Assembly (NCBI GenBank): GCA_027062325.1
Contig: JAMOTN010000035.1
Location: 1-39,514 of the forward strand
From: a bacterium
Lineage (GTDB): Bacteria > JAMOTN01
Length of the DNA: 39,514 bases
Reading direction: 5' to 3'
Shown: one piece after another, positions 1-39,514 of the stretch
Layout of the letters: every line of letters begins with the position of its first letter
Numbering within the stretch: position 1 is the first letter of the stretch
Notes under the pieces: model-generated
The model's input: only the letters and a program-made list of their open reading frames with translations
The model's database searches: none
Told to the model about the DNA's origin: nothing
Program-made: the position numbers and the translations under genes

Positions 1-2
1 TA

Positions 3-866
3 GATGAGAGATTTGCAGTAGAAAGGAACAGAGATGTTGTGGAAAGAGTGTGGAAGGTTGAGGTTGCTCCGTTTAAGGGAAAAGGAGCGCTTTATAAGTG
101 GTTGGATCAGGCAAAGAAAAAGTGGCTAAATTTGACTAAGACGGAATTGGAGATAAGCTCCTTGACAGCTTCGGATTTATTGGAGTTGGTTATAAATAAG
201 AAGGAAGGAGATTGGTTTTACTATACTTACGATGGGGTTTACTATGCTGCAAGAGTAAAGGCAGTTAACGATTACTATAAGCAAGTTAAGGTGCGAGTTT
301 ACGATTTAAAGCGCTGGAATAGTTGGAAGAAAAGTTTGGTAAAAAAGTACGGTGTTAAGGTAAATCCAGGATTTTACACAGATTTTGGAGATTTAAAGGT
401 TGGTTGGGTTAATGGAAAATTGGTTACGGTGTCTCAAGATTTGAAGGCTGTTTTGGCTGTTTTTAAAAAGGATACATTGAAAGGATGGGCAGCAGCTTAC
501 CTTTTCAGGGAAGCGTTATTTGAGGAATATTCTGATAGATTGAAGGGGATAAGAAGCATAGCAGATGTTTTAGCATTGGCTTATTACACAGCTTTGAAGG
601 TTGACAAAACTACTGCCACTGTTGACAGCGGCTTCTACATTCCAACATTGATTGAAAGAAAGAGAGCTGGATTGGTGATCTCAAATTACAAGTATTCTGG
701 AGTGGAGAGATTGAAGTTAAAAGGTTATTTACCAGTTAAGCGTTTGGCGTTTGATGCGAATGAATCCTTTAGCTTTGACTGGGCTCAGTCTGGTAGTTGG
801 GTTGCCGCTTTGCTTTCAGGTTATAAGGAGATTAAGAAAAAACTTATTAAAAAGTGGGGAGTATAG
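3..866 (+). CDS. hypothetical protein, 5'-truncated by window edge
   Basis: ORF track gives a GTG start at 39, but the frame is open to the window start (DERFAVERNRDVVERVWKVEV...). No family recognised. Confidence 0.6.
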   Translation, partial: DERFAVERNRDVVERVWKVEVAPFKGKGALYKWLDQAKKKWLNLTKTELEISSLTASDLLELVINKKEGDWFYYTYDGVYYAARVKAVNDYYKQVKVRVYDLKRWNSWKKSLVKKYGVKVNPGFYTDFGDLKVGWVNGKLVTVSQDLKAVLAVFKKDTLKGWAAAYLFREALFEEYSDRLKGIRSIADVLALAYYTALKVDKTTATVDSGFYIPTLIERKRAGLVISNYKYSGVERLKLKGYLPVKRLAFDANESFSFDWAQSGSWVAALLSGYKEIKKKLIKKWGV

Positions 867-868
867 AT

Positions 869-1765
869 ATGGATAAGTGGTGTGATATTGAGCTTTATAG
901 AAAAATTGTTGAATCCCATTCAGAATGGGGAGCAGATATTGAATTAGGTGCTTTAAATAAATTATCTGAAATTTTCTCACTATTGTATGGAGTAGTTAAG
1001 ATTTTAAGAGCTCCCAAAGGATGTCCATGGGACAGATCACATGGTTCTCTAGAGTTTATAAAAGATGTTTTGGAAGAGGTAAGTGAATTGGCGGACACGC
1101 TTTATAAGTTAAAAAGTGGGAGGGCTAAGTTAAATGAGTTAGAAGAGGAAATTGGGGATATATTCTTAGTTTTATTCATGTTGATCTCGGCTCTTGAGGA
1201 TGAGGAAAATTTTGATTTGCTCAAAAGTATTTTGTGTGTTTTAAAAAAGATTGTTTATAGGCATCCTCATGTTTTTGGTGAAAAGATTAGTGAATTTGAG
1301 TTGCAAAATAGGAGGGGAGATGAGGTAAAAAGTGAAAAAGATGTTTTGAAGCGTTGGGAGGACTTGAAAGATAAGGAAAAGGGGAAGCATTATTGGTTGA
1401 AGTACTTAGAGTTGGCATCACCTATGTTTGCAGCTTATAAGCTTCAGAAAAGGGCAGCGAGAAAGGGATTTGATTGGGATAATCCGCGAGATGTTCTTGA
1501 TAAGATAAAAGAAGAGATAACAGAGTTAGAGGAAGAAATTAATAGGAAGGATAAGCAGCTTGATAAAGTTTCGGCAGAGATAGGAGATTTGTTGTTTGCA
1601 GTTGTGAACCTTGCTCGGCATCTAGATGTAGATCCTCTCTATGCTTTGGGAAAAACAAATAAAAAATTTGCAAGGAGATGGAAATATGTCGAAGATAACA
1701 TGCCTGATGGGGCAAGTTTAGATGAGATGGAGACACTGTGGCAGGAGGCAAAGAAGTTTGAGTAA
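869..1765 (+). CDS. mazG: nucleoside triphosphate pyrophosphohydrolase MazG (two MazG domains)
   Basis: GCPWDRSH...EEVSEL...EEEIGDIF and a second AARKGFDWDN...EEITELEEEI...EIGDLLFAVVNLAR. ATG at 869 is preceded by ggggag; the track start of 854 is less likely. Confidence 0.93.
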   Translation: MDKWCDIELYRKIVESHSEWGADIELGALNKLSEIFSLLYGVVKILRAPKGCPWDRSHGSLEFIKDVLEEVSELADTLYKLKSGRAKLNELEEEIGDIFLVLFMLISALEDEENFDLLKSILCVLKKIVYRHPHVFGEKISEFELQNRRGDEVKSEKDVLKRWEDLKDKEKGKHYWLKYLELASPMFAAYKLQKRAARKGFDWDNPRDVLDKIKEEITELEEEINRKDKQLDKVSAEIGDLLFAVVNLARHLDVDPLYALGKTNKKFARRWKYVEDNMPDGASLDEMETLWQEAKKFE

Positions 1766-1818
1766 TTTTAGTTAGATTTCGGGTTTATCTAGGTAATTTT
1801 GAAAGGGAGGGATTTTTT

Positions 1819-2388
1819 ATGGCAAAAATTTCACCAAATGAGTTTAGAACTGGTGTCAAGATCATCTACAAAGGAGATTTATGGGAAGTAGTGAATTTTC
1901 AAGCGGTTCATCGCGGAAGGGGAAGCGCTTTTGTAAGAACTAAACTCAGAAACTTAAAGAACGGAAATGTTATAGAGGTAAGTTTTTCTCCGGAAGAACA
2001 GCTTGAGTATCCTGAAATAGAGATGAGAAATATGGTTTACCTTTACAATCAGGGAGATAGTTATGTATTCATGGATAACGAATCTTACGAGCAATATGAG
2101 TTGCCTTCTGACATAGTTGGAGACAATGCCAAGTATCTTAAAGAAGATTTGGAAGTTGCTGTTTTGATGAGCAATGGTGAGATAATTGCTGTAGAGTTGC
2201 CCAAAACAGTTGAGCTTGAAGTTGTTGATACTCCTCCGGGCGTTAAGGGAGACACAGTTTCTGGTGGTGGAAAGCCAGCCACATTGGAGACTGGTTTAAC
2301 TGTTACAGTGCCGTTTTTCATAAATAAGGGAGATATTATAAAGGTTGACACTCGCACTGGCGAGTATGTAGAAAGAGTCAACAAGTAG
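1819..2388 (+). CDS. efp: translation elongation factor P
   Basis: Full-length EF-P (189 aa) with VELEVVDTPPGVKGDTVSGGGKPATLETG and KVDTRTGEYVERV. RBS gggaggg upstream. Confidence 0.97.
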   Translation: MAKISPNEFRTGVKIIYKGDLWEVVNFQAVHRGRGSAFVRTKLRNLKNGNVIEVSFSPEEQLEYPEIEMRNMVYLYNQGDSYVFMDNESYEQYELPSDIVGDNAKYLKEDLEVAVLMSNGEIIAVELPKTVELEVVDTPPGVKGDTVSGGGKPATLETGLTVTVPFFINKGDIIKVDTRTGEYVERVNK

Positions 2389-2403
2389 TGGGGAGGTAGA
2401 TTA

Positions 2404-3141
2404 ATGAGTATGGATAAGATCATTCCTCCCCATATTAGGGCTATTTTAGAGGAGATAGAAAAGTTGAAAAAGGTTGAAGAGAGGGCGAGGTTGAAGCGTC
2501 AGGTTTTGGAAAGGAAGTTGGCAGAACTTGGTTACAAAGTGTCTGCTTCAGATGAAAAAGTGTCTGCCGTTTCTCAATCTTTAAAAGTGACTGAAAAGGA
2601 AGAGCAAGCTGCTACTTCTGTGGGTTCACTTACGCCTCGTAAATCAGATGATGGGGTGCCGCCTACTGAAAATGTTGGTTTTGTTCCAAAAGCTACGGAA
2701 GAACAGGCTAAAAAGTTTACTCAAGAACTTAAGATAACTGCTGAGGATAAAAAAAGGGCAAAACAACGATTTATAGAAAGGAAACAGGCTGAATTTGAGG
2801 AGATGAAGCAAGAGGCAGAAGCTCAAATTGAATTTGCCAAGAAGATATTTTTACCAGCTCTAGTCATTGCGATAGTGTTCCCCATTGTTCAAATATTTGT
2901 TGAAGTGCTTATAACAAAGATTTTGCTATGGGTGGGGGCAGTCATAGCTGTTATACTTGCTTTTATATTTGGGAAGGTTATTTATGAAAATGATTTAAAA
3001 ATTGCCAGGGGAGCTTTGTTTGAATTCGATGGAGAGCAGATATTTTTTGCGTATAATTGGACCAAAGATCCGGTAAGGAGAGTTTTTTTGCGGGTTGCAA
3101 GTTATTTTAATCCGGAAGTGAAAAGGGTCGTGAAATTTTAG
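2404..3141 (+). CDS. coiled-coil / membrane protein of unknown function
   Basis: Charged coiled-coil N-terminal half (EEIEKLKKVEERARLKRQVLERKLAELGYK), then two adjacent hydrophobic helices and a short C-terminal tail. Confidence 0.75.
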   Translation: MSMDKIIPPHIRAILEEIEKLKKVEERARLKRQVLERKLAELGYKVSASDEKVSAVSQSLKVTEKEEQAATSVGSLTPRKSDDGVPPTENVGFVPKATEEQAKKFTQELKITAEDKKRAKQRFIERKQAEFEEMKQEAEAQIEFAKKIFLPALVIAIVFPIVQIFVEVLITKILLWVGAVIAVILAFIFGKVIYENDLKIARGALFEFDGEQIFFAYNWTKDPVRRVFLRVASYFNPEVKRVVKF

Positions 3142-3173
3142 AAATTTTGTGGTGTTTCAGGAGGTAAAGTTTT

Positions 3174-4397
3174 GTGCTGGAGTTTGAGAAAAAGGTTTTA
3201 GGTGTGAGAGAACTTGTGTTTTTGATAATGCGGCATTTGAAGAGTAATCCTGCATTACACGACATATGGATAAAAGGAGAGGTCAGAGATTTGAGTTTTA
3301 GTAAGAGTGGAAATTACTTCTTCTCACTTGCTGAAAACTTTGGAGGGTATCGTTATCAGATAAATTGTACTATGTATAAAGAGTATGCCGAAAAATATGC
3401 GAAACTTTTGGAAGAGGGAAGTGTGGTTGAGTGTTATGGCTACACAGGATTTTACCCGGCAGGGGGACAGCTTGCTTTTTACGTGGAAAAAATTGAAAAG
3501 AGGGACGAAAAGGGCTATTACTGGGAGGAGTTTAAAAGAATTTACGAGAAGTTGGAAGGGGAGGGGTTATTTTCAGAGGAATTCAAAAAGCCAATACCAG
3601 AGTGGGTTAAGAGAGTTGGGATAGTTACCTCTAAGGATTCAGCTGCAATAAGAGATGTGTTGAAAATTTTGAAGAAGAAGATGCCGATGGAGATATACGT
3701 TTACCATTCTCTTGTTCAAGGGGATATGGCTGTTGACAACATAATAAGAGGTATAGATTGGCTTGAAAAGTTTGGAGTTGATTTAATAGTTGTGACGCGA
3801 GGCGGCGGAGCTTATGATGAGTTATCGGTATTTAACTCAGAAAAGTTGGCACGTCGTATATTTGAGTGTAGAATTCCTGTAATATCTGCAATTGGGCACG
3901 AAAAAGATTTCTTGATTTCTGATTACGTTGCGGATAAGAGAGAGCCTACTCCGACAGCTGCTGCAGTGAGCATAGGTAAGTTCAGGGAAGATGTGGAGTT
4001 GGAATTAGAGCGTTGCAAAGAGGCAATTTTGGGACGTGTGAGGCAGTTTAGGGAACTTTACGATAAGATAGATGCGTGGGTTAAACTAATAAAAAGAGAA
4101 TGCGAGATGAGGTTTGCAAATACTGAAGTAGAACTTGAGAGAATAAAAGAGAAGATGTTAACGAATGCCAGAGATGTATTGAACAAATTACGGCTGGATT
4201 TAGAGAGTGCTTACTCTGTTATTGCACAAAAGGATTATAGAGAGTTTCTAAAGGCAGGATTTGCAGTGGTTAAAAAAGGTTTATTTAACGTAAAGAGTGT
4301 AAAGCAGCTAAAAAAGAAAGATTTGATCACACTTGTTATGTCGGATGGAAGTGCTGTAGCGGAGGTAAAAAGTGTAAAAGTTGATAAGGAGGTGTGA
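3174..4397 (+). CDS. xseA: exodeoxyribonuclease VII large subunit
   Basis: IWIKGEV-type OB fold, GIVTSKDSAAIRDVLKILKKK, VTRGGGAYDELSVFNSEKLARRI, PVISAIGHEKDFLISDYVADKREPTPTAAA. GTG start with aggaggt RBS. Confidence 0.95.
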   Translation: MLEFEKKVLGVRELVFLIMRHLKSNPALHDIWIKGEVRDLSFSKSGNYFFSLAENFGGYRYQINCTMYKEYAEKYAKLLEEGSVVECYGYTGFYPAGGQLAFYVEKIEKRDEKGYYWEEFKRIYEKLEGEGLFSEEFKKPIPEWVKRVGIVTSKDSAAIRDVLKILKKKMPMEIYVYHSLVQGDMAVDNIIRGIDWLEKFGVDLIVVTRGGGAYDELSVFNSEKLARRIFECRIPVISAIGHEKDFLISDYVADKREPTPTAAAVSIGKFREDVELELERCKEAILGRVRQFRELYDKIDAWVKLIKRECEMRFANTEVELERIKEKMLTNARDVLNKLRLDLESAYSVIAQKDYREFLKAGFAVVKKGLFNVKSVKQLKKKDLITLVMSDGSAVAEVKSVKVDKEV

Positions 4398-4400
4398 CTC

Positions 4401-4538
4401 ATGCGTGTGAGGAGAAGAAGAAATGCGCAGACAGTTGTTGATTGGTTGGCGGCTTTTGGAATACTGGGAGCTTTGTTGGTAGCTGTTATCATAATGACGG
4501 GTATTGATTGGGCTACACTCAAGGCTTGGTTGATGTAG
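4401..4538 (+). CDS. small (45 aa) single-pass membrane protein, not in ORF track
   Basis: MRVRRRRNAQTVVDWLAAFGILGALLVAVIIMTGIDWATLKAWLM*, preceded by aaggaggtgtgactc ATG, 3 bp after the xseA stop. Confidence 0.65.
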   Translation: MRVRRRRNAQTVVDWLAAFGILGALLVAVIIMTGIDWATLKAWLM

Positions 4539-4590
4539 GTTGCATATTTAAGAAGAGAATATTTCAATTTTGATATGGGGAGTGAAAGTG

Positions 4591-4857
4591 ATGCGCTTTG
4601 TGTTAACAGCAGTTGGGGTTAACAAGCCGGGAGTATTGGCCCAAATTACCCGGCGTCTTGCAGAGAAGGGAGCAAATATTTTGGATATATCTCAAAAAAT
4701 TTTATCTGATGTTTACGCGCTTTTTCTCATAGCCGAGTTGGAGGACAGTGGGAATTTTAAGGAGTTAAAAGAGGATATAGAAGCTATGAGTGAGAGATTA
4801 GGAGCTAAGATTGTTTTATTTGAGGAGAGTTTACTTCGCTACATGCACAGAATTTAG
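4591..4857 (+). CDS. ACT-domain protein (UPF0237 family)
   Basis: MRFVLTAVGVNKPGVLAQITRRLAEKGANILDISQKIL...F, typical ACT domain of UPF0237. ATG 4591 chosen; the track start of 4570 lacks an RBS. Confidence 0.88.
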   Translation: MRFVLTAVGVNKPGVLAQITRRLAEKGANILDISQKILSDVYALFLIAELEDSGNFKELKEDIEAMSERLGAKIVLFEESLLRYMHRI

Positions 4858-4879
4858 AAGTTTTAAGGAGGGCCTGCGT

Positions 4880-6247
4880 ATGAACTTTCAGCTTTATGAA
4901 GCTATAGAAACGGTTGCAATGGTTGAGCTGGAGAAGCTTGACATAAGAACGGTTACTCTTGGAGTGAGTTTGCTGGATTTGCTCACCGATGACTTTGTAG
5001 AGTTCAAAAAAAGGGTAGCGGATAGAGTATATACAGAGGCTTCAAGACTTGTTAAAGTTGCGAGAGAAGTAGAGGATAGGTACGCGATTCCAATAGTAAA
5101 CAAGAGGATATCTATAACCCCTATATCGTTAGTGTTCAAGAAAAATTTTGATTTGCTTGAGCTTGCTAAAGCTATAGATGGAGCGGTAAAAGAGGCAGGT
5201 GTTGATTTCATAGGAGGTTTTTCGGTCCTGGCAGAGCGTGGCTACAGAGAAGTTGATGAGCTGGTAGTTAAGAATTTACCGTTGGTGTTTGCTGAGACTG
5301 AGAGAGTTTGCGGAAGTATTGCAGCAGGATCTACTAAGCATGGTCTTAACATGAAGGCAGTGCTGGATTCGGCTCGGATTATGAAGCAAAGTGCGTATTT
5401 AACGCGAGATAGAGATAGCATAGGGGCTGCAAAATTTGTGGTGTTTTCCAACGCAGTTGAAGATAATCCATTTATGGCAGGGGCTTTTTTAGGGATGAAT
5501 CAGTACGATAGGATGTTGAGTGTTGGAATTTCTGGCCCGGGAGTTGTTAAAACTGCGATAGAGGTGTTTGGGAAAGATTTAAAATTGAATGAGTTGGCTG
5601 AGCTTATAAAGAGATTAGCTTTTAAAATAACGCGTGCAGGTGCTTTGATAGGTAGGGAAGTTGCTAATGCATTGGGGGTTCCGTTTGGAATAGTGGATCT
5701 TTCTTTGGCTCCTACTCCTGCTGTTGGAGACAGTGTGGCAGAAATTATTGAAGCCATGGGAATAGAGAGGGTTGGATATCCAGGAACTACTGCTGCACTT
5801 GCAATGTTGACGGATGCAGTTAAAAAAGGTGGAGTTATGGCAGTTGATTCTGTTGGTGGTTTAAGTGGAGCATTTATTCCTGTTAGTGAAGATGCGGGAA
5901 TGATAGATGCAGCTATTAAGGGAGATTTGATAGTGGAAAAACTTGAAGCTATGACGGCTGTTTGCTCTGTTGGATTGGATATGGTTGTGGTTCCCGGAAA
6001 TATAAGTGATGAATTGCTGGCGGGTTTAATAGCTGATGAGTTAATGATAGGAGTTGTAAATGCCAAGACTACTGCTTGTAGAATAATACCAGCTTATGGG
6101 AAAAAAAGCGGTGATTTTGTTAGATTTGGAGGATTGCTTGGGGAAAGTGTTGTTATGTCTGTAAGGGGAGTTGAAAAGGGTGCTGGATGTGATTTTGTGA
6201 AAAGGGGTGGTTTTGTACCGGCTCCTATAACGTCATTTAGAAATTAG
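4880..6247 (+). CDS. UPF0210 / DUF711 (PFL) family protein
   Basis: [73 protein letters not shown]-like sequence. ATG 4880 with aaggaggg RBS; the track start of 4811 overlaps the upstream gene. Confidence 0.92.
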   Translation: [455 protein letters not shown]

Positions 6248-6265
6248 AATTATAGGGGGCTTGAT

Positions 6266-7411
6266 GTGTCCGTAAGTGATTTGTTTTCTAAAATTGCGAA
6301 TTTTATTAAAAATTTAATAGATAGGAATAAAATTAATAAAGATAAAGTAGGTGCTGGTTTAGAGAAAGACTTAAACTCTGCTGGAGAGGTAACTGATTAT
6401 TCTAATAATGCTTTGAGGCTTTACGAAAATAATAATTTTAGCGTGACACAAGTGACAAAGATTTATTCCGATGATATCGTCAAGCTTTTGCCTGAAGAGT
6501 ACCGCACTACAAAGAGCTGCACGAATTTAGTAACTTTTGTTTCCGCTTTTTCAGAATACAAGTCTCAGTTTTGTATGCCTGGAGCGCATCTTTTGGATTT
6601 TAATGATCAATCAGAAATAAATTGTGATCTTGTCTCGAATGTGATTTTGGATATTGGAAGTGGTAATGGAGTTCAAGGATATTTGTTGCAGAAAATGGGA
6701 TGGAAAGTTGTCGGCTTGGAGCCAAATATTGATAAAAAACCGCTTATCAAAACTGTTCGCGGAGCTTACATTAAAGGGAAAAAATTGCCTTTTAAGGATA
6801 GAAGCTTTGATTTAGTAGTTTCAAATGCGACAGTGCATCTTTTAGATTTTGAGGTTGTGGGAGAGATTGAGCGAGTATTAAAGCCACATGGTAGTTACAT
6901 AGGAGCAGAAATATTCGGTAGAGTAGATGAAAAGGTGAAGGATTTAAATCCACTGTTTAAATTTATTAGACCATTTGATGAATGGGCGGCTTGGTTTGCC
7001 AAGTATTTTAAAATAATGAAGGTGCACCAGACTTATATTATTGAGGATTTTCCGGGAAATTCAGATGTTTTTATAATGGTATTTGAATTGAAAAAAAAGA
7101 GTCTTGCGTATGAGATAGAGGTTGTATGTCCTGTTTGTTCTAAAAGACACAGCCTTTTTTACTCGCCATTTGTGGATCTTGAAGAGGATAATATTGCTGT
7201 GATGCGTCTTTTTAAGGACTATATGTTGATGTATTGTGATTGTGGTGAATTGCTCTCACCTGATCATTGTGTTGATGAGAAATTATTTTTGAAATGGGTG
7301 ATTTCTGCTGGCAAGTTGTATGGCAATTTTGAACAGCCGGGAATTGAGAAGTTGGAGTTGAGAGAATTGGCAATGGTTTTGCATAATTTTATAAATTCTA
7401 GATTTGGCTAG
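6266..7411 (+). CDS. class I SAM-dependent methyltransferase with C-terminal CpXC-like zinc-binding region
   Basis: VILDIGSGNGVQGYLLQKMGWKVVGLEPN and LPFKDRSFDLVVSNATVHLL (methyltransferase motifs). C-terminal EVVCPVCSKRHSLFYSPFVDLEEDNIAVMRLFKDYMLMYCDCGE resembles CpXC. Confidence 0.8.
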   Translation: MSVSDLFSKIANFIKNLIDRNKINKDKVGAGLEKDLNSAGEVTDYSNNALRLYENNNFSVTQVTKIYSDDIVKLLPEEYRTTKSCTNLVTFVSAFSEYKSQFCMPGAHLLDFNDQSEINCDLVSNVILDIGSGNGVQGYLLQKMGWKVVGLEPNIDKKPLIKTVRGAYIKGKKLPFKDRSFDLVVSNATVHLLDFEVVGEIERVLKPHGSYIGAEIFGRVDEKVKDLNPLFKFIRPFDEWAAWFAKYFKIMKVHQTYIIEDFPGNSDVFIMVFELKKKSLAYEIEVVCPVCSKRHSLFYSPFVDLEEDNIAVMRLFKDYMLMYCDCGELLSPDHCVDEKLFLKWVISAGKLYGNFEQPGIEKLELRELAMVLHNFINSRFG

Positions 7412-7431
7412 TTTTTCAAGGGGGATGAGAA

Positions 7432-9009
7432 TTGAGAGTTTTAATTGCGTTAATGTTGGCTTTGATTCTTGCGGTGATGTTATCGGGGAAAGCGAAGCCG
7501 GAGCTTGTTGATACTGCCTCTATTCTTGTTGAGCCTTATCTTTCAAAGATCACTCAAGTTCAGAGGCTACTTTACGAGAATAACTCTGTTAAGTTGGATA
7601 TATATGTTGAAAGCGACAGGTTTTCTTCGTGGAATAGCAGTCCCTTAAAGTGGCGAAATGTTAAAGTATTTCTTGAATTTACAGGTTTAAACGGTGTTTT
7701 AAAGGTTGTTGTATCGCCGGATATTGATCCGATAGTTAGGGATCAATTGAGAGAATTCGTAGATAACATATCTTATGAAGTTGCATTGGCTTCTAAGTTG
7801 TGTACTAGTGAAGTTGGTTATAAAAAGTTTAAAAATAGGGTGAGCGCTTCTATTTACAAATTAGCTTTGTTTTTCTTATCAAAACTGAAGAAGCTAGAGT
7901 ATGCACCGCGTACTTCACCTCGCTCATTTGTTATAGGAGTTGCTTTGACGATTATGGTAACGGCTTTTGTATTGGGATGGATTGTTTATTCATTTTTAGG
8001 TCCATTTTGTCCTATGTGTGGTGAGAAATTGAAGGAAGAGCTGCTTGTCGGAGGGAAGATGAAAAAAATAATGTGTGAGAACTGTGGTTGGTTTGAGATA
8101 GTGGATGTTGTGGAGAGAAGGCAGAGAATGAGGGATTTGAAGAGAAAGTTCAAGAAATTCTTTAAGAGGTTGACTCAAAAAAGAGTTAGGCTACTGGTAA
8201 TTGTTCTGGCAATAATGTTTGGATTTAGAGTATTTTCAGTTTCCCAAGTGGTGAGTTGGGATGGAAATCTTGTTTGGATGGATGGGATACAGTTAAAGAT
8301 TATGGATAGAGGAGGCTATGTTTCAACTTTGCAGTTGGAGATGGAGCCTGCTGGTATTGTGGGAAGAGATTTTCTTTACGTGTTTTACCCTGAACTTGGT
8401 AAGTACTGTTTGTACTACACTAATTTACGTTCAACATGTGTTTATGTGGATAGATTGTCCAAGCTTGTTGAGATTCCGTGGTTGTGGTATGTGGATCAAA
8501 AGGGAGTTGTTTACTTTTATGATGCAGATAATGAGGAGGTCGTTGCGGTTGATAGTGGATTAGGATTGACTTATAAAGTTTTTGAGTTGAGGTATTCTCT
8601 TGCAAAAAAGATAAGGAAAATATTTACTTTTGATGGGAGAGTTTTGGGAGTAGAATACACAAAAAATGGTTCGGTTATTTGGGATTTGGGAAGAGGGAAA
8701 CAGCTGAGTTGGATAAAAAAATGGCATGTTGCCCAAATTATCAGTGAGGTTGAGTTGAAGTTACTCGATGTAGATACTTACAAAGAAAGTGTGGCTTTGT
8801 TGATTAAGAGTTTATCTTCAGGAGATGAATTTGTTTATGTGGTGGGACGTGTTTGCAAAGAACTTTTGTCTTCAAGTGAAGTGATGTTTTACAAGTTAAA
8901 TGGTAGAGATTTTTCTCAAGTTAGGTTTGCGGTGAAAAATGGGCAGATTGATGGACTATGGTTGATTGGTGATGAATATCAAGAGAGCGTTTTTAAGTTG
9001 ATAAAGTAG
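7432..9009 (+). CDS. membrane protein with zinc ribbon between transmembrane helices
   Basis: N-terminal signal/TM, central TM (GVALTIMVTAFVLGWIVYSFLG), CPMCGEKL...IMCENCGW ribbon, then a further TM (LLVIVLAIMFGF) and a beta-rich C-terminal region. Confidence 0.7.
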   Translation: MRVLIALMLALILAVMLSGKAKPELVDTASILVEPYLSKITQVQRLLYENNSVKLDIYVESDRFSSWNSSPLKWRNVKVFLEFTGLNGVLKVVVSPDIDPIVRDQLREFVDNISYEVALASKLCTSEVGYKKFKNRVSASIYKLALFFLSKLKKLEYAPRTSPRSFVIGVALTIMVTAFVLGWIVYSFLGPFCPMCGEKLKEELLVGGKMKKIMCENCGWFEIVDVVERRQRMRDLKRKFKKFFKRLTQKRVRLLVIVLAIMFGFRVFSVSQVVSWDGNLVWMDGIQLKIMDRGGYVSTLQLEMEPAGIVGRDFLYVFYPELGKYCLYYTNLRSTCVYVDRLSKLVEIPWLWYVDQKGVVYFYDADNEEVVAVDSGLGLTYKVFELRYSLAKKIRKIFTFDGRVLGVEYTKNGSVIWDLGRGKQLSWIKKWHVAQIISEVELKLLDVDTYKESVALLIKSLSSGDEFVYVVGRVCKELLSSSEVMFYKLNGRDFSQVRFAVKNGQIDGLWLIGDEYQESVFKLIK

Positions 9010-9829
9010 CTTTTAGGGAAATGAAGGTGGCTACTACAACTCCAATCCAAAATATCTTTGAGTATAGGAAAGAGAGAGCAAGAAGTAGATAAATAGTGGG
9101 AATTTTTAAAGAGGAGAGACCAACCCCTAGAGATAAGGTAAGAAAGCTTGTAAGCAGCAAGTATGGAAAATTTTTAGCCTGGATTGTTCCTATCAATCCT
9201 AAAGTGATCGTGATAATTACGACTGTATAAATTTTTTTCTCAGAAGAGTAGATTAGTTTCAAATTAGTTTTGAAAAGCTGAAATTTTTTCAGCCATCGGT
9301 ATGCTAATTTTATCAATATGTGGAATACTGGGATCATGACCGCTACTAATAATGCGCCAACTGGTGGAGTAGGGAATATGGAGTTGTCACTGCTTATAGA
9401 GAATAGGAGTTTTAATCCTTTGGTATCGGCAGCAATCAAGGATGATAGTGAAATTCCAATTAGTGTCATAATACTTTCAATCAAACAGAAGAGTTCAACA
9501 GAAATGCGTCCAGATAGAGCTAATGTAGTTATTGCAGCGGTTGGATAAAAGAATACGATGGCTCCTAAAAAGGATACCAGACCGCATGTTATTAAAATTG
9601 TTAAAGATGATATTATACTTGCAGTAAGGGCAGTTTTAAATCCATACAGTTGCCCAAGTAGCACTATTGGTAATGGAACAAGAATATAGAAGAGAAACTC
9701 AAGTGCTACTCCAATTGGGGTGTACCAGTAAACTATGTAAAATGCTACACTTAGAGCAGCAGCAGTTGAGGCAACAGCATTTTTATAATTTATGTTTCTC
9801 TTAATATTGGCTGTATGTTTTTTGTTCAT
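8993..9829 (-). CDS. polytopic membrane protein of unknown function
   Basis: 278 aa with many hydrophobic helices; 2 to 20 bp spacing to upstream genes on the same strand. Confidence 0.7.
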   Translation of the reverse strand: MNKKHTANIKRNINYKNAVASTAAALSVAFYIVYWYTPIGVALEFLFYILVPLPIVLLGQLYGFKTALTASIISSLTILITCGLVSFLGAIVFFYPTAAITTLALSGRISVELFCLIESIMTLIGISLSSLIAADTKGLKLLFSISSDNSIFPTPPVGALLVAVMIPVFHILIKLAYRWLKKFQLFKTNLKLIYSSEKKIYTVVIITITLGLIGTIQAKNFPYLLLTSFLTLSLGVGLSSLKIPTIYLLLALSFLYSKIFWIGVVVATFISLKATLST

Positions 9830-9848
9830 GGCTTCCTCTTTCTTAAAT

Positions 9849-10640
9849 TTATTGCAATTTTATGTATTCTGCATTTACTATGCCGATTTCTATAGGTTCT
9901 GGAGAGCCTTTAACATCCACTACTTCGTGCTGGACGGGCAATGTTTTTAGAAATTGAGAATCTCGCAGTAATTTGTATGGAAAGGCAATCTCCCAGCTTC
10001 TAGCGACACTTTCTAAACGGGCTGCAATGTTCACGGTATGACCAATGGCGGTAAAGTCAAGCATTGTATTTGAACCTGCGAAGCCAATTAAAGCTTTACC
10101 AATATTCAAACCTGCGCCACAGCTTAAGTTTTCAGCCTCAAATTTGTTTTTTATTTTATGAAATAAAGTGATTATTGCTTTTATAAATACGCCTGTAGGA
10201 TCTTGATAGTTCTCTGGGTTTGTCCATATAGCCATTGCACAGTCTCCAATGTATTTGTCTATCTGTCCACCGTAAAATAGGATTGTCTCTTCAGATTCTG
10301 AGGCAAAGTCTTGCAAGATTTGGAACACTTTTTGAGGGGAAGTTTTATTGGCATATCTTGTAAAACCTCTGATATCTATGAAGGCTACCCCAATCTCTTT
10401 TATACAAGGCTCTGGCAAACTTTTTTCCTTCAATATGGATTCCAGAACTTCAGGCTCCACAAATTTTCCTATTAATTCGTAGAGAAATGAGGTGACGTTG
10501 AGAAGGTTTTTGAAAGATTTTTCGGTATTTGAAGTGTCTAAAATTAAGTCTGCCTCTTCTTTTGAATTTACCACTGCAAAGTTTTTTGGAATCATAGATA
10601 ACATTTTAGGATTTAAAGGTCCATCAAAGAAAATTTTCAT
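9849..10640 (-). CDS. class III adenylate/guanylate cyclase
   Basis: GVAFIDIRGFTRYANKTSPQKVFQIL, GGQIDKYIGDCAMAIW, LNIGKALIGFAGS, DFTAIGHTVNIAARLES. Confidence 0.93.
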   Translation of the reverse strand: MKIFFDGPLNPKMLSMIPKNFAVVNSKEEADLILDTSNTEKSFKNLLNVTSFLYELIGKFVEPEVLESILKEKSLPEPCIKEIGVAFIDIRGFTRYANKTSPQKVFQILQDFASESEETILFYGGQIDKYIGDCAMAIWTNPENYQDPTGVFIKAIITLFHKIKNKFEAENLSCGAGLNIGKALIGFAGSNTMLDFTAIGHTVNIAARLESVARSWEIAFPYKLLRDSQFLKTLPVQHEVVDVKGSPEPIEIGIVNAEYIKLQ

Positions 10641-10642
10641 AT

Positions 10643-12922
10643 TTATTCACTCCTGTTATTTAGACTGTTTTGAATTGATTTTTCCTTGTTTTCGATGTTT
10701 TCTAGTTCTTTTGAAAAAAGATAACTCTTTGCATCAACTATGTCGCGTTCTACAAGGGCTTTAGCACTCCTAAGTTTGTCCAACACTATTCCTTCTGATG
10801 CATCTATGAGCTGCCTTAGCATTTCAGAAGTTTGCTGAAAAGCACGTAATAAATCGCCAGCACTTATACTGGTTACCTCTTCAAGTTTGGCAAATTCTTC
10901 TCCACTTGCCCATAAGTAAGCGGGAGTTGCTATGTCCAGAACTAGTTCTTTTAAAGAAGTAGTTCCCGTTATTTCAAATTCAAAAGTTTGCAGCTTCTCC
11001 AAAATTTTTCTGTACTTTAGGAGTTTGCGTTTTATAGCTTTGGGAATGCGCTTAGATTTGTCTCCTTTTCGCTCTTCGTATACAAGACATGCTATGAGAG
11101 TGACTATCTCCTCTTCTGAAAGTTCAACAAAAGCTCCTTCAAAGAAAAGTTCAGCTAGTTCTAATTCATAGCCAAAAAGTTTTCTTGCAAATTCACCTCT
11201 AGTTGTTAAATTTTCAGCAGATAGGTATCCTAAAGATTCTAAAAATACTAAACGAGCTTCCACCAGATTAAGAGTTCTTCCTTCAGCGTCGGCTATTCTG
11301 TTTTCTAATTCTTTTAGCTTTGTATAAACGCGTCTTTTTTTAGAATAATTGTGTTTACATTTTGAAAGATGAGGACATTTATAACATTCAAACTTCTTAA
11401 GAGCTTCGTTAAAGCGCCGTATTTTCTTTTTGGAAAACCACTTGAATAGGCGTGTTTTTTGAAAATTTAAAAAGTCTACGATTAATGTTGGTTTTCCACA
11501 GGGGACTTCGCCTACCTTTTTCTGGAGTTTGGTGAGTTGTTTTTCAACATCCCAAATGGCAAAGCTTTTGCGAGAGAAAGTGAATAACCCTTCCCGTCCG
11601 TTGGTTGCTACTAGGTTTAATATGCTGGAGTATGAAAGATCGAATTGACTGCGTAAGGGTTCAGGATCTGAGAATATAATTCGGCGAAGTGCATAGGGGT
11701 CATCTATGTCCAGCATGGTGTAAACCCAACCTTTTTTATCTATACCACGACGTCCGGCACGTCCTGCCATTTGCTGAAATTCCAATGTTCTGAGTTTTCT
11801 GCGCCTTATCCCATCGTACTTAGTGAGTGATTCGAAAGCAACAGTTTTGGCGGGCATGTTGACTCCAACAGCAAATGTTTCTGTAGCAAAGAGAAGTTTT
11901 ATAAGGCCTGCAGAGAAGAGTTTTTCAACGGTAATTTTAAGATGTGGTAGCATGCCTGCATGGTGGAAGGCTATACCTCTTCTCAAAAGAGGAATAAGTG
12001 TGTCTGCCTTTGGTAGATTTTCAAGGTTATATTGGTTAATTAGTTTGGTTAATTCCGCTTCAAGTTTTGCGTGCTCTGCTTCATTTAAAAGATTTAGATT
12101 TTGGTATTTTTTAGCCAGTTTTTCACATAAAAAGCGGGAGAAGGCAAAGAATATAGCAGGGTACTGCTTTTTAGAGAGAATCGTTTCCACAATTGTATTT
12201 AAAGAGGTGTTTTTGAAATTAATAATCCCTCTTTTTTTGAGCTTTAAAAAGGTTCTCTTGAATTTTTCAGGATTTGAAAATAAACGTTCAACGGTCTTTT
12301 CGGCTCTTTCTATTCCTCTGTCAGGTGTCACAAGGTATATTTCCAAGGGAACTGGGCGATGAGTTTCCTTTATTAATACAGTTTTATTATCCCTTACGAA
12401 TTCAAGCCAGTTTTTGAAGTCTGCAGCATTGGATACGGTTGCAGAGAGAGCCAGAAATTTTATGTGAGGTGGAGCAAAGATGATGGACTCTTCCCAGACT
12501 GTTCCGCGTTCTCTATCGTTTATGAAGTGTATTTCGTCAAAGATAAGATGCGAAACTTGATCTAAACGTGGATCTGCGTCGTAGATCATATTCCGAAATA
12601 TTTCAGTTGTCATTACTATTATTGGGGCTTCCTGGTTTATAACAACGTCGCCAGTTATTATTCCCACGTTTTCTGCTCCAAACTCCTCAGTAAAGTTCAT
12701 GAACTTTTGGTTGGTAAGTGCTTTTATAGGGGATGTATAGAAAGTGCGAACTCCTTTTTTAAAATTGTGTTCTATTAAAAACTCGGCTATAAGAGTTTTT
12801 CCAGCTCCAGTAGGAGCGGTTACGAGTACGTTGTAATCGTTAAGAAGTGCTTCTATGGCTTCAATTTGAAACTTGTCTAGGGTAAGTCCTTTGTATATGT
12901 GTGGTGCTTTGGATTCTGACAT
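10643..12922 (-). CDS. Ski2-like DExH helicase (DSHCT-type)
   Basis: TAPTGAGKTLIAEFLI, FDEIHFIND, LSATVSN, FATETFAVGVNMPAKTV, QMAGRAGRRG. Cys cluster CYKCPHLSKCKH in the middle. Confidence 0.93.
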   Translation of the reverse strand: MSESKAPHIYKGLTLDKFQIEAIEALLNDYNVLVTAPTGAGKTLIAEFLIEHNFKKGVRTFYTSPIKALTNQKFMNFTEEFGAENVGIITGDVVINQEAPIIVMTTEIFRNMIYDADPRLDQVSHLIFDEIHFINDRERGTVWEESIIFAPPHIKFLALSATVSNAADFKNWLEFVRDNKTVLIKETHRPVPLEIYLVTPDRGIERAEKTVERLFSNPEKFKRTFLKLKKRGIINFKNTSLNTIVETILSKKQYPAIFFAFSRFLCEKLAKKYQNLNLLNEAEHAKLEAELTKLINQYNLENLPKADTLIPLLRRGIAFHHAGMLPHLKITVEKLFSAGLIKLLFATETFAVGVNMPAKTVAFESLTKYDGIRRRKLRTLEFQQMAGRAGRRGIDKKGWVYTMLDIDDPYALRRIIFSDPEPLRSQFDLSYSSILNLVATNGREGLFTFSRKSFAIWDVEKQLTKLQKKVGEVPCGKPTLIVDFLNFQKTRLFKWFSKKKIRRFNEALKKFECYKCPHLSKCKHNYSKKRRVYTKLKELENRIADAEGRTLNLVEARLVFLESLGYLSAENLTTRGEFARKLFGYELELAELFFEGAFVELSEEEIVTLIACLVYEERKGDKSKRIPKAIKRKLLKYRKILEKLQTFEFEITGTTSLKELVLDIATPAYLWASGEEFAKLEEVTSISAGDLLRAFQQTSEMLRQLIDASEGIVLDKLRSAKALVERDIVDAKSYLFSKELENIENKEKSIQNSLNNRSE

Positions 12923-12967
12923 ATTCGTGCCTCCTTTAAAAGTTAGATTTATTTTAACTAATGAATT

Positions 12968-13600
12968 TTAACTTGTACCAAAAATTCTATCCCCAGCGTC
13001 TCCAAGCCCCGGTATTATGTAACCTTTTGAGTTGAGCTTCTCATCTAAAGAAGCTGCAAATACCGGAATATCAGTGTGGCTTTTGGTAAAATTCTCCACT
13101 CCCTCGGGAGCAGCAATTATGCACAGGAGTTTTATATTCTTGCCCCCGGCTTTCTTTAAGGTGTTCGCGGCTTCGACAGCACTACCGCCGGTTGCAAGCA
13201 TTGGATCAACTATAAAAAACATGTAGTTTTCTGGATTCTTAGGAATTTTAAAGAAGTAACTTACAGGTTTTAGAGTACTTGGGTCTCTATACATTCCTAT
13301 ATGAGCTACTTTGGCGGAAGGAGCGATTTTTAAAAGTGGTTCGACCATTGAGAGACCAGCTCTTAGAATTGGGGCTATGACAAATTTATCGTTTTCTAGA
13401 ATTTCGACTTCTGCTTTGGCAAGGGGAGTTTCTACGGTTGTTTTACAAGTTTTTAAATCTCGAGTGGCTTCGAAGAATAAAAGAGTTGTTATCTCTTCAA
13501 TAAGCTCTCTGAATGTGCGGTGCTCTGTCGATTTGTTCCTTAGAATTGCAAGTTTATGCTTGATAAGTGGATGATCCACTACTGTGAACATGCTATTCAA
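12968..13600 (-). CDS. upp: uracil phosphoribosyltransferase
   Basis: VVDHPLIKHKLAILRNKSTEHRTFRELIEEIT, APILRAGLSMVEPLL, FIVDPMLATGGSAVEA, GDAGDRIFGT. Confidence 0.96.
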   Translation of the reverse strand: MNSMFTVVDHPLIKHKLAILRNKSTEHRTFRELIEEITTLLFFEATRDLKTCKTTVETPLAKAEVEILENDKFVIAPILRAGLSMVEPLLKIAPSAKVAHIGMYRDPSTLKPVSYFFKIPKNPENYMFFIVDPMLATGGSAVEAANTLKKAGGKNIKLLCIIAAPEGVENFTKSHTDIPVFAASLDEKLNSKGYIIPGLGDAGDRIFGTS

Positions 13601-13606
13601 CTCCTT

Positions 13607-14152
13607 TTATTGATCTTGAATTGAATCTCTTTTGTTAAATTCGTACTCTAAGATTTTCCCAATCCGCCTCGCGTGTCTGCCACCTTCAAACTTTTCTTCT
13701 ATGAAGGCTCTTACTATGTCAAGAGCAACCTCTCTCCCAGTTGTTCTACCTCCAAGAACAAGTATGTTTGCATTGTTATGAGCACGCGCTAGACGGGCAT
13801 GAGTTGAGGTAAAGCAGAGTGCAGCCCTAATGCCTTTGACCTTATTTGCGGCAATTGAGATTCCTATACCTGTACCGCACAGCAATACTCCAAATAGAAA
13901 TTCTCCTCTGGAAACGGCCTCTGCGAGTTTAAAAGCTACATCCGGATAATCTGTAGAAACTTCTGGGTCTCCTCCAAAGTCTGTGACTTCAAAACCTTGA
14001 AGTTGCAAGAATTTTTTTACCTCTTCCTTGAGATAAGCTCCGCCGTGATCAGAACCTATTGCAACCTTTCTGAAAGATGCAGACATGTAGTCCTCTGTTT
14101 GAGTTAAAGCTGTAGTGTCCATTTTAACATCTGTTGAAATCTTCTCAGGCAT
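13607..14152 (-). CDS. rpiB: ribose-5-phosphate isomerase B
   Basis: VAIGSDHGGAYLKEEVKKFL, STDYPDVAFKLAEAV, GVLLCGTGIGISIAANKVKGIRAALC, ARAHNNANILVLGGR. ATG 14152 sits behind aaaggaggg; the track start is 14188. Confidence 0.95.
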   Translation of the reverse strand: MPEKISTDVKMDTTALTQTEDYMSASFRKVAIGSDHGGAYLKEEVKKFLQLQGFEVTDFGGDPEVSTDYPDVAFKLAEAVSRGEFLFGVLLCGTGIGISIAANKVKGIRAALCFTSTHARLARAHNNANILVLGGRTTGREVALDIVRAFIEEKFEGGRHARRIGKILEYEFNKRDSIQDQ

Positions 14153-14234
14153 GTTTGACCCTCCTTTGATGGTTAACAGTTTTTTCACTACAAATAATTT
14201 TAATAAATTGCCAGAGTTGATGCTTAAGTGTTTA

Positions 14235-15440
14235 TTAATTTCTTAACTTCGATTTGCATGAGGGATTTAGATTCATAGAGAATATTGAAAACATGCCAAC
14301 GAAAGCAACTAGTGGCACTATCTTTATTAATAGGGATTTTAAAAGAGTTAGAGAAAAGCTTGCACTTGTGTGTTGTAAAGCTTCTGTCATGGATATTACA
14401 CGTGCTCTCATAACATTAGTTGTGCTGCGTTGAATGACTGTCCAGAAGGAGATGTACATGGCGCTTGCAAGTATTGTGGATGTGTAAAAGAACATCAGCG
14501 ATTCGAATTTTAAATTTGAAAGGTAACATATTAAGAATGAGCTCCAGAGTAGAAAATTCCATACGCCAAGTTTTTCTAGAAAATTGACCATTCTTTTGTG
14601 AGTTGAGGAAAATTCAACTACGTTTGCTCCTATAAGCCAGGCAAAAATTAAAGCCGAATAAAGTATTCCATAAGGAAGATTGAATTTTTTAGAAATTAGT
14701 GTCAGAAGAAACGATAAATTCTGGGTGTTAATGCTGAAGGGGATATAAGCTGCCAGCACTACTCTAAGCTGAGGGGATTTAGAGATGTATTTTAGACCAG
14801 TGAAGATAGATTGGAAGAATCCTTCATGACGATGTGACGAGGCCTGTTTTTTGGTGCGTTTGTGCTCGGTTTTTATGAGAGTCCATGATATGCAAGAGAT
14901 TACTATTAAGACGGCATTTATTGGGAGAGCAAAACTGTGTGTAAGTTGTGCAAAAATTGGTCCAATTAACTCTGGGATTGTATAACTCCATACAACAAGT
15001 GAGCTTAGCGCGGGCAGTTTTCCTTTCATTCCGGATATCTCTGGGATTATCGCTTCTGTTGATATGTCAAAAAATGGTCCCAGAATTTCTAACAGAATTC
15101 CTGCAAGCATTATGGGAGTCAAGTTTATAAAAATTGCTGTTTGAGGTAGAAAAGATAATAAAAGTATTACCACGGATAGAAAGGCGGTAGTAATTGTACC
15201 AACACGTCGTGGGCGGAGTAGATCTACCGTCACTCCAACTGTGAGATTGAGTAAAGCAATAGATACGGATCTGATTAGGAAAACTGCAATTGTAGATTGC
15301 TTTTCTATTGCTTCTAAGACCCCAGATGTCCACCCGTAAGATTGAGCTAATGAGAAGAAAAACTGTGCTATGAGTAAGAGAATAACGTTTTTATCTTTTA
15401 AAAGACTTTTTATTATAGACAATTTATCTTTTAACTTCAC
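14235..15440 (-). CDS. MFS-type transporter
   Basis: About 12 hydrophobic helices, VDLLRPRRVGTIT loop typical of the MFS loop 2-3 region. Confidence 0.75.
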   Translation of the reverse strand: MKLKDKLSIIKSLLKDKNVILLLIAQFFFSLAQSYGWTSGVLEAIEKQSTIAVFLIRSVSIALLNLTVGVTVDLLRPRRVGTITTAFLSVVILLLSFLPQTAIFINLTPIMLAGILLEILGPFFDISTEAIIPEISGMKGKLPALSSLVVWSYTIPELIGPIFAQLTHSFALPINAVLIVISCISWTLIKTEHKRTKKQASSHRHEGFFQSIFTGLKYISKSPQLRVVLAAYIPFSINTQNLSFLLTLISKKFNLPYGILYSALIFAWLIGANVVEFSSTHKRMVNFLEKLGVWNFLLWSSFLICYLSNLKFESLMFFYTSTILASAMYISFWTVIQRSTTNVMRARVISMTEALQHTSASFSLTLLKSLLIKIVPLVAFVGMFSIFSMNLNPSCKSKLRN

Positions 15441-15465
15441 GAAATGGGCCTCCTAAAGCCAAATT

Positions 15466-17019
15466 TTATAAAACTTTCTCAGCTAAATCTTCTGATACTG
15501 TGAGAGTGCGTTCTGCATCATAGATGTAGAGTGCTTTGTAACCGGAGGCGGCTCTTACGTTTTTAACTGTTGCCATATCAACTTTAACTTTTCCAGAGCG
15601 CTTACTGAACTTTGCGGCAATTGAGGCGGCGATTAAGATTTCCTCCTCTGTGACGTTTGAAAGGGATGTTTTAGGTTGGAGAACCACGTGAGATCCTGCT
15701 GCGTCTCGTACGTGGAACCACAGCCAGTTTTTTTTGGCAAACTGCATCACTCTTTTGTTTTGCTCAGCGTTTTTGCCGAAGTGTATGAAACAGTTGGAAA
15801 GTTCTATTGTATTAAATTGTCGCTTGCGTTTAAATGAGCTAGTGCGCTTTGGTATGCGGTTGCTTTCGGGAGTTTCGGAGAAGAAAAATTGAATGGATTT
15901 TAAATTCAAGTTGGAAAGTTTGTTTTCAAGTTGAGAAAATTTTGTTTGATTTTCTTCGAGCATTTTTTGGAGTGCTTGAAGCTTTTTGTTTGCGTTGGCT
16001 GCATTTTTTATAAGCTGCTGCGTAGTGGTACTTATTTGAGAAGGGGCTTTTCCCTCAAATTTTTTAGCTATTTTTTCTAAGAGTTTTTTTGGTATTGATA
16101 TTCCTAGTTCTTTTGATGATGAATTTAGCAATTCCGATATTATTTCCTTTGGTGAATGGGCAATTTTTTGTAAGTTTGGGAATACAAGAGCGGCAAGCAA
16201 GTTGATAAAATTTTCAGTTTGTCTTGTATGTTCAATTGCTTTTTTGATCTCAGCAATTCTTTTCTTTAGAGTTTCTATGTTTTTGAGAATGTGTTTTCTC
16301 ATTTGATTCAGTATGTTTTTTTTCTTTTGATATAGCCAACATATATATGAGCAAGTTTCAGTGTTTTTGTAAGGTATAGTAATTGAAGCATCAAGATTTA
16401 TTTTAAAAAAAGCGGGATAGTAGTCGACTTTTAACTCGTTATCTAATTTAACAAATAGGAATGATTGGGAAGAAGGTGATACTTTATGCCATAATTTTTC
16501 GAATTCATCGATTGGAATAATTCGTTTAGTAGAATTAAATGTTGCTTCTAACTTTTTGACAACTTCATTTTTATTGATCAACTTTTTAGATATAAGCTTT
16601 GATATATTCTCGGATGGTGGCTTGAGGCGGTATTTTGCATTGGTTGTAAATATGAGATCATCTCCCTTTGTTATCTCAACAAGGTTTACTCGACCAGTAA
16701 ATTGAATAGTGATTTTGATGTTGTTTTTTATCAGTTTACCTCTTCCTAATATTAACTCTATGCGTTTGTCAGGGAATACGACTAAACATTCTTCAACTAC
16801 GTAATTTTTGACAAACGACAACTTTTTTAAGAGAGGGGCAGCCTGACTGTAAGAGATAAACATTCCATAGGGGGAAGAAAGAGAAAAAGTGAAAAATTCC
16901 CCGGATGTTTCAAGTTGAAAGACACCAACACCTGCATATAAAGCGGAAATTTTTTTCCCTTTAAGCTTTGGCATAATGTCCGTTGCTAAAGAATAAAAGC
17001 ATACTATGTCAAGGGGCAA
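15466..17019 (-). CDS. rqcH: Rqc2/RqcH homolog (NFACT family, FbpA-like)
   Basis: N-terminal NFACT-N-like region, long coiled coil, then NFACT-R: KNWLWFHVRDAAGSHVVLQ...LIAASIAAKFSKRSGKVKVDMATVKNVRAASGYK. Confidence 0.9.
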   Translation of the reverse strand: MPLDIVCFYSLATDIMPKLKGKKISALYAGVGVFQLETSGEFFTFSLSSPYGMFISYSQAAPLLKKLSFVKNYVVEECLVVFPDKRIELILGRGKLIKNNIKITIQFTGRVNLVEITKGDDLIFTTNAKYRLKPPSENISKLISKKLINKNEVVKKLEATFNSTKRIIPIDEFEKLWHKVSPSSQSFLFVKLDNELKVDYYPAFFKINLDASITIPYKNTETCSYICWLYQKKKNILNQMRKHILKNIETLKKRIAEIKKAIEHTRQTENFINLLAALVFPNLQKIAHSPKEIISELLNSSSKELGISIPKKLLEKIAKKFEGKAPSQISTTTQQLIKNAANANKKLQALQKMLEENQTKFSQLENKLSNLNLKSIQFFFSETPESNRIPKRTSSFKRKRQFNTIELSNCFIHFGKNAEQNKRVMQFAKKNWLWFHVRDAAGSHVVLQPKTSLSNVTEEEILIAASIAAKFSKRSGKVKVDMATVKNVRAASGYKALYIYDAERTLTVSEDLAEKVL

Positions 17020-18797
17020 GAGCGTATCCTCTCCTCAATGGATTTATTCTTATGGTTAATAAATTCTGTTATTTTATCAACCACTTCTTCGGGAGATATT
17101 TTGAGGCGTTCACCTGTTTCGCGAACTTTTAATTCCACTTTTCCTTCTTTTACAAAACTTCTACCCACTACGACTTGATAGGCTACTCCCATTAAATCAG
17201 CGTCTGCAAACTTTACGCCAGGTGATTCATCTCTGTCGTCGAGTAGAACGTCCTCTGCCAGTATAGCTGGATTAAATAATTTAGCCTTTAAGTTTTGATA
17301 CAGGTTGAGAGCGACAGCAGAGGATTCATTATTTGCTTTTAAATCTATCACTCCAACTGTAAAGGGAGAGACAGTGTGAGGAAATATGCAGCCGAACTTA
17401 TCTGCTTTTTGCTCTATTATTGAAGCTACGGTTCGGGCAACCCCTATACCATAGCACCCCATAATTATTGGTTTTTCTTTTCCGTCCTTATCTACAAAGG
17501 TTGCTCCTAATTTTTCCGAATACTTAATACCCAATTTGAATATGTGTCCAACCTCTATGCCTCGACTTTCATTCAAAGCCTCTCCGCACTTTGGACATAC
17601 ATCTCCTGCTTTGGCTTCTGCAAAGTCACCCCAATGGTAATTATCGCCTTTGAGATCTCCAGCTTTTATTCCTGTTATGTGATAACCTTCTTTATTAGCA
17701 CCCACAATAAAGTAATCTATAAATTTGAGAGAATTGTCGAGCAAAATCATTCCATCGAATCCCAGCGGACCTATATTTCCAAACGGTAAATCTTCGCCAG
17801 TGTACATCTTTAGTCCCATCACAGTTTCGTCTTTAAGCTTTGATAAGAAATTCTGAACTTTTATCTCGTTTACCTCTCTGTCTCCTCGCACAACACACAT
17901 AACATTTTCATCGTAAAATTCGCCGTTTTTAGATTTGAAAGTAACGGTAAATACCACTGATTTTGCAATTTCTGATGGATCGGTTTCGAGTTTTTTAGCA
18001 ACTTCCTCAACGGTTTTGGCTTCACCTGTGTTTATTTCTTTTTTCTCAGTGTACTTTGCTTTTTTAAACTTGAATTCTTTAAGTTCTGCCCTCTCTGTGT
18101 TTGCAGCCCAACCGCATCTCGGGCAGTAAACTATTTTACTTTCACCTGTGTTTGCCAAAACTATGAATTCGTGAGAGTCAGCTCCTCCAATTGCTCCGGT
18201 ATCTGCCTCAACAACTTTGAAGTCTAGGTCGCATCGAGAGAATATGCGCCAATAAGCTTTGTACATGGAATCGTATGCTTCATTCAATTCATCTTGAGAC
18301 TTTCCAAAGCTATATGCATCTTTCATTATGAACTCACGAGATCTCATTACACCAAATCTTGGTCTTATTTCATCTCTGAACTTGACTTGAATTTGATAAA
18401 GAGTGAATGGAAGGTCACGCCAACTCTTCACTTCTTGGGCAGCAAGCCACGTTACAACTTCTTCATGAGTTGGTCCAAAACAGCACTCGCGGCCATTTCT
18501 GTCTGTGAATTTGAGCATCTCATTGCCATATATGTCCCATCTTCCAGTTTGCCGCCAAAGAGTAGCGGGATGGACTGCTGGCATGTATATTTCGAAAGCT
18601 CCAGCTTTATTCATTTCTTCACGAATAATTGCTTCTAGCTTCTTGAAAATTCTCCAACCTACAGGTAAAAATAGGTATATTCCGCTTGATAGTTTTTTTA
18701 TCATATTTGCTCTCAACATCAACTTATGGCTAATAACTTCTGCTTCTGCTGGATCTTCGCGCTTTGTGAAGAGAAAATAATTCGATAATTTAACCAT
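17004..18797 (-). CDS. proS: prolyl-tRNA synthetase (bacterial type with editing insert)
   Basis: LMLRANMIKKLSSGIYLFLPVGWR, FGPTHEEVVTWLA, RFRDEIRPRFGVMRSREFIMKDAYSF-like, VDLGHIFKLGIKYSEKLGATF-like, MGCYGIGVARTVASIIEQ. Confidence 0.97.
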   Translation of the reverse strand: MVKLSNYFLFTKREDPAEAEVISHKLMLRANMIKKLSSGIYLFLPVGWRIFKKLEAIIREEMNKAGAFEIYMPAVHPATLWRQTGRWDIYGNEMLKFTDRNGRECCFGPTHEEVVTWLAAQEVKSWRDLPFTLYQIQVKFRDEIRPRFGVMRSREFIMKDAYSFGKSQDELNEAYDSMYKAYWRIFSRCDLDFKVVEADTGAIGGADSHEFIVLANTGESKIVYCPRCGWAANTERAELKEFKFKKAKYTEKKEINTGEAKTVEEVAKKLETDPSEIAKSVVFTVTFKSKNGEFYDENVMCVVRGDREVNEIKVQNFLSKLKDETVMGLKMYTGEDLPFGNIGPLGFDGMILLDNSLKFIDYFIVGANKEGYHITGIKAGDLKGDNYHWGDFAEAKAGDVCPKCGEALNESRGIEVGHIFKLGIKYSEKLGATFVDKDGKEKPIIMGCYGIGVARTVASIIEQKADKFGCIFPHTVSPFTVGVIDLKANNESSAVALNLYQNLKAKLFNPAILAEDVLLDDRDESPGVKFADADLMGVAYQVVVGRSFVKEGKVELKVRETGERLKISPEEVVDKITEFINHKNKSIEERIRSCPLT

Positions 18798-19329
18798 GGT
18801 GCCATATCACACTCCTTGCATGGGTTTTGGCAAGTTCAAATAAGAGTCTATCGACTTCTGATACGATTAAAGCTTCTTCAGTTATTCTCTTACCTTCATA
18901 CTCGGATGCGTGTGCGAGTACAATGTGTACGACTTGAGGGGGAAGTTTATGTTCCAGAGCTAAATGGGCTCCCAATACGTTGTAGGGCACAAATATTGCT
19001 AATTCCTTGCGCTTAAAGTGTCCATTTTCGTCTTCAGTGATGGTTAAAATTTTACCTACGTCATGAAGAATAGCACCTGCAACCAAGAAATTTCTATTGA
19101 TGGAAAAATTTTTCATCTCGTTTGCAATTGCGAGCGCAAGATGAACGACTCTTTCAATATGGTCTAGAAACGATGAGTTACAGTTTGCAATCAAAAGGGT
19201 AAAAGGCATCTTTTCTAGGAGTTTCCAGCTTTGATTTGCTTCTTTTAGTGCTGTCTCGTAGCATTGTAAAGTTTTGTGACGCAAAGAGTCATCTGTGATT
19301 AGTTTCAAGAGTTCATGAAATCTTTCCAT
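18790..19329 (-). CDS. HD-domain phosphohydrolase
   Basis: HIERVVHLALAIANEM...VAGAILHDVGKILTI...AHLALEHKLPPQVVHIVLAHASEYEG. Confidence 0.85.
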   Translation of the reverse strand: MERFHELLKLITDDSLRHKTLQCYETALKEANQSWKLLEKMPFTLLIANCNSSFLDHIERVVHLALAIANEMKNFSINRNFLVAGAILHDVGKILTITEDENGHFKRKELAIFVPYNVLGAHLALEHKLPPQVVHIVLAHASEYEGKRITEEALIVSEVDRLLFELAKTHARSVIWHHG

Positions 19330-19569
19330 ACTGCCTACACCTCATACTTCAATTAAGTAATATGTGATACTAAAAATTTAAAACAAAACGAGTGATTGGG
19401 GCAAGTGCAGAAGTGATAGAACTCTTAGGGACGACGGTTGAGTTAGTTGTACTTTGATAAGGTTAGTTATGCTTAAAATTTGCGTGGGTAATAGAATAGT
19501 TAATTATAAAATTGAGATAAGATAAATTTAAATGTGGTTTGGGTGTGTTCTCCAAAAAGAGTGGTTTTT

Positions 19570-19740
19570 ATGAAAAGGGCTGGAGAGATATTAGAGAATT
19601 TTTACTGGGTTGGTGCCGCAGATTGGAATATTGGAAATTTTCATGGCTATACCACATCTAGAGGAACGAGTTATAATGCTTATTGCTTCTGAAGAAGAAA
19701 TTGAATTGCCACATTAAAAAAATCCCTGCAACGTTTTATG
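19570..19740 (+). pseudogene. remnant of the N-terminus of a flavodiiron protein (FprA / ROO family), frameshifted
   Basis: ATG at 19570 reads MKRAGEILENFYWVGAADWNIGNFHGYTTSRGTSYNAYCF*, matching the flavodiiron N-terminal signature (YWVGAVDW..R.FHGY.TPRGTTYNAYLI). After the stop another frame continues LIASEEEIEL and another TLKKIPATFYEV. Confidence 0.65.
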
Positions 19741-19784
19741 AAGTTAGCACGTGATGACAGGAAAATTTGATTATGCTAGAAGAT

Positions 19785-20663
19785 TTATCTGTTGGATTTC
19801 AAAAAGTTGATAATTGAGTTGATGTGATTGTAGAGAGCTTTTTCAGAAATATGAGGATTTTCCGCGAGTTTATATATGGTTTCGAATAAAAGTAAAGGAT
19901 AGCCTTTTGAGATTTTAAATAGTGTGTTGGGAGAGCAGCTTTGGAGAAACTTTAAATTTTGGACTTTTTGGTTGAGAAAATTTAAAAATTCCTCAACCTC
20001 TTCCTTTCCAAAGTTGCGAATAGTTTTTACTTTTAGCTTTATAGCTCCGAACTTGTAAATTAGTAGATGATTTGAGTATTTATGAATAATAACGACTTCT
20101 TTACCCATGTCATGAAGTATTGCAGGAAACTCAGCTGCGAAGTGTTCTGCTAGGCCTTTATCTTGCCAAGTTTCTACTTCTCTTAAGAAGTCTATCCACT
20201 CCATTGCGATGGTCTCACCTATATCTTTTGATAGAAGTTTTAACTGGTCCGTGGTCATAAATCGGTATTTTGTGCGATGATGTCCGTATTTTAAGCCGAT
20301 GAATTGTTTTATAAGGTCCCAACACAAGGCAAATATCATATTTGGCTTAAAACGTGTATAGTCGTACGTGATTACCTGCATTGAATTTTTCTTAAGTGCG
20401 TGCAGAATGAGATCGGGTGCAAGTTGCAGTTTTCCTCCTTTGACTTTTACAGCGGTTTTGTCTTTTAATAGCTCTACGATTTTTGAGATTTTAAGTTTAT
20501 CGTGCATAAAATTCATTAAATTTGAAAAGATAGATTCTTTTATAGAAGTTTTATCTTGATTTTTAAAAGAGCGCTTATGTGGCGTTAGATTTTGTGCTTG
20601 GGCTTTAGAGTTTAATCTTTTACTAGCTACATGTTTGGTTTTAACTTTATCCACTTTCAACAC
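19785..20663 (-). CDS. hypothetical protein (no family recognised)
   Basis: 292-aa ORF with basic N-terminal ~50 residues and an ordered-looking body. Confidence 0.6.
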   Translation of the reverse strand: MLKVDKVKTKHVASKRLNSKAQAQNLTPHKRSFKNQDKTSIKESIFSNLMNFMHDKLKISKIVELLKDKTAVKVKGGKLQLAPDLILHALKKNSMQVITYDYTRFKPNMIFALCWDLIKQFIGLKYGHHRTKYRFMTTDQLKLLSKDIGETIAMEWIDFLREVETWQDKGLAEHFAAEFPAILHDMGKEVVIIHKYSNHLLIYKFGAIKLKVKTIRNFGKEEVEEFLNFLNQKVQNLKFLQSCSPNTLFKISKGYPLLLFETIYKLAENPHISEKALYNHINSIINFLKSNR

Positions 20664-20736
20664 CTCACTTTCCCCGATTTTATGTTATACCAATTGTAGG
20701 ATTAAGAAAACTTTGAATTGTTGAGGGGTGAGTTTT

Positions 20737-21159
20737 ATGCAACGTGGAGACTTTTCTATTCTTACTAAAGAAGAGGTTGACTTGGTAAGGAAAGCCATTA
20801 AGTACAGACAGAATGCTTACGCTCCGTATTCTAATTTTCAGGTAGGAGCTGCTTTGTTAACAGATTCTGGGAAAGTTTATCTTGGAGCAAATGTTGAAAA
20901 TGCTTCGTATGGACTTACGGTTTGTGCTGAAAGAATTGCTGCTTTCAAAGCAGTTAATGATGGGGAGAGAAAATTTAAAGTAATTGCTGTAGTGGCTGAT
21001 ACAGAAGAACCGGTCGCTCCTTGTGGCGCTTGCCGTCAAGTTTTGAGAGAATTTGGACCTAACATGAAGGTTATAATGGCCAATGTAAGTGGGGATATTT
21101 TAATAGCAACATTGGATGAATTATTGCCTGTTTCGTTTGGTCCGGAAAGTCTAGAGTGA
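20737..21159 (+). CDS. cdd: cytidine deaminase
   Basis: AYAPYSNFQVGAALLTDSGKVYLGANVENASYGLTVCAERIAAFKAV, PCGACRQVLREFGP. ATG 20737 with gaggggtg RBS. Confidence 0.97.
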   Translation: MQRGDFSILTKEEVDLVRKAIKYRQNAYAPYSNFQVGAALLTDSGKVYLGANVENASYGLTVCAERIAAFKAVNDGERKFKVIAVVADTEEPVAPCGACRQVLREFGPNMKVIMANVSGDILIATLDELLPVSFGPESLE

Positions 21160-21224
21160 TGTATGTTGCCTTTATAGATGTCTGATATAATCTTCAAAAG
21201 TTGAAATTTTTGGAGGGAATTTTA

Positions 21225-23222
21225 GTGAAGGGACCTCGCTTAAAAGAGTTCCTTTTTAAAAGGACAGTTTTGGCTTTTATAACTTTTCTTCTGGCTTTTA
21301 AATTTTGGGAATTTTACCGTGAAATGATAATACTTGAAGATAGTGAAAAAAAGAAGATTTTGACCTTGGCAAAGGCTGTTGCAAATGTTTGTATCGAGAA
21401 AATTGTTACAGAGGATTACGTATCTTTAAAGAGCTACTTGGATGAACTTGTTTTTAACAGTTGGGATATAAACAGGATAGTTGTTGTAGATTCAAATGGA
21501 ACTGTTGTTGCGGATACGGATAACGTTTTGTTTGGAGAAAAGGTGGAAAAGGGTAAATTTGGGGAAGATTTGCTATCGCATTTTAACTTTACTAAAACGT
21601 GGTTGTTTGATGAGTTGATTGGTTGGCAAAGCGATTTTGGAGGAGTTTTGAAACCCAAGTGGGTTGGGTATCCCTTGGTTTATGTAAAACAGCATTTTGG
21701 TATCCTTTTGATGCATTATAATCCATTATTACTTAGAAGTAGGGTGAAGCAGTTATACTTTTACCTGTTCCTTGAGGTGCTTTTGGGAATTCTTTTGGCC
21801 TTTTTCTTGGCTTCTGAGATAAGTAAGAGGTTGCAGGTGTCAATGCAAACTTTGATGCCTCAGGCTTTAAGGGTTGCAAATAGAGATTTACATTCTCCTA
21901 TAATTGTTCCTCGAACTGAGCTGTATGAAATCCGTGCTCTTGGGTTGGTGTTGGAAAGGTTAAGAAGACGTCTTGTTAGTAAGATTGAAGAGTTAAAAAA
22001 GAGGTTGGAAGAGTTTGAAGCTTTGTTGCGTGTAAGTGAGATGATTTTGAATGCGGGTTTTGAGCTGCAGACGCTTTTGTGGAATATTGTTTTGAATGTG
22101 GCAGTATTGTTGAGGGCAAAAAGGTGTTCAATAGTTCTGGAAGAGAATGGTAAAAAGGTTGTAAAGGTTGCCAAAGGATTTGCAGAAGGATTCGTAGAAA
22201 ATTTTGAGATAAAGGATAGCAAGGTACTTGATAAGGTTTTTGAAACGGGAGAAGCAATTTTGATGAGAAAAAGTGATAGAAACTCCGATAAGTACGAAAG
22301 TGGAGATTTTATGATAGTGCCTCTTTTTAGAGATGGCAAGGTTATAGGAACTTTGAACGTGGCAGATAGAGAAGATGGAAAGTTTTTTACTCAGGATGAT
22401 ATTCGGCTCCTAAAAATGTTTGCAGGTTATGCAGGAATTGCTTTGAAACATGCATTCTTATATGGGGAGATTGCTCGCAGAGAACGTCTTACCAGAGATG
22501 TTGAACTTGCTAAGCAGATTCAAGATGCAATGTTGCCGCAAGAAGAACTTAGTTTTAGGGATGTGCATCTTGTTGGATCTACTACGCCAGCTAGAGTAGT
22601 TGGAGGGGATTACTTTGATTACTTTGTGGTGGATGATAAAGTTTTGTTTGTCATTGCTGATGTTTCTGGAAAGGGAGTTCCAGCAGCTCTTTTGGGGGCA
22701 CTGTGTAAAGGAATCTTGAAAAGTCACGCAAATTACACTACTTCTCCAGCTGATCTGGTAAAAAGACTCAACAGTGCGTTGAGTTATGATTTAACTTTGA
22801 CGGGAGCATTTGTGACTATTTTTATCGGTGAATTGTCTTTTGAAGATGATAAGTGGAGGTTGAGATATACTGCAGCTGCTCACGAACCAGCATTTGTGAT
22901 CTCTGATGGTGAGTTTGTAGAACTTGAGGTGACTGGAGGATTGGTTGGGCCGTTTGCAACTGCGGAATTTAAAGAAAAGAGTATTCTTTTGGGAGATAAG
23001 TTTTCCATTCTTGGTTTTACCGATGGTATTACAGAAACGATAAATGAGAAAGGGGAGTTTTTTGGAAAGGAGCGTCTCATGAATATATTTAAAAAGTATC
23101 ATTTAGAGGTTGATAAATTCAGAGAAGAGTTATTCAAGGAATTAAGTGAATTTAGAGGTGAGCAAGAGCAGATAGATGATATTACTTTTGTTTTAGTGAG
23201 AAGGTTGAGTGGAAGTGACTAG
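21225..23222 (+). CDS. membrane-anchored GAF-domain PP2C/SpoIIE-type serine phosphatase (RsbU-like)
   Basis: Two TM helices flank an extracytoplasmic region, GAF-like middle (FMIVPLFRDGKVIGTLNVADRE), SpoIIE domain: AKQIQDAMLPQ...GGDYFDYFVVDDKVLFVIADVSGKGVPAALL. GTG 21225 follows ggaggg. Confidence 0.9.
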   Translation: MKGPRLKEFLFKRTVLAFITFLLAFKFWEFYREMIILEDSEKKKILTLAKAVANVCIEKIVTEDYVSLKSYLDELVFNSWDINRIVVVDSNGTVVADTDNVLFGEKVEKGKFGEDLLSHFNFTKTWLFDELIGWQSDFGGVLKPKWVGYPLVYVKQHFGILLMHYNPLLLRSRVKQLYFYLFLEVLLGILLAFFLASEISKRLQVSMQTLMPQALRVANRDLHSPIIVPRTELYEIRALGLVLERLRRRLVSKIEELKKRLEEFEALLRVSEMILNAGFELQTLLWNIVLNVAVLLRAKRCSIVLEENGKKVVKVAKGFAEGFVENFEIKDSKVLDKVFETGEAILMRKSDRNSDKYESGDFMIVPLFRDGKVIGTLNVADREDGKFFTQDDIRLLKMFAGYAGIALKHAFLYGEIARRERLTRDVELAKQIQDAMLPQEELSFRDVHLVGSTTPARVVGGDYFDYFVVDDKVLFVIADVSGKGVPAALLGALCKGILKSHANYTTSPADLVKRLNSALSYDLTLTGAFVTIFIGELSFEDDKWRLRYTAAAHEPAFVISDGEFVELEVTGGLVGPFATAEFKEKSILLGDKFSILGFTDGITETINEKGEFFGKERLMNIFKKYHLEVDKFREELFKELSEFRGEQEQIDDITFVLVRRLSGSD

Positions 23223-23225
23223 TAA

Positions 23226-24782
23226 CTATATGGTTAAAACTTTTTTTACAAGTTCATATATCATCGCTCTTACCATTGCAAGGAGTATTACAATAAATGC
23301 GGTGAGTAACTTTTGAGCTGTTGAGATTTTCATTACCAATCCTGTGATTGTTACTAATAGCATAAATAGGGCGGCAACTCCTAAGTAAGTTGCAAATTTA
23401 CTGCCGTGCTTTTTTAAGTAGGCGTATAGAACGATAAGGGTAAGTGCAGCTATTAGCTGGTTGCAAGCTCCGAATACTGGCCATATTGCTTTTAAAGCTC
23501 CTAATTGTAGGAATGTTAAAGCAGCTACTGTAAGTATTAACGTACTTATTGTGGGTGAAGCACCTGTCAATTCTGTGAAGATCATCCTACCAATTCTTAC
23601 AGATGTGTCTAATGTTGTTAATATGAAAGCATTTATCATAAATGTTGCAGCCACAAAGGAGAGTTTTGCCGGAATTCCAAGAGCTTGTGTTAGAATTGAA
23701 AATCCATTTGAAAAGTTGAAAAGAGGGTTGTTAGTCAGTTTAGAACCTACTACTGATACAGCACTGAGAGCAATTAGGGCTAATAGGCCTTCTGTAAGCA
23801 TTCCTCCGTAAGCTACTGGGCGTGCGTGACTTTCTTTTGAAAGTTGTTTTGATGTGGTTCCACTTGATACAAGAGAGTGAAAACCGGAAATTGCTCCACA
23901 TGCTACTACGATGAATAGAAAGGGAAAAATGGGCATTTTGGGAGAGTGAGTGAAAGAAGGAAGTGAAATTTTTATGTTGTGAGAGAATAAAATTCCCAAA
24001 GTACCTAGAATTAAACCAGCAAATAATAAGTATGAGCTGAGATAATCACGGGGTTGCAGGAGCAGTTCAACTGGTAGCAGAGAAGCAATAACTGCATAGA
24101 TTAAAAGTAATAGTTCCCAAACGAGGATTGCATTGAATTTTAGAGGAAGTTTTATAGGAAACTTGAAGCCAAGCCATATAAATATAGCAGCGATTGCTAA
24201 AGCAATAACTGTTGAAATTAAGAGCCCCATCTTCCGCCTCATAAATCCGAACATTATGGCTGCAATTATGAATCCAAATGTTGGAATAACCAGTTCTGGA
24301 GACTGGACTAGAGTTTTTGCTGCAAGCATGGTAAAAGCAGCTACTACGAGAATTAGAGCAAAGAATACAAACCAGCCAAAGAATTTTTTAGCATTTGATG
24401 AAATTGTAGAACTTGCGACATCGGATATTGATTTACCTGAGTTTCTAACCGATACCATCAGAGATAACCAGTCGTGTACGCCCCCTAAAAGAACAGAGCC
24501 TGCAACTATCCACAGCCATACGGGGGAGTATCCAAAAAGAGCAGCTGCTAAAACGGGACCTACTATTGGGCCGGCACCTGCTATTGATGAAAAATGGTGA
24601 CCGAATAAAACAAGTGGATTGGCGGGGGACCAATCGACGCCTTTGTTAGTGTGAGCAGGAGTCTGTCTTTTATCAAGGTCGGGGAATAGGGATTTTTCTA
24701 ATTTTTTTGAAAATACGCTGTAGCCGAGTATTAGTATTGCAACTCCTACAAGAAATGGGATGGTTACTGACATTTTGATCAC
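23226..24782 (-). CDS. cstA: carbon starvation protein CstA family (peptide/pyruvate transporter)
   Basis: DKRQTPAHTNKGVDWSPANPLVLFGHHFSSIAGAGPIVGPVLAA, GGVHDWLSLMVSVRNSGKSI, GAISGFHSLVSSGTTSKQL, FGACNQLIAALTLI. Confidence 0.96.
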   Translation of the reverse strand: MIKMSVTIPFLVGVAILILGYSVFSKKLEKSLFPDLDKRQTPAHTNKGVDWSPANPLVLFGHHFSSIAGAGPIVGPVLAAALFGYSPVWLWIVAGSVLLGGVHDWLSLMVSVRNSGKSISDVASSTISSNAKKFFGWFVFFALILVVAAFTMLAAKTLVQSPELVIPTFGFIIAAIMFGFMRRKMGLLISTVIALAIAAIFIWLGFKFPIKLPLKFNAILVWELLLLIYAVIASLLPVELLLQPRDYLSSYLLFAGLILGTLGILFSHNIKISLPSFTHSPKMPIFPFLFIVVACGAISGFHSLVSSGTTSKQLSKESHARPVAYGGMLTEGLLALIALSAVSVVGSKLTNNPLFNFSNGFSILTQALGIPAKLSFVAATFMINAFILTTLDTSVRIGRMIFTELTGASPTISTLILTVAALTFLQLGALKAIWPVFGACNQLIAALTLIVLYAYLKKHGSKFATYLGVAALFMLLVTITGLVMKISTAQKLLTAFIVILLAMVRAMIYELVKKVLTI

Positions 24783-24889
24783 TCCTCATTTAGATTTAAA
24801 GTTTTGTTAAAATTATAAAAATCGCATTGTGAAGTGTGCAACCTAAGGTGTGCGACAATATTTTATGATGGTTGTTAGGAGGGTGGGTT

Positions 24890-25369
24890 ATGAGAGTACG
24901 CGGAGTTGATGTACCTGATAATTTTGAAGAGATAAGTGAGGTGTTTTATGAAAAAAGAAGTGATTTCTTTGAGTATCACGAATCTGTTGGAAATTATGCT
25001 TATTTAGCGCATCCCGGTTTTGAAGATGATCCTGAGGAGAGAAAGAAAATTTATAAACGAAACATTATTATATCGTGGATCATGGTTTTTATACTGATTG
25101 GAGGAGTATTTGTGAGTGGTATCATGTTTTTCTTTTTCGAAAAAATGGGAATCTTGAAGAATTTTAAAGATTGGAAAGACTTACTCATTGCAGGGATTCC
25201 ATTTTTAATGATATTTGGCGGTTTAATGGTGGTATGGCTATTTTGGAAGAGAATTCAGAAATTCAAAAAGGGAGTAGAAATTTTGAACAGAAAGGGTATT
25301 GATCCGGATCTTGATCCAATACGTTTAGAAGCTATGATGAGAGTTTACAAATGGGCTAGAAGGGTATAG
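24890..25369 (+). CDS. small membrane protein of unknown function
   Basis: Two TM helices flanked by charged regions. ATG 24890 preceded by aggagggtgg. Confidence 0.65.
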   Translation: MRVRGVDVPDNFEEISEVFYEKRSDFFEYHESVGNYAYLAHPGFEDDPEERKKIYKRNIIISWIMVFILIGGVFVSGIMFFFFEKMGILKNFKDWKDLLIAGIPFLMIFGGLMVVWLFWKRIQKFKKGVEILNRKGIDPDLDPIRLEAMMRVYKWARRV

Positions 25370-25395
25370 AGCAAATAAGAAAATAATCAATAACT

Positions 25396-26679
25396 TTATG
25401 AAACTTTTATCTCCACAAATTCTTCGCCAACATTTTCAATAATTCCTTTGACGGGAGAGTGATAATTAACCCCGAGGTTATTGGGAGTATCAATTTTGGC
25501 AATCGGATCGTATTTTTCAACACTTTGGCCCTTCTGGACCAATACATTTGGTATTTTTCCAATGTGAGAATTTAAATATATGCGAAGCTTTATGCCGGAT
25601 GGAATGGAAATCTCTGTGTACTCAGGTACATTTGGAAGTTCAAAGTCGGCAAGGAGTCGAGATGCGGCGAATGATGATGCAACTCCTGTCCAATCTCTTT
25701 CGACTGCTTCAAGCTTATCTGGACGTCCAACTTTTCTCAACTCCTTTTTGAGTTCAAAATTTACGCGACTCGGTGATAGTCCAAGTGGACACACCAGAGT
25801 ACAAACGTTGCAATGACAGCAGTAAGAGGCTATCTTCAGCTCTTCTAGGGGAGCGTTGAAGGAGTACTTGCGCATTATGGAAGCAGGATCTATGGGATGT
25901 CCAAGCTGCCATCTTGGACATGCCAGGGTGCAATTGTTACAAGTTGCGCACGCAACGCGTGCTAGTTGCAGTATACTTTCTATACTTTGTGTCTTCATTT
26001 TGTAAATGAAAGAATCTTTTGGTGCGAAAATTAGAGCCGATGTGGTCTTTTTGGTAAATCCACTGGACTTCTCTCCCATTGCAGGACCACCATCTATGAC
26101 TAAGTCCGTGGGGAGATTGAGTTGAGAAGCAATTAATTCTATAGGTGTTCCAATAGGCAACTTTGAAATAAGAAGTTTCTTGGGAGCAATTATTGTGACG
26201 TATCTTTCGACAAAAGGCTTGTTATTACAGCAAGCTTGGTAAGCTAAATATGCTGTTGTCAAGTTTGTAACTACCACTCCAACGTCAATGGGCAATCCAC
26301 CTGCTGGTATTCGTTTGCCGGTTGCAAGAAAGGTTAAACACTGCTCATCTCCCACTGGATAACGATCAGGAAGTGTTGCAACCTTGGTGTTTAGATTTTT
26401 AACAAGGTGAATGTATTTGGATTTAATTGCAATTGTTACGGAGCGAAAGAGTTTTTTTAGCCAAGACATCACAGCTTTTAGTTCTTCGGAGTGTTTTTTT
26501 AAAAGCCATTTGTCAGATTGAAGAAACGGCTCGCATTCTGCTGCGTTTATAAGTAGATCCAGGTCAAAATTCCATTTGGCATAGGTTGGGAAACCTGCTC
26601 CTCCTGCTCCAACGATTCCATAATCTTTGAGACACGAAATAACAGCCCTTCTATCTATTCTACATCTTGAAGGCATCAC
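25396..26679 (-). CDS. pduS: PduS/RnfC-like flavin and Fe-S oxidoreductase
   Basis: GIVGAGGAGFPTYAKW (nucleotide-binding), INAAECEPFL, YPVGDEQCLTFLATGKRIPAGGLP, two 4Fe-4S motifs CATCNNCTLACP and CCHCNVCTLVCP, C-terminal SLBB/biotinyl-like hairpin. Confidence 0.85.
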   Translation of the reverse strand: MMPSRCRIDRRAVISCLKDYGIVGAGGAGFPTYAKWNFDLDLLINAAECEPFLQSDKWLLKKHSEELKAVMSWLKKLFRSVTIAIKSKYIHLVKNLNTKVATLPDRYPVGDEQCLTFLATGKRIPAGGLPIDVGVVVTNLTTAYLAYQACCNNKPFVERYVTIIAPKKLLISKLPIGTPIELIASQLNLPTDLVIDGGPAMGEKSSGFTKKTTSALIFAPKDSFIYKMKTQSIESILQLARVACATCNNCTLACPRWQLGHPIDPASIMRKYSFNAPLEELKIASYCCHCNVCTLVCPLGLSPSRVNFELKKELRKVGRPDKLEAVERDWTGVASSFAASRLLADFELPNVPEYTEISIPSGIKLRIYLNSHIGKIPNVLVQKGQSVEKYDPIAKIDTPNNLGVNYHSPVKGIIENVGEEFVEIKVS

Positions 26680-26722
26680 TATCCCCTCTTTTGTTTGAGT
26701 ATGTGGCTTTAATTGGATAAGA

Positions 26723-27265
26723 TCACCAGTTTCTGGAAAGAAGTGGTTTTGCTGGGCGGGGAATTACCACAGTTTTTAGTATATCTTGAGTAGTTGATTT
26801 AGCAGCTTCTACAGCGGCTTTGCAGTCTGCTACATCTCCTGTAACGACAAAGAAAGAGCGACCACCCAGCCCACGGGCGATGCGCAGGTCAAGAATTGTG
26901 ATGTTTGCAGCTTTAGCGGCGCTATCTGCTGCAAGGAATGCAGAGACTATGTTCATTGTTTCAACTACTCCTATTGCTTTTATTTCTGAGTTGTTTCCAT
27001 ATAGTGCAGTTTCAACTTGTGGGTGAATTCTTGGAATTATTGTGGTAGCTATTGTGTAATTTTTGGCAGTTTCTTCGGCACTTTCTATTGCAGCTTTCAC
27101 CTCTGCGACATCCCCGAAGACTACAAAAACAAATTTCCCAGCACATATGGGCTGACTGAATAGAATTTTAACGTTTGCTGCTTTGTAAGCTGAGTCAAGG
27201 GCTTCTATACCGGCTGCGATTGAGATGGTCTCCACTATGCCAATTGCTTTGGGAGATTCGGCCAT
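26723..27265 (-). CDS. pduT: PduT-like tandem-BMC-domain microcompartment shell protein
   Basis: Two BMC domains (AIGIVETISIAAGIEALDSAYKAANVKIL... and AIGVVETMNIVSAFLAADSAAKAANITIL...). SQPICAGKF aligns with the PduT Fe-S cysteine region; C-terminal VVIPRPAKPL. Confidence 0.88.
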   Translation of the reverse strand: MAESPKAIGIVETISIAAGIEALDSAYKAANVKILFSQPICAGKFVFVVFGDVAEVKAAIESAEETAKNYTIATTIIPRIHPQVETALYGNNSEIKAIGVVETMNIVSAFLAADSAAKAANITILDLRIARGLGGRSFFVVTGDVADCKAAVEAAKSTTQDILKTVVIPRPAKPLLSRNW

Positions 27266-28108
27266 TTACTCCACCTCTGTAGTATTTGAGTTTAGCTCAT
27301 TATAACATACAAAACTGCAGCAGTATGGGAATTCGCAAGTTGAGGCAATTTTAGTTGTAGGTTTGACTATGGCGCGTATTGGGAGTTCAACAACCTTTTC
27401 ATCAAATTTCCTTCGCCATTTAGCATAAGGTCGCATGCAGCCTATTATTACCGAAGTTTTTCCAAGTACCGATCTTGTTATTTCGAGTGCTTTTTCTACG
27501 GAAAGCGTTGGAATAAATCGCCCTGTATTGAAGTTGACAATAACAAATGGCAATTTGAGAGTGTTTAGTATGTTAAGTGCAGTTTCTAATTCGATGTCAG
27601 GATTAAAAAGTCCAAATGTGAAATGAAATGCGCAAAATGCCTTTAATTTTAATGATTTTGCCTTCTCCTCTACTAGTTTTTTTGATTTTTTGGCGAGGTA
27701 TATGATTGAATCCAGAGTTGGTTTGAAGTGGCCATTTGTGAGGAGAGACCATTCTTCTGAGAGTGGGAGGTCTATAGAGAAGCTCAAATTTGGTCTGAAT
27801 GTGGTTTGGGAAAGGGATGAGAAAAATTTTTCTATGTTTTGAAGCATGCGTTCTGTTAAAAAGCCGGGATGAACGTTTAGAAATTTGATCAGAGAGAGTT
27901 TTTCTGTTGGAAGTGATGAGATGGCTTTCCAGAATAATGTAAAGTCTACTGTTAGATCTTTATTTACGCCTCCTGTGACTAAAAGGCTTGATTCTGGTAT
28001 GAGATTTGATTGGCTGCCAAGATAGACACGTTTACAATGGCTACAATTTAAAAAACATGACGACGAGGTGTAGAAGTTTGTGTGTTTGTCAAGGCTTACA
28101 GTGATGAT
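27266..28108 (-). CDS. radical SAM protein, biotin synthase/COG2516-like, AUC start proposed
   Basis: Frame is open from 28114 to 27266. The proposed N-terminus, (M)ITVSLDKHTNFYTSSSCFLNCSHCKRVYLG...VTGGV, contains CxxxCxxC at 28034-28057. ORF track starts at ATG 27847 and omits it. C-terminal IIGCMRPYAKWRRKFDE and CEFPYCCSFVC. Confidence 0.78.
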   Translation of the reverse strand: MITVSLDKHTNFYTSSSCFLNCSHCKRVYLGSQSNLIPESSLLVTGGVNKDLTVDFTLFWKAISSLPTEKLSLIKFLNVHPGFLTERMLQNIEKFFSSLSQTTFRPNLSFSIDLPLSEEWSLLTNGHFKPTLDSIIYLAKKSKKLVEEKAKSLKLKAFCAFHFTFGLFNPDIELETALNILNTLKLPFVIVNFNTGRFIPTLSVEKALEITRSVLGKTSVIIGCMRPYAKWRRKFDEKVVELPIRAIVKPTTKIASTCEFPYCCSFVCYNELNSNTTEVE

Positions 28109-28147
28109 TTTAAATCACTCCTTTGCTAAAAATTGGTGCTTAAAGGT

Positions 28148-28450
28148 TTAAATTCCTAACTGTTCTTCTAACCACGATTTATATGTACCATGAAAACTGA
28201 CATTTATTGAGATGATAGCAGGTGTGGAATATGGGTGGTTAGCTTTTATGTACTCTATTATCTCCTCCGCCTTGGAGGTGTGTGTTTTTATAATACAGGC
28301 CCATTCTTTATCTTCGTTTATTTCACCCTGCCATTCGTATACGGAGTTTATTGGCCAGTAATTTACACATGCTGCCAGTCGATTTTCTACTAAGTGTTTG
28401 GCGGTTTGTTTTACACTTTCTTCATTGGGGAAGGTTGAGTAGATGAACAT
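28148..28450 (-). CDS. cutA: CutA1 divalent-cation tolerance protein family
   Basis: TFPNEESVKQTAKHLVENRLAACVNYWPINSVYEWQGEINEDKEWACIIKT...HPYSTPAIISI. Confidence 0.96.
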   Translation of the reverse strand: MFIYSTFPNEESVKQTAKHLVENRLAACVNYWPINSVYEWQGEINEDKEWACIIKTHTSKAEEIIEYIKANHPYSTPAIISINVSFHGTYKSWLEEQLGI

Positions 28451-28551
28451 TGTGTATCCCCCCTAAATTATTATGTTTGGATCTTTTGTATAATTTTAAC
28501 ACTAATATTTTTTTAAAAGTGTTTTAATTGTGAATAGATGGTTAGCTATTG

Positions 28552-28582
28552 TTGACGGTGTTTCTCTTGATCGTTTATGCTA
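28552..28582 (+). promoter_or_regulatory. weak candidate sigma70-like promoter upstream of the giant gene
   Basis: TTGACG (28552-28557), then TTATGC at 17-bp spacing or TATGCT at 19 bp. The -10 match is poor. Confidence 0.25.
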
Positions 28583-28620
28583 TTTGAAGTGAAAGCCTCT
28601 GTGTAATAAGTGCGGTCTAG

Positions 28621-31600
28621 TTGGGGAGGATGAGGGAGTTAGTGCTGAAAGCAGGCCTGCTTGTGAGAGTTGGGATTTTGTTTTTGCTTATTTTTAGTTT
28701 GGGAGTTTATGGTGCTGTTTCGCCGGATGCTACGTCATTTTGGATAACTGCTCAATCTTTGCCCGGGGGACAAATAAAGATTCAGTGGATGTCTCTTACT
28801 ACGGATAGTGAGCCTTTGGGGTACAGACTTTTTTCAGGAGATGGAACAACTTTTCATCAGATTGCAAATATTACAGATGGCTCCACCGTTTATGTTGATA
28901 CTCCAATAGTTAATAATGATGGAGATGTTGTTTATTACTATATTGTTCCTTACGATGCTGAAAACACTGGTGGATATGCTGAGTATGGTTATCCTTATCA
29001 CTACGCAACGGCAGCTTGTGAACTTCACGGTCCTAGGATTGTTGCGACTGTTGAAATCCCCATGCAAGCTGAGCATTGGAGGCCAATAATTACTACAGTT
29101 GAGATAGAGGTTGTTGACGATTGGAATGATACGAATTATCGATACGATGATTATCCAATTTCACTGGAGTACTCTTTTAATGGAAGTTTTAACACTACTT
29201 TTATGGTTGATACAGGAAATACTGGTAGCGCTGCTGGTGGAAAGATCGTTAGGGCTTACCTTGATATGAGAACACTTGGAAATGGTGATTCTGTGGCTAT
29301 TTGGTTCAACGGTGTTGATTACGTTGGGAATGAGATAGAGAGTCAACTGAATCCACCTCCAACATATCTTGTGGATGACAAATGTTACTTTATCATAGAT
29401 ACCGATTTTGCGGCGATTACTTCCGCTAAGTACTACGATGAAAACAACAATGGAATGGTTGATGCGGGAGATAGAGTTGTAATTTTGATGGATGAAGCAG
29501 TCACTCCTACGATTGCTAATCCGGCACCAGCTGATTGTTTTGAATTACTTCCTTCGGGAACAGCCACTTTTGGAACGGGCGCTTCTATGACTATTACGAC
29601 TGGGGATTCCTCCACTACTTTTGAAATAACTTTGGGAGCGGGAGCTGTTTTGAATGTCTCTGGAGTTTACGTTCCCGGATCAACTAATGGGCCGACGGGA
29701 ATAAATGTAAGGCCAGGAGCACCGCTTCAGGATTCTACAAAACCTGATCCCAATCCAGCTGCTCCTATGGCGACGGCGAAGGATATATCGACGGATGCAG
29801 AAGAGGGACCTTATGTGACCAAAGCTTATTTTGTGGATCTAGATTCGAATGGAGTTGATGCGGGAGATCAACTGTTTGTAGTTTTTAATCAGAACATTCA
29901 GGTGAATGGCTCGCTTGGTCCTACGGCTTTTGACTTACCAGTTTATGGAGATACCTTTCAAATAGACAGCTATTATGTTAATGGGCAAACATTGGAGATA
30001 ACGGTTGCCGAACCTGCGAATTTAAAGGTTGCGGGGACTTACAACATTGGAATGAATATTGAAGGAAGTCCTTCTGGAATAAGGGTTAGTCCATCGATGC
30101 CGGCAGGCTTGATTACCAATCTTTTGGGATATGATGCTCAAGCAAGTAATCCAGTTGATATTGATTCAACAGATAGTGTTGCAGCGTATCCGATATTTGC
30201 AAGATTTTTAGATGCGGCAGGTGATGGGCCTTCTAAAGGAGATACGGTTGAGATAGGTTTTAGTGAGGCTGTCTATCCGCAAGCTGGAGCTAATGTAGGA
30301 GATTTTCTGCTTCAGGGTTATGGAGGATACACTTTTGGAGCAGGAGCTTACGTTACGCAGCATCAAACTCAGACTCTGGAGATAGTTTTGGGAGATGAGC
30401 CGTTTCTCGCTTTTGCAAATTTGAATGTGGAGGATGGTGGAATCAATGCTGTGAATGCTCTTGCTGTGAATTTAACTACTACGGGTGGAGCAAATTATGA
30501 AGATCTTGCTGGAAATCAATCTCAGCCTGCAGCTGCTGATGTAAGTGTGGTTAGTGGAGATACTACGGCTCCTCAACTTATTTCGGCAGTATTCAGAGAT
30601 TTGGATGGGAATGGGCCCGATGCAGGTGATGTGGTAATTCTTACTTTTTCAGAGAGGATTGCCTTGACTACCACTGTTACAGCGCCCACAGCTGCAGATT
30701 TTAATGTAATTAATGGAAATCTTGGAGCAAATCCCACATTTGCACTTGGACAAACTACCATTGAAATAACTTTGGATGCGGGTACTGTAATAAATCTATT
30801 TGGGGCTAATACTACGGAGATTGGCTTGGTAACCCCAAATAGTATAAGAGATACAAGCGGTAATGAGGCTGTGGGTACAGTTTACATCGCAAGCGATGAT
30901 TTTACGGGACCAATTTTGCAAAGCGCAAGGTTTTTCGACAATGTTAATACTCCGGGGGTTGGAGCAGGTGACACAATTGAGCTAGTTTTTGATGAGCCTG
31001 TTACGTTTACAGACGGTATCGATCCTGCAACGGTGTTTTACTTGACGTCGGGATCTTCTTTTGGAACAGGAGCTCAAATGCATGCTTCAACTGCTGTGAA
31101 TGTTGTTGAGATTGTGCTGGGAGATGGTGCCTCCATTCAAGTTATGGGAATTGCAGGAACTGATCCCGGAGCGAGTGGGATAAATGTTTTACCTTCACAA
31201 ACAGCTCTTACTGATGTGGCTGGAAATAGAGCTCAAACTTTGGCAGATTGGATTGATGTAACAGCAGGAAGCCCGCATGGAGCTACTTTGGAGGCTGCCT
31301 ATTTTGAGGATCTAGATGGAAATGGTCCTGACGAGGGAGACAAACTTTACTTTGTGTTCAGTGAGAATGTCGAGGCATACACAGATTTGGCTCAAGTTGA
31401 TTCTGCGGATTTTCTGGTGCATCAGGGAAGTTTGGGAACCTCTCCTCAATTTTCTTTGAATGGAAATACGGTTGAGGTGACATTGGGGGTTGGAGCTTAT
31501 CTTAACAACATATTAGCAGATGGTATGATAAATCCTACTGCAGCTTCTGTTGAGATGGCAAATCCTAATGATATTTACAACTTTTTGGGAGAAATGGCGG

Positions 31601-34600
31601 TAGGTGCAACTGATGTTGTCTCAATTGATGATGAAGGGCCTTACGTGATTAGAGTTATTTACAGAGATACCCATAATCCTCTTGGTTTGAGTGAAAGTGA
31701 CGAGGTTTACATATATTTCAACGAATACGTTACGTATGCGGTTGATACAACTACGGGACGGGCCAATTTAACAGAGGCGGATTTTGTAATAGAACCAACT
31801 GGTGCTCCTTATACGTTTGGAGTGGGGGCACAATTTTGGCCTGAAGGTGATAGCGCTATTAAGGTTGTTTTGGGGGAGAATCCCTCACTTGAAGTTTATG
31901 GAGAATACAATTCAACGTGTACTGCAGCAGGTTGTCCTGCAGGAGTGCGTCTTAACGATGCTGGTTTGAATATTACTGATCTTTCAGGAAATCCCCCCGC
32001 TGCTACGGGTGCGGTTGATGTGACTGTAGAAGATGGAGTGAATCCGAAACTTTTGCACGCAATTTTTTACGATGAGAATGGAAATTACGCTGTTGATTCT
32101 GGGGATAAAATAAAGCTTGTATTTGATGAGGCTGTGAAGATAATAAATGATTCAGTGGTTGATAGTGATTTTGTTATTCCTGTTGCAAATGACACAATAG
32201 GAAGTGGTGCTCAATTTTCTGCTGATGCCTCCTCTGAAGAGGTTGTATGGCTGACATTAGGAGCAGGCTGTAGGTTCAGGATCGATGGAGTTTTTAATCC
32301 TTCCTCTACTGCTGCTGGCTATCCGAGTGGTTTAGATGTGAGTACAGATAAAATAAGAGACTATGCTGGAAATCCTGCTTATGGTGTTGGCGTTGTTGAT
32401 ATTGAACCTTCTGATACAACGTCTCCTGTATTGATTGGATGCCGTTTTATTGATACCGATATGAACGGAGTTGATGAGGGGGATCAGCTGGTTCTGATAT
32501 TTGATGAACCGATAGAGATTTCGGGACTTGTTATCACAGACTTTGAGCTTCCAGTTACTGGAGATAGTTTTGGAGCAGGAGCTACTGCTGTGGCTGGGGC
32601 AACTAGTAGGGAGATATTGATAACGTTGGGAACAGGAGCGCATTTAAATCCGGAAGGTTACTTTGATCCGACCAGGATTTATGAAGGAGCACCTTCTGGA
32701 ATTGGTGTATTGACAACGGACCACATTAAAGATAAGTGGGGAAATTCTGTGGTGTTCAATGGATATGTTGATGTTGATAGTGGGCAGGGACCTATTTTGT
32801 TAACTGCTACCTTTGAAGATAGAGTCAGTGATGGTTGGGTTGGAACTGGAGATGTGATAATTCTTACTTTCAACGAACCTGTTAAAATAAATGGTAATTT
32901 TGACTTTTCAGGGGTCCAATTGCCTGTAAGTGGAGATAGTTTGGGATTAGAGCCAACCATTGAGGTTGGGCCGGAAAGCAACCAGATCACGATAGTTTTA
33001 GGAACGAATCCTGTAGTTACTGTGATGGGAAGTTATGAAAAAGCCTTAACTAATGCGGGATCTCCATCTGGAATAAAAATTTTACCGACTAGTAATGTGT
33101 CGGATATGGTGGATCAGCTCTCTATTGGAAATATAGCAGATATTGCAGGAAATGATGGGACAAGTCCCCAGCTTGTTACTGTGGAAATAGAGGATTTAGA
33201 TGGTAATGGTGTGGATGAAGGAGATAAGCTTTATCTCATGTTCAATGAACCTGTTATACCTACTTTTATTCACTCTAGCTACCTTGTTCTCCCTGTAAGT
33301 GCAGATACTCTTGGAAGTGGTTTTACGTGGATGCAGGATCCCACAAGTTACAGTGTTGTAATAATAAGGCTTGGGAGCTTACCAAGATTAAATCCAGATG
33401 GTGTTTTTGATGCGGCGAATACTACTGCTGGATCTCCTTCAGGACTTGGAGTTGTTCCCAATCTTCCTTTGTTTACCATAAATGACATATATGGAAATCC
33501 CCCAGAAGGTGGAACAGTTATTGATATTGCTTGGTATCCGTCGCCGGAGGCGGAGTTGATTGGGGCAACTTACGAAGATGTAGATGGTAATGGACTTGAT
33601 TCAGGAGATAAGTTAATTTTGACTTTTACTAGGGCTGTTACGGTTGATGTAGCCATACTTCCATCAGATGCTGTGGTTCTGCCGGTTACAGATGATACAC
33701 TTGGAGATGGAGCTGCTTGGGAAAGCTACTTAGGTTATAAGGCAACAGTTGCAATAATTTTAGGGGACAACCCTACTTTAACTGTTATGGGAGAGTTTGA
33801 TCCTGCAGTGGTTACTCCTGGATCTCCTTCTGGAATAGGAATAGCTTTGTCAAATGCATTTACCGCTTACAATGGGGCACATGCAACTTCGCCTGTTTAT
33901 GTGGATGTTACAGCTCCGTTTGAAAAGGGACCTAGGTTGATGCAGGCTCTATATTACGATTTGGATTTGAATGGACCTAGCAATGGTGATTTGTTGGTGT
34001 TGAAGTTTGATCAGGATGTGCAAATACCGGCTTTGCCAGCTGATCCCAATCAGTTGGCTACTTTGCCTGTTGCGATGGATAGCTTTGGAACTGGAGCTTG
34101 GGCTACGTATGGAGTAAATGTTGATACAGGCGAAAGGATTACATCAGAGGTGGCAATAGTTTTGGGAACTGGAGCAAAGCTTAATTTAGAAGGGACTTAT
34201 AATCCTGCTAATGTTACCGATCCTACAGCTCCTTCTGGTGCCAAGGTGGAGACTGTTAATAGTTTGTTGAGAAACTTTTACGGTAAAGGAGTTGAAACTT
34301 CGGAGGTTGATATAGAAGATGGACTACCTACAACTCTTATTAGGGCTCTGTGGGAAGATAGAGGAGACGTTGGAGTTAGCAGCCAGGACAGACTTATTCT
34401 GCGATTTAATAGGCCTGTAAATTTTGTTGGGAATCCGGATTATCCTAGTTTATATTTGACTTACTTGAACTTAAATCCAGGAGCAGGGGCAAGACTAGAG
34501 CCTTACGATCCCGCTAATCCATCGCCTGCTACTCAGTTTGTGTTAGTGTTCGGTGATGGGGCTTCTGCAAATATTCCTCCTATATATCCTTCAGATCCTT

Positions 34601-37600
34601 CGGCGAGTGCAATAGCTTTAAGAGAGGGACAGGTTGGATTTGTGGATGCGGCAAATGGAATCTATGTTGAGACTTACGCTACAGTGGACATTGTTGCTTC
34701 TGATTCGGTGGCTTTAATACTGACGTTTGCAGGATTCGTAGATAGAAATGGTGTTGCAGGAGCTCAAGAAGGAGACCAAGTTATACTGACTTTTAATAAG
34801 GCGGTATATCTGAATGGAGCTGGAATTAATGACTTTGATATTAAGCAGAGTTCTGATAGCTTTGGAGCTGCAACGATTACTGGCGGACCGAATGCAAATC
34901 AGTTGACGATAACATTGGGAGCTGGAGTAAGTATAGAAGTTGGTGTCACAGCTGTTGATGTATCCTCAGATGTTACTACAAATGGTCACATTAAAGATTA
35001 TGCTGGAAATAATGCAGTTCCCTCTGGTTATAAAGTTATAACTGATGCTGTTGGTCCTTACATAGTGAGAGCTATATATAATGATCCAGATGGAAATGGT
35101 GTAGGTGCAGGAGATACTTTAGAGATAGTGTTTTCTGAGGCTATTACAGCGACAGGTTTGAGCTCAAGCGATTTTATACTACCCGTTGCGGGAGATAGTC
35201 TTGGCTCTTCTCCAACTTTTAGTCAACCTGCTCCTGATAGACTTATAATAACTCTTGGTTTGGGAGCACATTTGACTGTTAAAGGGGTTTACTCGAATTT
35301 GAATCTTGGGCGTAGCAATCCGTCAGGTATAAAGTTGAATCCTGCAGGTGTTATAAGAGATGTTGCGGGAAATGCTCCGGTTGCAACAGGTGCAGTTGAC
35401 ATAGAGGGAGCTCCACCTGCGCTGCTTCTTCAATATGTGCATTTTGTTGATAAATTTTCAAACGGTGTTACACCGGGAGATGAGTTGATACTTGGTTTCA
35501 ATAAGCGCGTAATTCTTGACAGGGAGAATGTTTCAATTTCAGACTTTGTTATAGGGGGCGGAAATTTTGGAACTGGAGCAAGGGTTTTGCCGGGAGCAGA
35601 GAGCAATGAGGTAATAATACTGCTTGGGGAAAACGCAACTATTGAGAGCATAGCAGATCCTGCTGGTTCGTGGGTGGGAGTTGCGACTTCAGTTTTGACG
35701 AATTATCATCTTTACGATACAAACGGTAATCCTGCTCAGCCGGCAACTCGCGATATAGAGGTTATTGGAGATGCAGTTTCGCCACAGTTAATTGGGGCAA
35801 CTTATTACGATACCGCTGTTCCTTATGGTAGTGTGAATCAGGGAGATACACTTATCTTAACGTTTTCTGAGCCGGTTGAGATAAGAGCTCCTGTTGATAC
35901 TGCTCAGTTTTTCTTAGCGGTTACTGGAGACAGTCTTGGAGGAACAGGCTTTTCAGTAAGCCATGCGACAAAGGCTAATCAGATAGAGGTGACATTGGGA
36001 AGTGGATGTGCGCTTACTCCGGCTGGGACTTATGATACCACGACTCCTCCGCCGCAGCCTGCGGGGGCTCCATCGGGGATAAATCTTGCGATGCCTCTTA
36101 CATCTATTACAGATTATGCAGGAAACAGTGCTGTGCCCGCTGTCAATCCTGTTGACATTACAATGCTTGATGTTACTCCGCCGCACATTCTCTCAATGCG
36201 TGTTGTAAACTCTGATGGCAAGGAAAATGTTGTGAAGCCCAATGGTGATACTATTTCTTTTACTGTGCAGACAGATGATACCACTTTATCAACAGCAAGT
36301 TTTGTGGCTGACTTTTCACAGATTGGAGGTCCTGCGGCTTCGCATCCGGATACTTGCAATGCGGGAACTGCTACATGGAATAACATAAATACAGGGGCAC
36401 TCACTACAGCTACTGCTCCGATTATTGTTCGAGTAACGGATATGGCAGGGAATACTGCAACTGCTACCTTTACAGTTAATGTTATAAAAGCAGCATATTA
36501 TGTTAAGGGAGAAATTACCCCATCTTATGTGCCGCGCAACAGGAATGTTACGGTGGAGCTGAAATTGCGCCCACGCTTTGTTGATGAGAGTTATGGTATA
36601 GATTTGGTAAATGTACAACTGCCAAATGGTTATTCATGTTCTGATGTTACAAAGATAAGGGTTACAACTTATCAAGGAGAATGGACTGTCAAGACTTCAA
36701 TGCCTCTTGATTCAAATCAATATGAGGTGTTGATAAATACAGCAGGTAACATGATACAGTTTGTATTCTCTCAAGCTTTGAAGTGGCAGAATACTGATCA
36801 GTACACTATAAATTTTGAGATGCCGGTTCATACTAAGTATAATCCTGATATGCCTGATGGAACGCCTGTTGTTGTTAGTGTTGACAATACCGCTTTGAAT
36901 TCGGCTCTAAATGTAGAAGAAGAGTTCCCGGGTTCTCTTATATTACACACCGAGGGATTGGAGGTTAAGAAAGTATTGGCAAATAGTGTTATAGAGAGTA
37001 CGGGGTGGCGAATTTACTTTACTATTTTATTCAATATGATTCCTAACTTATCAAATTTACCAACTGTTCGAGTAAAATTGCAGAATGGAGTTGAGTTTAA
37101 ATTAAGAACTATTCAGTTTGCTGAGAAAACTTACAGTGGAAGTGTCTTTATTCCATTCTCTTATGCAGAAGGAGCTTCAACTTTTGAGTTGTGGATTGAG
37201 GGAGCGACTGAGCCTGATGGTTATCCAATGGCAAATTATGGGAGGGAGTTTAAACTTCCAGCAAGAGTTGTATCCATTATAGTTCCAGTTTATTCAGCAC
37301 CAAAGGAGTATTACCTGTATCTAAAATCTCCAGATGGAGTGCCTCAAGTTACGATGAGAACGCCTGCTTCTACATCTGTAGAACTCAATGTAAAAAATGT
37401 TGTATCTGATGTTTACCGAGCTTTGTTTGAAGTGGCAGAGACAGGACTTTACAGATTCAAAATCGTTGTTGGTACTCAAGAAATTTACGCTAACAACTAT
37501 CTTGTGTGCACAGGTGCAATAAGGGGTGGAAGCTCTAAATATGTGCCGGTGAGTGGCTTGGAATTGAATTTTAATGGAGTGTCATATCCTATTACAAATT

Positions 37601-38439
37601 TGAAGTTTAATGCTGTGGATAGTAAGCTTTTGCCTACAAGAGTTGAGGTTTGTGAAGATAGACTAGGAGATAGCAGGATTACCGAATTTTGGCACGTGAG
37701 TGGAGAGGTGAACTTGGTAGCCGATCAGAAATTTGGATTATGTGTGGCTTCGGGTGAAAGTTTGTTTTGGATGGGAAAGCACGTTAGTGGTGAAGGGGAT
37801 GTGGCAGTTGCGCTGGATGAGAAGGCACCACATGTTGAAGTTGAGAATTTTGAGGATAAGTTGGTTGTTCGAGTAGGGGATGATGTATCCGGAGTTGATG
37901 TGGTGAGGCTTACGGTAGGTAATAGTGAGTTTAGTAAAGAATTGAATGATGTTGAGCGATGGAGAACTGTTTTTCATATGGATACTCGTTCAGAACGAAC
38001 GAATGATACTTTGTTGGTTTCAGATGTTGGGGAGTTTTCTTTTGATGGGATGCTTCCCGGTTACTATGATGTAAAGTGGCAGGTTTGTGATGCTGCCGGA
38101 AATTGTAGTGTTGGTGTAAAGAGTATTTTGTGGCGTGGAGTGGATGATGCGAAAGTAATTTGTTATCCCAATCCTGTGACCTCTGATTATTTAAAGATAA
38201 AGTTGACAAGGTATGGATTGGATATAGAAAAAGCGAAAGTTGTGATTTATGATGCAGCAGGTGAGAAGGTTTGGAGCACTGAGGTTCAGTTTTACAACAA
38301 TGAAGAGGTTGTTGAGTGGAGGTTAGAAAGTCTTTGGGGATCAAAGGTGAAAAGAGGGGTTTACGTAGTTAAGGCTAAATTTTATTCAAGTACTGGGAAA
38401 GTGTTGACGCGTTACTTTAAGGTGTTTGTAGCAAGATGA
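28621..38439 (+). CDS. giant secreted or surface repeat protein (about 3272 aa) with about 18 degenerate repeats
   Basis: N-terminal signal-like helix (LLVRVGILFLLIFSLGVYG), FnIII-like region, tandem ~115-135 aa repeats, C-terminal CYPNP... domain. Start uncertain: TTG 28621, ATG 28630, or GTG 28642. Confidence 0.93.
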   Translation: MGRMRELVLKAGLLVRVGILFLLIFSLGVYGAVSPDATSFWITAQSLPGGQIKIQWMSLTTDSEPLGYRLFSGDGTTFHQIANITDGSTVYVDTPIVNNDGDVVYYYIVPYDAENTGGYAEYGYPYHYATAACELHGPRIVATVEIPMQAEHWRPIITTVEIEVVDDWNDTNYRYDDYPISLEYSFNGSFNTTFMVDTGNTGSAAGGKIVRAYLDMRTLGNGDSVAIWFNGVDYVGNEIESQLNPPPTYLVDDKCYFIIDTDFAAITSAKYYDENNNGMVDAGDRVVILMDEAVTPTIANPAPADCFELLPSGTATFGTGASMTITTGDSSTTFEITLGAGAVLNVSGVYVPGSTNGPTGINVRPGAPLQDSTKPDPNPAAPMATAKDISTDAEEGPYVTKAYFVDLDSNGVDAGDQLFVVFNQNIQVNGSLGPTAFDLPVYGDTFQIDSYYVNGQTLEITVAEPANLKVAGTYNIGMNIEGSPSGIRVSPSMPAGLITNLLGYDAQASNPVDIDSTDSVAAYPIFARFLDAAGDGPSKGDTVEIGFSEAVYPQAGANVGDFLLQGYGGYTFGAGAYVTQHQTQTLEIVLGDEPFLAFANLNVEDGGINAVNALAVNLTTTGGANYEDLAGNQSQPAAADVSVVSGDTTAPQLISAVFRDLDGNGPDAGDVVILTFSERIALTTTVTAPTAADFNVINGNLGANPTFALGQTTIEITLDAGTVINLFGANTTEIGLVTPNSIRDTSGNEAVGTVYIASDDFTGPILQSARFFDNVNTPGVGAGDTIELVFDEPVTFTDGIDPATVFYLTSGSSFGTGAQMHASTAVNVVEIVLGDGASIQVMGIAGTDPGASGINVLPSQTALTDVAGNRAQTLADWIDVTAGSPHGATLEAAYFEDLDGNGPDEGDKLYFVFSENVEAYTDLAQVDSADFLVHQGSLGTSPQFSLNGNTVEVTLGVGAYLNNILADGMINPTAASVEMANPNDIYNFLGEMAVGATDVVSIDDEGPYVIRVIYRDTHNPLGLSESDEVYIYFNEYVTYAVDTTTGRANLTEADFVIEPTGAPYTFGVGAQFWPEGDSAIKVVLGENPSLEVYGEYNSTCTAAGCPAGVRLNDAGLNITDLSGNPPAATGAVDVTVEDGVNPKLLHAIFYDENGNYAVDSGDKIKLVFDEAVKIINDSVVDSDFVIPVANDTIGSGAQFSADASSEEVVWLTLGAGCRFRIDGVFNPSSTAAGYPSGLDVSTDKIRDYAGNPAYGVGVVDIEPSDTTSPVLIGCRFIDTDMNGVDEGDQLVLIFDEPIEISGLVITDFELPVTGDSFGAGATAVAGATSREILITLGTGAHLNPEGYFDPTRIYEGAPSGIGVLTTDHIKDKWGNSVVFNGYVDVDSGQGPILLTATFEDRVSDGWVGTGDVIILTFNEPVKINGNFDFSGVQLPVSGDSLGLEPTIEVGPESNQITIVLGTNPVVTVMGSYEKALTNAGSPSGIKILPTSNVSDMVDQLSIGNIADIAGNDGTSPQLVTVEIEDLDGNGVDEGDKLYLMFNEPVIPTFIHSSYLVLPVSADTLGSGFTWMQDPTSYSVVIIRLGSLPRLNPDGVFDAANTTAGSPSGLGVVPNLPLFTINDIYGNPPEGGTVIDIAWYPSPEAELIGATYEDVDGNGLDSGDKLILTFTRAVTVDVAILPSDAVVLPVTDDTLGDGAAWESYLGYKATVAIILGDNPTLTVMGEFDPAVVTPGSPSGIGIALSNAFTAYNGAHATSPVYVDVTAPFEKGPRLMQALYYDLDLNGPSNGDLLVLKFDQDVQIPALPADPNQLATLPVAMDSFGTGAWATYGVNVDTGERITSEVAIVLGTGAKLNLEGTYNPANVTDPTAPSGAKVETVNSLLRNFYGKGVETSEVDIEDGLPTTLIRALWEDRGDVGVSSQDRLILRFNRPVNFVGNPDYPSLYLTYLNLNPGAGARLEPYDPANPSPATQFVLVFGDGASANIPPIYPSDPSASAIALREGQVGFVDAANGIYVETYATVDIVASDSVALILTFAGFVDRNGVAGAQEGDQVILTFNKAVYLNGAGINDFDIKQSSDSFGAATITGGPNANQLTITLGAGVSIEVGVTAVDVSSDVTTNGHIKDYAGNNAVPSGYKVITDAVGPYIVRAIYNDPDGNGVGAGDTLEIVFSEAITATGLSSSDFILPVAGDSLGSSPTFSQPAPDRLIITLGLGAHLTVKGVYSNLNLGRSNPSGIKLNPAGVIRDVAGNAPVATGAVDIEGAPPALLLQYVHFVDKFSNGVTPGDELILGFNKRVILDRENVSISDFVIGGGNFGTGARVLPGAESNEVIILLGENATIESIADPAGSWVGVATSVLTNYHLYDTNGNPAQPATRDIEVIGDAVSPQLIGATYYDTAVPYGSVNQGDTLILTFSEPVEIRAPVDTAQFFLAVTGDSLGGTGFSVSHATKANQIEVTLGSGCALTPAGTYDTTTPPPQPAGAPSGINLAMPLTSITDYAGNSAVPAVNPVDITMLDVTPPHILSMRVVNSDGKENVVKPNGDTISFTVQTDDTTLSTASFVADFSQIGGPAASHPDTCNAGTATWNNINTGALTTATAPIIVRVTDMAGNTATATFTVNVIKAAYYVKGEITPSYVPRNRNVTVELKLRPRFVDESYGIDLVNVQLPNGYSCSDVTKIRVTTYQGEWTVKTSMPLDSNQYEVLINTAGNMIQFVFSQALKWQNTDQYTINFEMPVHTKYNPDMPDGTPVVVSVDNTALNSALNVEEEFPGSLILHTEGLEVKKVLANSVIESTGWRIYFTILFNMIPNLSNLPTVRVKLQNGVEFKLRTIQFAEKTYSGSVFIPFSYAEGASTFELWIEGATEPDGYPMANYGREFKLPARVVSIIVPVYSAPKEYYLYLKSPDGVPQVTMRTPASTSVELNVKNVVSDVYRALFEVAETGLYRFKIVVGTQEIYANNYLVCTGAIRGGSSKYVPVSGLELNFNGVSYPITNLKFNAVDSKLLPTRVEVCEDRLGDSRITEFWHVSGEVNLVADQKFGLCVASGESLFWMGKHVSGEGDVAVALDEKAPHVEVENFEDKLVVRVGDDVSGVDVVRLTVGNSEFSKELNDVERWRTVFHMDTRSERTNDTLLVSDVGEFSFDGMLPGYYDVKWQVCDAAGNCSVGVKSILWRGVDDAKVICYPNPVTSDYLKIKLTRYGLDIEKAKVVIYDAAGEKVWSTEVQFYNNEEVVEWRLESLWGSKVKRGVYVVKAKFYSSTGKVLTRYFKVFVAR
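29401..36171 (+). repeat. array of about 18 degenerate protein-coding tandem repeats
   Basis: Recurring pattern: [G/S]P.L..A.Y.DLDGNGVD.GD.L.L.F.E.V ... LPV.GDSLG.GA ... I.LG.GA.L...G.Y.P....GSPSGI.V ... I.D.AGN.A.....VDI. Confidence 0.9.
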
Positions 38440-38485
38440 CAAGTATATTAATGTTTGAAACTTAGTGCCTCTATCATAATGGTGT

Positions 38486-39307
38486 TTGGTGATAAGTATG
38501 GAATTTTGGAGTACGCGCGTTGTAGTTTACGCTTCCTTACTAGCTTTCTTTGTTGGATTGGTTGGAACACGCATAGGGGATATTCAAATTCCCTACAACT
38601 ACTACTTTGCCTCTTTTTTGCTTCTTGTATGCTGGTCAGCGGCAGAAGGTGGAGTGTTGGCGGGTTTATTAAGTGCCATTTTCGTTGGCTTTGTTCATGC
38701 TATTGCCAGTACAGTTATACCTCATTTTCAAGTTCAGCAATCTGTGCCGGTTAGTGCGAATGTTCAGATAATAATTTATGCAGTTGCAGCTTACTTAATA
38801 GGAAACGTTGCTGAAAAGATGGCGGATGAGTATTCTCGTGAAAAGGAAGTTTTGGAGAGGATTCGCAGAAATTTGACTGAACAAGAAAAGAGTCTTGAAG
38901 AGAAGTTAAATGAGGTGGCAAGGAAGGTTTATAAATTCACGTTAAGTTTGGATGAATTGAGAGAAAAAATCATGTTAATGCGTGAGTTGAAGGGAAAAGT
39001 TGAAATAGTAAGGGAGCATATAGGAAAAGTGTTAGATATTATTGGAATTTCTTACTACAGAATTTTAATTCGTGAAGGAGAGTTTTGGAAAGATGGTAGC
39101 AGTATGGTTGAGGTTATAAGCAATGTTGAACTGAGCGGAAAATTGAAGAGTCAGCGATTAGGATTTAAATTCAGATCTACTTACTTTTCATCTACAGCTG
39201 TTTTTTTACTGACAAATGATACAGCTCTTCTCTTTGATGCTTCTGATATTGATAGATTTTGGATAAGATTTTTAGCTGTAATATCTACAGAGACTTTAAG
39301 AACCTAG
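38486..39307 (+). CDS. membrane protein with coiled coil and soluble C-terminal (GAF-like?) sensor-type domain
   Basis: Four hydrophobic helices, AEKMADEYSREKEVLERIRRNLTEQEKSLEEKLNEVARK coiled coil, then a globular domain. No kinase or phosphatase motif. Start could be ATG 38498. Confidence 0.6.
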   Translation: MVISMEFWSTRVVVYASLLAFFVGLVGTRIGDIQIPYNYYFASFLLLVCWSAAEGGVLAGLLSAIFVGFVHAIASTVIPHFQVQQSVPVSANVQIIIYAVAAYLIGNVAEKMADEYSREKEVLERIRRNLTEQEKSLEEKLNEVARKVYKFTLSLDELREKIMLMRELKGKVEIVREHIGKVLDIIGISYYRILIREGEFWKDGSSMVEVISNVELSGKLKSQRLGFKFRSTYFSSTAVFLLTNDTALLFDASDIDRFWIRFLAVISTETLRT

Positions 39308-39319
39308 GGAGGAGTTACT

Positions 39320-39514
39320 ATGAGACTTCTCATGGAGAAAATTGTGGAAAAGGCATTACTTGAAGATATGCCTTTTGGAGATTTGACAAGTGAAAGTGTA
39401 TGGGACGGAGAGGTTGTTTTAGCACGTTGCTTTGCAAAAGAAGAATTTGTTGTTGCGGGGATTGAATTTTTTCAACTAAGTTTTTTAAAAATGGGGGCTG
39501 AATGTACACCTGTT
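39320..39514 (+). CDS. nadC: nicotinate-nucleotide pyrophosphorylase, 3'-truncated by window edge
   Basis: MRLLMEKIVEKALLEDMPFGDLTSESVWDGEVVLARCFAKEEFVVAGIEFFQLSFLKMGAECTPV. RBS agggaggag. Confidence 0.9.
   Translation, partial: MRLLMEKIVEKALLEDMPFGDLTSESVWDGEVVLARCFAKEEFVVAGIEFFQLSFLKMGAECTPV

Follow-up and report, generated by a model that had tools for sequence, protein, structure and literature searches.

What is a shell protein of bacterial microcompartments, with its electron-transfer partner, doing behind a radical-SAM gene in a stretch of DNA that encodes no other compartment part? The window, the whole 39,514-nucleotide stretch that was analysed, lies on contig C35 of a genome of 1.65 Mb (81 contigs, 84% complete), which we covered with targeted profile searches and by reading individual stretches. 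The original prediction offered two answers, either a stripped-down redox shell module supplying electrons to the radical-SAM enzyme, or a satellite locus belonging to a bacterial microcompartment (BMC) whose other genes lie outside the window. The features concerned are:

28148..28450, minus strand: CutA1 (PF03091, 110 bits), first gene of the strand run
27266..28108, minus strand: LipS1-like radical-SAM lipoyl synthase subunit, start ATC or lost (NF053742, 72.8 bits), probably outside the microcompartment
28034..28057, minus strand: CX3CX2C radical-SAM motif, residues 18-25 of the LipS1-like protein, located by alignment
26723..27265, minus strand: PduT-like tandem-BMC-domain shell protein (BMC-T), 180 aa (two PF00936 domains, TIGR02526)
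27143..27145, minus strand: codon for Cys41 in C-A-G-K-F, the position of the pore [4Fe-4S] ligand; in the alignment with solved PduT chains it falls on the cysteine of ICPGKF
25396..26679, minus strand: PduS-like RnfC-family NADH:FMN/Fe-S oxidoreductase, 427 aa (Pfam Complex1_51K, Fer4_17, RnfC_N)
25918..25950, minus strand: first PduS tetracysteine motif, CX2CX2CX3C, residues 244-254, invariant in an 11-sequence alignment
25789..25821, minus strand: second PduS tetracysteine motif, CX2CX2CX3C, residues 287-297, cysteines invariant

The three minus-strand genes lie exactly where the original prediction placed them: the radical-SAM stop codon (TAA, 27268-27266) directly abuts the PduT ATG (27265-27263), and 43 bp separate the end of PduT (26723) from the GTG of PduS (26679). 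With CutA they form a same-strand run of four genes in the order CutA-LipS1-PduT-PduS, flanked upstream by a divergent and downstream by a convergent gene; promoter and terminator scans stayed near chance level. The predicted lack of any further shell gene in the window also stands, as genome-wide PF00936 was found only in PduT and on contig C76, and PF03319 only on contigs C76 and C4, and Pfam scans of 20 other window proteins detected neither an aldehyde dehydrogenase nor a diol dehydratase. Beyond the run, a single open frame of 3272 aa (28621-38439), with many repeats like 'DxDGNGVDxGD...LxFxExV', is likely to encode a giant surface protein, and a minus-strand frame of 292 aa (19785-20663) had no Pfam match.

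PduT carries two PF00936 BMC domains (144 bits) and matches the TIGR02526 PduT family at 126 bits, under its 250-bit cutoff; it is ~40% identical to PduT of other genomes and its nearest solved relatives are PduT structures. The tandem BMC domains and the pore cysteine motif C-[PSA]-G-K-[YF] are both present (the latter as CAGKF), and the kept ligand position predicts a [4Fe-4S] cluster in the pore of the PduT trimer. Compared with PduS from ten other loci, the window PduS shows 27-33% identity, the eight cluster cysteines being invariant across the alignment, and its best solved relatives are RnfC. It keeps GxGxxG and both tetracysteine motifs, the second being one residue shorter than in its relatives, and the SLBB domain reported for PduS gave no score in the domain scan. 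Characterised PduS uses FMN to oxidise NADH, relays the electrons to a pair of [4Fe-4S] centres and associates with PduT, whose pore holds a [4Fe-4S] cluster (PMC2982820, PMC6325248); the midpoint potentials are -150 mV for PduS and +99 mV for PduT (PMC2982820).

The rest of a compartment was found on other contigs, as the satellite reading had foreseen. A genome-wide BMC-domain search revealed one BMC-H besides PduT, on C76, and three BMC-P, one on C76 and two on C4. The C76 locus consists of the BMC-H, the BMC-P and a CoA-acylating aldehyde dehydrogenase (NF011927, 661 bits), whilst the C4 locus comprises RpiB, BMC-P, BMC-P, DeoC and a 588-aa DeoC-like/AFOR-like protein. RpiB (L008:3642-4484; PF02502, 189 bits) adjoins the two BMC-P genes, and DeoC (L008:2233-3075) scores 283 bits against TIGR00126 (cutoff 117) and belongs to the DeoC-type aldolases of PF01791. 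On C53, PduL (NF011652, 272 bits) lies directly behind the acetate kinase AckA, and DeoB is on C11. The original prediction had proposed a search for BMC-H, BMC-P and signature enzymes, and held that a full conventional BMC operon lacking a PduT/PduS of its own would make the window genes a mere displaced piece; these loci, which between them carry the BMC-H, three BMC-P, aldehyde dehydrogenase, DeoC, RpiB, PduL and AckA but no PduT/PduS, are taken as that result, which goes against the minimal-module reading. The compartment genes on C76, C4 and C35 have unrelated genes on both sides inside the contig, so that the split is real and a contig-edge artefact breaking up one operon is ruled out for these three. 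C53 is the one exception: its AckA gene is cut short by the start of the contig, and an artefact may still have caused the separation there.

Loci for sugar-phosphate-utilizing (SPU) compartments, including some with PduS, have been described, their marks being DeoC, RpiB and an acylating aldehyde dehydrogenase (PMC4207490, PMC8217296). The genome holds all three, together with PduL, BMC-H and BMC-P; judged by these family matches, the window pair and the genes on C76, C4 and C53 are the gene set of an SPU compartment. Gene content, families, dispersal and conserved ligands are read directly from the DNA; the content fits one compartment, and we infer that the products co-assemble in a single shell. 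The same set occurs in one strand run in another genome (L047), in the order BMC-H, PduL, AckA, BMC-P, PduP, PduS, PduT, RpiB, BMC-P, BMC-P, DeoC, a run which also holds an apparent triosephosphate isomerase and a small frame, and in Muiribacterium (L083) PduS, PduT, RpiB, DeoC and a DeoB-like gene stand together. The window itself contains a second RpiB adjoining a uracil phosphoribosyltransferase (12968-14188) and a cytidine deaminase (20728-21159), a nucleoside salvage complement which would fit an SPU compartment fed by nucleosides. Past its isomerase domain, the RpiB on C4 continues for a further ~130 aa at the C terminus, which may serve in encapsulation or as a scaffold.

Behind DeoC on C4, the 588-aa protein (L008:470-2236, minus strand) resembles DeoC over residues ~30-95 (31% identity, 59 aa), matches AFOR_N over residues 169-304, and has the CX2CX3C and LGLC motifs of AFOR enzymes. 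No similar DeoC/AFOR fusion was present among the 386 other genomes searched, and a full-text literature search for AFOR with microcompartments returned no relevant title. It is conceivable, although we think it quite unlikely, that the fusion is a cargo enzyme through which part of the acetaldehyde is oxidised directly to acetate, with the low-potential electrons exported via PduS and PduT through the shell. If true, this would be a second, ferredoxin-type exit for aldehyde electrons, and none was found described for any microcompartment.

A survey of 92 PduS loci (80 from GTDB species and 12 others) places the pair among its relatives. PduT lies within 500 bp of PduS in 85 of the 92, with PduS preceding PduT in every one of these 85, and the pore cysteine is kept in all 85 adjoining PduT genes, 82 with the exact motif. 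The window order, PduT before PduS, is the reverse of all the adjacent pairs examined. Some PduS/PduT pairs have no other BMC-domain gene over 16-21 kb (e.g. L094, L104, L125, L133, L138), and in seven of 17 other PduT genomes (G012, G018, G029, G034, G051, G053, G068), one of them a single contig, the nearest BMC-H lies either on a different contig or at a distance of hundreds of kb; displaced PduT/PduS pairs are therefore recurrent. That the window locus is a mere relic, neither expressed together with the compartment nor built into it any more, would suit its distance from the other compartment genes, its reversed order and its place within a housekeeping strand run, but we hold this to be highly improbable given that both frames are intact, all ligand residues are kept and the PF00936 search found no second PduT-type BMC-T in the genome.

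The radical-SAM gene remains to be placed. None of the start codons ATG, GTG and TTG occurs in its frame ahead of the CX3CX2C motif; an in-frame TGA at 28117-28115 is followed by TTT AAA ATC ATC, and a Shine-Dalgarno-like AGGAG precedes the ATC at 28108, so the likeliest explanation is a start at this ATC or a base error in the assembly. LipS1 (NF053742) was the sole family match of the protein, at 72.8 bits under a 230-bit equivalog cutoff, and hhalign against a LipS1 profile built from three LipS1-family sequences, two of which score above the LipS1 cutoff, gave 99.0% probability. A single-sequence structure model (pLDDT 43) was too poor to use. Mutations in Thermococcus LipS1 show the importance of the CX3CX2C cysteines, C230, C276/C277 and H159 (PMC9585515), and the alignment finds counterparts in C18/C22/C25, the Cys of GCMRP, a near-C-terminal Cys-Cys and the His of AFHFTFGL. 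One LipS2-like gene is present on C62 (197 bits, cutoff 270) with the LipS2 ligands kept, GcvH is on C79 beside GcvT and GcvP, and the genome search gave no match to LipA, an absence that is uncertain in a genome 84% complete. The protein thus resembles LipS1 of the LipS1/LipS2 lipoyl synthase (PMC9585515, PMC10332631) in its radical-SAM motif, in the residues matching C230, H159 and C276/C277 and in having a LipS2 relative in the genome, but differs from known LipS1 in scoring far under the cutoff, in adjoining neither LipS2 nor a lipoate ligase and in lacking a standard start codon. Most likely it is the divergent LipS1 of this genome, serving lipoylation and unrelated to the compartment, with a putative lipoyl-synthase activity. 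A role as glycyl-radical activase or cargo maturase found no support, LipS1 being the only family match.

Could PduT and PduS instead form a stand-alone patch or complex that passes NADH electrons to the adjacent radical-SAM enzyme, with no microcompartment at all? The exact abutment of the radical-SAM gene and PduT, with PduS next, invites this view, and LipS1/LipS2 need an electron donor, for which the FAD oxidoreductase LipT has been proposed in other bacteria (PMC10332631). Set against it are the complete complement of further shell and cargo genes in the genome and the potentials of PduS and PduT, which favour flow from NADH to the pore and argue against the supply of a radical-SAM cluster (PMC2982820). 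The neighbourhood survey found a LipS1 relative beside PduS in none of the 80 GTDB-species loci and in none of 16 further PduT loci, which rules out a conserved radical-SAM/PduT/PduS triad. A module feeding the radical-SAM enzyme is accordingly very unlikely, and this half of the original prediction falls, the remaining compartment being encoded in the genome, the protein being LipS1-like and the potentials running the wrong way.

We therefore return to the pair as part of an SPU compartment. Here an encapsulated aldehyde dehydrogenase would produce acetyl-CoA and NADH inside the shell, and PduL and AckA would convert acetyl-CoA to acetate and ATP. At the C76, C4 and C53 loci the compartment genes have no linked alcohol dehydrogenase, and the two iron-type alcohol dehydrogenase (Fe-ADH) matches lie on other contigs than the compartment genes. 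NAD+ therefore has to be recycled by some other route, the PduS/PduT wire being the likeliest. Held by PduT on the inner face of the shell, PduS would pass electrons from NADH to FMN and its two [4Fe-4S] clusters, and these would leave through the [4Fe-4S] cluster in the PduT pore to a cytosolic acceptor; with PduS at -150 mV and PduT at +99 mV, the route from NADH through PduS to PduT is downhill and outward. We infer this direction of flow, and a cytosolic acceptor, from the characterised proteins. PduS might alternatively drive mainly a reductive step inside the compartment, such as acetaldehyde to alcohol, as was suggested for SPU loci in 2014 (PMC4207490) and as the missing alcohol dehydrogenase among the linked genes would allow. 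Yet its domains are those of NADH oxidation and an Fe-S relay, and in 85 of 92 loci PduS adjoins a PduT with the pore cysteine, which suggests that electrons cross the shell, so we rate a luminal donor as unlikely. LipS1, in turn, would be the second, sulfur-inserting half of a LipS1/LipS2 lipoyl synthase serving the glycine-cleavage H protein, brought into the PduT strand run by rearrangement and not by common function.

Taken jointly, we consider it very probable that PduT and PduS are a satellite of a single SPU compartment whose genes are dispersed among at least four genomic locations, acting as an NADH-oxidising wire, and that LipS1 came to lie upstream by rearrangement. Some points count against this reading: LipS1 and PduT, with stop and start codons in direct contact, should be co-translated, which would be odd for genes of unrelated function, the LipS1 score is far under the cutoff, the PduT-PduS order is reversed, and a genome 84% complete may hide LipA or shell genes. 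If it holds, an isolated bacterial lineage joins the organisms with a DNA-scavenging SPU compartment, and the genes for such a compartment can be divided among at least four separate sites, which implies that surveys based on one operon can miss pieces or misread them as new modules. A PduT/PduS pair without B12 or glycyl-radical chemistry would also be a clean test case for the NADH-export wire, a question which reviews treat as open; we found no published experiment testing PduS in a compartment of the SPU type.

Compared with described SPU BMCs (Axen et al. 2014, PMC4207490; Sutter et al. 2021, PMC8217296), this genome shares DeoC (PF01791), RpiB (PF02502), an acylating aldehyde dehydrogenase, PduL, BMC-H and several BMC-P, and the two accessory components have precedent, PduS in Atribacteria SPU loci and AckA in SPU-like loci (PMC4207490, PMC8217296). 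It differs in its distribution over at least four loci, in having the signature enzymes and BMC-H at different loci, and in the additional DeoC-like/AFOR-like fusion beside DeoC. Satellite BMC loci were defined in the same two papers (PMC4207490, PMC8217296), some as fissions of the main locus (PMC8217296), and the window pair is a satellite in this published sense: its shell genes are of one Pfam type (PF00936), and the shell gene and linked enzyme lie distant from a locus with both BMC-H and BMC-P, on C76. Unlike known satellites, the pair has a reversed PduT-PduS order and shares its strand run with CutA and LipS1. With PduS/PduT of Pdu and glycyl-radical compartments (PMC2982820, PMC6325248) it shares the adjacency, the C-[PSA]-G-K-[YF] pore cysteine, GxGxxG, the two tetracysteine motifs and RnfC_N, whereas the linked loci here have neither a B12 enzyme nor a glycyl-radical enzyme, and the task is likely to be NADH re-oxidation only. 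The arrangement is of a known kind and made of ordinary parts, scattered unusually widely.

Follow-up and report, generated by a model that had tools for sequence, protein, structure and literature searches.

A divergent LipS1-type lipoyl synthase gene with a probable AUC start codon

The window analyzed here, the 39,514-nucleotide contig JAMOTN010000035.1 from a bacterial metagenome assembly, carries a minus-strand gene for a LipS1-type lipoyl synthase subunit whose catalytic radical-SAM motif is encoded upstream of the first ATG. We consider it probable that the AUC codon at positions 28106-28108 is genuinely used as the start of an intact gene. The simplest reading of the sequence is that this gene is predicted to supply the working LipS1 of the genome. 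Specifically, the Shine-Dalgarno (SD) sequence AAAGGAG would position ribosomes at this AUC, where the ordinary initiator tRNA would initiate to yield a 280-residue protein with methionine as its first residue, presumably at a lowered efficiency and under discrimination by initiation factor IF3. Together with LipS2, the protein would then add sulfur to octanoyl-lysine, by analogy with the LipS1-LipS2 pair of T. kodakarensis.

Table 1. Features of the lipS1 region, in window coordinates
Feature	Positions	Strand	Basis
Shine-Dalgarno AAAGGAG, 9 nt 5′ of ATC	28118..28124	-	Survey of GGAG-to-start gaps
In-frame stop TGA, upstream bound of the frame	28115..28117	-	Sequence, translation
Proposed AUC start	28106..28108	-	Sole in-frame near-cognate codon with SD at the modal gap
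LipS1-type lipoyl synthase subunit, 280 codons plus stop	27266..28108	-	NCBIfam LipS1 (72.8 bits), alignments
Radical-SAM CxxxCxxC (C18, C22, C25)	28034..28057	-	Invariant in 20 aligned sequences
GG motif (G46, G47)	27968..27973	-	Invariant in the alignment of 20
ATG, first canonical start of the called ORF, without SD	27845..27847	-	Start/SD screen
CutA, upstream neighbor, 39 nt from lipS1	28148..28450	-	Pfam PF03091
Tandem-BMC shell protein, PduT-like	26723..27265	-	PF00936 twice, TIGR02526 (125.6 bits)
RnfC/PduS-like electron-transfer protein	25396..26679	-	Profile matches

A coding segment upstream of the first ATG

The first-pass annotation correctly stated that the called open reading frame (27266-27847) lacks a radical-SAM motif, and that its frame stays open upstream for 89 codons, through a CxxxCxxC and a following GGV, to a TGA; its coordinates are exact. 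The frame is uninterrupted, in both sequence and translation, between the TGA at 28115-28117 and the TAA at 27266-27268. After the TGA, it reads TTT AAA ATC (28106-28108) ATC (28103-28105) ACT GTA and continues through TSSSCFLNCSHCKRVYLG and, later, TGGV. Up to the ATG at 27847 the frame comprises 89 codons counted from the TGA and 87 from the first ATC, and with numbering from that ATC the CxxxCxxC occupies residues 18-25. Sequence and translation also bear out the claim that no ATG, GTG, TTG or CTG stands in frame between the TGA and this motif.

Codon usage and conserved positions demonstrate that the segment upstream of the first ATG is coding. A codon model trained on lagging-strand-type genes of the same genome gives 0.119 per codon for the segment (28108-27848) and 0.125 for the gene body; the segment's value is reached by 0.5% of wrong-frame windows. 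When one whole-genome codon model was used, both the segment and the gene body were scored as non-coding because of strong strand asymmetry, and this result disappeared under the lagging-strand model. Codon usage in a sample of the genome is bimodal by strand, with a third-position GC skew of about +0.5 for most genes and about -0.3 for the rest, and genes of the minority strand class are misjudged if only one codon model is applied (window positions 25396-28450, for example).

Identity of the protein and its partners

On the evidence of its conserved residues, we identify the predicted product, which the first-pass annotation described simply as radical-SAM, as a divergent form of LipS1. In the two-part lipoyl synthase, LipS1 is the second radical-SAM subunit. 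A Pfam search with the product returned no match. NCBIfam LipS1 (NF053742) matches it at 72.8 bits in two stretches, one N-terminal and one C-terminal, that cover profile positions 13-106 and 199-255. This score falls below the curated equivalog cut-off of 230 bits that serves as the annotation threshold, and we therefore file the protein as LipS1-type and divergent rather than as a confirmed equivalog. Its identity is 25-33% to good LipS1 proteins of three other genomes and 23-30% to 19 further LipS1 proteins from GTDB genomes.

The protein retains all 18 positions that are invariant in a 20-sequence LipS1-type alignment, and 10 of these precede the first ATG. Homologues that start after 27847 and lack the cysteine motif did not occur in this alignment. 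Given that the homologues cover the upstream segment and that the segment is coding, the proposal that the gene reaches upstream through the radical-SAM motif holds. The CxxxCxxC required of a LipS1 is supplied by C18, C22 and C25, whereas C224, C263, C264 and H162 fall in invariant columns and match C230, C276, C277 and H159 of the T. kodakarensis enzyme. Experiments with that protein identified the three cysteines as auxiliary-cluster ligands and found H159 to be required as well (PMC9585515). Thus, the two proteins share a CxxxCxxC near the N-terminus, a late single cysteine, a C-terminal CC pair and a conserved histidine (PMC9585515), but the one described here has a divergent sequence and an AUC start. 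Several near-invariant positions are changed, with T-G before the first cysteine replaced by T-S, SGG by TGG, and PH by FH, which is a further reason to call the protein LipS1-type and divergent. The predicted structure (pLDDT 77) gives weak matches to TIM-barrel proteins, of which HydE is the best and biotin synthase is another.

As with the T. kodakarensis pair, a LipS2 gene is encoded elsewhere in the genome (C62:5544-6329 / L078:1414-2433), where it scores 197.6 bits, below its cut-off of 270. The lipS1 and LipS2 genes lie on separate contigs, whereas they are neighbors in many genomes. Also present are GcvH (171.5 bits), adjoining GcvT and GcvP, and an LplA-like ligase. Profile searches of the genome revealed no second LipS1-like gene. 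LipA was likewise not found in the genome, but may exist unseen because the assembly is 84% complete.

The start site and competing readings

The lack of canonical starts is by itself unremarkable: given the codon frequencies of this strand, the chance of meeting none is about 0.53 over 17 codons and about 0.07 over 86. What is beyond chance is the combination of a coding segment with a seven-base SD (AAAGGAG) 9 nt before the AUC. A match of at least seven bases to the SD precedes approximately 0.9% of random in-gene positions, and the modal distance from GGAG to the start codon, 8-9 nt, occurs in 93 of the 205 unambiguous genes of the genome. The gap is 9 nt for the first ATC and 12 nt for the second. 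The first-pass proposal of AUC 28106-28108 at good spacing is therefore upheld, this codon being the only one in frame with a near-optimal SD. Seventeen residues separate the start from the first cysteine, compared with 20-25 in short-form LipS1 homologues, a shortfall that counts against the AUC start. A regulatory hairpin across the start is not evident, since the predicted fold is no better than those of shuffled sequences (z = -0.65). No tRNA-Met of any sort, including an altered initiator tRNA, was seen in the approximately 69% of the genome sampled.

A screen of 959 automatic gene calls, spanning 1.14 of 1.65 Mb, ranked lipS1 first for a coding, unoccupied extension that lacks a canonical start. 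Antisense shadows were removed from this screen, which is useless otherwise. Across the genome, AUC, AUU and AUA are not in excess behind SD sequences, which counts against the AUC reading and indicates that non-canonical initiation is not a genome-wide habit. Only one other case with an SD is comparable. A HEAT/TPR-like gene (L104:8199-9605, minus strand; G000:C42) carries 36 coding-like codons above its first TTG, with an in-frame ATT 12 nt after AAGGAG; alternatively, that gene starts at GTG and an A6 run in it contains a one-base indel.

The main rival is a faulty consensus: either the true codon at 28106-28108 is ATG or the assembly overlooked a small indel, and the gene would then be ordinary. 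One base parts ATC from ATG, which counts against the AUC reading. The distance from the SD matches that of a conventional start exactly, and where the 5′ end of a LipS1-type locus is complete, the N-terminal segment is encoded 3′ of a canonical start. The source is a metagenome assembly and the sole member of its phylum among the genomes compared. No close orthologue was found in its phylum, 59 other genomes, or genome or viral contigs, and the nearest relatives belong to other phyla. Nonetheless, substitutions in short-read consensus sequences are rare, the surrounding sequence is clean and the 280-codon frame is unbroken. If the T run upstream had an indel, a GTG would enter the frame; this codon, however, overlaps the SD, a spacing that is unusable in this genome. 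On balance, we regard a consensus error as unlikely.

A second possibility is that the ATC is real and marks a recently lost start or an incipient pseudogene, with negligible translation or with the loss confined to this strain. The divergence of the protein (23-33% identity, 72.8 bits) makes relaxed selection possible, and the altered near-invariant positions and the weak profile match point the same way. Yet the 280 codons contain no stop or frameshift and retain every radical-SAM and auxiliary-cluster ligand, and the genome encodes LipS2 and lipoyl-acceptor proteins while no LipA or other LipS1 was found in it. We consider such a loss quite improbable. Finally, we judge it very improbable that ribosomes initiate in a different frame and slip into this one, or that they make only the 193-residue protein that begins at ATG 27847. 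Nothing specific favors these routes beyond an out-of-frame GTG 10 nt 5′ of the ATC. All other-frame starts between 42 nt before the ATC and about 55 nt after it are dead ends after 1-14 codons, and the form begun at the SD-less ATG would lose 10 of the 18 invariant positions. The relative weights given to AUC initiation and to these three rivals are judgements and were not calculated.

Genomic setting, precedents and meaning

Unlike its T. kodakarensis counterpart, lipS1 is not linked to lipoate genes, but lies between cutA and genes for PduT- and PduS-like microcompartment proteins. The ATG of the PduT-like gene comes directly after the lipS1 stop. BMC, PduS or CutA genes adjoin none of the other LipS1 genes at 32 loci, and we found no report among open-licence papers that ties a lipoyl synthase to microcompartments. 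The genome has two microcompartment loci: the PduT/PduS-like pair beside lipS1 (25396-27265), and PduA-, PduN- and PduP-like genes at L102:8934-11218 (contig C76). Divergent from the cutA-lipS1 operon, an open frame of 3272 codons with a TTG start (window positions 28621-38439) encodes a large surface-type protein of repetitive sequence, containing many repeat units that resemble one another.

Initiation at AUC or AUU behind an SD is familiar from infC, the gene for IF3, whose start codon is AUU in E. coli, whereas Streptomyces uses ATC (PMC5472188). There the odd start serves autoregulation of IF3, whereas here the AUC belongs to the gene of a biosynthetic enzyme and the infC of the same genome starts with ATG. 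The earlier remark that such starts can be autoregulated by IF3 thus concerns infC, and IF3 control of lipS1 is conjecture. The Streptomyces sigR gene offers a second precedent for a non-canonical start outside infC that was overlooked by annotation (PMC5472188). Its start is GUC rather than AUC; the GTC codon was proved by mutation and with IF3 variants and is conserved in the genus. Repression by IF3 has been shown for these infC and sigR starts (PMC5472188). In vitro, IF3 disfavors pairing between codon and anticodon when the third base is weak or mismatched (PMC10158994), which counts against the AUC reading. One might also imagine that the AUC is real and under selection, such that LipS1, and perhaps the PduT-like protein through the stop/start junction, would be sensitive to IF3, and both lipoylation and an operon for microcompartment electron transfer would be coupled to the condition of the translation machinery, but we consider this improbable.

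We found no earlier report, among open-licence papers, of a LipS1-type enzyme with an AUC start. Regardless, both the enzyme family and the start type are already known, and with the precedents of infC and sigR the novelty is modest. The combination of class-specific codon usage, an SD at the modal gap and the absence of a canonical start constitutes a simple computational screen. Gene callers limited to ATG, GTG and TTG would cut this enzyme to a fragment that lacks the catalytic motif, and the lipoyl synthase pathway would therefore seem incomplete in this lineage. If the AUC start is confirmed, a biosynthetic enzyme would join the few bacterial genes with AUC, AUU or GUC starts, which mostly concern IF3 control.
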